Part shown: positions 1 through 46,027 of the stretch, piece after piece | Layout of the letters: each line of letters opens with the position of its first letter | Numbering within the stretch: the first letter of the stretch is position 1 | IMG/VR virus record: IMGVR_UViG_3300031707_004158 | Location: 1 to 46,027 of that record | Length of the DNA: 46,027 nt | Reading direction: 5' to 3' (one strand) | Source: a virus | Made by a program: the position numbers and the translations under genes | The notes under the pieces: generated by a model | Told to the model about the DNA's origin: nothing | Seen by the model: the letters and a program-made list of their open reading frames with translations, nothing else | The model's database searches: none

Positions 1-13
1 ATATATCCATCAT
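1..13 (-). CDS. 5' end of the next early gene (partial)
   Basis: Two tandem ATG codons at 11-13 and 8-10 follow an AAAAGGAG ribosome site at about 17-24, read on the minus strand. This is the start of the gene after the 201-aa protein in the early operon. Only four codons are inside the window, so nothing can be said about the product. Confidence 0.4.
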
Positions 14-36
14 CTTCTCCTTTTACACCTTCAGCG

Positions 37-642
37 CTATTTGCGTACAACTTCGAACATTCCATGAGTACCACTTGATTTAGGAGCGAAAGGTCTCATT
101 TCTCCAAAACCACAATGAAAGCCCGCCAAATCAACAAGGTTAATCACCTGTTCAGCAGAGATATAATTTCCATTAAAAAGGATAGTGAATTCCATTTCCC
201 AGCTATCAAACTCACTTCTTATCCGCCAATCTATACTTCCGTTTGGAAGTCGTACAAAATCTTCTCTCATCTTCGGTTCAGAAGATTTTGTAAATGGGAC
301 AATATCGCCCATGATAAAGAAGGCCTTTTTCGCCATCGTCATAGGAAGGTCGGCTATATTAGCTGCACTAACCATAGCCTTCTTTAATGCAGGTGCAGGG
401 AATCCATAGGTTCCATTAACCCGATATAAGGATGCCTCAAATAGTTCTTTAGGATTCTTAGCCTCTTTTGACAATTTTGCCTGCTTCTGTTGCTTCTGTT
501 TGATTCCTTCCATCGCCTTTTCGCTCAGCCTATTGCAGATTAAAGAACTGCCAGGAAGATTTCTAATCCTCACCTTTAATGTGGTTCTTTGAACTGTTGG
601 AATATTGATCACCTTAGCCTGCTGCTCTTTTTTTGCTGCCAT
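37..642 (-). CDS. Conserved phage protein, possibly RAMP/Cas7-like, downstream of pentamer array A
   Basis: 201 aa, starting at ATG 642 behind AAGGAG. The N-terminus is basic; a beta strand (LKVRIRN, residues 22-28) is followed by a lysine/glutamine-rich helix (about 40-65). A motif YGFPAPALKKAMVSAA lies at 79-94. The C-terminus has a strand-helix element ending in a glycine-rich loop, GFGEMRP (178-184), then SGTHGMFEV. This order resembles the RRM-like fold of RAMP/Cas7 proteins, in which a PxxxLxxAxxxA helix and a late G-x-G loop contact nucleic acid. That is pattern inference, not a demonstrated homology. The gene is the last of the early cluster and its 5' spacer is a 33-unit pentamer array, so a nucleic-acid-binding role linked to the array is plausible. 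A phage single-strand annealing or binding protein is the alternative. Confidence 0.75.
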   Translation of the reverse strand: MAAKKEQQAKVINIPTVQRTTLKVRIRNLPGSSLICNRLSEKAMEGIKQKQQKQAKLSKEAKNPKELFEASLYRVNGTYGFPAPALKKAMVSAANIADLPMTMAKKAFFIMGDIVPFTKSSEPKMREDFVRLPNGSIDWRIRSEFDSWEMEFTILFNGNYISAEQVINLVDLAGFHCGFGEMRPFAPKSSGTHGMFEVVRK

Positions 643-665
643 CCTTATCTCCTTTCTATTTAAGT

Positions 666-830
666 TGCCTTACCGTACCTGATCAAACCGCATCCCGCCT
701 CATCATGCCCTGCCATACCAAATCCCACCACACCATACCTCGCCATACCTCATCGGAGCTTACCGCACCCCATCGCATCTCACCCCGCCCAACCAAACCT
801 CAGCGAGCCGGATCACACCGCACCTTATCA
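666..830 (-). repeat. Degenerate pentamer array A, 33 units
   Basis: Thirty-three uninterrupted 5-nt units fill the spacer between the 168-aa and 201-aa genes. On the plus strand each unit is N-R-Y-C-N. Position 4 is C in 33 of 33 units, position 2 is A or G in 33 of 33, and position 3 is C or T in 31 of 33. Positions 5 and 1 use all four bases. In the transcribed (minus) sense the unit is N-G-R-Y-N, most often NGGTN. The array starts on the TGA stop of the upstream gene (828-830) and ends 23 nt before the next start codon, just ahead of its ribosome site. It has no open frame that looks coding. Confidence 0.9.
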
Positions 831-1334
831 TGCATTAACTTGGGCAACCGCCCTGAATAGTGGCATAAGAGGCCTGAACTTCTTTAGCTTCTTGTATTGA
901 GAGTATCTCTTCTCCCAAGAAATGATCTCATTCTTCGCATTTTCCAAAACTATATCTAAATAGTTCTGATTTTCTCGCACATCGGCCAATGTGACATATC
1001 CTCTCTCTTTAGTTTTATCATCACTGTTAGCAATACTGATATTGTGGAATGCTTTGATTCGCTCCTCTGCACCGTCAACGACTTCGACAATTTCAATTTG
1101 GGAAAGAAGATATCTCGCCTGCCATTCCCGATATTTGTGACCTGCAATCTTGTCATCCCATTCAAAGAAATCATGAATAGGAGAAGATTTTGGTTTTGCC
1201 TTTTCAACAACAAAAGAAGTCTTTAGGACTTCTCCATTTTCTTCCTTTAACTTCCAAAGGAATTCTCCATATTCCTGGATTCTGTCCCTTTTGATGTTGC
1301 TGCCTATAGTTGCCTTAAAAATTCTTTTCTGCAT
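828..1334 (-). CDS. Conserved phage protein of unknown function, between the two pentamer arrays
   Basis: 168 aa from ATG 1334, chosen because GGGGGTGA lies 6 nt upstream; an in-frame GTG at 1343 overlaps that ribosome site. The protein has a charged N-terminus, then a distinctive block SPIHDFFEWDD followed by a YREWQARYLL helix. Next come a strand with AFHNISIA, a GYVTLADV segment and a C-terminal charged helix rich in aromatic, Lys and Arg residues. I recognise this domain order from uncharacterised temperate-phage proteins but know no function. It sits between arrays B and A and next to the 201-aa protein, so the two genes and their arrays look like one module. Its stop codon is part of the first unit of array A. 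Confidence 0.75.
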   Translation of the reverse strand: MQKRIFKATIGSNIKRDRIQEYGEFLWKLKEENGEVLKTSFVVEKAKPKSSPIHDFFEWDDKIAGHKYREWQARYLLSQIEIVEVVDGAEERIKAFHNISIANSDDKTKERGYVTLADVRENQNYLDIVLENAKNEIISWEKRYSQYKKLKKFRPLMPLFRAVAQVNA

Positions 1335-1359
1335 TCGTTTCACCCCCTTTAATTAAAGT

Positions 1360-1444
1360 TACCTTGCCAAACCGCACCTTACCGCAACTTACCCGACCAA
1401 ACCACGCCCAACCGAGCCGAACCGAACCACACCCCGTCATATCA
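1360..1444 (-). repeat. Degenerate pentamer array B, 17 units
   Basis: Seventeen uninterrupted 5-nt units with the same rule as array A: plus-strand position 4 is C in 17 of 17, position 2 is A or G in 17 of 17, position 3 is C or T in 16 of 17, and the two outer positions vary. It begins one base after the TAA stop of the HTH gene (1446-1448) and ends about 10 nt before the ribosome site of the 168-aa gene. Placement is therefore identical to array A: from stop codon to Shine-Dalgarno sequence, read on the minus strand. Confidence 0.9.
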
Positions 1445-1445
1445 C

Positions 1446-1634
1446 TTATATCTTTAGACATCCTTTGATCTGGTGAGCCCGAATCCAATCGTTAACATCT
1501 TTCTCTGAAAATCTGATTATTCCCCCGATTTTTATACAGGGAATAATTTTGCATTTGGCCTTTCTCAGAATCCAGCTTTGACTAACCCCCAAGTTTTTTG
1601 CCACCTGTTTGGCCGTCAGCCAGCTCTCGTTCAT
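1446..1634 (-). CDS. Small helix-turn-helix protein, excisionase/AlpA-like
   Basis: 62 aa, ATG 1634, ribosome site GGAGGG. LTAKQVAKNLGVSQSWILR at residues 6-24 is a winged helix-turn-helix recognition pattern of the HTH_17/excisionase type, followed by the wing IKIGGIIRFSEKDVNDWI, which is typical of that family. Members bind DNA as recombination directionality factors or small regulators. The start overlaps the stop of the preceding gene (ATGA), implying translational coupling. It is in the early operon and not beside the integrase, so a regulatory role is as likely as excision. Confidence 0.8.
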   Translation of the reverse strand: MNESWLTAKQVAKNLGVSQSWILRKAKCKIIPCIKIGGIIRFSEKDVNDWIRAHQIKGCLKI

Positions 1635-2023
1635 TTATTTCCCTCCAACAATCCGTTTAGCTTTTTCATCTCAAAATTAAGATGGTTCATCATTTCCTTG
1701 ATGATTGCCTCTTTCGGAATCGCCGACCGTTCCTGCCGCCATTTGAGATACTGCCAGGGACGTGGGTCCTTATATCTATTGATGTATCTCTCGATTTGAT
1801 TCGTATTAAATCGTGGCGTTTCTGGATCGATTTGGTTCATCCTGATTGAGAAGCCCGCCTCAGACAAAAGCATTGTCTGGGCTATTTCCTTTTTGGGGAT
1901 CCCGCAGGTATGAAAACAATAAATGAGGTAAGAATCAAAACTCTCATATGTTTCAAAGTCCTCGAATTTTTTGGCATATTCAAAGAGCGGAAGAACATTT
2001 TCTACTGTTTTATCTTTGCTCAT
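1631..2023 (-). CDS. Early phage protein, possible HTH regulator
   Basis: 130 aa from ATG 2023, with AAGGTGAG 5 nt upstream; an in-frame GTG at 2032 would place the start inside that ribosome site. The centre reads YCFHTCGIPKKEIAQTMLLS, compatible with a helix-turn-helix (GIPKKEIAQ as the first helix), followed by a Pro/Arg-rich linker and a C-terminal helix. No family is recognised with confidence. It is coupled to the downstream HTH gene by an ATGA overlap and preceded by four TTAAA repeats with 10-bp spacing, which suggests a regulated leader. Confidence 0.65.
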   Translation of the reverse strand: MSKDKTVENVLPLFEYAKKFEDFETYESFDSYLIYCFHTCGIPKKEIAQTMLLSEAGFSIRMNQIDPETPRFNTNQIERYINRYKDPRPWQYLKWRQERSAIPKEAIIKEMMNHLNFEMKKLNGLLEGNK

Positions 2024-2033
2024 TTCGCTCACC

Positions 2034-2068
2034 TTAAAGTCAGTTAAATTGGGTTAAATTCACTTAAA
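2034..2068 (-). repeat. Four TTAAA repeats spaced exactly 10 bp
   Basis: TTAAA occurs at 2034, 2044, 2054 and 2064 on the plus strand, separated by variable 5-nt blocks. In the transcribed sense it reads TTTAA-N5 repeated. The block fills most of the spacer between the Ner-like gene and the 130-aa gene and ends at the ribosome site of the latter. Direct repeats at one helical turn are typical of activator or repressor sites, such as the CII-type TTGC-N6-TTGC arrangement. Five is also the unit length of arrays A and B in the same operon. Confidence 0.7.
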
Positions 2069-2086
2069 ATCCATGCCCCAAAGATT

Positions 2087-2353
2087 TCATTGATTTTCGG
2101 CTTGCACTGGTTCAGAATTTTTGATATGTTGATTTATCCTTTTATCCGTCTCTTTTTTGGCATTTTCCGGAGGCCAAATCTGCTCGACAGGTCGCCCGAT
2201 TGCGGCTGCAATGGCCTGACGAATGCGGGGGTTTTGGCGAAGACCCTTAATTACGGAATTAACTGCCGGGACTGTAATATTGAGGTTTTTAGCCACGGAG
2301 GACTGGGTTACATCGAGGAGCTTCAGCAGAATAATGATCTCTTTTGGACTCAT
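2087..2353 (-). CDS. Ner/Nlp-like DNA-binding regulator
   Basis: 88 aa, ATG 2353, weak ribosome site AAAGGAT. Residues 14-52 (VTQSSVAKNLNITVPAVNS, then VIKGLRQNPRIRQAIAAAI) form a five-helix HTH of the Ner/Nlp type, ending in the characteristic GRPVEQIWPP. Mu-like Ner proteins turn down early and repressor transcription. The polar Lys/Glu/Gln-rich tail is probably disordered. It is the first clear gene of the leftward early operon and faces the repressor gene, so it is the likely Cro/Ner-type antagonist of the repressor. Confidence 0.85.
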   Translation of the reverse strand: MSPKEIIILLKLLDVTQSSVAKNLNITVPAVNSVIKGLRQNPRIRQAIAAAIGRPVEQIWPPENAKKETDKRINQHIKNSEPVQAENQ

Positions 2354-2400
2354 AAACTATCCTTTAAAAAGACGGCTGATATAGCGTCTCGTGCTGAGCT

Positions 2401-2419
2401 TGGAAGCCCACAGCTTCCA
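2401..2419. promoter_or_regulatory. Inverted repeat between divergent genes
   Basis: A perfect 7-bp inverted repeat, TGGAAGC-N5-GCTTCCA, lies in the spacer between the leftward Ner-like gene and the rightward 84-aa gene. It could be an operator or a small RNA hairpin; there is no T-tract, so it is not a terminator. Confidence 0.35.
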
Positions 2420-2476
2420 GTGTTCAATGTCGTATCCGCTGCCTTTACATGGTTAAAATGAAAGGAGAAAGTGGAC

Positions 2477-2731
2477 ATGGAAAACAAAGTCGAAATAGGA
2501 TTTGGCATCGCAGGATTCATTCTTTCTATCACCCTCCTGACAAGGCTAATCAAGAAAGAAACCATCACTCTCAAAGACGCTAAAGAGATTCTCTCCCTTG
2601 CAGGCAACTTTTCAGAAAATCCAGAATTGCTTGCCGGAGATCCTCAAGTTCTTCAGGCATCAGCTGATGCCTTAAAGATTGCTCAAGGCTTACTTCAGAC
2701 TCTTTTGAATCAAGAGTCTCCCGGAGCATGA
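2477..2731 (+). CDS. Small single-pass membrane protein
   Basis: 84 aa. ATG 2477 is preferred to GTG 2471 because AAAGGAG lies 9 nt before it. Residues about 6-22 (IGFGIAGFILSITLLTR) form one transmembrane helix. The rest is amphipathic helical segments with a Leu/Ala-rich C-terminus. It is transcribed in the repressor direction, just upstream of it, which suggests expression in the lysogen and a possible immunity or exclusion role (inference). A 71-aa ORF on the opposite strand overlaps it; that one lacks a ribosome site. Confidence 0.6.
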   Translation: MENKVEIGFGIAGFILSITLLTRLIKKETITLKDAKEILSLAGNFSENPELLAGDPQVLQASADALKIAQGLLQTLLNQESPGA

Positions 2732-2797
2732 ATGTGAGCCATTGGGGGAATCTTTCGAGCAATGGATGATTAATTTTTAAAGCTTGATCGTTCATGA

Positions 2798-2837
2798 TTT
2801 ACTTATTTACCACAATGATTGTTATTTGTCAAGTAAA
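2798..2837. promoter_or_regulatory. Operator/promoter region at the repressor
   Basis: A 40-bp dyad: outer arms TTTACTT (2798-2804) and AAGTAAA (2831-2837) flank an inner palindrome ACAATGATTGT (2812-2822), with centres within 1 bp of each other. On the minus strand TTGACA (2827-2832), a 17-bp spacer and TAAATA (2804-2809) form a good early leftward promoter overlapping the dyad. The arrangement fits a repressor operator that controls divergent early and repressor transcription. Confidence 0.55.
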
Positions 2838-2870
2838 AAATTCATCATAATTAATTTTGTTTGTAACTAT

Positions 2871-3584
2871 ATGATATCAAAAGATAATATTCATGATATT
2901 TTTTTAAATGAATTAAAAAAGAAAGCATGGGAAAAACTTAAATTGGATCAAAACGATGATTGGGGAATACAAAAGGGCATTGCCAAACTCATCGGAGTAA
3001 CGCCTCAGACCGTGCAGTCTTGGTTCGACGAAGATAAAAATACTTTTCCGAATCCGCTATCTTTTATTAGGATTCATCAATTTTTAGATATCACTCCGAA
3101 TGAGCTTTTAGGCATCAATAGAGAAGAACATTTTCAGGTAGTCGAATCAGCCGCCTCTTATGATCTTGGAAATGAATTCATAACAGTCCCTCAAGTCACC
3201 GGAAAGATCAGTGCAGGTGGTGGCCTCGTTCCAGATAATACTGTCGAAATGAGAATTGCCTTCCGGAAAGATTGGATACAAGGAAAAGGAGAACCGAAAA
3301 ACATGTCACTGATTCGTGTCAGAGGAGACAGCATGGAACCCACACTCAGATCTGGGGATATCGTACTGGTAGACCATAGTCGCAATTATGTTGACCCTCA
3401 TGGTGGCATCTATGCAGTCGCGCTCCAAGAAGACATCATGTTGAAGCGTCTTCAAGCGATCTATCCTTCAAATCGTATTAGAATAATCAGCGACAATTCT
3501 AAATACGATCCAACTGAAGTAGATCCTGATAATTTAAAAATCAATGGTAAAGTTATATGGTTTGGTCGTGAGTTGGAAAGATGA
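2871..3584 (+). CDS. CI/LexA-type phage repressor with S24 self-cleavage domain
   Basis: 237 aa from ATG 2871. Longer in-frame starts run through the operator and read as non-coding. An N-terminal helix-turn-helix spans about 28-80 (IQKGIAKLIGVTPQTVQSW). The C-terminal S24 peptidase domain has the nucleophile Ser154 in GDSMEPT and the general base Lys192 in IMLKRL. The expected Ala-Gly cleavage site is A115-G116 in KISAGGG. Such repressors hold the prophage silent, and RecA-stimulated cleavage triggers induction after DNA damage. There is no clear Shine-Dalgarno sequence, so translation may be weak or from a short leader. It is the first of the rightward lysogeny genes that lead to the integrase. 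Confidence 0.93.
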   Translation: MISKDNIHDIFLNELKKKAWEKLKLDQNDDWGIQKGIAKLIGVTPQTVQSWFDEDKNTFPNPLSFIRIHQFLDITPNELLGINREEHFQVVESAASYDLGNEFITVPQVTGKISAGGGLVPDNTVEMRIAFRKDWIQGKGEPKNMSLIRVRGDSMEPTLRSGDIVLVDHSRNYVDPHGGIYAVALQEDIMLKRLQAIYPSNRIRIISDNSKYDPTEVDPDNLKINGKVIWFGRELER

Positions 3585-3610
3585 GATAACCAGATCCTTT
3601 GGAGGCAACG

Positions 3611-3937
3611 ATGTCAAATTATGTTGCATTTCTCCCTATGCTTGTGGTAGCAATTCTTTTTTTCTTTATTATCAAGTCGATGAAGAAAGCAAAGAGGTTA
3701 AAATCGAAAGAGTTTATCTGTGGAAATTGCGGCTATATCGGGAAAACTAAGAAAGCTACTAAGGGAAGCTTTTGGATCGAATTAGCCCTTTGGCTTTTCC
3801 TTATACTCCCCGGTCTAATTTATTCCATATGGAGAATAACCTCAAGACATTTCATTTGCCCGACCTGCGGCTCGCCAGAACTTATTCCCGTAGATTCCCC
3901 GCGTGGCAAGAAATTGATAAAGGAGGAATTCCCATGA
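3611..3937 (+). CDS. Membrane protein with two CxxC zinc-ribbon halves
   Basis: 108 aa, ATG 3611 with GGAGG 5 nt upstream. It has a transmembrane helix at about 6-22, a first CGNCG knuckle at about 38-42, a second transmembrane stretch (about 58-78), and a second CPTCG knuckle near residue 88. Pairing of the two CxxC motifs would fold a zinc ribbon on one membrane face. Placement just after the repressor, on the same strand, points to expression in the lysogen, for example in superinfection exclusion. That function is inferred from position only. Confidence 0.75.
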   Translation: MSNYVAFLPMLVVAILFFFIIKSMKKAKRLKSKEFICGNCGYIGKTKKATKGSFWIELALWLFLILPGLIYSIWRITSRHFICPTCGSPELIPVDSPRGKKLIKEEFP

Positions 3938-4002
3938 AGAAAAAACTAAATAAGATTACCAAGCCTTTAGCGACCAGCTACATCATCGGAAAAGTCGCCT
4001 GA
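3934..4002 (+). CDS. 22-aa peptide coupled to the zinc-ribbon membrane protein
   Basis: An ATG at 3934 overlaps the stop of the preceding gene (ATGA) and has AGGAGG 7 nt upstream, an unusually strong site. The product is a basic 22-residue peptide beginning MKKKLNKITK. It may be a real small protein, or the ribosome site may serve a leader function. Too short for any family assignment. Confidence 0.4.
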   Translation: MKKKLNKITKPLATSYIIGKVA

Positions 4003-4064
4003 TGGGAGGGAGGCAGGAGTGAAGTTTGATATCCTTAACAGAAAATAGCGAAAGGAGGAAAACC

Positions 4065-4499
4065 ATGAAAATAATCGCTATATCCATTTTGTTCTTTGTA
4101 TCGTTTTGCAGTATGGCATTTTCTGCGGGCGAAACTTTCAAGATAGAGACGACCGGGACCGAGTATTGCGGCGATTTCCTTTTTTCGAATTTCAGCGCCG
4201 GAAATAATGTGGACTTCTGGATTCGGGAGCAGAGTGAAGATGAAATCCTCGTCTCCTTCACGCCGGACTTCAAACACGGTACGACATTCTTCATTCATAT
4301 GACTTATTTTATGGCATCGAAAAATAAAACAGCTTTTGTCGGAGAGGTATTTTTTGAGGATGATTCCTGGCTTTCCATTTTCGGGAAATCGACACTGGAC
4401 AAGAACGGCATGGCCAAAAGCATCCAGGGGACATTCATCCAGAACGGGGTAATAAGGCCGGCCTGCTTCTCCTCGGGGACGTTCAAGACAGTCAAATGA
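4065..4499 (+). CDS. Secreted/periplasmic protein of unknown function
   Basis: 144 aa from ATG 4065, with AAAGGAGG upstream. A clear signal peptide (MKIIAISILFFVSFCSMAFS) is followed by a likely cleavage after AFSA. The mature part is about 120 aa, beta-rich, with two cysteines and many aromatic residues, and looks like a small beta-barrel or sandwich. No family is recognised. As part of the lysogeny-strand group it is probably a lysogenic-conversion gene acting outside the inner membrane. Confidence 0.75.
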   Translation: MKIIAISILFFVSFCSMAFSAGETFKIETTGTEYCGDFLFSNFSAGNNVDFWIREQSEDEILVSFTPDFKHGTTFFIHMTYFMASKNKTAFVGEVFFEDDSWLSIFGKSTLDKNGMAKSIQGTFIQNGVIRPACFSSGTFKTVK

Positions 4500-4541
4500 G
4501 CGGAATGGCGGTTTGAATATCGCCCGCAAATGTCCCCTAAG

Positions 4542-4555
4542 AAACATGCATGTTT
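4542..4555. promoter_or_regulatory. 14-bp perfect palindrome upstream of the lipoprotein gene
   Basis: AAACATGCATGTTT is perfectly self-complementary and lies 73 bp before the lipoprotein start, in the spacer that follows the secreted-protein gene. It could be a regulator-binding site; with the following T-rich bases it could also act as a weak terminator. Confidence 0.3.
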
Positions 4556-4627
4556 TTATGGCGGGAGTCTAGGTATGTATACTAATGTCTTTTCACTCAT
4601 TAAATCAAAAAAAGGAAGGGGGAGACT

Positions 4628-5314
4628 ATGAAAACAGGAATTGTTTTCTTTTGTTTCGTTTTATTTTTGGCTATAGGATGTGCCGAAATCCCGAGGTCAG
4701 CAACGTTCTCATATTCTTCTCAGCAACAACTGCAATCTGCAACTCATTGGCAAATTATTGCACAATTGACCACTGCCCGTTTATCTTCGGATCCAGATCT
4801 TCTCGATATTCTCAAACCTTATTCTGGTGGATCTCGCCGACGTATTCATGTTCAAACTTCCGATAAATCACCGTTTGATGAGGCCTTCCGAAAATATCTA
4901 ATAACAGAGCTAATTAATGCCCACTTCCTTCTTTCTGATACTCCCGATAATGCACCCGTAAGAATACACTGGGACCTTCAGTTAATAAGTTGTAATCCAG
5001 AACGACTGAAACCCCAAGGCTGGCCCGAAGCTGTTGCCGAAGCGTTGTGGGAATTCCTTTCCGGCACCAGGTGGACTAAAAGAGGTCTCATGGTCACACA
5101 TACGGAGCTTATTCTCACGACAAGGATCACAGTCGGAAAAGATTCCCCGGCACATATTATAAAGAGTTATTCTGATACTTTTTATATCAATGATGAGGAC
5201 TGGAATAACTATAACTATCAACTGGCTGCAAGTTCTGACTTTCCAAGAAGCATGACCAGTAAAGAAGAAACCTGGAGAAGGTGGGTTCTCTTCTGGAACT
5301 CTCAAAACCGTTAA
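4628..5314 (+). CDS. Lipoprotein of unknown function
   Basis: 228 aa, ATG 4628 behind GGAAGGGGGAG. The signal peptide ends in a lipobox LAIGC (lipidated Cys18), so the mature protein is membrane anchored. The body has a long helical segment (about 36-70), an alternating strand/helix part and a Trp-rich C-terminus. The region near 135-150 reads EALWEFLSGTRW. No family is recognised. It is among the lysogeny-strand genes between repressor and integrase, where phages often carry surface or exclusion proteins. Confidence 0.8.
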   Translation: MKTGIVFFCFVLFLAIGCAEIPRSATFSYSSQQQLQSATHWQIIAQLTTARLSSDPDLLDILKPYSGGSRRRIHVQTSDKSPFDEAFRKYLITELINAHFLLSDTPDNAPVRIHWDLQLISCNPERLKPQGWPEAVAEALWEFLSGTRWTKRGLMVTHTELILTTRITVGKDSPAHIIKSYSDTFYINDEDWNNYNYQLAASSDFPRSMTSKEETWRRWVLFWNSQNR

Positions 5315-5397
5315 AATAGAATAAGTAACAAAAGCGGTAAGATTCTGCTTAAGAAGGGGATTGAAGAACAAAAGGGGACGATTTAGGAAAGGACGGA

Positions 5398-5655
5398 TTG
5401 AAATCACAATTTGTGGGGTATGTTCCTACCATAGACGGGAAGAAGGCCAAGATGTGGCTTGAGACCGGATGGGATGAAAAGAATTTCGCATTCATTGTTA
5501 GGCTTAAACTGCTCGATCCTGATACCGGTCAACCCCTTGGATTGCCAGAGCCAAAGGATCAGCTTGAAACGATGGATGTTGGAGAAACTCAAAAGAATAA
5601 GGGCATCTCGAAAGAGATTCATAAATTGAGTAAAAATAAAAAGGGGCCGGAATAA
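5398..5655 (+). CDS. Small protein coupled to the integrase
   Basis: 85 aa with a TTG start at 5398, preceded by GGAAAGGA. Its TAA overlaps the integrase ATG (TAATG), a classic coupling. The N-terminal half (residues 3-45) reads as a small beta fold with W20, W25 and aromatic residues; the C-terminus is Lys-rich and probably disordered. Function is unknown. The coupling suggests co-production with the integrase, but it has no excisionase-like HTH. Confidence 0.6.
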   Translation: MKSQFVGYVPTIDGKKAKMWLETGWDEKNFAFIVRLKLLDPDTGQPLGLPEPKDQLETMDVGETQKNKGISKEIHKLSKNKKGPE

Positions 5656-6761
5656 TGGCCTCCATCCAGAAAATGTCAAGCCTCGGCCACCGGATCTACT
5701 GGAGGCTCTATTTCCCCGACGGAACATTCAAGGAAAAGTACAAGGCCTCCAAATCAAAGACCATCCTCAAGGAAATCCTTCCAGACGTAATGAAAATCGA
5801 GTCCCTATCGCGCCGTTGCGAACTCACGTCCCGGGATCTCATGAGGGCTTTAAATCTTGGCATTGTCAACAGAGATGAAATCAGCCGCTTCTCCGAACAG
5901 GTGGGGCCCATCGAGGATCATTATCTCTCGGAGTTACGGGCCGATTATGAAACGCAATCGAAGTCCCAATCCCCATCGATGCATGCCCACATGGCCAACC
6001 TTTACAAGGGCGACATCCTGGAGGAGCATTTCAAGGAGATCCCCATATCCAAGATCACGCCGGAAGGAATAGAGGCATTCAGGGCCAAAAGAAAAGCAAC
6101 AGTGGCCAATTCCACGATCAACCAGGACCTGAAGGCGCTGAGGAAGTACCTCGACACGGCGGTCAGCAAGGGTTGGATCAGGGAGAATCCGGCCCGCAAG
6201 CTCAAGCTCCTGAGAGAACCGAAATCAAGGATTCCGAGGTGTCTCTATCCCGATGAGCTGAAGGCTTTCTTTGCGGGGATGGCAAAATATGGCCATTGGC
6301 TCCATGGAGAGTTCGAATTCATCGTCCGCTCCCTCATCTATACTGGCCTGCGGCGCTCAGAGCTATGCAGCCTCAAACCAGAAAACATCAAGCTCCATCT
6401 CCGTCAGATTCATCTTATGGGCAAGGGGCAAAAACACAGGATAGTCGGGATCCACAGATCGCTGGTTAACGATCTTAAAAAGCGGGTTAAGCGGGGCTAT
6501 ATCATCAATCCCGCTACCAGGCCCGAATCCATCTCCCGGGCCTTTAAAAAAGTGATACGTGCCCTAAAACTTTCAGAGGTCTTGACCCTCCACTCACTTC
6601 GCCATACATATATCTCTTATCTTCTGCAAAAAGGCGTGCCGTCAAAGATCGTAAGGGAGAAAGCTGGTCATTTCAGCCTCGCCATCACCGACCGATACAC
6701 CCACGCCATTCCCACCGACATCATCGAGGAAGATGCCCTTGACTTCAACCACCAGGTATAG
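5655..6761 (+). CDS. int: Tyrosine-family site-specific integrase
   Basis: 368 aa, normal length for the family. Residues 1-75 form an arm-binding region (YWRLYFPDGTFKEKY), 100-185 a SAM-like core-binding domain, and 195-360 the catalytic domain. The catalytic set is visible: Arg233 in TGLRR, a Lys in GKGQKHR (257 or 260), His313 and Arg316 in HSLRHT, His339 in AGHF, and nucleophile Tyr348 in DRYTHA. It cuts and joins attP to attB. The tRNA-Glu fragment 142 bp downstream is the likely core site. It is the last rightward gene. Confidence 0.96.
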   Translation: MASIQKMSSLGHRIYWRLYFPDGTFKEKYKASKSKTILKEILPDVMKIESLSRRCELTSRDLMRALNLGIVNRDEISRFSEQVGPIEDHYLSELRADYETQSKSQSPSMHAHMANLYKGDILEEHFKEIPISKITPEGIEAFRAKRKATVANSTINQDLKALRKYLDTAVSKGWIRENPARKLKLLREPKSRIPRCLYPDELKAFFAGMAKYGHWLHGEFEFIVRSLIYTGLRRSELCSLKPENIKLHLRQIHLMGKGQKHRIVGIHRSLVNDLKKRVKRGYIINPATRPESISRAFKKVIRALKLSEVLTLHSLRHTYISYLLQKGVPSKIVREKAGHFSLAITDRYTHAIPTDIIEEDALDFNHQV

Positions 6762-6902
6762 CCAAATTAGAGCCAACATTCTACTTTTCAGTCATTTTTC
6801 GATTGAATTGTACATAATTTACAAAATGGAATCTTAGTCTTTGGAGATCCATCAAATAGGCCATTGGATTAGACTTTACTGATATTTTAGGGGATTTTTG
6901 GT

Positions 6903-6956
6903 TGGTGGTCCCAACGGGAGTCGAACCCGTGTTACCGACGTGAGAGGCCGGTGTCC
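6903..6956 (-). other. attP core: 3' part of tRNA-Glu(CUC)
   Basis: On the minus strand these 54 bp match the end of a tRNA-Glu gene. They include the anticodon stem CCGGC/GTCGG with loop CTCTCAC (anticodon CTC), the T arm with GTTCGA, the acceptor strand TGGGACC, discriminator A and encoded CCA. The 5' half (acceptor 5' strand and D arm) is absent; after GGACAC the sequence turns AT-rich and unrelated. A partial 3' tRNA next to an integrase gene is the signature of an attachment site that regenerates the host tRNA on integration. The rest of the 6762-7079 spacer is AT-rich, with no other feature seen. Confidence 0.9.
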
Positions 6957-7079
6957 ACTAAAATTTTATCTGTGTTAACAATATGTTAGATGCCATTATA
7001 ATCAAGATGTAGCCATTCTTACTATACTGATTATCTGATGTTTGAAATAATTGAAGGACATCTTATCTTCTCCTCCCCA

Positions 7080-7460
7080 TTAGGTCAACCCAGCGTTGAA
7101 TTTTTTGGCTTTCATAATATCTCTTTTTTGTTTTGCTTTTATCAATTCATTTCGCAATTCAGTTAAATTCCATTCTCTTTCTTTGCGATTTGTCCCACGT
7201 GGTTTTTCTGGAATAAAAAATAGATCATCTTCATTTCCAGATTTAACGAAATCCTTGAGATCATTTAGATGATCACGGTTCCAGAAATATGCCTTAGCTG
7301 CATCACCATATTTTAATTTAGAATGATGCCATTCCGATGGAGCAAGATTCTTTCTTAGCCAATTTTCAGAGATGCCTAAATATTCTGCTGCCTCTGGAGT
7401 CGTGAGCAAATCCTTATTAACTTTGGCTTGATGATAATTGATACTACCAAATTTCCCCAT
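7080..7460 (-). CDS. HTH protein next to attP, excisionase candidate
   Basis: 126 aa from ATG 7460, which overlaps the upstream stop (TGATG). LLTTPEAAEYLGISENWLRK (about residues 18-37) is an excisionase/HTH_17 pattern. The C-terminal half is highly charged, with Lys-rich helices. It lies directly across the attP core from the integrase, where recombination directionality factors are often found, and it is longer than most Xis proteins. A transcriptional role is the alternative. Confidence 0.7.
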   Translation of the reverse strand: MGKFGSINYHQAKVNKDLLTTPEAAEYLGISENWLRKNLAPSEWHHSKLKYGDAAKAYFWNRDHLNDLKDFVKSGNEDDLFFIPEKPRGTNRKEREWNLTELRNELIKAKQKRDIMKAKKFNAGLT

Positions 7461-7885
7461 CACAAAAGTCCTCTTACATACTTTTCGAGGTCCCGCAATT
7501 CCTTCCCCGGCTGGGCATACCAATAACCATTGGCCCAGATCTCCAGAACCGCCTTTTGGTATGATGTGAGATCCGCAATTTTCTCAATCAGGATCTCTCC
7601 GTCCACCTCCCATTTGCCGTCCAGATGGTCGAGGGCGATCCCGTCCGACACCTGGGCATCTAGCATGGGCATCCCGGGTGTAAGAATCGTGGCATTGTAG
7701 ACATCCACGATAAGAAGCAATTCCCCATGGGAGAATTTTCCCTTAATCTCCAACATGGCCCGCTTGTAGAGTTCGGGGAGGCTTTCAAGCATAAAAACTA
7801 CTCCCGCATTAGTGTTGGCGAAATGGTCCTTATACCACTCTGCCGTTCCCTCTCTGACTCTTGGTGCAATGATCTTTTTCTGCAT
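7460..7885 (-). CDS. Hypothetical phage protein
   Basis: 141 aa from ATG 7885 with AAAGGAGA upstream; the longer frame to 7906 would cover that ribosome site. The sequence is a mixed alpha/beta protein with FSHGELLLIVDVYNATIL in the middle and a C-terminal helix with a WANGYWYAQPGKEL segment. The pattern is of a small single-domain protein; no family is assigned. It is coupled to the excisionase-like gene. Confidence 0.7.
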   Translation of the reverse strand: MQKKIIAPRVREGTAEWYKDHFANTNAGVVFMLESLPELYKRAMLEIKGKFSHGELLLIVDVYNATILTPGMPMLDAQVSDGIALDHLDGKWEVDGEILIEKIADLTSYQKAVLEIWANGYWYAQPGKELRDLEKYVRGLL

Positions 7886-7938
7886 ATTAATCTCCTTTCT
7901 CCACAAATGTTTTCAGTGATTTCGTTTTGGGCTCAACA

Positions 7939-9183
7939 TTAATCAGCGTCTGCAATTTTCAGAGCATACAGCCGATATTCTCCTGGTGGCAACATTACCA
8001 CCGGATGGCTGGTGTGCGATACCGTGATCTCGTGATCTGATTTAAAATATCTCCCATTTCGTTGGAGACTGATACTCGTGATCTCATGAGACTCACGAGG
8101 AATCCATTTCTCTTCGGGATGGAGTTCCACGGCGGGGAGTGTTTTTGGAATTGCCTCACCGGAGTAACATCCGCATGGATAGGCTTTTCCTATCGCTTGA
8201 TAATCCGCATGATAGGGATATCCGCAATGATCGCAAATGGTTCTCTTCCCCGGAATTTTTTCCGAGCAAAACAAGAGATCGCCCTGTCGCTGGCAATTGG
8301 CGAGGGCAGTTTTGGAGATATCAAACAGGTTTTCCATCGCCTCCTCAACCGTGCTGTCCAGCCCGGCATCTCCAAATTGGTCATGGGATTGAGGGAGATT
8401 CTCAACCCTGTGCCCCCACTCATCCCCGTTGTCGTCAATCCCGCAGAGATAGCCTCGCCCGGTTCCCGTGAGTTTGTGTCCCCAGTCGCCGGAATATCGC
8501 TTGTAGGAGACCGATTCACACTCCAAAAACAGGGCGGCGCGCCATTTCTCGGAGACATCGGCAAGGTAATTTTTATCAAACGGGGGGTGGAAATAACCTT
8601 TAAGGGTGTCCTTGTCTGCCTCCCAAAATTTTCCGGATTTGAGAGCCTCAGCGTTTTTGGTAGCCAGTTCCCCCCGCTCGGTTTTTTTGCCTGCCAAATA
8701 AATGGAGTTGGATTCCCGGAGTTTCGGGATGAGGGCTTTTTGCTGCGATTGGAGGTCGGTGATCTGGTTGCGGATTTCGGCGAGGTGTCGTTTGCCGGTC
8801 ACGGCGCGGTAATCACTCAAAAATGCGGTTCCGGTTTCGGTCAACCAGAGATTTTTAGCTTCGGTGCGCCGTTCCGGTCCTGTTTTGGTTTTTGCGCTGA
8901 TAGGGATGGTCACACGGCTGTTGCCCGTTTTCAGCTCGGAGGTTTTGGAGATATCACGGGTTAGTGGCCACATGGAGCTCCAAAGTTCACCGTTTTTCCC
9001 GCTCAAATCCCTGGGGGAATTGATCTCATCCACGGGCACTCGGATCGTCCACTCCGCCCTCAACCTCAACTCCGCCTGCACGGAACTGTCGGAGGTTCGG
9101 TAAGTGGAGATCACCTGGGATTCGTCTGATGTGATTTTGCTGATTTTGTCCGTGATCATCTGTGCTCGTTTTTCCGTTTTCAT
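7939..9183 (-). CDS. Large accessory protein with a central coiled coil and Cys cluster
   Basis: 414 aa, ATG 9183, ribosome site AAAGGAG. Residues about 1-125 are Ser/Thr- and charge-rich. Residues 130-175 form a coiled coil (RHLAEIRNQITDLQSQQKAL). A Cys/His cluster CDHCGYPYHADY followed by CGCY (about 315-345) looks like a zinc-binding element. The last 60 residues form a beta-rich domain ending LPPGEYRLYAL. I do not recognise the family. It is more GC-rich than its neighbours and has a 300-codon open frame on the opposite strand, which I treat as a shadow. Confidence 0.75.
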   Translation of the reverse strand: MKTEKRAQMITDKISKITSDESQVISTYRTSDSSVQAELRLRAEWTIRVPVDEINSPRDLSGKNGELWSSMWPLTRDISKTSELKTGNSRVTIPISAKTKTGPERRTEAKNLWLTETGTAFLSDYRAVTGKRHLAEIRNQITDLQSQQKALIPKLRESNSIYLAGKKTERGELATKNAEALKSGKFWEADKDTLKGYFHPPFDKNYLADVSEKWRAALFLECESVSYKRYSGDWGHKLTGTGRGYLCGIDDNGDEWGHRVENLPQSHDQFGDAGLDSTVEEAMENLFDISKTALANCQRQGDLLFCSEKIPGKRTICDHCGYPYHADYQAIGKAYPCGCYSGEAIPKTLPAVELHPEEKWIPRESHEITSISLQRNGRYFKSDHEITVSHTSHPVVMLPPGEYRLYALKIADAD

Positions 9184-9284
9184 CGTTTTCTCCTTTCAGT
9201 ATTTTATTTAAAAACTACCCTTTTTCACGTCTGTATTCACGACAATCGAAAAATGTCAATGTGATGCTGGGGAAGGTGTGGGGG

Positions 9285-9542
9285 TTAACTTTCTAAATCC
9301 ATTCTGCGATCATGTAATTTTATTGGAGCGTTAAATTCTGGGAAGATCCCGTTTGAAGTAAAAAGGATCGTGCCGCCAAAGGCATATTGACCAGGGATTG
9401 AAGGTTCAGCATAGGTATAAAGAGTGCCGTAAACATTCTTAGTTTTAATAACAACCTCTTCCCTTCCGACATCAGCCCGGCCATTAAAAAGGTTGATTAC
9501 GCAATCATAATCGGTTGATCGATAAATCTGAATATCTCTCAT
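9285..9542 (-). CDS. Small hypothetical protein
   Basis: 85 aa, start taken at ATG 9542 (MRDIQIYR) with GAAAGGG upstream. The longer frame to 9614 overlaps the DUF3560 gene and lacks a ribosome site. The product is beta-rich, with a VYGTLYTYAEPS segment. No family is recognised. It is downstream of the DUF3560 gene on the same strand. Confidence 0.6.
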   Translation of the reverse strand: MRDIQIYRSTDYDCVINLFNGRADVGREEVVIKTKNVYGTLYTYAEPSIPGQYAFGGTILFTSNGIFPEFNAPIKLHDRRMDLES

Positions 9543-9576
9543 TTTCAATCCCTTTCTCCCTCGCGGGTGGTTAAGG

Positions 9577-10179
9577 TTAAATAACTGGGCGAACGTAACT
9601 TTTATCTCTGGCACAAGTAAAAAACTGGTCAGGTCCGCATTTGGAATTAAACTGAATCCGGTACGATTTTTTGTGGATACTCAAGACGGTCCCTTCACCA
9701 AAAATGGTATCAATAACTTTGCTTCCCTTGCTAATGAGTTGGTCAAGTGCTTCTCTTTTAGCTTGTCTTTCTTTCTCTGCATCCCCAGCTACCCGAACAT
9801 TGAGTAAGTTTTTCGCTTTCCATCTGAATCCTTTTGCAACCTGGAGGCTTTCAAACGCTCTATCATTGGCCTTTATCATCTGCGCTCTGAACGGGATATG
9901 GCCGGGTTGGGTGATGAAAGCCCAGTCATGCCGGACTTCTGAATGACTGTTTAACTGAGCGTTGGCCTCCCGTTCTCTTTTCCCTGCCCATTCTTCATAT
10001 TTCTTCGCTTTGCGTTCGGCCTTCGCAAGTCGGAAAGTCCTGATTTCTTCTGTGTCTTTAGGTTCGCATCCAACACAAAAGATGCCCATGCTTTTCTCAT
10101 ACATGGCAGGTTGACCAACTTCTAAGAACTGCCCGCATTTCTTGCATTCTCCTTGATATTTAACGATTAATTGGTTCAT
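9577..10179 (-). CDS. DUF3560-type phage protein with N-terminal zinc finger
   Basis: 200 aa, ATG 10179 behind GGAGGA. An N-terminal zinc knuckle, CKKCG (about 12-16) with CVGC (about 35-38), is of the kind that senses DNA ends or breaks. It is followed by the basic coiled helix AERKAKKYEEWAGKRER, then a FITQPGHIPFRAQMIKAND block that is characteristic of the DUF3560 family. The C-terminal part has a Tudor/KOW-like GEGTVLSIHKKSYRIQF. DUF3560 proteins occur on phages and plasmids; their biochemical role is not known to me. The spacer upstream of its start contains the solitary CRISPR repeat. Confidence 0.85.
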   Translation of the reverse strand: MNQLIVKYQGECKKCGQFLEVGQPAMYEKSMGIFCVGCEPKDTEEIRTFRLAKAERKAKKYEEWAGKREREANAQLNSHSEVRHDWAFITQPGHIPFRAQMIKANDRAFESLQVAKGFRWKAKNLLNVRVAGDAEKERQAKREALDQLISKGSKVIDTIFGEGTVLSIHKKSYRIQFNSKCGPDQFFTCARDKSYVRPVI

Positions 10180-10208
10180 CGTATCCTCCTTTCCTCACGT
10201 CTGTTTTC

Positions 10209-10240
10209 GTCGCGCCCCATGCGGGCGCGTGGATTGAAAC
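10209..10240 (+). CRISPR. Solitary type I-C CRISPR repeat (candidate RNA anti-CRISPR)
   Basis: A 32-nt unit begins GTCGCGCCCC, contains a 7-bp stem CGCGCCC/GGGCGCG around a short CATGC loop, and ends in TGGATTGAAAC. This is the length, stem and 3' handle of type I-C repeats. No second copy is present within at least 150 bp either side, so it is not an array. It reads on the plus strand, opposite to the genes around it, in the 72-nt spacer between the DUF3560 gene and a 78-aa gene. Phage-borne single repeats are known to act as RNA anti-CRISPRs by mimicking crRNA. No clear promoter is visible. Confidence 0.85.
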
Positions 10241-10251
10241 TGATTTCTTTT

Positions 10252-10488
10252 TCATTCGCTCTCCAATCCTGATTTAAGGAAACCTCCCTCGGTCAATTCC
10301 TTATCCGTCCAGTCTACCCTAAGAGCCTCCAACATTGTCGGGATTGTTTCAGACGCATATTTATTTTCGAGAGTCTGGAGTTCTGCCCTAAGTTCCTCCA
10401 TCCGTTCAATTTCTGCCTGTGCGGTCCAAATGATATCTGGGATTGCTACTGCTTGGGGAAGGCTTTTGTATAAGGTCACTAAATTCAT
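10252..10488 (-). CDS. Small hypothetical protein
   Basis: 78 aa, ATG 10488 with GGAGG 7 nt upstream. Residues 20-50 form a charged helix (AQAEIERMEELRAELQTLEN). It is acidic overall, with no cysteines or membrane segment. Function is unknown. It is one of a series of short, well-spaced accessory genes each with its own strong ribosome site. Acidic small phage proteins of this size include inhibitors, but nothing specific supports that here. Confidence 0.65.
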   Translation of the reverse strand: MNLVTLYKSLPQAVAIPDIIWTAQAEIERMEELRAELQTLENKYASETIPTMLEALRVDWTDKELTEGGFLKSGLESE

Positions 10489-10525
10489 TTGTCTTACCTC
10501 CTTCGTCTCGGAATGTTATTTGGTA

Positions 10526-10744
10526 TCAATTCTCACTCTTCAATTCATTTTTCACCCAAACATATGTTTCAGGCCACGATTCCATTTCCGGCATATTTAG
10601 GATTTCATCGATGGCCATACCATCCCGAATTGCCTCTGCAATGGTCTCATGATCCGTCCAGGGTTTCCGTTCATCCTCACCCCACTCCTCATCCGTTTGG
10701 CACCCTGACATTAATTCCTCTGCAATTTGGTTTCTCGTTTTCAT
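10526..10744 (-). CDS. Small acidic hypothetical protein
   Basis: 72 aa, ATG 10744 behind GAGGAGG. It is very acidic and tryptophan-rich, with several Glu/Asp clusters (DEEWGEDERKPW, ILNMPEMESWPETYVW). Such composition is common in anti-restriction or inhibitor proteins that mimic DNA, but no family motif is present. It precedes a 43-aa gene in the same direction. Confidence 0.65.
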   Translation of the reverse strand: MKTRNQIAEELMSGCQTDEEWGEDERKPWTDHETIAEAIRDGMAIDEILNMPEMESWPETYVWVKNELKSEN

Positions 10745-10758
10745 TATTTCCTCCTCTT

Positions 10759-10890
10759 TCAGCAGAACGCCCTCCGAATGGCGTCTGCGGTCTTGGGGTC
10801 AATTCTTCTGGGCGATCTGTTGCGATTTCTTCCGGCGTTGTGCTTCGCCGGGTGCTCATGGAGCAACTTAGATTCCCATTTGTAATCCAT
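10759..10890 (-). CDS. 43-aa microprotein with IDPKTADAIRRAF tail
   Basis: ATG 10888-10890 has an AAGGAGG site 5-6 nt upstream; the frame ends at TGA 10759-10761. It begins MDYKWESKLLHEH, continues with an Arg/Asn-rich stretch (RNRNRSPRR) and ends IDPKTADAIRRAFC. The tail is shared with two other small genes at 11628-11789 and 11811-11984, which supports real coding although the gene is below usual length cut-offs. Function is unknown; the basic patch could bind nucleic acid. Confidence 0.65.
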   Translation of the reverse strand: MDYKWESKLLHEHPAKHNAGRNRNRSPRRIDPKTADAIRRAFC

Positions 10891-10917
10891 AATTTCCTCC
10901 TTTTGGCGTTTGATTTT

Positions 10918-11346
10918 TTAAAGCAAACAATCTGCAAGAGCATCTTGATCTTTGCAAATCGTCCCGTCCCAATTTTCATAGACCGGCGAGAGGCCTCGTT
11001 TCCCAGCCCAGATGGTCAGGCGGTTATGTTTGACCGAGTACACATAATGCTTGCGATTAATGGTCTCTCCCGCATCATCAAAGGACTCATCCTCAACAAC
11101 GATTTTGGAGTAATTGTTACCCGTCATGCGCTCAGCTTCAGCCAATATTTTTATGCACCGATTGAGGGTGATGGGTTCGGACATATCAACAGTCAGATTG
11201 GTATGGGAGCCATCGGGGTTGATCTTGTAGACGATATACCCACTTTCACAATCCCGTGGTCCCTTGGCAGCGGTGTCCAATTTTGGGTTGCTATCCATCT
11301 GCTTATGATGCTTACTCCATCCCATTACGCTAATAAATCGTTTCAT
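10918..11346 (-). CDS. Hypothetical phage protein
   Basis: 142 aa, ATG 11346 with AAAGGAG 7 nt upstream. Mixed alpha/beta; a strand pair near residues 35-52 (ESGYIVYKINPDGSHTNL) and another near 98-112 (KHYVYSVKHNRLTIWAGK) look like a small beta sheet. No recognised motif or membrane segment. It belongs to the leftward accessory series. Confidence 0.7.
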   Translation of the reverse strand: MKRFISVMGWSKHHKQMDSNPKLDTAAKGPRDCESGYIVYKINPDGSHTNLTVDMSEPITLNRCIKILAEAERMTGNNYSKIVVEDESFDDAGETINRKHYVYSVKHNRLTIWAGKRGLSPVYENWDGTICKDQDALADCLL

Positions 11347-11402
11347 TTTCTACTCCTTTCCCCTTTCTACCCGGTGTTATGTCGGGGTGGGCTGAGTTTA
11401 AG

Positions 11403-11615
11403 TTATAATTCTATTTTAATTATTTCTACGTCTTTATTATCTCTTTCGTAAATGTAGTGGCTATCGTGCATGCCGCAATATGGGCAAGTCATCAAGGGAT
11501 ATGTTACCCTTGTCACTCCCTTGTAATACTCGCTTGCTTCCCCGTTCAATGGTGCAGTAAATGACCTTTGACATCTGTTGCAATTCAACGTGTTAGTGTG
11601 GGCTTTAATTTTCAT
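11403..11615 (-). CDS. Small zinc-ribbon protein
   Basis: 70 aa, ATG 11615, ribosome site AAAGGAAT. Two cysteine knuckles, CNRCQ (12-16) and CPYCG (about 44-48), are separated by about 27 residues, the spacing of a single zinc ribbon. The remainder is short and polar. Such proteins often act as small adaptors or transcription modulators in phages; the partner is unknown. Confidence 0.7.
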   Translation of the reverse strand: MKIKAHTNTLNCNRCQRSFTAPLNGEASEYYKGVTRVTYPLMTCPYCGMHDSHYIYERDNKDVEIIKIEL

Positions 11616-11627
11616 TTTCTATTCCTT

Positions 11628-11789
11628 TCAGCAAAATGCTCGGCGAATTGCTGCCGCCGTCTCATCAATCAATACTCCCGTTGGCTCCTCATAACATTCC
11701 GCCAACGTGCGGTATGGGCAAGTTGGACAACCGCACTCATCCATCTTACCTTCAAATCTAAATATTTCCTCCTCCCACCTGCAAGCCAT
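11628..11789 (-). CDS. 53-aa Cys-rich microprotein with IDETAAAIRRAF tail
   Basis: ATG 11787-11789, stop 11628-11630. The product begins MACRWEEEIFRFEGK and contains six cysteines, four of them in DECGCPTCPYRTLAEC, a likely zinc- or metal-binding knuckle. It ends IDETAAAIRRAFC, almost the same tail as the 43-aa protein. The ribosome site is weak (GGAAAGAAG). It lies 21 nt after the 57-aa gene, so all three tail-sharing genes are in one transcription unit. Confidence 0.6.
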   Translation of the reverse strand: MACRWEEEIFRFEGKMDECGCPTCPYRTLAECYEEPTGVLIDETAAAIRRAFC

Positions 11790-11810
11790 TTTCTTTCTTC
11801 TTTCCGGGTG

Positions 11811-11984
11811 TCATGCCCACATCCGTCGGATTGCTTCCGCTGTTTCGGGATCAATTCTCCTGGGCGATCTGTTGCGATTTCGCCCGCCATCAGCCAGCCG
11901 ATCATAGGAGAGATGGAGCAGTTTTTCTATTCCTGTCTCTCGATCCTCCCTCTCATACTCTTTTTTGATCTGATTAGTTTTCAT
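11811..11984 (-). CDS. 57-aa microprotein with IDPETAEAIRRMW tail
   Basis: ATG 11982-11984 lies 3 nt after the TAA of the preceding gene, so translation is probably coupled. The N-terminal half is a charged helix (NQIKKEYEREDRETGIEKLL). The C-terminal half reads RNRNRSPRRIDPETAEAIRR. That half matches the 43-aa protein at 10759-10890 at both protein and DNA level, including a 22-bp identical stretch. The pair therefore arose by duplication. No function is known. Confidence 0.6.
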   Translation of the reverse strand: MKTNQIKKEYEREDRETGIEKLLHLSYDRLADGGRNRNRSPRRIDPETAEAIRRMWA

Positions 11985-11987
11985 CTT

Positions 11988-12263
11988 TTACCAAACCATT
12001 TCCACTTCCGGAAGTCCAGAAGTATTAGAGTTGACTCCGGGGTTAACAGTTACCATCGTAAGGCGGATGGAACCTACTTTAGTTATTTGCATTCCCATGG
12101 AACCGACGGTAACTTGATAACCCAATTTTCTAAGTTGTATTGCCCTTCTACGAGCATCTCCAGAAGCAGATTCGTAAGATTCCTGACACCATCTACCTTG
12201 ATTTACTTGTCCCAAGCATTTCATCTTCTTTTCTCCTTTCTGATTTTTGGTTTTCTCTTCCAT
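11988..12263 (-). CDS. Small hypothetical protein, first gene after a leftward promoter
   Basis: 91 aa from ATG 12263; an internal in-frame ATG at 12224 (MKCLGQVN, 78 aa) has an equally good ribosome site. The two sites are near copies (AAAGGAGATAAGAAG and AAAGGAGAAAAGAAG), so either may be used. An upstream ATG at 12317 lies before the promoter and is excluded. The core has SYESASGDARRRAIQLRKLG followed by a beta-rich C-terminus, a shape of small regulatory or RNA-binding proteins; no family is assigned. Confidence 0.6.
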   Translation of the reverse strand: MEEKTKNQKGEKKMKCLGQVNQGRWCQESYESASGDARRRAIQLRKLGYQVTVGSMGMQITKVGSIRLTMVTVNPGVNSNTSGLPEVEMVW

Positions 12264-12284
12264 CTTCTTATCTCCTTTATATCT

Positions 12285-12313
12285 TATATATTGCAAGATA
12301 TATACCAATGCAA
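12285..12313 (-). promoter_or_regulatory. Leftward promoter of the small accessory operon
   Basis: On the minus strand TTGCAT (12308-12313), a 17-bp spacer and TATATA (12285-12290) fit a sigma-70 promoter. The start of transcription would be near 12278, giving a very short leader to ATG 12263. The AT-rich stretch 12314-12534 contains no gene or other feature that I can support. Confidence 0.55.
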
Positions 12314-12534
12314 GCAAAAAGATAGAAAAAAAATAGCTAATAATATCAATAGGATAGTCATGTTTAGATTGTGAAGTATTGTTACAAGCTGGTGAAAGTG
12401 TGAAAAAAGGTAAAACTGGTGACGTTTTTTGGATTAAAAAAGATAAGTAAAATCAATAAGATATGAGTGAATTGACAAAATTTGTTATGGGTAAGATGAT
12501 CAAAAAATAGGTTGATTCTTATAAGTAGGCAATA

Positions 12535-13866
12535 TTATTTAGATTTTACAATTAATTTTTTCCAAGGAGTAGATGATTTTTGATTCTCATCAATTCCACC
12601 ACAGTAATGATCCACACCACCATATTTTGTGAGGACTCGTATCAACAGATTTTGATTCACACACTTCACCCTCCCGCCCTGATCCTGAATCGCTTTTTTT
12701 CTCGATAATTCTTCTTCAATGGCTGAAAATTCTTCTCCTGCACGGGTTGAAATCATACAAAGCACCCTATTTGCAGGAGAGAACACTCTCGACCTTTCGG
12801 TCAATATCATCTCCCATTCTCTATTTTCTGTTCGATCCCTTTTCCCTTTGCCGTGAAATATGTTAATCCATTTTTGTTGATATGGTCTATCCCAATGGAT
12901 TCCATCAAATTCCATCGGGGTGTGTGGATTAGGCAGAAACACTGAAGGAGAAGGTTTGACTACAAAATCTTGAATCCCTGGAATTTTATCAATCTTTTTA
13001 AACAAGATATGGAAGGCCATCCAGTCTTCTTCCGTTTCTCCTGGAAGGTCCAGGATAAAATAGAGAAAGATTCCTTTCCTCTTTTCTTTTATAGCCCTAT
13101 CTATGGCCTCAATAATTTGTTCATCCTCATAAGGCTTCCCGATTGATTTTCTAAGCCTCTCCGATAAACCCTCTATGCCTACTCTTGGAACAGCATCCGA
13201 TTTTTTAGAGATTCGATCAAGGCGAACATCGCTATCCTCACGGTGCTTACCTAATCGGTGACACATATCTGTGATTTCATCATTTCGAGAATGCAAGGTC
13301 GGTTCGGGAGAAAAGCAGGAAACACGCGGAGATTTTGTTTTCTTTAATTGCTCATATACTTCATCAAATGGCACTTCTCGGTATGGTTTCAAATGAGAAA
13401 CCGCACAGAAGTGGCATCTAAATTTACAGCCCCTTGCAATCTCAATTCGAGCAATTCCTTTTTGGTTTTCTAAAAGAAACCCTCTAAGCGGGTCCACATT
13501 TAGCCACTCCAGGGGAGGAGATTCTTTACCCTCAATAATTTTGGGAAGGATCTCCTCACCGTCACCACAAACTACATAATCAGCATAGGCCTGAAATGGG
13601 ACAGGATTAAAAGTGTTAAAACCACCTACTATGATTTTTGGTCTTTCAGTATCTCCTTTCCTAATTCCTGCTTTTCTCAGAAAATCTGCCAATAAATATA
13701 TATGTTCCCACCAAAAGCAAGAGAAGAGAAGCCAGTCAACATATTTTGCGGTTTTGGAAGTAACCCTGAAAAGGTTTTCTTTAGGAAGGCTGTTTAGGCA
13801 TAAGGCCATACCGTAGGAAAAGTCATCCCGGCCAAAAGAAAGATAGCCGATTTCCTCATTCTTCAA
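12535..13866 (-). CDS. Radical SAM protein with B12-binding-like N-terminus
   Basis: 443 aa with a TTG start at 13866, overlapping the end of the ParB-like gene. The radical SAM 4Fe-4S motif is Cys147, Cys151 and Cys154 (RGCKFRCHFC). Upstream, residues about 78-112 (IIVGGFNTFNP, then ADYVVCGDGEEILP) resemble the end of a cobalamin-binding Rossmann domain, though the cobalt-ligating DxHxxG is not seen. LYFILDLPGETEEDW (about 273-287) is the usual late radical-SAM strand motif. Such enzymes use SAM to generate a radical for methylation, thiolation or rearrangement. Pairing with a ParB-like gene recalls phage DNA- or nucleotide-modification neighbourhoods, but the substrate is unknown. Confidence 0.85.
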   Translation of the reverse strand: MKNEEIGYLSFGRDDFSYGMALCLNSLPKENLFRVTSKTAKYVDWLLFSCFWWEHIYLLADFLRKAGIRKGDTERPKIIVGGFNTFNPVPFQAYADYVVCGDGEEILPKIIEGKESPPLEWLNVDPLRGFLLENQKGIARIEIARGCKFRCHFCAVSHLKPYREVPFDEVYEQLKKTKSPRVSCFSPEPTLHSRNDEITDMCHRLGKHREDSDVRLDRISKKSDAVPRVGIEGLSERLRKSIGKPYEDEQIIEAIDRAIKEKRKGIFLYFILDLPGETEEDWMAFHILFKKIDKIPGIQDFVVKPSPSVFLPNPHTPMEFDGIHWDRPYQQKWINIFHGKGKRDRTENREWEMILTERSRVFSPANRVLCMISTRAGEEFSAIEEELSRKKAIQDQGGRVKCVNQNLLIRVLTKYGGVDHYCGGIDENQKSSTPWKKLIVKSK

Positions 13867-14491
13867 TCTTCACCTGACATTCATAGGATTTTTTCATTTT
13901 TTCAAAGACATTCAAAATCTCTTCACGCTTCCCAAGCCACATCCCTGGATGAAACGAAATGCGAGCAATGATATTAGGATCTTTTTCAGGAACCATCCCA
14001 CCACCATTCCCGCCTTGCTCTTTCTCTTCAAAGAACTCTTTCTCAAATTTTTCAAAGTCTATCTCCGGCAACTCCACATCAAACTTGATATCATTCAATT
14101 CCAATCCTTCCGAGTTCATGAATTCATAAAGCCCCTCGCCGGTCACATTGGCATAAATGGCCGAATAGATTAGCACCAATTTGGAAGCCTCCTTACGGTT
14201 ACGGCACGCTATAAAATTGGCGGGCAGTTCTTCGGGTACGGTATAACCTTCTTTCTCCAGTTCCATCATTACCTTGATCCGGTGGTATCCATCAAGGCAG
14301 TAAAGCTTCCCGTTGTTTGCCCAGACATTCAAGGTCTGAACGAAGGAGTTGTCTATGAGCGATGTCTTTAGTCGCCCGTAGGATTCCTTGGACATCTCCT
14401 TCAGGTCCTTGGTTTGGAGTATCTCCAGGGCCTTCCATTTCACGGGCTCGGTCTTTACGATCTTCGATTCAATGGAGCGATTGTCTTTCAT
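13856..14491 (-). CDS. ParB/sulfiredoxin-fold protein
   Basis: 211 aa, ATG 14491 with GGAG upstream. Residues about 33-120 carry the ParB/Srx signature: LKEMSKESYGRLKTSLIDN, then YCLDGYHRIKVMMELEKEG, followed by VPANFI and NRKEASKLVLIYSA. The DGYHR motif is the nucleotide-binding/active-site motif of stand-alone ParB-like proteins in phages, which hydrolyse or transfer phosphate or act on DNA. The C-terminus is acidic with a glycine stretch. It overlaps the radical SAM gene by 11 nt, so the two are likely made together and may act in one modification step. Confidence 0.85.
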   Translation of the reverse strand: MKDNRSIESKIVKTEPVKWKALEILQTKDLKEMSKESYGRLKTSLIDNSFVQTLNVWANNGKLYCLDGYHRIKVMMELEKEGYTVPEELPANFIACRNRKEASKLVLIYSAIYANVTGEGLYEFMNSEGLELNDIKFDVELPEIDFEKFEKEFFEEKEQGGNGGGMVPEKDPNIIARISFHPGMWLGKREEILNVFEKMKKSYECQVKIEE

Positions 14492-14543
14492 ATGAGGTTG
14501 AACTCCACAAAAGACATGGTTCGACCTTCATTGGTTCGCATTG

Positions 14544-15119
14544 CTACACGACACCTCTGGCCGCTCTTCCCGAGGTTCCCCCGGTGGCTTTGATTATGTT
14601 CTGTTTCTGCAATCCAAACTTCAGAATATTCTGAGCTGCAAGGTGATCTCTGTCATGGACTACGCCGCACGTCTCACACGTCCACACACGGGCAGAGAGC
14701 GTCAAACGAGCATTCACCTTGCCACAAGTACACATCCGGCTTGAAGGCTCGAAACGGCCTATCTCCAGATAGTTCTTGCCACTGTCTGCAAGTTTGTACT
14801 GGAGCATCCGGTAGAAGTCCCCAAGCCCTAAATCAGAAATGCTTTGCGCCAGACAGTGATTTTTTACCATGCCCTTGATGTTCAGATCTTCGCACACAAC
14901 AGTATCGAAGCGGTTGACTATCCCACTTGTCGTTTTGTGCAAAAAGTCCTTTCTCTGGTTCGCTACGTGTTCATGTTGCAGCGCAAGCTGAAGAACTACC
15001 TTGCGTCTGTTCGCGCTTCCCTTCACCTTCCTGCTTGCCCGGCGCTGCAAAACCTTCAGCCTACCGAGTGCCTGCTTTAAATGCTTCGGGTTTTCGGGCA
15101 GTTTTGCCCGATGCCCGGT
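14544..15119 (-). pseudogene. tnpB: 5'-truncated IS200/IS605-family tnpB (OrfB)
   Basis: About 192 codons homologous to the C-terminal half of TnpB. The frame is open from the LPENPKHLKQALGRLK segment through RRASRKVKGSANRRKV, motif II Glu in VCEDLNIKG, the zinc finger CTCG/CETCG, and motif III Asp in DRDHLAAQNIL. The N-terminal half with the first RuvC catalytic Asp (GxDxG) is missing; the sequence runs into the end of a phage lipoprotein gene instead. No tnpA is present. It is probably an inactive remnant, though an internal TTG start at 15050 could still give a 168-aa protein. Confidence 0.85.
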
Positions 15120-15139
15120 ATCAGTGATTTGCCAATAAA

Positions 15140-15559
15140 TTATAAGGCGACAAATGCCGGGAGATATTTCAGAACCTGAGTCCAGACCTGCGGTGCATAT
15201 TGGCTAATAATGGCCTGTATTAGCGGCTCAATAAGTTTTCCCACCAAAACCACAATCCTTCCCGCATCCGGTTCTGTCATCTTGCCCTGATCCCTACCGT
15301 AAATTTTGGCGAATCCGTCCAGGGCAGCCATAGCGGTCGCAAAGGAGACAGGCAATTTCTCGTTTAATGCACTTCCCAAACCTTCCCTGATGGCTGCACT
15401 ATTCATCTCCCAATGCTTCATCACCTGCTTGGCCGAAGAGACTGTATTCTTAGCATTCTGGTCATCAAAATTTATAATTTCTTTTTGGAAAGCCGCACAA
15501 CTTATGAGAGATAATGACAAAATAACTGCAAGAAAAACCAACATAAATTTTCTTTTCAT
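15140..15559 (-). CDS. Lipoprotein in the lysis region
   Basis: 139 aa, ATG 15559, AGGAGG upstream. Signal peptide with lipobox LISC (Cys21). The mature part has amphipathic helices (about 35-60 and 110-139), with a hydrophobic Val/Leu/Ile-rich C-terminus (LIEPLIQAIISQY). It follows the metallophosphoesterase and holin-like genes. A spanin or lysis-associated role is possible by position, but no spanin-type partner frame is evident. Confidence 0.75.
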   Translation of the reverse strand: MKRKFMLVFLAVILSLSLISCAAFQKEIINFDDQNAKNTVSSAKQVMKHWEMNSAAIREGLGSALNEKLPVSFATAMAALDGFAKIYGRDQGKMTEPDAGRIVVLVGKLIEPLIQAIISQYAPQVWTQVLKYLPAFVAL

Positions 15560-15570
15560 GTATCCTCCTT

Positions 15571-16299
15571 CTAAGCAAAATTATGATAGGTTAGTTGTTC
15601 ATCCTCGATGGTGTATCCCCCTCTATGCTGGCCTATCCAGCAATCATCATTGTGAGAAAATCCGACTTCCTCTCCAAAATGAGTATGTCCCCAGACCATA
15701 TGAATTCTGCGATCATTTGCCCATCCATTGTACATCTGTCGAACCTCCTGATGCTTCCCTGGATTAACATCCGACCTTGCCGAAGTGGGATCATGAAGTC
15801 CAAAAACCCTTTGCCCTATACCCGCCCAAATGTATCGAACAAATGCCCTTCCTATCCATCCAGCCTGATCGCAGGCCCAATCCCCTCGATGACCGTGAGT
15901 AAGGAAGAGAATCTTTCTGGAAGGGAGTAAGAGTTTGAGAGCATCAGGATAGGGTAGAGATCCATCATGATTGCCCACCAATTGAATAACTCTTCTCTGC
16001 ACTCTAAATTGTTCTATCAATTGGCACACCAAAGGATGAGCCCTTACAATCTCAGATGAGTCACCATTTTCCCAAAGATCAAGGTAATCTCCAAGAAGGA
16101 TAAGAGTGAATCCTTGTCCAAGGAAACCCCCGACAACCGTAATAAAATCCTTATCATTCCCCCTAAAATCATCTGCCTCATCCCCAATTCCTAAATGAAG
16201 ATCGGAAATGACAAGTGCCTTGAAGCCTGGAGGACAATTGAACTCAGCACAGTCTTGATACAGAGAATCAAGGGTTTTTTGGATTCGTTCAATGCTCAT
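15571..16299 (-). CDS. Calcineurin-like metallophosphoesterase (LpxH-like)
   Basis: 242 aa. All five metal-binding motifs are present: Asp33 and His35 (SDLHLG), Gly-Asp71-x-x-Asp74 (LGDYLD), Asn110-His111-Asp112 (GNHD), His135/His137 (THGHRGD) and His205/His207 (GHTH). Overall layout and length resemble UDP-2,3-diacylglucosamine hydrolases and related two-metal phosphoesterases. The start overlaps the holin-like gene (ATGA). Substrate unknown; a role in lipid, cell-wall precursor or nucleotide turnover during infection is possible. Confidence 0.88.
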   Translation of the reverse strand: MSIERIQKTLDSLYQDCAEFNCPPGFKALVISDLHLGIGDEADDFRGNDKDFITVVGGFLGQGFTLILLGDYLDLWENGDSSEIVRAHPLVCQLIEQFRVQRRVIQLVGNHDGSLPYPDALKLLLPSRKILFLTHGHRGDWACDQAGWIGRAFVRYIWAGIGQRVFGLHDPTSARSDVNPGKHQEVRQMYNGWANDRRIHMVWGHTHFGEEVGFSHNDDCWIGQHRGGYTIEDEQLTYHNFA

Positions 16300-16496
16300 G
16301 GCTTTGTCCCTATGGGTGGCGGACTCTGTTTGATATAACTAAAAAAATTAACTGCAAATGGCCCTATAGCAATTACGAACAACTGCCATCCGTGTGGCGG
16401 AGTCGGTAGTGCAATAAGAACCAGAAGAATAGTTACTATTGCACTCGCACATGCTGAAGCCAATCCTTTTAACCATTCTCCCCAATTTAAGTTCAT
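16296..16496 (-). CDS. Small holin-like membrane protein
   Basis: 66 aa, ATG 16496, preceded by AAGGAGGTGA, a full match to the anti-Shine-Dalgarno. Two hydrophobic helices, about 9-30 and 37-54, are separated by a Pro-rich turn, with a short Pro/Lys tail. Size, topology, strong ribosome site and position in the lysis region fit a class II holin; no family signature distinguishes it from other small membrane proteins. Confidence 0.65.
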   Translation of the reverse strand: MNLNWGEWLKGLASACASAIVTILLVLIALPTPPHGWQLFVIAIGPFAVNFFSYIKQSPPPIGTKP

Positions 16497-16512
16497 TCTA
16501 CTTCACCTCCTT

Positions 16513-17073
16513 TTAGTAAATCGAAGTGCTTATCAGAATACGACCGTTATCAATAAAGTTGAGCTCAAGTACATTGTCACCAGCGGGTATACATCCATCC
16601 GGTACTGCTGGCGTAAAATACGATGGGATAAAAGGTAACTCTAAAATTCCATAATAAATGCTTCCGGTAATTTCACTTCTTCCCAGATACAGATATCCTG
16701 AAACGGGTGCGAACCTATATATGAAACTGGTACTGGGATCGACCGAAGTTATATATACTGATCCATAGGATTTGCTTTGTGGAACTCTGATTATATACGT
16801 CCTCTTTTGGCCTGTTACACCTTGAGTCATGTAATTTGTCAAACCCCAAGATAAAACCTGCGCATCCGGAGGAATGGGTATCGGTATTGGCGTAGGTGTT
16901 GGTATCGGTACAGGAGTCGGTATCGGGATCGGCACAGGGACTGGTGTTAACGGTTGAGTGGTAATAGTCACGATCCCCTGGGTATACTCCTTATTGTCAA
17001 TTATCAGTTTTACCTGAGAAAATGCCATGATGGGAATCAACAAAATCAACATCAACACGGTAATCTTTTTCAT
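16513..17073 (-). CDS. Secreted protein with Pro/Ile/Thr repeat linker
   Basis: 186 aa, ATG 17073 behind AAAGGAG. Signal peptide to about residue 19. Residues about 43-70 are an uninterrupted Pro-alternating repeat (PVPIPIPTPVPIPTPTPIPI), encoded by a hexamer-repetitive stretch at 16872-16945 that could expand or contract. A beta-rich C-terminal domain of about 115 aa follows. The layout is of a surface or periplasmic protein with an extended stalk. Function unknown; it is flanked by holin and endolysin genes. Confidence 0.75.
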   Translation of the reverse strand: MKKITVLMLILLIPIMAFSQVKLIIDNKEYTQGIVTITTQPLTPVPVPIPIPTPVPIPTPTPIPIPIPPDAQVLSWGLTNYMTQGVTGQKRTYIIRVPQSKSYGSVYITSVDPSTSFIYRFAPVSGYLYLGRSEITGSIYYGILELPFIPSYFTPAVPDGCIPAGDNVLELNFIDNGRILISTSIY

Positions 17074-17085
17074 GATATTCTCCTT

Positions 17086-17448
17086 TTAGCCTTCGAAATG
17101 GAAAGGATCAACAGGCGACTTCCATCTTCCTCCCCAAGTTCCTCCTCTTTTTTCCCATTCGGTGCCAAGGATCACATAAGAATCTTTGGGATTTTTTAGA
17201 TCAAAGCCCCATCTAATCTCATCCTTGCTAACAATGAAATCTCTGTCAGTATCCACGATAACCATATAGTCCTTGGCTTGCCACGTTTGATGCTTTCCAA
17301 ACTTTACTCCCGATCTCCCTGCATTGAATTCTATCAACTGATTTTCGGGTGAGCGCCAAAATGTAAAGCAGGCAATATAGATACCCGCCTCTTCATAAGC
17401 CCAGACTTCAAATTTTGCCGATTCAATGAAAAACTGGAGACGTGTCAT
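17086..17448 (-). CDS. M15-family peptidoglycan peptidase (endolysin)
   Basis: 120 aa from ATG 17448, directly after the stop of the 81-aa gene. The zinc-ligand pattern of M15 peptidases is visible: His53 in GKHQ, Asp60 in AKD, and His117 in DPFHFE. Before it lie the family's SGVKFGKHQ and GGTWGGRWKSPVDPFHF blocks. Such enzymes cleave the L-Ala-D-Glu or D-Ala links of peptidoglycan stems at the end of infection. There is no cell-wall-binding domain, typical for Gram-negative hosts. Confidence 0.85.
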   Translation of the reverse strand: MTRLQFFIESAKFEVWAYEEAGIYIACFTFWRSPENQLIEFNAGRSGVKFGKHQTWQAKDYMVIVDTDRDFIVSKDEIRWGFDLKNPKDSYVILGTEWEKRGGTWGGRWKSPVDPFHFEG

Positions 17449-17450
17449 TT

Positions 17451-17696
17451 TTACAATCCCGCCTTCCGGAGAAACCTCAGCGCCAGTTCGATTCTTTTGT
17501 GCAGGGAGGAGAACTCTTTTAATGCCTCCCCTATCGTAATGTGCCTTTTGACGAGTCTCCGGAAAACCCCTTCCATGCAGGAGGATGCCTGCCTGATCTG
17601 TTCCACGCATTCCCTTACCAATCGCAGCCTCCATATCAAAAAAAATATGGAGAAGCGGGCCTTGATCACTCTGAGTGTCCTTTCAAGCATTCCCAT
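17451..17696 (-). CDS. Small basic amphipathic protein in the lysis region
   Basis: 81 aa if started at ATG 17696, which overlaps the end of the 127-aa gene; ATG 17690 is an alternative. Residues about 8-24 (VIKARFSIFFLIWRLRL) form a hydrophobic and basic helix, then charged helices follow. No clear ribosome site, so it would depend on coupling. It may be a holin partner or membrane-targeting protein; it could also be non-functional. Confidence 0.5.
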   Translation of the reverse strand: MGMLERTLRVIKARFSIFFLIWRLRLVRECVEQIRQASSCMEGVFRRLVKRHITIGEALKEFSSLHKRIELALRFLRKAGL

Positions 17697-18066
17697 TTTT
17701 ATTTTTGTTGTTCTTCTTTGCCACAATAATCTTTGTGAGAGTCAACACCAAAAAAATCCCTGCTCCGCTTCCTCCTCCGTAAATTCCAGCGTTCTTAGCA
17801 GCCTGGACTTTGATGTCCGTGATATTGTCGGAGATACCGTCTATTTTGTCTCTGATCACCTTTATCTGTAAAAAAATATCCTGGTCTCTCTCTTGCCCGG
17901 CCTTGAAACCTTCCTCAATCTTGCCCTGCCATTTTCCAAGTTCGTATTCATCGACTTTGGCATAGACTTTGTGGTTGGAAAGATAATAAAAATTGGTGAA
18001 AAATCCCACGAGAAGGGTAACCAAGCAAGACATGGCCAAAATCTTGTGACAGTGTAGTAGGTTCAT
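17683..18066 (-). CDS. Two-helix membrane protein with coiled coil, holin-associated
   Basis: 127 aa, ATG 18066 with GGAGG. A first transmembrane helix (about 9-30), a coiled-coil-like middle (ELGKWQGKIEEGFKAGQERD, then IKVIRDKIDGISDNITDIKV), a second hydrophobic segment (about 95-113) and a Lys/Asn tail. The layout resembles hemolysin XhlA-like or holin-accessory proteins that sit next to endolysins. Confidence 0.65.
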   Translation of the reverse strand: MNLLHCHKILAMSCLVTLLVGFFTNFYYLSNHKVYAKVDEYELGKWQGKIEEGFKAGQERDQDIFLQIKVIRDKIDGISDNITDIKVQAAKNAGIYGGGSGAGIFLVLTLTKIIVAKKNNKNKNGNA

Positions 18067-18078
18067 TTTTTCGACCTC

Positions 18079-18867
18079 CTATATCTTCCACCCCTTGATG
18101 GTCAAAGCGATGGAGGTGAAAGTTGTGTTCGTCCCGTAATATTGAATATATCCGGACGCATCGCAGGCGACCTCCATGTCAGCGGAGATGTTGACCCCAG
18201 AAACCTGCGTCACGATTTCGGCTACATTGATGGCGTTCGCATTCCCCTTCTCTCTCAACCTGAACACGGATCCCGCAGCATCGTCCTGGACCGTCGCCTT
18301 GAATTTTATGAACCTCGCCTTTCCGGCCGGCACGACGGATGAGCAATTCAGATCCCTCCATGTCTCATCGGTAGTGAAGGATGTAAAGTCGACCGCCGCC
18401 GGATCGCCCCTGTCGACTTCGTAAGGAAGACCGGGAAGGATCAGAACTAGCATCTTCGTCGCCGTGATGGCGTATCCTATGATCTGAACATTGGCCAAAG
18501 GCTTGGTCTGAGTCAACGCCCCAGCGCTCGACGGGTCAAGATAGATCGGTCCCCCGATAGTTCCCCACGCCCATCCCGCATTCGTAATTTCTCCCATCCG
18601 GTGAATCCTGATCGTCCCGCTCCCGCCTTCTACCGCGATGCCATGGCACGGCTGCTTGGTTCCGTCTGCTTGGGCCTTCCACCATTTGCTATCGGAAGCT
18701 TTCAGGTACAATGCTTGGTAGGCGGTCACCGTCTCTCCGAGGATGCCAAGAATTCTCGTCGGCACCTGGTCATTAACGATCTGCATGTCCTGGGCAAGAA
18801 CAGAATCCCAGCCCTGAGTCGAGTATTCTATGTCGTGGAGATCATACTTATCGTTTGAGATTGTCAT
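18079..18867 (-). CDS. Tail-tip or fibre protein, DUF2190-like N-terminus
   Basis: 262 aa, ATG 18867 with GAGAGGTGA. Residues about 43-145 (GETVTAYQALYLKASDSKWW through GYAITATKMLVLILP) follow the DUF2190-type beta fold used in phage capsid and tail decorations. A Thr/Ala-rich C-terminal beta domain (about 155-262), with repeated short strands, looks like a receptor-binding or carbohydrate-binding module. It is the last structural gene before the lysis region, the usual place of a fibre or tip protein. Confidence 0.7.
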   Translation of the reverse strand: MTISNDKYDLHDIEYSTQGWDSVLAQDMQIVNDQVPTRILGILGETVTAYQALYLKASDSKWWKAQADGTKQPCHGIAVEGGSGTIRIHRMGEITNAGWAWGTIGGPIYLDPSSAGALTQTKPLANVQIIGYAITATKMLVLILPGLPYEVDRGDPAAVDFTSFTTDETWRDLNCSSVVPAGKARFIKFKATVQDDAAGSVFRLREKGNANAINVAEIVTQVSGVNISADMEVACDASGYIQYYGTNTTFTSIALTIKGWKI

Positions 18868-18879
18868 TTTTCACCTCTC

Positions 18880-20265
18880 TTATGCGTTCTTTTCACAATA
18901 TACCCAGACCAGAGGGGACTTATATATAATCCCGCCCTCCAAGCGGTAGTTCGACAAGTTAAAACCCACCTCACTTGCCAGAGACCCGTTGTCCGCAATG
19001 TTCATTGCCTGCGTGTATGTCCACGTAACAGCATCAATCGCACTTTGCGTCCTCTTCTTGGAAAATCCTGCCCAGACTTCAACCTCGAACAGTCCCTCAT
19101 AATCATCATCCGCAAGAGCAATTCCGGGCATCCCGATCCCAGCCCCCTTGCCTCGGTATCTTGGATCCCATGTCAGGATAATGTCCGTGTCGTATCTCGC
19201 CGCAAACTGGCTTCCGTTCGCCATGAAATTGGACGGCGTGTAAGGAGCCAGAGCCCATCCATGAACTAACAGCGAAAGCTCGGTAGATTCTAAAATATCT
19301 CCCGACTTCCTTGCGTTGAAGGGGACAAATTTGAATTTCCTTACCACGTTGGCGATAAGCTCTGAATTTGCGATCGTCAGCATGGACGAAAGGAAAAAAT
19401 AAAACTCCGTCCCCTCTGTATGAAGAACTCTCACCGTTCCATATCTTCCCCGAATCACGCCTCCGAGCTTGTACTGCTGACCGGTCAGCGGCGTGATGGA
19501 ATGAAAGGAAATGATCTCTGTCCCCAGCAGAGCGATGTTCTTCTGCCCGCTGAAAACTTCCGACCATGTGACAGATTCGATGTCGTCTGCATCCTTGACA
19601 AATTCAACGATAAAGCCGACATCCTCATCGATCGGATTGGTGTCTTCAGGATATGACCCGACGAGCGTTCCGTAAGGAACGATGTTAGAAACTCGATTGA
19701 GAAACAGATAGGATGCCCCTCCATCGATACTCATATAGACATCAAAACCCAAATCCTGATCGCCTTTCCGACAGGCCGCCGGAAGAATGGATATATTTTG
19801 TGACAGGACGTAGGGAGCCTCTCTGACGGACTGGTGGTCGAAGGGATAAGCGGTGTAATCTACCCCCGGAGGCCTCAAGTCTCTAATCTTGGAGAACTCC
19901 GAAAAAGCGTATATCTTTGAATACATGTCCTCCATGCAATGCAGGACGATGGCCTCCGATTCGAGGCTCTCTTCTTCTATCTGGAGAATGCGGCACACCA
20001 TCCCCGTGATCCCGTAGGGCGTATAATAAGCTTTGAAGCAGTCTCCAACCCGAAGGTTGAAAAGGTGCCGGTTGACCTTGATGTCGACCATCATGAAGGG
20101 GAACGACTGCTTCTGCAGTTCCTTCCTTCCCGCCCAGACCGCATTCTGGTTCGCCGTGAACATCCCGAACTGAATCGTCTTGCTCACGAGCCGACCCTGA
20201 ACGTCTCGATTTCCAATATCGGTTGCTACGGGATCAGCAGTGGATTGCAGAATGTCTATCGCCAT
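18880..20265 (-). CDS. Tail-tip protein (GTA-like phage-tail_3 family), C-terminal part of the J-type module
   Basis: 461 aa, start at 20265 four bases after the preceding gene. The block RVGDCFKAYYTPYGITGMVCRILQIEEE, shortened here to RVGDCF near 70, is the conserved domain found in J-like tail-tip proteins. LTGQQYKLGGVIRGRYGT (about 262-279), with its GxxxRG turn, is also typical. With the gene upstream it appears to make a J-type tail-tip protein in two pieces. It forms the tail tip that contacts the host. Confidence 0.78.
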   Translation of the reverse strand: MAIDILQSTADPVATDIGNRDVQGRLVSKTIQFGMFTANQNAVWAGRKELQKQSFPFMMVDIKVNRHLFNLRVGDCFKAYYTPYGITGMVCRILQIEEESLESEAIVLHCMEDMYSKIYAFSEFSKIRDLRPPGVDYTAYPFDHQSVREAPYVLSQNISILPAACRKGDQDLGFDVYMSIDGGASYLFLNRVSNIVPYGTLVGSYPEDTNPIDEDVGFIVEFVKDADDIESVTWSEVFSGQKNIALLGTEIISFHSITPLTGQQYKLGGVIRGRYGTVRVLHTEGTEFYFFLSSMLTIANSELIANVVRKFKFVPFNARKSGDILESTELSLLVHGWALAPYTPSNFMANGSQFAARYDTDIILTWDPRYRGKGAGIGMPGIALADDDYEGLFEVEVWAGFSKKRTQSAIDAVTWTYTQAMNIADNGSLASEVGFNLSNYRLEGGIIYKSPLVWVYCEKNA

Positions 20266-20268
20266 AGG

Positions 20269-22137
20269 CTACCACCCGCTCCTTTTAGCCATGCCGTACC
20301 TCGTCCTGAGCAGATCATACCAGTCCGCCCACTCCTTGATCTTGGGCCGCATGTGGTTATATATGATCAAATCGGCATAAGACCCTTTTGCGCTGTCATA
20401 ACCATCAAAGCCATCCGAGTCGTGAGCCCCAGCGACGATGTATTTTAAGTCAGTCACCGGGAGGACAAAGGTGTTTTGAAACGCATGCAAGACTCCGTCA
20501 TCCGTCACGACACACAGATACTGCGCCAAAGGATAATCCGAACCCGCTCCATTCCCCGACGCGCAGAAATAAAACACCCATCTTTGATCCAGCAAATAGC
20601 TAAGATACACATTTTCCCAATAAACATTATTATAATAAATACATGAACGATATTCCTTCCCCGAATATCCCATACCGAGAAAGAAAGGGTTAAAGCCAGT
20701 GTAAAAAGTAGTCCGACAAACATTGAAAAGATTACAATGATAACTTCCTATGTAATACCCAGGCCATGTTGCACGGTAGAAAATTCCCCAGCCAGGCATA
20801 TTGTTGTCTTGGCCATGGAAGCTCATTGCTGCACCCAACTCCCCAAAGGCACAGTCACAATCCCCACCACTACTTGAGGCAAATCCTTCGAGCGTTTTCC
20901 AAAAACCAAGGTAGGGATTTAAAACATCTAAATCGGGGAATACACCTCCGCCCAAGCACCCGTTCTTTGCGCTGTTGCGGGCAATATCTCCTATCCCTTC
21001 ATCAAACTTGTACCACGCAAGGAGATATGCATCCAAAATTATTCTGTCAGAAATCTGAGAATATTGGATTATCACTTCATTAATCGTCTCGATCCAAGAC
21101 GGCCTTCTCAAGGTGGGTTCCTCCAGCATGTGCGACTCATCTACGGTTGGCAAATCGCCGAGCGTATAGTCTCCCCTGATCAATTTAAGATGAAACTTTC
21201 CATCGTTTCCATATTGAAGAATGGAGTCGATATGGGTATTGATCGTCTCGATGTAGGTCAATGCCGCCTGTTGATTGTCGAGAAGAAGACTAACTCCTAA
21301 TCCATCCAGATGCAGTTGATTGGCGACGGCGATGAAATCCGCATCGTAAAGCCATACCGTGGGAAGGCCCGCAAGCTGGCTTAAAATGTAATAAATCGCA
21401 TGGGCAGGATTGTAGTCGTATACCTGGATAACGTTCTTCGTAGAGAATCCCAGTACAGGAGACTTCCGGACGACAAAGACCATGGTGGGCATTCGGTTAT
21501 AAGTGTTCATGAAGCAATTATCGAAAAAAGCATAGCACAATCCCCTCAGCGGAGAGTTCAAAGTCGCATCCGACAAAAGCTCGCCTATCGTCGAATTCAC
21601 CGCATGGTCATCTGTTCCAAAATAAAGGATCATACTGCCCATGCCCGGTATAGCGATGGTTTCTTGGCCACCGGAGATGGGCCGGACGACTTCTCCCTCC
21701 CAGATCACCTTGTCGTCCTTGAAAATCGTATAGATAGTGTCGATGGGGCCAAGGCAGATTCCGAGAACCCAGGAGGCGTAATATTTGTACCCTACGAGCT
21801 GCTGCTGCGAACCGCTAATGCTTCCGCCAGATATCTCCACGTATTGGGGTTTAGCCTTCTGTTTTCCATAGGTCACAAGAAATCCGGTTATCTTGACCGT
21901 TCCCAGGGCATCTGCGATCGGCATCCCCACCGTGTTAGGTGTGAACTGAAAGGGTTGAGCCGGAACGCCAACGGACCGAATGTCAGGGGCCGTAGGGCTG
22001 ATGATGTTTCCCACCGTATAGCCGATAGCCGCACCGTATAGCGCACCCATGACGGCAGTAAGACCGGCATATGGCCCGAGGACGAACCCGATGGCTAAAC
22101 CTAGTATTCCACCCCCCCATTGCCCCGCAGTGCTCAT
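20269..22137 (-). CDS. Tail-tip J-like protein, N-terminal part, with LamG-like insertion
   Basis: 622 aa. Residues 5-50 are Gly/Ala-rich and membrane-active (GGILGLAIGFVLGPYAGLTA). Residues about 55-370 match the conserved N-terminal module of tail-tip proteins (VGMPIADALGTVKITGFLV; PTMVFVVRKSP). From about 370 a LamG/concanavalin-like lectin domain begins at LLAWYKFDEGIGDIARNSA and ends with ADLIIYNHM near 600, a typical LamG final strand. The gene overlaps the upstream peptidase (ATGA). The inserted domain probably binds a surface sugar of the host. Confidence 0.75.
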   Translation of the reverse strand: MSTAGQWGGGILGLAIGFVLGPYAGLTAVMGALYGAAIGYTVGNIISPTAPDIRSVGVPAQPFQFTPNTVGMPIADALGTVKITGFLVTYGKQKAKPQYVEISGGSISGSQQQLVGYKYYASWVLGICLGPIDTIYTIFKDDKVIWEGEVVRPISGGQETIAIPGMGSMILYFGTDDHAVNSTIGELLSDATLNSPLRGLCYAFFDNCFMNTYNRMPTMVFVVRKSPVLGFSTKNVIQVYDYNPAHAIYYILSQLAGLPTVWLYDADFIAVANQLHLDGLGVSLLLDNQQAALTYIETINTHIDSILQYGNDGKFHLKLIRGDYTLGDLPTVDESHMLEEPTLRRPSWIETINEVIIQYSQISDRIILDAYLLAWYKFDEGIGDIARNSAKNGCLGGGVFPDLDVLNPYLGFWKTLEGFASSSGGDCDCAFGELGAAMSFHGQDNNMPGWGIFYRATWPGYYIGSYHCNLFNVCRTTFYTGFNPFFLGMGYSGKEYRSCIYYNNVYWENVYLSYLLDQRWVFYFCASGNGAGSDYPLAQYLCVVTDDGVLHAFQNTFVLPVTDLKYIVAGAHDSDGFDGYDSAKGSYADLIIYNHMRPKIKEWADWYDLLRTRYGMAKRSGW

Positions 22138-22622
22138 CTCAGAATCCTATAGGCGAACTTCATCCGATTTAAAAAATAACGATCCTTGACATTCATTCTG
22201 CACACCCCTATGTTTTCCAGGGCCTGGTAGACATACCCGTCGAAAAAGAATCCGGCGTGAGAAGCCGCCTTTCCGAAATAGCTCACGATGATGTCGCCGT
22301 TCAGCAGCTCGCCCAGGCTGATCTTTTTCAGCAGCTCACCCAAGTCGATCTTTTCAACCTTGAGTTCTCTCTTCAGGCCTTCCGACACCAATTCCCTCGT
22401 GTTGTGAAGATGCCAGTCTCTTGGATAATCGGGAATCAAGTCCTTCCGCCATTTCAAAAGCCCAAGTTCCTCCGACACCCTTAAAACGAAATGAATACAG
22501 TCCGTACCAAGATGCTTCACACCGCAGCGGTGTCTCCAAGGAGTTGGAGGATCAAGCCATTCATCAAGAATGATCTTCAATCTTTTTTGGTTCTCCAAAT
22601 CATCGAAATAATATTCTGTCAT
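22134..22622 (-). CDS. NlpC/P60-type tail peptidase
   Basis: 162 aa from ATG 22622, which overlaps the stop of the hub gene (ATGA); the longer frame to 22709 only reads back into that gene. Catalytic Cys42 in GTDCIHF and His122 in ASHAGFFF fit the NlpC/P60 fold. The Cys is preceded by the usual aromatic/Gly pattern (CGVKHLG). Such tail-tip peptidases cut peptidoglycan at entry. The gene sits between the DUF2163-like and J-like genes, as in GTA-type modules. Confidence 0.85.
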   Translation of the reverse strand: MTEYYFDDLENQKRLKIILDEWLDPPTPWRHRCGVKHLGTDCIHFVLRVSEELGLLKWRKDLIPDYPRDWHLHNTRELVSEGLKRELKVEKIDLGELLKKISLGELLNGDIIVSYFGKAASHAGFFFDGYVYQALENIGVCRMNVKDRYFLNRMKFAYRILR

Positions 22623-23485
22623 GGCAGCACGATTGCCGGGTTCTCCTTCGGTATGAAGGGGAACCCAAGAAAATGCTCGATGTTGTTCGTCAAAAACTTG
22701 TCCCTGCACGTCTCCGCTCTTCTGTCGCAGCCAGGATAAGCATCGACCGAATCGTCATCTTCCAGGTCCGTCATCATGTAAGCCATCGTAATGGTGTCTC
22801 CTGCATGAGCAATGATAGTTCTCTTTTCTGTTCCGGGAGACTTCGGAGGAAGTCGCTCGTATTCGACCGATCCGCCGATAAAGTATCCATTGGGGAATGT
22901 CGCAAAATCAGCAGCGGTAAGCTGCGTCAGGGTCGTATCTAGGGTCACTATTGTCGTGACCTTATAGGTAGGAGACTTCACCAGTTTACATCCATCGTCA
23001 AAAAGCCTATGGTTGCAGTTGATCTGATACCGAAAGACTGGGACAGGCATGTTCAAAAACTTCTCGAAGCCAACGCACTGGATCTCAGCCGCTACACCCT
23101 TGAACGAAACGCTTTTTATCTGTCCAAGGAACACCACGCTTGGTTCGAGAGGAACTTGGTCCCGGTGTAGCCTCATAATCGACACCCAGATTATCTCGAT
23201 GGGGTTGATGGCGATGTATTTCAGGACTGGATTCTCCACATATCCCGCTTGGATAGCGCACTCCGTCGCCTCTAATTGGCTATTATATTTCACCATGCTT
23301 CTTTGCAGCGTGGCCGGAATATAAGGTTTTCTGTCCTCCATAGGTCCGTCTGACGGATAAGTCAACTCCGCATCTCCACTCGTATAGTACCAATGCTCTC
23401 CCCCCTCCGTCCAAATGTGGTACAGTTCAACCGGCTTGATCTTGCCCGCCGTTTCCGCATCGATATAATCCTGGGTTATGGTCAT
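22619..23485 (-). CDS. Tail hub protein, DUF2163/phage_BR0599 family
   Basis: 288 aa. The C-terminal signature PGCDRRAETCRDKF followed by NNIEHFLGFPFIP is characteristic of this family. Four conserved cysteines, Cys157, Cys166, Cys253 and Cys260, match the set that binds a 4Fe-4S cluster in lambda gpL and GTA hub proteins. The protein forms the tail-tip ring around the tape measure exit. It overlaps both neighbours by four bases (ATGA), showing a coupled assembly operon. Confidence 0.88.
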   Translation of the reverse strand: MTITQDYIDAETAGKIKPVELYHIWTEGGEHWYYTSGDAELTYPSDGPMEDRKPYIPATLQRSMVKYNSQLEATECAIQAGYVENPVLKYIAINPIEIIWVSIMRLHRDQVPLEPSVVFLGQIKSVSFKGVAAEIQCVGFEKFLNMPVPVFRYQINCNHRLFDDGCKLVKSPTYKVTTIVTLDTTLTQLTAADFATFPNGYFIGGSVEYERLPPKSPGTEKRTIIAHAGDTITMAYMMTDLEDDDSVDAYPGCDRRAETCRDKFLTNNIEHFLGFPFIPKENPAIVLP

Positions 23486-24666
23486 GACGGCCTTTCCCCC
23501 AGGAGAGTCCGAAACGAAAGGCTCATCCTTGCCACCTCCGGCGTCAAGTATTCGACCTCGATTTCATCTTGGCCGAAGCGACAAAAAAGAAGAAAGCATA
23601 CCAAAAGCCGTTTTATGGAAGATTTCGGACAATCTCTCCCAACAACGTCGTCGAGATTTATTCGGGTATCGGAGGGAGCGGCGACGATGTCGTTCCACAC
23701 ATATGTATCGTCGGGCCAAATTGTGATTATCGACTTCCCCATCTCGTTTCCAAACCAATACAACGGGTAATTGATCGAGTCTATGTGGAGATGATCATCA
23801 GAGGCGAGAAAGCCCTCCGTCAGATGTATGTCCTCCTGCCAGGAAGGAAGCCAGAATCCATCCAGACGGCCCATTCTGGAATCGAAGAAATCGATGTGCT
23901 TTTGTATCTCCGATTTTTTGTAAGCGAGGTACTCATATTTTAAAGGAAACATCGTCTCGGTATAATGCGACAGCGGAGTCGTCTTTCCCAAAAAACCGAG
24001 CAAGTTATAAGGGTGATCGAATCCATCGTCGATGCCCACCCAATTCGGCTTTATGTTGAAGATGGGCACGCCCTTATATGCATCGAAGCCAGCCGCAGTC
24101 CCTATCTTTCTCGTGATTGTGCCGTCGAATTCCTCCGACGCCTCTATGTCGATTTGCCCGATTGCGGAATTGAGCATCTTCAGGGTCTGAGTCGGTGCGA
24201 TTCTTGTTTGCAGGAGAGGATACACGGAAGTTCCTGTGGGCCACGTGTGGCTGAGATCATTATGCAACGTTATGCGGGTCTCCGTAAGATCGTCTATTTT
24301 CCACGTCTCCATAAGGCTTCGAGAGCCGACCATTGCCATTCCGCCAATCTCAAAGTTCCGATACAAAGTCGATCCGACATCAAGAATCTTTTGTCCGGAG
24401 GCTGCTACAACAACCAACTCTGTTTCGTCTTGCCAGAATGGAATTCCCCAAACTCCATAAAGATTCTTGTAAAGATTCCCCTTGAATAAGGAGCTCTCTT
24501 GTGCATTCAAGGTAAGCATCGAAAAAAGGAGCGACCGACGAGGCCACGTAAAAAGGGAACTCCTCTGCTCACCCCCCCGAAGATTGCCTCCGATAGTGGT
24601 TCTCCATCCCCTCTTGTATTTCACCGATTCCGCCCAATTGGGAATCATGAGGGATTCTTCTGACAT
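23482..24666 (-). CDS. Distal tail-like protein
   Basis: 394 aa, ATG 24666 with AAGGAGC. The first 130 residues look like a beta-sandwich (RGWRTTIGGNLRGGEQRSS, with Trp/Arg-rich strands). The C-terminal third contains SRMGRLDGFWLPSWQEDI, a pattern found in distal-tail or DUF2460-type proteins after the tape measure gene. Gene position (directly after the tape measure, before the hub) is the standard place for a Dit-like ring. No enzymatic motif is seen. Confidence 0.75.
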   Translation of the reverse strand: MSEESLMIPNWAESVKYKRGWRTTIGGNLRGGEQRSSLFTWPRRSLLFSMLTLNAQESSLFKGNLYKNLYGVWGIPFWQDETELVVVAASGQKILDVGSTLYRNFEIGGMAMVGSRSLMETWKIDDLTETRITLHNDLSHTWPTGTSVYPLLQTRIAPTQTLKMLNSAIGQIDIEASEEFDGTITRKIGTAAGFDAYKGVPIFNIKPNWVGIDDGFDHPYNLLGFLGKTTPLSHYTETMFPLKYEYLAYKKSEIQKHIDFFDSRMGRLDGFWLPSWQEDIHLTEGFLASDDHLHIDSINYPLYWFGNEMGKSIITIWPDDTYVWNDIVAAPSDTRINLDDVVGRDCPKSSIKRLLVCFLLFCRFGQDEIEVEYLTPEVARMSLSFRTLLGERPS

Positions 24667-24678
24667 TTCAAACGCTCC

Positions 24679-27423
24679 TTATTGAAGAATCTTTTTGACC
24701 ACCATCGCCCTTGAACTTAAAACGTTTAATATCGCATTCTGACCTCCGGCGGAAGCCAGATACCGATCCAGTTCCCTCGGATCGACCACGTTGATGATAC
24801 TCAAAGCGGTTCTTTGATCGATGGACGGCGAAATATTCGAGACTAAACCCCCGGAGGCAAAAGCCAAAGAAGGCTGCGATCTTGATGACAACCCGATCAG
24901 TTTCGATATGTCCAAGAGACCTTCGTTGATCATCGACATGAATCCCGGGCCATATTTCCTTACGGCAGATTCTTGTATCACGTATTCTCCAGCAGTGGCT
25001 CGGATGGGTACGACATCCTTACCAGATGGGCCGGTTACGGCTCCTCCATGCTGTAATACACTGATGATGCCGGCCTCGCCTATGAAGCTTCCCACTGTAG
25101 TCGTTGTACCTCCACCACCTCCTACTAAACCAAGAAGCGCACTCAACCAGCTTCCACCTCCGCCTCCCCCTGCCGTCCCGTATCCCAGGGATTTGAGAAT
25201 CTCCATCTTGAGAATGAGCATCCCTATGTCGACAAGCATGTTCATGACGTTCTTCGCCATGTCGTCGGCAAATTTCTTGAAGGCATCCTTCGCCGACATC
25301 GTCCCGCTGGTGAGATTATCGAAGAAGGACTTGATCGGATTGGTGACTGCGTTTAGAAAATCATTCACTGCATTCTTTCCCATCTGAAACGCCGTCGGCA
25401 GTTGCTCCCCAACCTCCTTTACCCCCTTCTCCCATCCCTGGATGAATGTACCCGTTCTCTCCTGTGACTGTAAAAACAAGTCATTTACCTTTCCCTGGGA
25501 TTGGGCGATCTGAGTTAGAAAGTCGCTATATTTCTTTGGGTCGGTAATTTGGTCCACCAGGACGAGCCTCTCTTTTAGCTTAGCCTGGAGGTCTACCTCA
25601 AGACTGATCTGCTCGTTTATGGCCTCAACAGGCCCCATGGTCAACTCCTTGCGGGCCATGTCGATCATTATCTTTCTTCTGTCCTGCAATCCGTTGAAAA
25701 TATCCAAATTAAGATCAGCCAGCTTTTGGATGTCGTTGTATCGATCCCTCTCTATCCCCAGAAGATCCTTTTCAAGCTTGGCGGTTTTCTCCACAATCTG
25801 GGCGTAGAGGTCGCCCTCCTTGGCTATGTCACCCCTGGCGTCAAGCTCCTGCTGAAGGTTCTGGATTTCCGTCGTCCCGATAGCAACAACAATATCCCTT
25901 CTCTTGGCGTAATAAAGCTCTACCGTTATCCGGTTGCGCTCGAAAAGGTCCTGCAACCTATCGAGATAGGACTGCTGGATCGATATCTCCTCTTTCGTTG
26001 AAGCCGCCGCAAGTGCAAGAGTGCGTTCCTTCTCTTTTGTGACCCGATCCAGATTGATCTTGTCGACCTCTGCATTATATTTCCCCTCGGCCACCAATTC
26101 CGCCTGCCTGATCTTCTCTTTGATGGCCGGTATCTCCCTTATCTTCTTGTCTGAGATCGCTGCCGCTACCTCGGCATTCTCCTGGGCCTTTAAGGATGCC
26201 AGGGTGTTTTTAAGCTCCATTTCGGCCTTGTCACGTTGGAACTTCTGGTCGATCTCAAAGGTATCTTTGGCGGCCAACATGGCTTCCTTTAGTGCTTGAC
26301 TATGCTGGGCTTCGAGCCCGAGCATTTGGATCTGACCGGTGGCATCAACCCTGGCCTTTTCGGCATCGAGGCGGAGCTTCGTCAGAGCCTTTTGGAGCTT
26401 GTCCTGATCGCTAATCTGCCTATCAATCCCTGCCTTTCCTTCCTCGATAGCAAAGACAGCTTTGGTAGGGGTAGCACCTGTAGATGCCACTTTAGCCACA
26501 ATCGGCGGAGCTTTTGATACCAAACCAAAGAATTCCCCGATTGTCGTAGTTATGCCCTTCATTGTGGACCAAGTGGATTCCAATATCATCTGCCATGAAA
26601 CAACCAGTCCCACCTGCTTTTCCATCCCACTCAGAAATAGGGGTAAGGCGTCTACAACAAATGTCCCAATTAATTCTTTCCCCTCTTTATATGTCGAAGC
26701 CAATTTTTGCATTTTTTCGTAATTATTGGGGATGGTGACATCGCCGAGAAATTGCATCCTGGTCTGAGTTTGTCTTAGAATCTCCTGGACCATCGCCGAT
26801 TGTTTGCCGAATTCAGTAATCATATCCACATCTATTTTCATCTTATCGGCATATCGCTCGAAGACCTTCTCCATCTCCATCGGGAAAGCCTGTTTTAGCA
26901 GACCTCTTGCCGCGAAGGTCAGGACGGCCCTTGTGATAAGCTCCATCGCTTCCTCAACGCCAATCCCCATGAGCCTCGCCCCGACCCTTGCCGACTCGAA
27001 TAATCTGACGATATCGCCCGCAGGTATACCGGCGACAAGAAGTTTGTTGGCCACGAGCATAATATCCGTGCTGTCCTCATATACACCGGAGATCTGCTTG
27101 ATGTCGGCAATCAGCTTTTTCCCATCGACCCCGATTGATTTAGTGACATATCCAAACGATTCTGCAATCGCCTCTGCTTTTGCACCAAGTTCCGCCCATT
27201 GAAATGCCTTCGATATCCCCGCATAAGCGGCATAGGCCGCTGCAGTGAGGGCGACCCACTCGGTCTTTAACATTCCGAGCGTCCCCTTCATCGATTCGAC
27301 GTGGGTCTTGGTCTGGTCGGCGGTCTCCTTGGTGGCCTTCTGCACATCCGCAAGCTGCTTCTTGACCTCTCCAACTTCTCCTATGATCCTGATTATTAGC
27401 CTGGCTATTTCTTGATCAGCCAT
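24679..27423 (-). CDS. Tail tape measure protein
   Basis: 914 aa, the longest gene. The N-terminus is a coiled coil (RIIGEVGEVKKQLADVQKAT), followed by a long alpha-helical body with several coiled-coil stretches (about 330-650). A Gly-rich hydrophobic part lies near 770-800. The conserved C-terminal motif HGGAVTGPSGKD and VIQESAVRKYGPGFM is typical of tape measure proteins in Gram-negative siphophages. At roughly 0.15 nm per residue it predicts a tail of about 135 nm. It follows the frameshifted chaperone genes as expected. Confidence 0.95.
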   Translation of the reverse strand: MADQEIARLIIRIIGEVGEVKKQLADVQKATKETADQTKTHVESMKGTLGMLKTEWVALTAAAYAAYAGISKAFQWAELGAKAEAIAESFGYVTKSIGVDGKKLIADIKQISGVYEDSTDIMLVANKLLVAGIPAGDIVRLFESARVGARLMGIGVEEAMELITRAVLTFAARGLLKQAFPMEMEKVFERYADKMKIDVDMITEFGKQSAMVQEILRQTQTRMQFLGDVTIPNNYEKMQKLASTYKEGKELIGTFVVDALPLFLSGMEKQVGLVVSWQMILESTWSTMKGITTTIGEFFGLVSKAPPIVAKVASTGATPTKAVFAIEEGKAGIDRQISDQDKLQKALTKLRLDAEKARVDATGQIQMLGLEAQHSQALKEAMLAAKDTFEIDQKFQRDKAEMELKNTLASLKAQENAEVAAAISDKKIREIPAIKEKIRQAELVAEGKYNAEVDKINLDRVTKEKERTLALAAASTKEEISIQQSYLDRLQDLFERNRITVELYYAKRRDIVVAIGTTEIQNLQQELDARGDIAKEGDLYAQIVEKTAKLEKDLLGIERDRYNDIQKLADLNLDIFNGLQDRRKIMIDMARKELTMGPVEAINEQISLEVDLQAKLKERLVLVDQITDPKKYSDFLTQIAQSQGKVNDLFLQSQERTGTFIQGWEKGVKEVGEQLPTAFQMGKNAVNDFLNAVTNPIKSFFDNLTSGTMSAKDAFKKFADDMAKNVMNMLVDIGMLILKMEILKSLGYGTAGGGGGGSWLSALLGLVGGGGGTTTTVGSFIGEAGIISVLQHGGAVTGPSGKDVVPIRATAGEYVIQESAVRKYGPGFMSMINEGLLDISKLIGLSSRSQPSLAFASGGLVSNISPSIDQRTALSIINVVDPRELDRYLASAGGQNAILNVLSSRAMVVKKILQ

Positions 27424-27424
27424 G

Positions 27425-27766
27425 TCACTTCCTCTTCTTCTTAGACCATTCCTTGAGCATCTTCATCTGCTCCTTCGACGAAGGTTCCACACCCGTTCCA
27501 GGTTCCCTTATCAAATAATCCACGTATTCCTTCCACATTCTTTTGTCTGCTCCAAAGGCCCTGTTCACGGCGACGGCAAGATCGAGCAATTCCCTCTTTC
27601 TCCGCCTCTCTGCGACCCTGACGAAAAGCTCAACCTGATCCATTGTGAGCCGGTCAAGTATGTCATCGGGTTCCCCGTATCCCCTGAAAACAAGCAGATC
27701 GACGGCCTCGCTTAGCGGGTCTCTTATGCCGCCAGGCTTCTCATCTCCCGTGCGAGGCCAGACAAG
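27425..27766 (-). CDS. Tail chaperone T extension, read by -1 frameshift
   Basis: In the -1 frame from 27766 to the TGA at 27425-27427, 113 codons are open without a stop: LVWPRTGDEKPGGIRDPLSE, then AVDLLVFRG, and DRLTMDQVELFVRVAERR. The last part contains an internal ATG (27643), but no ribosome site precedes it. Fused to the first 122 codons of the G gene, this yields a 235-aa GT protein. Such minor products recruit tail-tube protein to the tape measure. Confidence 0.85.
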   Translation of the reverse strand, partial: LVWPRTGDEKPGGIRDPLSEAVDLLVFRGYGEPDDILDRLTMDQVELFVRVAERRRKRELLDLAVAVNRAFGADKRMWKEYVDYLIREPGTGVEPSSKEQMKMLKEWSKKKRK

Positions 27767-28131
27767 TTTTTTATTCGGCCCATATTTTGAAGGATGATGA
27801 GCAAGGCCACCTTCAGCGTCTTGTCAAACTCCCAATCCAAGACAGTGTCCAACTCGTCTCCTGTCGTCCTTACCACAAGCTCGGGGATGATGGGAAAAAC
27901 GAGTCCGAGAAGATCAAGAATCTCATCTATTTTTTCGTCCGGCTTATCGAAAAGCTCTTTGAGGTAATCCTTCTTGATTCCCTTCTCCTTGAACTGGGTC
28001 TTCAATTCCCTGAACCAGGGTAGCAAGGCCGTGAACTGTCGGTACGTCCACGGCTTCAGTTTTACCCCTGAGACGGCAATCTCAGGGAACAGGACTTCCA
28101 TCTCGTCCTTTTTGGATTCCTCTTCACCCAT
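27724..28131 (-). CDS. Tail assembly chaperone (G-like)
   Basis: 135 aa, ATG 28131 with GGAGG 7 nt upstream. Acidic N-terminus, then an alpha-helical core (RQFTALLPWFRELKTQFKEK; LDLLGLVFPIIPELV). Position between the major tail protein and the tape measure, size and the frameshift site near its 3' end identify it as the G-type chaperone that coats the tape measure before tube polymerisation. Confidence 0.85.
   Translation of the reverse strand: MGEEESKKDEMEVLFPEIAVSGVKLKPWTYRQFTALLPWFRELKTQFKEKGIKKDYLKELFDKPDEKIDEILDLLGLVFPIIPELVVRTTGDELDTVLDWEFDKTLKVALLIILQNMGRIKNLSGLAREMRSLAA
27766..27772 (-). promoter_or_regulatory. Slippery heptamer A AAA AAC for -1 frameshifting
   Basis: In the zero frame of the G gene the codons ATA AAA AAC contain A AAA AAC, the canonical X XXY YYZ slippery sequence. 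Slipping back one base leads into the open frame of the T extension; without slipping, translation stops at 27724. GC-rich sequence follows within 15 nt and may give a stimulatory stem. Confidence 0.85.
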
Positions 28132-28149
28132 GCCACAACCTCCTATCTG

Positions 28150-28683
28150 TTATGACTCACCAAGCAGGGTATAGTCGAAGTACGGGGATTCAGGGTGATT
28201 TGCCGCATCGTTCAGACAGGTGAACTCGAATGCCATCGTACCCAGAGCGGTGTCGTCGATCAACCCCACGTCGCCAGTCGGTCTGAGTCTCACCTTCCAC
28301 GCCTGGAAGTGGTACTTCGGCCCCTGATCATTGGTCGGCCAGAGTTCAAGTTGTCCTTCAACCACCGCGGCCGTCATCCCATGAATTGAATAGCTTCCGA
28401 CTTCGCCGAAAAGTGCGATGCGAAGATTCTCCCTGTCGAACTCCTCAAGGGTAAACTTCCCGATGATCTTTTGGGAGACGGGGATGATGTCATCAAGCCT
28501 TTTTATGTTCTCCCGCGCCGTGTAGTGCTCGATCACCTCCTCGGTCGGGGTCAGGGCCATTGAGGGAACATTACCCAAATCCCTCAGTCCTGTCGGCAGT
28601 CCGTCGGCATCGAACCTGTCGAAGCTGACGATCCCCTTCCCGAGCCTCAGTAAACCCAAGTCGTGTGATTTTAGTTCTACCAT
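28150..28683 (-). CDS. Major tail protein
   Basis: 177 aa from ATG 28683 with AAGGAGG upstream; the longer frame to 28722 reads through the ribosome site. A beta-rich sandwich-like sequence (ELKSHDLGLLRLGKGIVSFD; GMTAAVVEGQLELWPTNDQG) with a conserved-looking C-terminal TLLGES. Position directly before the chaperones, and a dedicated strong ribosome site behind a terminator-like hairpin, fit the most abundant tail protein. Confidence 0.8.
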   Translation of the reverse strand: MVELKSHDLGLLRLGKGIVSFDRFDADGLPTGLRDLGNVPSMALTPTEEVIEHYTARENIKRLDDIIPVSQKIIGKFTLEEFDRENLRIALFGEVGSYSIHGMTAAVVEGQLELWPTNDQGPKYHFQAWKVRLRPTGDVGLIDDTALGTMAFEFTCLNDAANHPESPYFDYTLLGES

Positions 28684-28720
28684 TTTCTTGACCTCCTTTT
28701 TGATTTGGCCTACTTTGCCC

Positions 28721-28761
28721 AAAAGAAAAACCCGTCCCTCGCTCGTGCACGAGAAAACGGG
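28721..28761 (-). terminator. Terminator-like hairpin before the major tail protein gene
   Basis: On the minus strand a CCCGT/ACGGG stem (28757-28761 with 28731-28735) encloses a 12-bp palindrome CTCGTGCACGAG and is followed by TTTTTCTTTT. It lies after the neck genes and before the major tail gene, so it may attenuate upstream transcription or protect a separate tail transcript. Confidence 0.6.
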
Positions 28762-28782
28762 CTTTTCAATAACTTTGGGCTT

Positions 28783-28820
28783 ATCCCCAGTGACGTGGCC
28801 AACGTATGGGGATTTTTATT
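28783..28820 (+). terminator. Hairpin with T-tract reading on the plus strand
   Basis: ATCCCC (28783-28788) pairs with GGGGAT (28808-28813), followed by TTTTTATTT. As a terminator it would act on rightward transcripts, although no rightward gene is nearby. It lies back to back with the leftward hairpin at 28721-28761. Confidence 0.4.
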
Positions 28821-28858
28821 TAACTGCTAAATGATTCTTCTATATCCCCCTTCCCTTT

Positions 28859-29296
28859 CTAATAACTATATGGATTCCCGTAATTGTGCGCTATCATCAC
28901 CGCATATGTGGAGACCGCCATCCCCGCTCTGAACTCGTCGTCGTAATAGAGAATGTCGTCCCCCGTGCACTCAATCTTAACGCAAGGCTTGGTTCCCATA
29001 AGCGCCAAAAGCTTTACTTCTATATCCGCCTGCAAAGCCTCACCCACCACGTCAACACTATCCATGCCCGTCCTCTCTATCGATGTCTCCACCTGAAGAT
29101 CGAACTCAACAAATTGTACCCTATTGTCCCTCCTTTTCCGGGATGCGAAATAGGCGAACCTTATGAACGGAGCCTTGAAGTTATCTCTATCCGTGGGTAC
29201 GGTCGGTCTCCGCTGCACGTCATGACTCGATTCAATCACGGTCTTCAGAGCCGTCTCTACCATGTCCATGAATGCAGTCTTTGCGGGTTTTGCCAT
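28859..29296 (-). CDS. Tail terminator / neck protein
   Basis: 145 aa, taking ATG 29296 (GGAGGG 6 nt upstream) over TTG 29299. An alpha helix followed by strands (APFIRFAYFASRKRRDN; FVEFDLQVETSIERTG) resembles the gpU/minor-tail-protein fold. Gene order (after HK97 gp10-like, before the major tail protein) is that of the tail terminator. Confidence 0.7.
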   Translation of the reverse strand: MAKPAKTAFMDMVETALKTVIESSHDVQRRPTVPTDRDNFKAPFIRFAYFASRKRRDNRVQFVEFDLQVETSIERTGMDSVDVVGEALQADIEVKLLALMGTKPCVKIECTGDDILYYDDEFRAGMAVSTYAVMIAHNYGNPYSY

Positions 29297-29299
29297 CAA

Positions 29300-29950
29300 T
29301 TACCCTCCTAAAATGTTCACGCCAATCCCCTGCAAGTCACCCATGACCTTGAGGCTAAAAGCGGCAACTATCTCCTCGGGATGGACTCTGGCTGGGATGG
29401 ACACGCTTTCTTTCAATAGGAAAAGCGGGACTATTTTTGTCTTGAATTCCCCCGCTCTTTTGCCCTTGACGAATTTCTCCCTTCCAAAAATTATCAGATT
29501 CCCTTTTTTGCTCTTGGCCACGAATGTCTGACCCCACACCGAATCGCTCGGAGCCGGGGCCTTTGTGAGTCCGGCCTTCGTCTTGGCCGCTGGCAACGGG
29601 ATTGTAAGAAATTTCTTATTTTTGGCCGTGATTACGGTCGAGCGATTTCCCCCCACATGGACTCTTGCATATCTCCCGGCTGGCGTTCCTCCCCCTCTTG
29701 CGATGTCTCCCCCGATTGACACCCCTGCCTGGACGGACTCATCCTTGACTTCCGATTTGATTGGAACTACCGAAGCCCTCAATGCCCCAGACCTGACGCT
29801 TATCGATGTACCGCCTGTCGGTCCGCTCATATGCTCCGTCCTGATGAACTTCTGAAGCCATATCGAATCAAGATCAAGGACCCTGATAAGCTTCTTGACA
29901 AGACCAGGGTAGACCTGATCGATTTTGCTCTCATAAATAATATCCGTCAT
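29300..29950 (-). CDS. Neck protein, HK97 gp10-like
   Basis: 216 aa, ATG 29950 overlapping the connector stop (ATGA). An early helix (about 12-40), then a Gly/Ser-rich SGPTGGTSISVRSGALRASV, the GALRASV strand being typical of HK97 gp10-type neck proteins. The middle is Lys-rich and beta. It probably joins connector and tail. Confidence 0.7.
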   Translation of the reverse strand: MTDIIYESKIDQVYPGLVKKLIRVLDLDSIWLQKFIRTEHMSGPTGGTSISVRSGALRASVVPIKSEVKDESVQAGVSIGGDIARGGGTPAGRYARVHVGGNRSTVITAKNKKFLTIPLPAAKTKAGLTKAPAPSDSVWGQTFVAKSKKGNLIIFGREKFVKGKRAGEFKTKIVPLFLLKESVSIPARVHPEEIVAAFSLKVMGDLQGIGVNILGG

Positions 29951-30588
29951 GCTATCGATATCCTCTTGAATTTATCCAATACGGCTTGGACTTCCAGGAG
30001 AAACTGTTTGATATCTGCCATCTTCGATATCGAGCCATCTGGATAGGTGACGGTCGATAGCCCCAGATCCTTCCTCCGCCTGAACCTGTAGCTAATCTGC
30101 TTAAGAAGAGCCATTTTTAGGCTTCCATTGATCGTGTCAGAGTCATATCCCCCATCGTACTTCACCTTTATGACCAGCCTGCCCCTGAGAAACGCTCTGC
30201 ATCCCTCAAAAAATGTGTCGTCCCAGTACCTGTCCATCCAGGCGATGCCACCCGATCCTATGTCTTTCGGATTTCCGATCCTGAGTATTCCCCTTTCGGT
30301 GTAGACCTGGTATTCGCTGGGGTCGATCAGGGTGGATGAATCGAAGGTTCTTGATAGATCCTCCCACACCGAGACGTTGCTGATATTCAGATGGGGAAGC
30401 ATGAGATAGCTCTTCCCGCCATCAAAATAGGCAACCTCATCTGTGACACCTTCAATCTTGGCGTCCATATACCCCTCGGCCTCCGAGATCACACCATCGA
30501 TATAATGTTGTAATTTTTTATCAGAAGAGGCGTCATCATCCGGCATATCCAACTCGTCCTTAGCATCTTCGAGCAAAATCAGGCTCAT
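29947..30588 (-). CDS. Head-tail connector (gp6-like)
   Basis: 213 aa from ATG 30588 (GGAGGG 5 nt upstream). The N-terminal helices LILLEDAKDELDM and KKLQHYIDGVISEAEGYMD are those of gp6/gp15-type connectors. The C-terminal half has the usual long helix with LKMALLKQISYRFRRRKDLG. It forms the ring below the portal. The portal and capsid genes expected upstream are not in the next 15 kb. Confidence 0.8.
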   Translation of the reverse strand: MSLILLEDAKDELDMPDDDASSDKKLQHYIDGVISEAEGYMDAKIEGVTDEVAYFDGGKSYLMLPHLNISNVSVWEDLSRTFDSSTLIDPSEYQVYTERGILRIGNPKDIGSGGIAWMDRYWDDTFFEGCRAFLRGRLVIKVKYDGGYDSDTINGSLKMALLKQISYRFRRRKDLGLSTVTYPDGSISKMADIKQFLLEVQAVLDKFKRISIA

Positions 30589-30602
30589 GGGTCCCTCCAA
30601 AG

Positions 30603-30902
30603 TTAAGAAAGAATCTGTCTAATGAATATCTTTAAGTCATCCTCTGCGATTTCCGTGTTGCTCAGATTCAAGCGTACCCTCAAACTGTAGTCCTCCCCAG
30701 CTGTTCCTCCTTTGACTTGAATCAAGATTTTCAATCCGCTCTTAGATGATGTTCCTATCATGTCAGTTTTCTCTGTGCCCTCGCTGTCAAAAATCTTAGT
30801 TTCGGCAGAAGATATACTTGCCCCTGTCGGGACGGCATCGGTGCAATCGATTTCAAGAATCCGGATCTCCGCCGGTTGCTTGAGCCAATTCTTAGGGTTC
30901 AT
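30603..30902 (-). CDS. Small structural protein, Ig-like
   Basis: 99 aa, ATG 30902 with GAGGAA. The sequence is a single beta-sandwich-like domain (AEIRILEIDCTDAVPTGASI; SGLKILIQVKGGTAGEDYSL) that resembles small virion decoration domains known in siphophages near the connector. No signal peptide. A minor virion protein is the best guess. Confidence 0.6.
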   Translation of the reverse strand: MNPKNWLKQPAEIRILEIDCTDAVPTGASISSAETKIFDSEGTEKTDMIGTSSKSGLKILIQVKGGTAGEDYSLRVRLNLSNTEIAEDDLKIFIRQILS

Positions 30903-30915
30903 CTTTATTCCTCGT

Positions 30916-31740
30916 CTATTTCTCGAATTTGAAAATGGGCCTGCTTTTAAATGAAAATTTGAGCGGCTTACCTTTGAACCTCAAAAAGATGGTGCCGGCC
31001 AAAATCGCCACGTAATTCTTTATCTCCCGGACTATTCCGGAGAACGATATGCTTCCATGAACGGACCTCTCCCCCACAAACTTGCGGATCACTTTACCGG
31101 ATGAGAAGACCAAACCCGTCTCGATTCTCTTGTAGACCACTTTCCTGACAACAACTCCCCCGGCCCACGAAAGAGTCCCCACAACACTTCTTAAAATTAC
31201 AACGACATTTTTAAGTGCTTGGATTATTCCGGAGAACAATATACTGCCGGAAAGGAACCGTCCACCCGCAAACTTCCGATAAATGGCCCCAGATGATAGC
31301 AATGTTCCAACGTCCATTCTCTTCCCTGAAAACTTTCTCAATAATGTGCCTGCCACCCAAGAAAGGGAACCCGCCTCAACCCTATTCCCTTGAAACTTGC
31401 GGATCAAAGAACCTGCTTCCAACGCAAGTATCCCGACGAGGCTACGAACCACACTCCATTTTCTTGTTACTGTCCCATAGGTCCACGATAGATTTCCAAG
31501 GATAATTCTTGCACCTAAAAACTTTCTTCCCACTGTTCCCTGTGCCCAAGATAAAGCTCCAGCCTCGGTTCTTTTACCTGAAAACTTTCGAGAGGCTGTC
31601 CCTCCCAACCACGATAAACTTCCCGTGAGCTTGCGAGGAGCATTGTAAATTCTTCTCACTGTTCCCTGTGCCCAAGATAAAGTACCAGCTTCCCTTCTTC
31701 CTCCGGCGACCTTCCTTACAACCGTTCCCGTAAGAGGCAT
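30916..31740 (-). CDS. Tandem 21-residue-repeat protein
   Basis: 274 aa from ATG 31740 (GGAG 6 nt upstream). The protein consists of about 11 repeats of 20-23 residues, consensus G-x-L-S-W-x-x-G-T-x-x-R-K-F-x-G-x-R-x-x-x. At the DNA level a 26-bp stretch is identical at 31531-31556 and 31657-31682, exactly two repeat units apart. The alternation suggests a beta-solenoid or fibre. A single copy of the same repeat lies near the end of the DNRLRE protein at 34134-34934. Function unknown; probably virion surface. Confidence 0.75.
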   Translation of the reverse strand: MPLTGTVVRKVAGGRREAGTLSWAQGTVRRIYNAPRKLTGSLSWLGGTASRKFSGKRTEAGALSWAQGTVGRKFLGARIILGNLSWTYGTVTRKWSVVRSLVGILALEAGSLIRKFQGNRVEAGSLSWVAGTLLRKFSGKRMDVGTLLSSGAIYRKFAGGRFLSGSILFSGIIQALKNVVVILRSVVGTLSWAGGVVVRKVVYKRIETGLVFSSGKVIRKFVGERSVHGSISFSGIVREIKNYVAILAGTIFLRFKGKPLKFSFKSRPIFKFEK

Positions 31741-31741
31741 C

Positions 31742-32401
31742 TCAATCTCCAAAGACAAACATTTTCTTTCCCCAGTGGGCACACTTCACACCGCCATGAA
31801 CCCACACCTCGAAACCAGCATCACGTGCACGCTGGCAGTACCCCCAATCTTCAGAAAGATATTCCTGATTATAGATAAAAGGCATATAGAGTGCCCATGC
31901 CTTGTCTCCGCTAACATTCCGCTTGTAGTGCAGTTCGGGATATTTCTCAATCATCCCCTCGACAACTTTTCTTTTGACCATAAAACATCCAGTCGAGACA
32001 TATATAGCTGGCGTCAAAAGTCCATGAACCAAAACATCGTTCCATGACGGACCATCCACAGGCAACCGGACTGCGGCAACGGGATTATCCTGCTTCAGCC
32101 GATATATCCCCGCCACGATGTCCTTATCAGCCTTCGCAAGCGTGGTCAACGTGTCGGGTGCAATTGACACATCGTCATCAATCGAGAAAAGATAGTCCGC
32201 CCCCTTCTGCATGAAGGAAACGAGGTCGTTGTTTCTGGCACGGTCAATCAGGCTGTCCCCCATCTGTGGAGGAAAAACTGTATCAAACCCATGTTTGGCA
32301 GCATCCCTCATGGCATCCTCTATCGAAAGAACGGTCGCCCACTCGGGATTCCGATTGCTGCAACAGGAGATGAAGATTTTCTTTTTTTCTTTCCCAAACA
32401 T
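31742..32401 (-). CDS. Glycosyltransferase-like protein (GT-A)
   Basis: 219 aa, ATG 32401 with GAGG. Begins with a beta strand IFISCCSNR, then helix, and carries the DxD-type SIDDDVSI (about 73-80) expected for metal and nucleotide-sugar binding. A downstream EDWGYCQRARDAGFEVWVH block is typical of phage- and capsule-associated GT-A enzymes. It is the first sugar gene of the set. Confidence 0.75.
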   Translation of the reverse strand: MFGKEKKKIFISCCSNRNPEWATVLSIEDAMRDAAKHGFDTVFPPQMGDSLIDRARNNDLVSFMQKGADYLFSIDDDVSIAPDTLTTLAKADKDIVAGIYRLKQDNPVAAVRLPVDGPSWNDVLVHGLLTPAIYVSTGCFMVKRKVVEGMIEKYPELHYKRNVSGDKAWALYMPFIYNQEYLSEDWGYCQRARDAGFEVWVHGGVKCAHWGKKMFVFGD

Positions 32402-32407
32402 AAAACC

Positions 32408-32884
32408 TCACGTCTTATTAAAAGTGTTTCCTCCAATGTCCCTCATCACTTCCCACAGTTCAACAGCGTTGCGAACCAGTATGACATGGAGCCAATGAAT
32501 CTTGTTTCCGGTTCCCTGCTTTATGTACTGCTTCATCGTTACCGATACTGCTGTAAATCCTGCCCAGAAGCACTCGAAAAAACTCTCCTCGCTGAATGCC
32601 CTGCAATGGGTCGGATCGCCCCACGCATCGGAAGAAAGATAGTAAGGAACGATGACATTCAGCACTCCCTTATATTTAATGATCCTTGCCAACTCCCTCT
32701 GCATCGCTCTGAGATCAGGCAAATGCTCAAGAATGTGAGAGGCCCATACCATGTCGAGAGAGGCCGATTTGAATGGAATTCCTTGCCGAATGTCAGCCAT
32801 GACGTTGCACGGCTTCGTAATGTCAAGGTTCACCCAGTCACGATCATAACGATAGTCATTTCCGCATCCTAAATTTAGGCGCAC
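32408..32884 (-). CDS. SAM-dependent methyltransferase (class I)
   Basis: 158 aa with GTG start 32884, overlapping the HNH gene end. LNLGCGNDYR (3-12) is motif I; WASHILEHLPD near 47-57 is motif IV/post-IV as in methyltransferase_11 proteins. It is short for the family but contains the complete core. The substrate may be a sugar made by the neighbouring transferases. Confidence 0.82.
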   Translation of the reverse strand: MRLNLGCGNDYRYDRDWVNLDITKPCNVMADIRQGIPFKSASLDMVWASHILEHLPDLRAMQRELARIIKYKGVLNVIVPYYLSSDAWGDPTHCRAFSEESFFECFWAGFTAVSVTMKQYIKQGTGNKIHWLHVILVRNAVELWEVMRDIGGNTFNKT

Positions 32885-33410
32885 TTTCTTTTCTCCGAAT
32901 CTTCAAGTTGCCATAATCCCGCATGCAGTTCACGATGACAATTAGCGCAAAGAGGAATAGTTTTTGACAATTCTATTAGCCTTTCCTCCGTAACTTTTTC
33001 TCTTAAAAATTTGCTAATCATCATCTCTTTTTTAGAGGGTTCTCTATGATGATAATCAATGGCCCCATAATGCGTGTTATATCCGCATTTTGCGCATGTT
33101 AAAAAACCCTTATTATGCAAAATATCTAACCAAAGCTCCTGGTTTCTTCTTTTGCAAAATTGAGATGCCTGCTTTGCCTTTTCTTTATTGTCGATATAAT
33201 ACTTTTTACAATACAGATGACGTTTCTCTTTATTCTGTACATTCCATTTCTTGGTTCTTTCTTTAACTAAATCTTTGTGAGACAGATAATAAAGACGGTT
33301 CCATCGTTTAGTTTTTTCTGGATTTATGGAACCCAATTTTTTGCCTGCTGTCTATTTTCTTCTTTATGAGCAAGGTAATAGACACGTCGCTTTAATTGCT
33401 TTTCGGTCAT
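32875..33410 (-). CDS. HNH endonuclease, reading frame interrupted near its 5' end
   Basis: The main frame (32875-33336, 153 aa from TTG) carries an HNH domain: CAKCGYNTHYGAIDYHHREP and LCANCHRELHAG. An ATG at 33408-33410 with GGGAG upstream opens 28 codons in another frame (MTEKQLKRRVYYLAHKEENR) that continue the same repeat style, then stops at TAA. Joining needs a -1 shift at A AAA AAT (33336-33342), or one A was lost. The full product is about 178 aa. Homing-type endonuclease, probably mobile. Confidence 0.75.
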
Positions 33411-33464
33411 AATGCTCCCGTTGTTATTTCCAGATAAACCATTCACAGAAATAGCAAATTCACT

Positions 33465-34064
33465 TTATGCCTCTGCGCTAACTGATAATTCATAAATGAA
33501 CTGCACGGTATCCAGATTTATTACAACCGGCGCATTGGGCACAAGGTTCCTGTCCATCATGGTTCCACCTGTTGCAACATTGAACAGACCCTGCTCCTGA
33601 ACGGTATAGCCTGCCGTAGCTGTGATGGTGGCTATGGACTGATAAACGCCAGCCCCATTGTTCTGCTGATTTCCCGCTACCCTCGTCTCCCTCGAATTAT
33701 TGAGGGCAGTTCCAGCATTCGATTCGGCAGCCGAGTTGTCGCCCATGTCGTGGAACCTGAAGTTGGCGAAAGCCGTATTAGTAGTTATCAGGGAGGCAAC
33801 CAGATAGTTGGCAAACGCCGTCGTCACCTTCTTGCAACTCACCAGCCCGTAGTCGTCGCAGTGCCAGATGTACCCCCGCTTCCTGAAGACCTTCACCCGC
33901 AGAAACCCTAACAACTCGAGGACTCCCGCCGGATGAGTGTGCCGGATGGCTTCGTAAATCTCCGCCTGCTCCACGCCCTCGGGAATGATGCCCCTTCTGA
34001 CCAGCCGCCCTATTTTGTTGAACCGGACATTACGACTGAGCCTTTTTGTGATATCCTGAAACAT
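33465..34064 (-). CDS. Virion surface or fibre-like protein
   Basis: 199 aa, ATG 34064 with GGAGGA. The N-terminal third is helical with HPAGVLELLGFLRVKVFRKR and a Trp/Cys patch. From about residue 85 a beta domain follows (FRFHDMGDNSAAESNAGTAL; YTVQEQGLFNVATGG; PVVINLDTVQFIYELSV) seen in siphophage fibre or decoration proteins. No signal peptide. A structural role is inferred from this pattern and location. Confidence 0.65.
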   Translation of the reverse strand: MFQDITKRLSRNVRFNKIGRLVRRGIIPEGVEQAEIYEAIRHTHPAGVLELLGFLRVKVFRKRGYIWHCDDYGLVSCKKVTTAFANYLVASLITTNTAFANFRFHDMGDNSAAESNAGTALNNSRETRVAGNQQNNGAGVYQSIATITATAGYTVQEQGLFNVATGGTMMDRNLVPNAPVVINLDTVQFIYELSVSAEA

Positions 34065-34133
34065 TGTCGTTCCTCCTCTCCTGCCAGCTTCCTTCTGACA
34101 AGCTCCCTCTTTTGGATTTTGTTACTGAGCCTT

Positions 34134-34934
34134 CTACCTCGAATATCGAGGACATAATTCCCATCCCTGACCGCCTTTAAACGCCTGGGACAGGGATTCC
34201 ATATTCTTAACAGCCCGATGAGGATCAGGTATAAGATTCTCCAAAATGTCTTTTTGGGTTCGTAAAGAGTCATAGATCGCTCCTGTAATTTTTCTTTTGG
34301 CAGATGCCAATCTTTTAACCGTTCCGCCCACCCATCCTACGGCTCCGGCAACTGCTCGCGGATAATTTGTGGGGGCTGTATAAGTAATAATCAATTTAGG
34401 GCACAACGAGGGATCTGTTGTATAATCTCTGCTATAAAAAAAAGCCATAGATCCGCTTCCATCCTCTGTTCCATCTTTAATTAAAAAGTGACCCACTTGG
34501 GCATGTACGGATTGAAAATGTTGAACCAAAGCCAATACATTCCAGGACATCCAACCATAAGAGGCCGGGACTGCAAGAGAGGCTCCATTGCCAGTCACAT
34601 AATCTCCGCCAGCCGCTGCCCAGTTGTTTCCAGTTTTATAAATATCCCAAGTAGATTGCAATTCGACCCATCCAGTTTGTGTTAATTCATATGCCCAATA
34701 AGTTCTTCCAACGGGATTTGCACCTTTAGCGTAATAATATAAATCCAATTCTGCGGCTGATATTATTGCATCAGCGGGCAGTGATGAAAAATCAAATTTG
34801 ATTATAGTTCTCGTCGTGTTATTCGAGACATATGGGCCAACAGCAATGTATGTTAAATTTCCATAATTTATTGTTGAGCCAAGTTGATATAAATAATTGT
34901 CTATAATAGATGGTTGAACTATTAATTCGCTCAC
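34134..34934 (-). CDS. DNRLRE-domain protein with one SW-repeat
   Basis: 266 aa with GTG start 34934, GGGAG 9 nt upstream. Residues 1-185 follow the DNRLRE carbohydrate-binding-like domain: NYGNLTYIAVG, RTIIKFDFSSLPADAIISA, LDLYYY, ELQSTWD, and PKLIITYTAP at the end. Residues about 193-215 (AGAVGWVGGTVKRLASAKRK) repeat the motif of the 31-kb repeat protein. The tail is basic. Possibly a virion adhesin; the link to the repeat protein suggests joint assembly. Confidence 0.75.
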   Translation of the reverse strand: MSELIVQPSIIDNYLYQLGSTINYGNLTYIAVGPYVSNNTTRTIIKFDFSSLPADAIISAAELDLYYYAKGANPVGRTYWAYELTQTGWVELQSTWDIYKTGNNWAAAGGDYVTGNGASLAVPASYGWMSWNVLALVQHFQSVHAQVGHFLIKDGTEDGSGSMAFFYSRDYTTDPSLCPKLIITYTAPTNYPRAVAGAVGWVGGTVKRLASAKRKITGAIYDSLRTQKDILENLIPDPHRAVKNMESLSQAFKGGQGWELCPRYSR

Positions 34935-34999
34935 TATCTAATTCTCCCTATAGGGAAGCCATGAAGCCAGGAATTTTCATTCCTGCATTCCTGGTTTCC

Positions 35000-35389
35000 T
35001 TATTGAATCTTGATCTGTGGCACATTATTCGCATCACGGAAAATAATGATGCTCTTTAGAATAAGCTCAAATGCTTCTATCCAATTTGTTGGCACCACAA
35101 CTACTCCCCCTCCAAAGTATGATTTTAGGAATGTGTTGAATGGATCAATTACAGAGACCTGAACCCTTTGCCGAAGTGCTGGCACTGTTAAATCATCCTG
35201 AAGGGGAGGATCTTCGTTCATGGCTCCGCTATTAAACAAAACCTCCGGTTCGGCAACTTGCCAATCCCCCCTGATTAATTGAACCCAGAGTACTGTAACC
35301 ATATCCGACACTTTTGAAACAATTATATTGTAGGTTATATCCTGCTGAACGAACGATTTAAGAAAAGTCTTTCCTGGTTGTAAGATCAT
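35000..35389 (-). CDS. Hypothetical protein
   Basis: 129 aa, ATG 35389 with AAGGAGG 6 nt upstream. Mostly beta (KSFVQQDITYNIIVSKVSDM; RQRVQVSVIDPFNTF), with a Gly/Val-rich loop GGGVVVVPTNW. No family recognised. A structural accessory role is possible from its position between virion-surface genes and sugar genes. Confidence 0.65.
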   Translation of the reverse strand: MILQPGKTFLKSFVQQDITYNIIVSKVSDMVTVLWVQLIRGDWQVAEPEVLFNSGAMNEDPPLQDDLTVPALRQRVQVSVIDPFNTFLKSYFGGGVVVVPTNWIEAFELILKSIIIFRDANNVPQIKIQ

Positions 35390-35410
35390 TTTAATTCCTC
35401 CTTCTTATGA

Positions 35411-35494
35411 TTAATCGGCATCTTTTTTGATGATAATATCGTAATGCTTACCACCCTGGTCAAAACCGATAATGAGATTTCGTCCTGTGTTCAT
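35411..35494 (-). CDS. 27-aa small protein
   Basis: ATG 35492-35494 lies 5 nt after AAAGGAGA and the frame ends at TAA 35411-35413. The peptide begins MNTGRNLIIGFDQGGKHYD and ends IIIKKDAD, a compact beta-like sequence. It fills the spacer between the GT9 gene and the 129-aa gene and has a better ribosome site than many longer genes here. Confidence 0.5.
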   Translation of the reverse strand: MNTGRNLIIGFDQGGKHYDIIIKKDAD

Positions 35495-35506
35495 AGGTTC
35501 TCCTTT

Positions 35507-36451
35507 CTACGACTTTGAATGATTAAAAAGCATTTCCCTCACTTTCGCCATCACGTCCCCCACGGTTATAGACCTCATGCACTCGTTGGACTTGCAGACC
35601 TGAAAGGCCGACGTGTCCTGGCACGGGACACACTTTTGCCCGGCCTGAATAATCCTTGATCCTTTCCCCCTTGGAGCATTCTTGGTAGGCAAAGTCGGCC
35701 CGAACATGGCGATCAGCGGCACTCTAAGAATGTCGGCGACGTGCATCAACCCCGTATCCGTCGTGACGAGAAGATCAAGCTGAGAGATTACTTTCGCTGT
35801 TTCCAGGATGCTCAGCTTCCCGGTGTAGTCCGCCGTCATCTGCACGTCCTTTGGAATTTCGTTCTCCCTTCCGAGGCCCACCGTCGATCCCCCAAAATAC
35901 AGATTGAGCGATTCGGAGAGTCCCCGAAAGTGCGGCCACCCCTTCTTGTCCCAGTAGTGGGTCGATGTCCTGAAGTACCCGTTGCACAGCCCGATGATCG
36001 GCCTTGGGAGGTCAAGAATCGGTTTGTCAGCAAGAGGGAAAATTACCTGCGGAACCGGCCCCTCGTATCCCATGGCATACGCTATGTCCATGTAGTGGTC
36101 GGCCTCATGAATCATCGAAGACCTCCAAGATGGCTTGGGGGTAATCCTCTTCTTCATGTTGCTGAGGAAAACATAGAGCACATCGGATTGGACTCCATGC
36201 ACGGAGAGATACCAAAGGTCGTATTTCTTCTCGTCTATCCTGTCTCTGGGCCAACTCAAGACCTTGTCGATAACCGGCCACGCCTTGCAAAGCTCTTCCA
36301 CGGCTTCCCTCCGACTATCCGACCATTCATCGGTTAGGCAGATGTCTATCTGTTTATTCTCCGTCATGGATGCGACTGCTTGGAGTGCTGGCATCATCAT
36401 GCAATAATTTCCACAACCGTTCGAAAAGTACGCCAAAGCAGAAGATTTCAC
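35507..36451 (-). CDS. GT9-family (heptosyltransferase-like) glycosyltransferase
   Basis: 314 aa with GTG start 36451. The N-terminal Rossmann half contains GCGNYCMMMPALQAV. The C-terminal half has the GT9 signature LLVTTDTGLMHVADILRVP (about 232-250) followed by IAMFGPT. A Cys-rich part (CVPCQDTSAFQVC) resembles the usual C-x-x-C region of such enzymes. The enzyme transfers a heptose-like sugar. Its promoter side is shared with the HNH gene on the other strand. Confidence 0.85.
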   Translation of the reverse strand: MKSSALAYFSNGCGNYCMMMPALQAVASMTENKQIDICLTDEWSDSRREAVEELCKAWPVIDKVLSWPRDRIDEKKYDLWYLSVHGVQSDVLYVFLSNMKKRITPKPSWRSSMIHEADHYMDIAYAMGYEGPVPQVIFPLADKPILDLPRPIIGLCNGYFRTSTHYWDKKGWPHFRGLSESLNLYFGGSTVGLGRENEIPKDVQMTADYTGKLSILETAKVISQLDLLVTTDTGLMHVADILRVPLIAMFGPTLPTKNAPRGKGSRIIQAGQKCVPCQDTSAFQVCKSNECMRSITVGDVMAKVREMLFNHSKS

Positions 36452-36480
36452 TTGACTTTTCCTTTTTTAAATGGTACCAT
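36452..36480 (+). promoter_or_regulatory. Rightward promoter of the HNH gene
   Basis: TTGACT (36452-36457), a 17-bp spacer and TACCAT (36475-36480) fit a sigma-70 promoter 36 bp before the HNH start. The element starts immediately next to the GTG of the leftward GT9 gene. Confidence 0.55.
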
Positions 36481-36515
36481 TCATTTATCCATTCTAAATC
36501 ATAAAGGAGACCGAA

Positions 36516-37217
36516 ATGCCTTCAAAAAAATGTATAATTTGTGGTGAACTTTTTTCTGTATTGCCTTATAGAACACAAACAGCAAAATACTGCTCTGTTT
36601 CTTGTGCACATTTGGGCATGAAAAAAAATAAAGAATTGAATTGTCTAATTTGTGGAAAATTGATAAAAAGAAATTCAAAACTTTTTTGTTCATGGGAATG
36701 CTATAAAACCTATAAGACTCTTCATCCTTTAGAAAGAAAATATCCCATGAAGAAAATTTGCATAATTTGTGGGAAGCTTTTTTCAATAGATCGGCCCACA
36801 GATAAAAAATACTGCTCAAAAGAATGCAAAAGAAAAGGATTAGCCGCAACTCATAAGAGAGGACCTGAAAGAAAAAACTGGCAAGGCAGATGGAAAGTAA
36901 AACGGGGATATATAGTGCTTGCCATCTCTGGATTATCTCCTGAAGATCGAGCAATTGCTGAAAAAATGAAAGATTCATGTTATAACCTTTCTGTTCTTGA
37001 GCATCGTCTCATCATGGCCAAACATCTTGGCCGCCCACTCAAAAGGGGAGAGATTGTGCACCATAAAAACGGGATTAAAGACGACAATCGTCTTGAAAAT
37101 TTGGAACTCACCTCTCTTCATAAACATTCAAACACCATAGTTTTCGGAAATCATAAAATCCGCTGCCCTCAATGTGGATTTTCCGCAGAAGCAAATGAAT
37201 TCTCTATTGAAAAATAG
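36516..37217 (+). CDS. HNH endonuclease with zinc fingers, opposite strand
   Basis: 233 aa, ATG 36516 with AAAGGAG 7 nt upstream. Three CxxC-type zinc knuckles ([24 protein letters not shown]) with matching later cysteines fill residues 1-110. The HNH core is [20 protein letters not shown], then [18 protein letters not shown], and a last knuckle CPQCG. It is more AT-rich than the neighbouring sugar genes and faces against them. Together with its own promoter this marks it as a mobile free-standing homing endonuclease. Confidence 0.88.
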
Positions 37218-37244
37218 CCTATCGCCTTCGATGTTTCCTCTCTT

Positions 37245-38069
37245 TCAATTTACCCCCATATAAATCATGTCTGAGAATTTCGTTTGATTCTCAACTAAAT
37301 ATTTTGGGAATGTGCCATCGATGGAACCGTAATAAACGATTCTATTTTCGGATCTTCCTGAAATGTGGAAACCCTCGTTTACCATTCTCGTTATTCTTTC
37401 CCGACCCAGAAACTTAGAGGTATCCCATTTTCTGTCGGGTCTATGAAAGGCACGGGCCTTCTCGATGATCCTGTCAATCCCGCCTATCCAACTGAAATGC
37501 CATGAGGCGTTTTTCATCACCGTGGATCGTCTTTTCGCACCATTATTTTTCCCATCATAGATCACTCCGACTCTCAGGTCATGACAGGTCTTGTAATGGG
37601 ACAGCAGATCCCCGTATCGACATGCGACCGGAGCAAGGGGGTAATCCCTAGCTGCAAGACCATTCAGATAGTAGTAATAGAGCCAGGCCTGCATCAGGAC
37701 GGGCCTTTCCATTTCTTTCAGCATCGGTATCTTTGATGCCCTCGGTATCTCATCGGCATCCGAGACTATGATGATGTCGTCGTCCGTGGCCTTGTCTTTT
37801 ATTGCATCGAGGATCATATTTCTCTGCTTGATCTCACACTCCTTCTCGGAGAGATGCGGATACGGCATCGTCAAGGAGATAATCTTATCAAGGAACGGTT
37901 CAAACAAGTCCCTGTTCTCAGCGAAGTAAAGGGGCTTCTTCGTCCCCCTTCGTGTCGCATCGGATTCAACGAGCACAAAATAGTCAACCACATCCGAAAG
38001 CTCATGCAGCCTGATATCAAGCAACCGAAGCTCATTGAAGAACGGGAACGTATCGAAGACTTTTGGCAT
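37245..38069 (-). CDS. GT17-family glycosyltransferase
   Basis: 274 aa, ATG 38069; GGGGAG is 11 nt upstream. The sequence has the family layout: an early VFDTFPFFNELRLLDIRL, a FVLVESDATRRG segment, and the metal-binding VSDADEIPR near 103-111. Later YYYYLNG and WHFSWIGG are typical of beta-1,4-N-acetylglucosaminyltransferases of family 17. Acceptor unknown. Confidence 0.85.
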   Translation of the reverse strand: MPKVFDTFPFFNELRLLDIRLHELSDVVDYFVLVESDATRRGTKKPLYFAENRDLFEPFLDKIISLTMPYPHLSEKECEIKQRNMILDAIKDKATDDDIIIVSDADEIPRASKIPMLKEMERPVLMQAWLYYYYLNGLAARDYPLAPVACRYGDLLSHYKTCHDLRVGVIYDGKNNGAKRRSTVMKNASWHFSWIGGIDRIIEKARAFHRPDRKWDTSKFLGRERITRMVNEGFHISGRSENRIVYYGSIDGTFPKYLVENQTKFSDMIYMGVN

Positions 38070-38071
38070 AT

Positions 38072-38158
38072 TTAATATTCTCCCCTGCCTTTTAAGTTTT
38101 CATTTGGAACTGCAATGCCTCGTCCACTTGCGGCGAGGTAGTTTACAGCTTCCTCCAT
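38072..38158 (-). CDS. Possible 28-aa small protein overlapping GT2 end
   Basis: ATG 38156-38158 is 8 nt after GGAG; the frame ends at TAA 38072-38074. It starts inside the 3' end of the GT2 gene and reaches to the start of the GT17 gene. The peptide reads MEEAVNYLAASGRGIAV and ends GEY. It could instead be a coupling leader for the next gene. Confidence 0.3.
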   Translation of the reverse strand: MEEAVNYLAASGRGIAVPNENLKGRGEY

Positions 38159-38871
38159 GTCGAATTCTCCGACTGCCCAAGGTGCCTCATCAGGGGAATC
38201 ACCATCACATCCTTTTTTTGCAGGAGACTGCAATTGGGGGAGGCTGAGCCCTTGTTGAACCGGGACTGGCTGAAGCACCCCGTGAACCACACGTCCATGT
38301 TGGAACCCTTTCCATTGTCGGGAAATCCAGTTTTTTGGCCGTCCGGATTGAATCTTGGAACGGGGCCTATCGATTTCCAGAACGACTTCTCGGCGATGGC
38401 GTTCTGGAATGCCTGGGAAGATTTGAGCATCACCGGATAGCCCTTCCATTTGATCTTTTCCCTTACCGGATGCTCTGGGGAGTCGCAGCCGGAAAAGAAT
38501 CCGATGTTATGGGTCCCCTTCAAATCCTGGTATGCCTCGGTCAATATTTGAGCCCACAGGGGGTCTAAAATCTCAACATCGTCCTGGTGGTAGCAGAGAT
38601 ACGGGAACTCACCGTAAAAGGAATTGTAGGCTTCCACCTCGGCCCACAGCATATCAAATCCGTACCGGATTCCGTTTCTTCGCTTGCTTAGAGTCATATG
38701 GACAATATGCTCATCCTTCAGGCCCATCAGGTATTCAGGCGTCCCGTCGGTCGAGCAATCGTCTATGATGAAAAGCCTGTATGGAATTACAGTGGTCTTC
38801 TCAAAAAGGCTATCAAGGGTCTTTTTGAGAAATCCCTTGCGGTTGTAGGTGGTCAGGATGATATCTATCAA
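38143..38871 (-). CDS. GT2-family glycosyltransferase
   Basis: 242 aa if it starts at TTG 38871, which overlaps the stop of the zinc-ribbon microprotein (TTGA) and has GGAAGGAG 8 nt upstream; the longer frame to 38901 would have to begin inside that gene. IDIILTTYNRKGFLKKTLD is the family's first strand and helix, IIDDCSTDGT the nucleotide-binding loop, and HQDDVEI the metal site. The C-terminal half is divergent (DVWFTGCFSQSRFN). It probably acts on a surface or virion glycan. Confidence 0.85.
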   Translation of the reverse strand: MIDIILTTYNRKGFLKKTLDSLFEKTTVIPYRLFIIDDCSTDGTPEYLMGLKDEHIVHMTLSKRRNGIRYGFDMLWAEVEAYNSFYGEFPYLCYHQDDVEILDPLWAQILTEAYQDLKGTHNIGFFSGCDSPEHPVREKIKWKGYPVMLKSSQAFQNAIAEKSFWKSIGPVPRFNPDGQKTGFPDNGKGSNMDVWFTGCFSQSRFNKGSASPNCSLLQKKDVMVIPLMRHLGQSENSTWRKL

Positions 38872-39032
38872 AACTGGTACTCCTTCCCACAAAAAAGGCA
38901 TAGTATTCTTCTTAGACCCTTGTATACCCCGTGAAGATTAGAGCTTGCATGACAAAGAGGACATCGAACTGCCTGGGATGTGAGCCACTCATCAAACTTC
39001 CTTGGATCGATCATATTTACTATGATTGTCAT
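38868..39032 (-). CDS. 54-aa zinc-ribbon microprotein fused by overlap to GT2
   Basis: ATG 39030-39032, stop TGA 38868-38870. The product has CPLC (24-27) and CLFC (about 45-48), the two halves of a zinc ribbon, with the spacing VRCPLCHASSNLHG and ILCLFCGKEYQF. The stop overlaps the TTG of the following GT2 gene by three bases. No good ribosome site is adjacent (GGAG at 12 nt). The arrangement suggests a small subunit made in equal amount with the transferase. Confidence 0.65.
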   Translation of the reverse strand: MTIIVNMIDPRKFDEWLTSQAVRCPLCHASSNLHGVYKGLRRILCLFCGKEYQF

Positions 39033-39048
39033 TTTTCAATCATCTCCA

Positions 39049-39834
39049 TTAAAACCGATCAAGCCCGTACCGATCAGACAATTCATCGGTCATTTTGATC
39101 CTCTTCGCCCACTTCTCACGGGTCAATGTCGGCCTTGCTGAAATCGAGTTCCCTGAGTTCGTTGTGATGCAATAGGCCCAGTCAATCTCATTTGCCTTGA
39201 TCCTATCCTTGCGCACGTCAGATATAAATCTCGTGTGGTTCCTGCAAAGATATAGCCAGCACGGTAAATCATTTCCTTCGATCCTCATCCTGATCGCGTT
39301 GCAGGTCGTCGAGTATCTGTAGTTGTACTCCCCGACCTCCCCTGTCTTAGCGTCGAAGATATGGCAGCGTCGGTTATAAACGGCCTCGAATCCCTGGTCT
39401 TCCAGCTTCAGGATCGTCTCAACCATGTCTCTGGCGAGCATGTCATCGCTGTCCATCCGTAGCATCCAGAAATCCTTGATGTTGTTTTGATATGCCCACT
39501 GCCCGGCCATTATCGCCGAGTGGGCGGTCTTGCGACCCGAGTCTTCTCCCTTCCCGCCATAGGGGTAGACGATCCTCTGCCCCGGATCGTCGAGGTTCGC
39601 GGGGAATCTTTTCCAGTAATTCGTTTTCTGACATTCCGAATCCACAACCATCGGACACCATTCAAGCCACGGATATCGAAACCCTTCAGGGATGTCGTGG
39701 CAAGAAATGAAGAGTCTGAACCTCTTGTCCGTCTGTCTATCCAGAGACCCGAGAAAAGCCGCCAATGTTCTCCTCATCATTCCCTGGTCAGGATATTGCC
39801 GTGTCGCCCCGAATTTTGAAGTGATAAGGATCAT
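39049..39834 (-). CDS. Glycosyltransferase-like protein, rhamnosyltransferase type
   Basis: 261 aa, ATG 39834, overlapping the preceding stop (ATGA). Begins MILITSKFGATRQYPDQGMM; a FWMLRMDSDDMLARDMV block (about 121-137) carries the DxD metal site. A Trp/Tyr-rich middle and an SDRYGLDRF end resemble the putative rhamnosyl-transferase family. It is an additional GT-A-type enzyme in the set. Confidence 0.75.
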   Translation of the reverse strand: MILITSKFGATRQYPDQGMMRRTLAAFLGSLDRQTDKRFRLFISCHDIPEGFRYPWLEWCPMVVDSECQKTNYWKRFPANLDDPGQRIVYPYGGKGEDSGRKTAHSAIMAGQWAYQNNIKDFWMLRMDSDDMLARDMVETILKLEDQGFEAVYNRRCHIFDAKTGEVGEYNYRYSTTCNAIRMRIEGNDLPCWLYLCRNHTRFISDVRKDRIKANEIDWAYCITTNSGNSISARPTLTREKWAKRIKMTDELSDRYGLDRF

Positions 39835-40541
39835 ATCAAGCCTTTCTCCATGACTCCTGGAAAATACGTTTCAATCCATGTGGGATCTTTGACCCTTTCA
39901 CTGTGGCCCGGGTTCAACCCATGATTCCAGCTCGTCAACTGATCCGATAGCCCTTTCGGGCACAGGATTTTCGCTTTATCGTCCTTATAAAGAAACGATT
40001 TTGCCCCAAACGACATCAAACGCCTATGGCTCGCCCCGTCAAGTCCGCTCTTGAGGCTTGGCGGATAGAGTTTCCAGTCGCACCTGTCAAGAATTCGCCT
40101 CGACACTAACCTTCCCACCCCCATTGGCTCCCCGTACCTCGGACTGGGATAGAAATAGCGGACGACCTGCGGGGGTCTCGCCCCTATTAGGCAGAAAAAC
40201 AGATGATCCGGCCCCACAATGTCATTTCCATCCAAATGTGCCGCCATCTCCTCGACCCAATTTTCGGAAGGCCAGTCATCAGAGCCTATTCCCATGATTG
40301 CGTCTGGATTATATTGTCTACAGTGTAGAACGGCGGCCTGGACTTTGGTACTTAGAAATTTATTCTCCCACTCCAGATAATCTAAGTCATTCCTCAAAGC
40401 CACTTCTCTGTCCTCATCGCAACTCCCGACCGCCACTATTGTACAAGGGGGCAAGGTCTGGGATTTGAGCCTTCGGATCGTCTCCTCCAATATTGAAGCC
40501 CGTTTGTAAATCGCCATGAAGACGCATATTTTTACAGTCAT
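39831..40541 (-). CDS. GT2-like glycosyltransferase
   Basis: 236 aa, ATG 40541, overlapping the acetyltransferase stop (ATGA). CVFMAIYKRASILEETIRRL is the first family motif and MGIGSDDWPSENW (about 82-94) the metal-binding motif. A C-terminal part with GLDGASHRRLMSFGAKSF is in the place of the acceptor-binding helix. Likely a sugar transferase of the same pathway; specific donor unknown. Confidence 0.8.
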   Translation of the reverse strand: MTVKICVFMAIYKRASILEETIRRLKSQTLPPCTIVAVGSCDEDREVALRNDLDYLEWENKFLSTKVQAAVLHCRQYNPDAIMGIGSDDWPSENWVEEMAAHLDGNDIVGPDHLFFCLIGARPPQVVRYFYPSPRYGEPMGVGRLVSRRILDRCDWKLYPPSLKSGLDGASHRRLMSFGAKSFLYKDDKAKILCPKGLSDQLTSWNHGLNPGHSERVKDPTWIETYFPGVMEKGLI

Positions 40542-41119
40542 AGAATCTCTTCTTCGGGGACGTTCCCGATCTCCCTCGCTGGGGATCCCATGACGATGAT
40601 TCGGTCTGGCACGTCCCTTGTGACAATGCTTCCCGCGGCCACGAGTGCATTCTCCCCTATTACAACCCCCGGCATGATGATGGCCCCCCCTCCGATTCTT
40701 GCGGCCCTTTTTATAATGGGAGGATCGTATTTTCTCGGAATCTTCCGACCGTAACTGATTCTCCTTGTGTTCATCGTTATAACCCCAGGACCAAAAAACA
40801 CCTCATCTTCGACCGTTATTCCCTGCGTCATGTGGCACTGCGCGTTGATGGTTACGTGGTTTCCGAATCTGCTATTCGCCTCAAAGACTACGTTGTGGCC
40901 TATCACGCACTTCTCCCCAAAGATGCAGTTCTCCCTGATGGTCGTGTTGTTCCCTATAAAACACCCGTCCCCGAAGACACACCCTTTTTCGATCACGGCA
41001 TAATAACGAACCCTGACGTTTACGCCTAATATCACATCTGGATGAATAGGATCGTAATCGGGTTCTTCAAAGAGCCGACTATAAATATTAGACTTCGCCG
41101 CTTTCGATCTGCTTTTCAT
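40538..41119 (-). CDS. Left-handed beta-helix O-acetyltransferase
   Basis: 193 aa from ATG 41119, which overlaps the preceding stop (ATGA). Hexapeptide repeats run through the protein (VFGDGCFIGNNTTIRENCIF; IGGGAIIMPGVVIGENALV; AAGSIVTRDVPD), the signature of this acyltransferase fold. The end VMGSPAREIG is the standard active-site-proximal strand and loop. It likely acetylates a sugar or amino sugar built by the neighbouring enzymes. Confidence 0.9.
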   Translation of the reverse strand: MKSRSKAAKSNIYSRLFEEPDYDPIHPDVILGVNVRVRYYAVIEKGCVFGDGCFIGNNTTIRENCIFGEKCVIGHNVVFEANSRFGNHVTINAQCHMTQGITVEDEVFFGPGVITMNTRRISYGRKIPRKYDPPIIKRAARIGGGAIIMPGVVIGENALVAAGSIVTRDVPDRIIVMGSPAREIGNVPEEEIL

Positions 41120-41853
41120 AGCATTGCCCCGCACCCACATTGACAAGAACCAACCAGACTATGCTTCCTTCTGATATAGGAATGGGCCTCAATTCTCTCC
41201 TTCGATCTAAGCCCGTATTTCATGGTGATTTGATCGCTTCCCTTTATCCTCCTCCATCGGTATCCCGTCTCACCACAGTAAAAAAGATTCTTCCCGGCCT
41301 TGATCGCCCTAAGAATAAACTCCCAATCGATAGACATTTTGAGGGATTCGTCATACCCGCCTATCTCCTCGAATAGAGTTCGCTTCGTTGCTCCGGTCGC
41401 GTGGCCTATTGAGCAGCGATTCCAGATATGCTTGAGACCGTCCGCCGCAGAAGATTTCTTGACATACGCTCCATTTCCGTCTATGACCTCTATGTCTCCA
41501 TAAATAAGGTCCGCCTCTGGATGCTTATTTGCAGCCCCCATTAAAAGCTCGACATGATTCGGTTTCGCAACATCATCGGCCCCCAACATGACGATATACT
41601 CGCCGGAAGCAAAAGACAGACAAAGATTAAACGCCTTAGCAACGCCAAGGGCTTCATCCTTAAAAATGCTCTTGAATTGCATCGCACCATCGAACGACCG
41701 TATAATTTCGGGAGAGTTGTCAGTCGATCCGTTGTCGCACACAACGATCTCCATCGGCCTGTACGTCTGATTGATTAGGGACCGGAGGCAGTCGGGAAGC
41801 CATCGGCCCTTGTTATGACTGACAACGATGCATGAGACAAGAGGTTTGTTCAT
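41116..41853 (-). CDS. GT2-family glycosyltransferase, paralogue 1
   Basis: 245 aa from ATG 41853 (ATGA overlap). Standard GT2 motifs: VSCIVVSHNKGRWLPDCLRS, VCDNGSTDNSPEII, and metal site LGADDVAKPNH. IGGYDESLKMSIDWEFILRA carries the acceptor-side motif ending in ED/DW. The C-terminus is SCQCGCGAML. The next gene is clearly a paralogue. The protein is probably involved in building a repeat of the same glycan. Confidence 0.88.
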   Translation of the reverse strand: MNKPLVSCIVVSHNKGRWLPDCLRSLINQTYRPMEIVVCDNGSTDNSPEIIRSFDGAMQFKSIFKDEALGVAKAFNLCLSFASGEYIVMLGADDVAKPNHVELLMGAANKHPEADLIYGDIEVIDGNGAYVKKSSAADGLKHIWNRCSIGHATGATKRTLFEEIGGYDESLKMSIDWEFILRAIKAGKNLFYCGETGYRWRRIKGSDQITMKYGLRSKERIEAHSYIRRKHSLVGSCQCGCGAML

Positions 41854-42596
41854 GGCATCACCCCGCATCCGCAGCCGCATGGTCCTTGAAGGCCGTGCTT
41901 CCTAAATATATAGGAATGATTCCTTCTTCTCATCTCGGAGTTGATCCCGAATTTGATGCTCATTGATTTTCCGTCATACACCCTTCGCCACTGGTGCCCG
42001 GTCTTGCCGACATAAACGCATTTCTTCCCCGCCTTCACTATACGGATCATCAACTCCCAGTCCTCGCTAAACTCTACCGCCTCATCGCATCCCCCAAGTT
42101 CGTTTAAAACGCTCTTTTTAATGAGTGTGGTCGCATGGGCTATCGAGCAGAGATTGAAAATATGGTCCTGTCCCCTACATCCAGATACCTGGACAATGAC
42201 CTTTCCCGCCGCATTGATCTCCTCAAGGTCGCCATAGAGCATGTCTGCATCAGGAGATTTATCCAGGCCATTCATGAGTCGGTCAATATGGTCTGGTTTA
42301 TCGATGTCGTCACCGTCGAGCTTCGCAACCCATTCGCCAGTCACTTCTTTGAGTGCAAAATTGAAGGCTCTTGCCGTACCGAGCTTTTCTCCGTGGCGCT
42401 GACATTTGAACCACGGAATCTTCGCAAATTCCGAAATGATGATACCCGAACCATCAGTCGAGCCATTTTCGCATACCACAACCTCCAATGGCCTATATGT
42501 CTGGGCTACAATCGAGTCCAGGCAGTCCTTGATATACTTTGCATTATTATAGCAAGGGACAATAAAGCTAACTAAGGGTCGATTAAACAATTCCAT
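41850..42596 (-). CDS. GT2-family glycosyltransferase, paralogue 2
   Basis: 248 aa, ATG 42596, inside the end of the GT-B gene. Motifs match paralogue 1: VSFIVPCYNNAKYIKDCLDS, VCENGSTDGSGII, DGDDIDKPDH, and LGGCDEAVEFSEDWELMIR. The C-terminus PCGCGCGVMP matches SCQCGCGAML. A tandem duplication is evident. The metal site here is DGDD rather than GADD, so donor or activity may have diverged. Confidence 0.88.
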   Translation of the reverse strand: MELFNRPLVSFIVPCYNNAKYIKDCLDSIVAQTYRPLEVVVCENGSTDGSGIIISEFAKIPWFKCQRHGEKLGTARAFNFALKEVTGEWVAKLDGDDIDKPDHIDRLMNGLDKSPDADMLYGDLEEINAAGKVIVQVSGCRGQDHIFNLCSIAHATTLIKKSVLNELGGCDEAVEFSEDWELMIRIVKAGKKCVYVGKTGHQWRRVYDGKSMSIKFGINSEMRRRNHSYIFRKHGLQGPCGCGCGVMP

Positions 42597-43437
42597 ATGG
42601 AAAATCCCATCCTTTCAAAGCGCAGAGTTCCGTGATGATCTTCAAAAAGTTCTCCTTTGAGAAGACCCTCCTGTAATATTCGGCTCCCTCTATATCCAAG
42701 GGAGCGTCTATTTTCTGCCGTACCAACTCTGCTATGTCTGACGGAGAATCATCTGCCTCAACTGGATTACAGTAGGGAACAATTTCGGTATAAAAGACAT
42801 GGCGTCCCAGCATCTTCATTTCCACCACAGTCTGGCTGAGCCCGTCGTAGTGCATCAATCGGATGTGGACGGAGACCTTCCTGAATATACTCTCTCTCGC
42901 CTCATCCTCAATCCAGTCAAGATCAATGATGTTGTCCTGGAACTTTCCGTCAACAACCTTCTTCCCTTTGCCGTGGAGCATATAAATCGGGATGTCATGG
43001 ATCTGTTTGATGAATGCCTTAGACCGCTCAATATCTCTGGCCTTATGGTCCGTCAGATACATCAAGATTCCGGCGGGTCGCTCAATCCCAATGTCCAGGT
43101 TCGGCAAATATGGGGGAATCGGCAAAAAACACGGCGAGGATACTTTTTGTGATAGCTTGCCCACGAGCAGAGGGCTATCAGTCACATGCAGCGCATTGCC
43201 AAAATCGGCGCTTGCGTTTTTGTCTTCAACGAATAGTCTCGCATCCATGCCGGTCCAATAGCATATCTTAGGGATACGGTGGTACTTGTGAGCGAAACTA
43301 AGGTGCGCCGGCGCCATGTTGAAAAAGAAAAGGCCGTCAAACCTCCCCTCTGGTTTTAGGCATACCTCTATCCCAAACATTCGGTTCAGCCTTTTCGCAA
43401 AAACTGAATTGTCATATGAAACGATTTTCCAGATCAT
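42583..43437 (-). CDS. GT-B-type glycosyltransferase
   Basis: 284 aa from ATG 43437, overlapping the methyltransferase stop (ATGA). N-terminal part with FDGLFFFNMAPAHLSFAHKY and KICYWTGMDARLF. The C-terminal Rossmann part includes VHIRLMHYDGLSQTVVEMKM (about 191-210), with the E-x7-E-like region of GT4-type enzymes. It looks like a retaining transferase with UDP-sugar donor; family not certain. Confidence 0.7.
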   Translation of the reverse strand: MIWKIVSYDNSVFAKRLNRMFGIEVCLKPEGRFDGLFFFNMAPAHLSFAHKYHRIPKICYWTGMDARLFVEDKNASADFGNALHVTDSPLLVGKLSQKVSSPCFLPIPPYLPNLDIGIERPAGILMYLTDHKARDIERSKAFIKQIHDIPIYMLHGKGKKVVDGKFQDNIIDLDWIEDEARESIFRKVSVHIRLMHYDGLSQTVVEMKMLGRHVFYTEIVPYCNPVEADDSPSDIAELVRQKIDAPLDIEGAEYYRRVFSKENFLKIITELCALKGWDFPYGIV

Positions 43438-44003
43438 TTTTGCCACCTATAAAACCAGCTCTTCAGTTCCGGAACCTCGGTTTTGATTGCCGTGCCCAAC
43501 CCGGACATCGCCGCGAGTTCATCCATGATCTCATGGGTCAGCCTAAAGGTATGGCTCTTACTGTCTGGATCGGATTCTCCCTTGATGATGACAAACATCG
43601 CCAGTATTCCGCCCGATCTAAGAACCCGCACCATCTCCGAGAAAGCCTTCTCAAGATTCATGAAGTGAAAAAGGGAGGCAATGGAGATCACGTAATCAAA
43701 ACTCTCATCACCAAAAGGAATATCCTCCGCGACCCCTTCCTTGATATTTGGAGTATCTATTCCCGGTTTGGGATCCACCCCGAAATATTCTATATCGGGC
43801 GGCAGGCAATTCCTTACGGCCCCATCGGCACATCCAACATCCAAGACTTTTGAGCCTGTAGGGATTTCAAGAATTCCAAGCGCCTTTGTGTAGCTATCCC
43901 CTCCAAAGGAGCAGGGGTTCTTCTTTCTCCATTTGTCAAGCTCGATCATTTTGGATCTCCAAATTAGGTCAGTAACCCAGTATCTTCGCTCCGGTTTGGC
44001 CAT
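43434..44003 (-). CDS. SAM-dependent methyltransferase
   Basis: 189 aa from ATG 44003 with GGGGAAG 9 nt upstream. Motif I is KVLDVGCADGA (about 51-61), motif II includes YFGVDPKPG, and motif IV is FDYVISIASLFHF. The C-terminal beta strand LAMFVIIKGES is the usual post-motif region. Substrate unknown; sugar methylation is plausible next to the transferases. Confidence 0.85.
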   Translation of the reverse strand: MAKPERRYWVTDLIWRSKMIELDKWRKKNPCSFGGDSYTKALGILEIPTGSKVLDVGCADGAVRNCLPPDIEYFGVDPKPGIDTPNIKEGVAEDIPFGDESFDYVISIASLFHFMNLEKAFSEMVRVLRSGGILAMFVIIKGESDPDSKSHTFRLTHEIMDELAAMSGLGTAIKTEVPELKSWFYRWQK

Positions 44004-44018
44004 TGCGGTCAACTTCCC

Positions 44019-44642
44019 CTAAAGATTTTTCCTGAAGACAAAAAGAACATGATCTTCCCCCGTTCGGTCGAAGTCGTTAACGATCTTCTCGCTTTCGACC
44101 CGGAATTCGGGGAAGAATATCATGTAATCCTTCGGCCTCCTGAACCAGATGTGGACCTTGTCCTCTTGCCATGTCGATATATTCTCGTATATGACCAGGG
44201 GAGATCCCCCTTTCAGCACCCGGCTTATTTCGTCACATATCCCGTTGATCTCCGTCGGAGGAATATGCTGAAGGACCGTCCATGAAAAACATCCCTCAAA
44301 AAACTCATTTCCATACGGAATTGTCCTACCGTCATATACTTTGAAATCGCATTTCGGACTTCTTGTTCTTGCCTTCCCGATCGCCCACTCCGATATGTCT
44401 ACCCCGTGGACATGAGAGCAGAATTGGGAAAGCATCGCGGAAAACCTTCCCACCCCCGACCCGAAATCGAGCACCCGTCTGCCAATGAATATCGGATCAA
44501 TGATCGCCTTTGCCAAATCAATCGACTCCTCGGTCTTTTTGGAGAATTGCTCTATAGTAAAGGAATTGCACCCAACCGTCTTGTCTCTTTGCTTGCCGTA
44601 TCGATCATCCCAATACTGTTGGGTTGGATAAACTATCATCAT
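44019..44642 (-). CDS. SAM-dependent methyltransferase
   Basis: 207 aa, ATG 44642, overlapping the 48-aa gene stop. Motif I RVLDFGSGVGRFS (about 55-67), motif II VHGVDISEWAIG, motif IV GCFSWTVLQHIPP, typical of class I methyltransferase type 11 or 25. N-terminal ribosome coupling to the 48-aa protein. Together with the 189-aa protein it gives two adjacent methyltransferases. Confidence 0.85.
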   Translation of the reverse strand: MMIVYPTQQYWDDRYGKQRDKTVGCNSFTIEQFSKKTEESIDLAKAIIDPIFIGRRVLDFGSGVGRFSAMLSQFCSHVHGVDISEWAIGKARTRSPKCDFKVYDGRTIPYGNEFFEGCFSWTVLQHIPPTEINGICDEISRVLKGGSPLVIYENISTWQEDKVHIWFRRPKDYMIFFPEFRVESEKIVNDFDRTGEDHVLFVFRKNL

Positions 44643-44785
44643 TTCCTTTCGTTCTTTTCAAAAAAATCCTGCCAAGCCAGCCCCATCGCGTGCTTGTCGC
44701 CCCTCCTATCGATGGGAGGATTGTTCTTTTTGGGTTTCCGCTTTCTTGGGATTCCCCAGTTAATCATCCTTCTCTCGATGGTCAT
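44639..44785 (-). CDS. 48-aa basic protein in the sugar operon
   Basis: ATG 44783-44785 overlaps the upstream transferase stop; its TGA (44639-44641) overlaps the next ATG (44640-44642). The peptide is basic in the middle (GIPRKRKPKKNNPPIDRRGD), with a short C-terminal helix MGLAWQDFFEK. Both junctions are ATGA couplings, so it is probably a real gene. Function unknown. Confidence 0.7.
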   Translation of the reverse strand: MTIERRMINWGIPRKRKPKKNNPPIDRRGDKHAMGLAWQDFFEKNERK

Positions 44786-45900
44786 AGAATCTTTTCAATC
44801 TCCTTCCAAAATTGATATGGGGCAGCTTTTAGCCATGCCCTTAATCCTTCGACATCCGTCAAATCTTTTCCCCACGACATATGGCCCGACCTCTCGCTCG
44901 ATACGATTTTACATCCAGCAAGGGCTGCCTCAAATATCACCCGCTCTCCGGCCCCCCATCCATCGAGGAGATGGACAAGACATTCGAATGCGGAGTATAT
45001 TTTGGGCATCTCCTCATATGGAACCATATTTCTCTGTTTAACATTCGCACCGTGAACCACTCCGCCGTTACCAGCAAGAACCGTGAAATCCATCCCGGTA
45101 TGCTCATCAATATAGTCTTGGAGTCTTGTCCACTTTTTGAAATTCCTGAGGTTGCAGATCAAAGCTGTATTGGGCCGCCTCTCGATCCCATCGACCGGCC
45201 TGAATATCTCCGTGTCAATCGCCAGAGGAAAAGCGATCCCATCACAACCAAGAGCCTTCCGATGATTTCCAAGATGAACAGGCGAAAGAAATATATTTTG
45301 TGCAGAGTTCTGGAATAGCTTCCTTGAGAACTCCGGCCTGTCGAGCTCCCGATGGTCGTGCTCGTATTTGACATACGGTTTCCTGTCCGAGTAAATCGTC
45401 TTCAAGATGATCGCCATTTGGGCCTGGCTGAAACTCCAGATGTTGTTGAGGATAATGATGTCCGCCCCGGCAAGCGTCCGCCTAAGTAGCTCCGTGTCCG
45501 ATTGCGGCGTCAGCACCTTGATATCGAACCCGCAATCCGTGCCAACACGGATCACAAGTTCGTTGCTGATCTCGGCCCCGCCCCTAATCCACGAGTCCTG
45601 AACCCATCCCACCGTCTTTTTTTTTATCCCTTTGGTCTCGTAAGTCTGTGGACTGGATACATCCGCACTTGTGAGCGTCCTATCCGACATGCTCCTGGGT
45701 CGCTCGGGTTCCATCACCTGCGTCTCATAGGTTTGTTTCCCCCGCCTGAAGATCCTCCACTTCCCGTGGGCCTCTCCGAGCAGCGCCCGCTCGATGCTCA
45801 TCCAATCCTTGGCGTTCCGGTAGCCCGGGAGAAGATGTTCGATCAGCACCATACTCTTGTCATCGGTGGTGACCATATCATGTAGAAGTTCCTTGTTCAT
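44782..45900 (-). CDS. Glycosyltransferase, GT4-like
   Basis: 372 aa from ATG 45900; the longer frame to 45921 reads over the preceding gene's stop. N-terminal 90 residues are a charged extra region. A GWVQDSWIRGGAEISNEL block marks the Rossmann start of GT4-type enzymes (GGAE). The end has LVHLLDGWGAGERVIFEAALAG (split here at GWGAGERVIFEAAL), the E-x7-E acceptor/donor motif. Donor unknown. Confidence 0.82.
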   Translation of the reverse strand: MNKELLHDMVTTDDKSMVLIEHLLPGYRNAKDWMSIERALLGEAHGKWRIFRRGKQTYETQVMEPERPRSMSDRTLTSADVSSPQTYETKGIKKKTVGWVQDSWIRGGAEISNELVIRVGTDCGFDIKVLTPQSDTELLRRTLAGADIIILNNIWSFSQAQMAIILKTIYSDRKPYVKYEHDHRELDRPEFSRKLFQNSAQNIFLSPVHLGNHRKALGCDGIAFPLAIDTEIFRPVDGIERRPNTALICNLRNFKKWTRLQDYIDEHTGMDFTVLAGNGGVVHGANVKQRNMVPYEEMPKIYSAFECLVHLLDGWGAGERVIFEAALAGCKIVSSERSGHMSWGKDLTDVEGLRAWLKAAPYQFWKEIEKIL

Positions 45901-45913
45901 CGTTTTCTCTTTT

Positions 45914-46027
45914 TCAGACAAATTGTCTCTGTGATTCTGAAGTTTTGTACTCCATAAATTTCCTGGCGTTTAACCTCATCCACGCCAGAAAGGTGCTATG
46001 AGAAAGGAGATGATGATTGCCTTCTAT
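45914..46027 (-). CDS. 3' end of an upstream gene (partial)
   Basis: 37 codons before the TGA at 45914-45916 are open to the window edge and read as a helical C-terminus (FLAWMRLNARKFMEYKTSES). It is 13 nt before the GT4-like gene start, so the same operon continues beyond the window. The fragment resembles the end of a surface-polysaccharide transferase but is too short for a call. Confidence 0.55.
   Translation of the reverse strand: MEGNHHLLSHSTFLAWMRLNARKFMEYKTSESQRQFV

Follow-up and report, generated by a model that had tools for sequence, protein, structure and literature searches.

Intergenic arrays of non-copy GRYNN pentamers beside a Vipr homologue very probably encode VIPR guides in a temperate tailed phage

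We are highly confident that two arrays of pentameric units in the early region of a temperate tailed phage (IMG/VR record IMGVR_UViG_3300031707_004158, positions 1 to 46,027; this whole stretch of 46,027 nucleotides is hereafter the window) are guide-coding regions (vrRNAs) of a VIPR system, because the family of the adjacent 201-aa protein matches the Vipr protein of Escherichia phage SUSP1 and the arrays match the published vrRNA rule. VIPR (Viral Interference Programmable Repeat; bioRxiv 2026.04.26.720920 / PMC13142463) comprises Vipr, an ancestral RAMP protein, and vrRNAs of 9-16 GGY/NN units. The NN dinucleotides recognize DNA with one base skipped, the skipped base lying on the wobble position, and competing phages and satellites are repressed (PMC13142463). 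Expression of vrRNAs and their co-purification with Vipr have been shown for the SUSP1 and P. fulva systems, and the 1-nt skip rule and target repression for SUSP1 (PMC13142463). A literature search on pentanucleotide repeats returned no such element, and VIPR was reached through the PDB name 'Vipr'; the opinion of the sequence-only reading that no described element follows this rule is superseded by PMC13142463.

The mechanism that we propose for this phage is carried over from SUSP1 (PMC13142463) by analogy. Minus-strand transcription would cover both arrays as well as the 171-aa gene and vipr. On this RNA the single-domain RAMP protein Vipr would polymerize, each subunit occupying one 5-nt unit, gripping its constant G-R-Y triplet and leaving the NN exposed. 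The dinucleotides would jointly base-pair with the double-stranded DNA of a competitor, either a phage or a satellite, one target base being skipped between dinucleotides, and this pairing would block transcription of the competitor. We found no promoter-like site on the strand of the arrays within positions 1-2500.

Array A occupies positions 665-829 on the minus strand and consists of 33 in-phase GRYNN units. The pattern of 33 back-to-back pentamers had been recognized correctly from the letters alone, albeit with coordinates one base off (666-830). The first position is G in all 33 units, the second is G in 22, A in nine and C in two, and the third is always a pyrimidine (T in 26, C in seven). 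The fourth (G15/A10/T5/C3) and fifth (A10/T9/C8/G6) positions are free. The units are not copies of one another, since Tandem Repeats Finder does not call the array as one repeat, and a simple tandem repeat was rejected on these grounds, as the earlier reading had held. A coding role, which that reading also denied, was set aside, since the 5-nt period is a poor match to codons and the 75-aa plus-strand open reading frame across the array belongs to a set of 200 ORFs called mechanically.

This periodicity is far outside what shuffling yields. The longest in-phase R.C run (the plus-strand form) reached six units in 2000 dinucleotide-preserving shuffles of the region and eight in 60 shuffles of the whole window, against 33 in array A, so that the proposal that shuffled sequences might match the phase statistics is not borne out. 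The five-phase information of the array is 114.5 bits, compared with 9.4 ± 3.8 (maximum 27.8) in shuffles, and when 80-nt segments of the contig are ranked by 5-periodicity, array B and the two halves of array A take the first three places. Departures from GGY in array A fall at the middle base in 11 of 11 cases and never at the other two constant positions (p ~5.6e-6 if random); the constraint therefore lies on the G and the pyrimidine.

The minus-strand order of the locus is a 62-aa HTH gene, array B, the 171-aa gene, array A and vipr. Array B (1359-1443, minus strand), which lies upstream of the 171-aa gene and is predicted to be a second vrRNA, has 17 GNYNN units, of which 14 are GGY, and it follows the GRYNN rule of array A save for one unit (GTT). 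An AT-rich TTAATTAAAGG-like segment is common to its 3' side and to the related locus L003, with a similar segment in L004. At one end array A overlaps the 171-aa stop codon, and at the other it stops just short of the AAAGGAG ribosome site of the 201-aa gene, about 22 nt from the vipr ATG, in agreement with the earlier description of a tract running from one gene's stop codon to the next gene's ribosome site. Elsewhere in the window, a sub-threshold match to a tmRNA 3' end lies beside the integrase (6903-6956, minus strand) and is likely an attachment site in ssrA. Near the right end, two adjacent SAM-dependent methyltransferase-like genes (43434-44642) are followed by a weak glycosyltransferase-like gene (44782-45921).

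The 201-aa protein (phrog_4652; 37-642, minus strand) is by profile and predicted fold a homologue of SUSP1 Vipr with a Csm3/RAMP-like fold, and is the predicted vrRNA-binding subunit. A profile of 90 family members matches PDB 36pp, 'SUSP1 Vipr protein', at E=1.2e-35, the protein of the window as a single sequence does so at E=0.0015, and the profile also matches Csm5 weakly (E=0.011). The AlphaFold2 model (pLDDT 95.1) retrieves Csm3-type RAMP subunit chains in Foldseek at E ~1e-5. Conversely, the family HMM finds a SUSP1 gene at 28474-29061 (6.5e-37), and SUSP1 vipr is flanked on both sides by GGYNN arrays. No usable name for Vipr came from Pfam or NCBIfam. Two ideas of the sequence-only reading are supported: that array A is a periodic track bound by a filament-forming protein such as the RAMP-like neighbour, which is a Vipr protein related by profile to that of SUSP1, and that variation is stored in a fixed frame, which agrees with the published vrRNA rule.

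The 171-aa gene (phrog_15946; 828-1343, minus strand; 168 aa from an inner ATG at 1334) is annotated here as a putative vipr-accessory gene from its linkage to vipr. Among the relatives, 18 loci contain it, and in 17 of these vipr lies within the same stretch; in the exception, L003, a distant Vipr lies elsewhere in the record with no array beside it. Among cultured phage records, 33 have vipr and 33 have the 171-aa family, with identical genus counts (27 Mycobacterium, five Gordonia and one cyanophage). In Donkeykong, Pipp, Cy-LDV1 and ODay (L246-L249), cultured Mycobacterium and Gordonia phages and one cyanophage genome, both genes are present as hypothetical proteins with GGYNN arrays. The family has a conserved motif around HxxFEWDDxxA. 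Its predicted fold is of high confidence (pLDDT 91.8); a fold search with this model gave no significant match, winged-helix hints remaining below significance, and comparison with the gene next to vipr in SUSP1, which we take to be vap1, gave no similarity. It is a candidate accessory gene of one supported Vipr clade (23 rows, 100/99).

The same DNA rule recurs widely. Four IMG/VR relatives of the 171-aa gene (L003-L006) all carry GGYNN tracts at their loci, and the 5-nt periodicity whose absence from relatives would have counted against the element is therefore present in them, as it is at the loci recovered by rule alone. When IMG/VR was scanned for runs of 14 GRY units, at least 120 viral stretches were returned, nearly all of them non-copy arrays of GGCNN, GGTNN or GACNN with free NN. 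The association with Vipr is specific: a homologue of the 201-aa protein was found within the fetched stretch, among the matches listed, at 85 of 106 viral loci with non-copy arrays, and elsewhere in the record for two more, whereas the 71 control viral loci, retrieved with unrelated patterns, had none. Moreover, phrog_4652 accounts for 38 of the 106 ORFs directly downstream of arrays. On the sense strand, arrays precede ORFs with a Shine-Dalgarno site and ATG in 96 of 266 cases, compared with eight of 266 in the antisense control. In cellular genomes, a scan for 15 consecutive GGY units gave 119 matches, 114 of which are simple tandem repeats; the remaining five diverse loci (L135, L138, L181, L208 and L234) all have Vipr.

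The relatives also display variation of their own. GAC takes the place of GGC or GGT in the arrays of L022, L037, L050, L076, L086, L087, L100, L108 and L125. The GACNN class requires seven changes on the Vipr tree, at least five of them forced by supported branches, and a single origin of the GGC, GGT and GAC classes was rejected in favour of repeated switching, the GA class alone being weakly clustered. In L007, L018, L032 and L036, hairpin-like spacers recur between arrays of about 14 units, as though every guide came with a processing or terminator element of its own. Nineteen loci have non-copy GRYNN arrays with no detectable Vipr in the record (for example L015:9846-9915, L084 on the minus strand and L095, where the array starts at 7348), and in several of these a strong hairpin comes directly after the array, resembling the layout of standalone small RNAs. 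They may be orphan vrRNAs, decoys, trans-acting guides or partners of very divergent Viprs.

A guide function predicts that NN content should resemble coding DNA read two bases in three. Across 366 arrays, the dinucleotides are best fitted by codon positions 1-2 with both strands mixed (logL -15349), ahead of uniform (-15399), genome-wide dinucleotide (-15466) and other codon-phase models (2-3, -15505; 3-1, -16199). This fit agrees with PMC13142463, because one wobble base is skipped there; array A alone favours the sense codon phase by about 4-5 nats. Between Vipr pairs that are 77-94% identical, NN has changed while the GRY positions are largely kept, as emerged when close relatives were compared in the way the earlier reading had advised. 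Best-offset NN identity is 0.55 in these pairs versus 0.47 in random pairs, a small excess that may come from the larger array numbers of the close pairs.

The NNx target form predicted for array A begins AANGCNGTNCC. Four 8-unit gapped seeds for arrays A and B retrieved 71 loci in IMG/VR, with flanks at chance level save for one weak candidate, and peptide-style searches found no target. The candidate pairs 23 of 24 NN bases of array A units 22-33 with codon positions 1-2 of an ORF in the identical contigs L294, L299 and L301; we do not claim it, since we estimate the chance of an accidental match at a few percent over all seeds. A small all-against-all guide-target search among the fetched loci gave no significant excess at any skip length, and the 1-nt skip did not clearly exceed either shuffled guides or the other skips.

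Other explanations of array A can be weighed against these data. It is conceivable, though very improbable, that the array is an autoregulatory leader, with the RAMP-like protein binding its own mRNA to control translation and the NN bases carrying no information. The ribosome site of vipr or of the accessory gene is indeed often directly preceded by an array. Many relatives' arrays, however, sit downstream of both genes or form several tracts; a leader also leaves aside the turnover of NN beside a conserved protein and its codon-phase composition, and in SUSP1 the vrRNAs guide DNA binding (PMC13142463). Still harder to credit is a two-tier G-quadruplex or unstructured translation spacer of G-rich repeats, both of which the sequence-only reading had entertained. 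Most relatives do have GG at a 5-nt pitch, but what is conserved is G-x-Y rather than GG: a third of array A units (11 of 33) have A or C in place of the second G with the pyrimidine intact throughout, and in other phages there are arrays made wholly of GACNN, which could not stack as GG tiers. The specific link of the arrays to Vipr also speaks against the quadruplex and the hypervariable spacer, neither of which is supported.

It is unlikely, if somewhat less so, that array A is a degraded relic of a VIPR array that has fallen out of use. One third of its units break GGY, it lacks phase resets or a clear tail, and a sister phage has deleted the cassette. Against decay, every departure falls on the middle base and none on the other 66 constant positions, and array B keeps GGY in 14 of its 17 units; vipr and the 171-aa gene are, moreover, intact with high-confidence predicted folds. 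The sister phage, L002, is 99.8-100% identical to the window where aligned. It lacks 128-1859, comprising the 62-aa gene, array B, the 171-aa gene, array A and most of vipr, and the deletion is bounded by two plus-strand copies of the 9-bp direct repeat AAGCCCGCC (119-127, at the junction, and 1851-1859), one of which is kept. Separately, L002 lacks most of 2912-7025, the repressor and integrase region. Because L002 has deleted it, the cassette seems dispensable, at least in a derivative also without lysogeny genes, and subject to possible misassembly.

Returning to VIPR as the preferred reading, the locus shares with SUSP1 a Vipr RAMP homologue, intergenic arrays of constant triplets and hypervariable NN, a small adjacent gene and a phage genome as host. 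The triplet is GGY in SUSP1 whereas array A is GRY; reported vrRNAs have 9-16 units, whereas array A has 33 in phase and array B has 17. One array precedes each gene here, in contrast to one upstream and three downstream in SUSP1, and the SUSP1 gene taken as vap1 is dissimilar to the 171-aa gene. No evident structured 3' tail like the pseudoknot of SUSP1 was seen after array A. The predicted fold recalls RAMP subunits of Class 1 CRISPR systems (Csm3/Cas7, Csm5), in which the guide is read as five of six contiguous bases, unlike the dinucleotide per 5 nt proposed here; the early-region genes scanned and the tandem repeats showed nothing recognizable as CRISPR repeats, cas genes or spacer acquisition. 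In TRAP-type RNA binding, 11 NAG repeats are spaced about 5 nt apart. The short constant triplet at a 5-nt pitch on RNA is similar, but here the fold is RAMP, the triplet GRY and the units far more numerous.

What is unusual about this phage is the relaxed middle base, the 33 in-phase units and the natural relative that has lost the cassette. We do not claim the GRY and GACNN variation as new, because PMC13142463 mentions 'a related consensus' beside GGY. It is tempting to speculate, and we do so tentatively, that Vipr here reads a relaxed G-R-Y frame and that array A is either a single guide of unusual length or two to three guides that overlap with no phase reset between them; in several relatives of the same clade, tracts of about 7-16 units are split by one 4-nt unit, and array A has no such reset. 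If true, the VIPR triplet code would be evolvable and guide length not limited to 16 units.

Taken together, these findings make the VIPR guide code recognizable from raw sequence and very widespread, a one-line DNA rule sufficing to retrieve the viral contigs described above. The locus adds a clade with an uncharacterized accessory family, a relaxed triplet, an unusually long array and a natural cassette-loss mutant, and the cultured Mycobacterium and Gordonia phages with the same protein pair are possible test systems.
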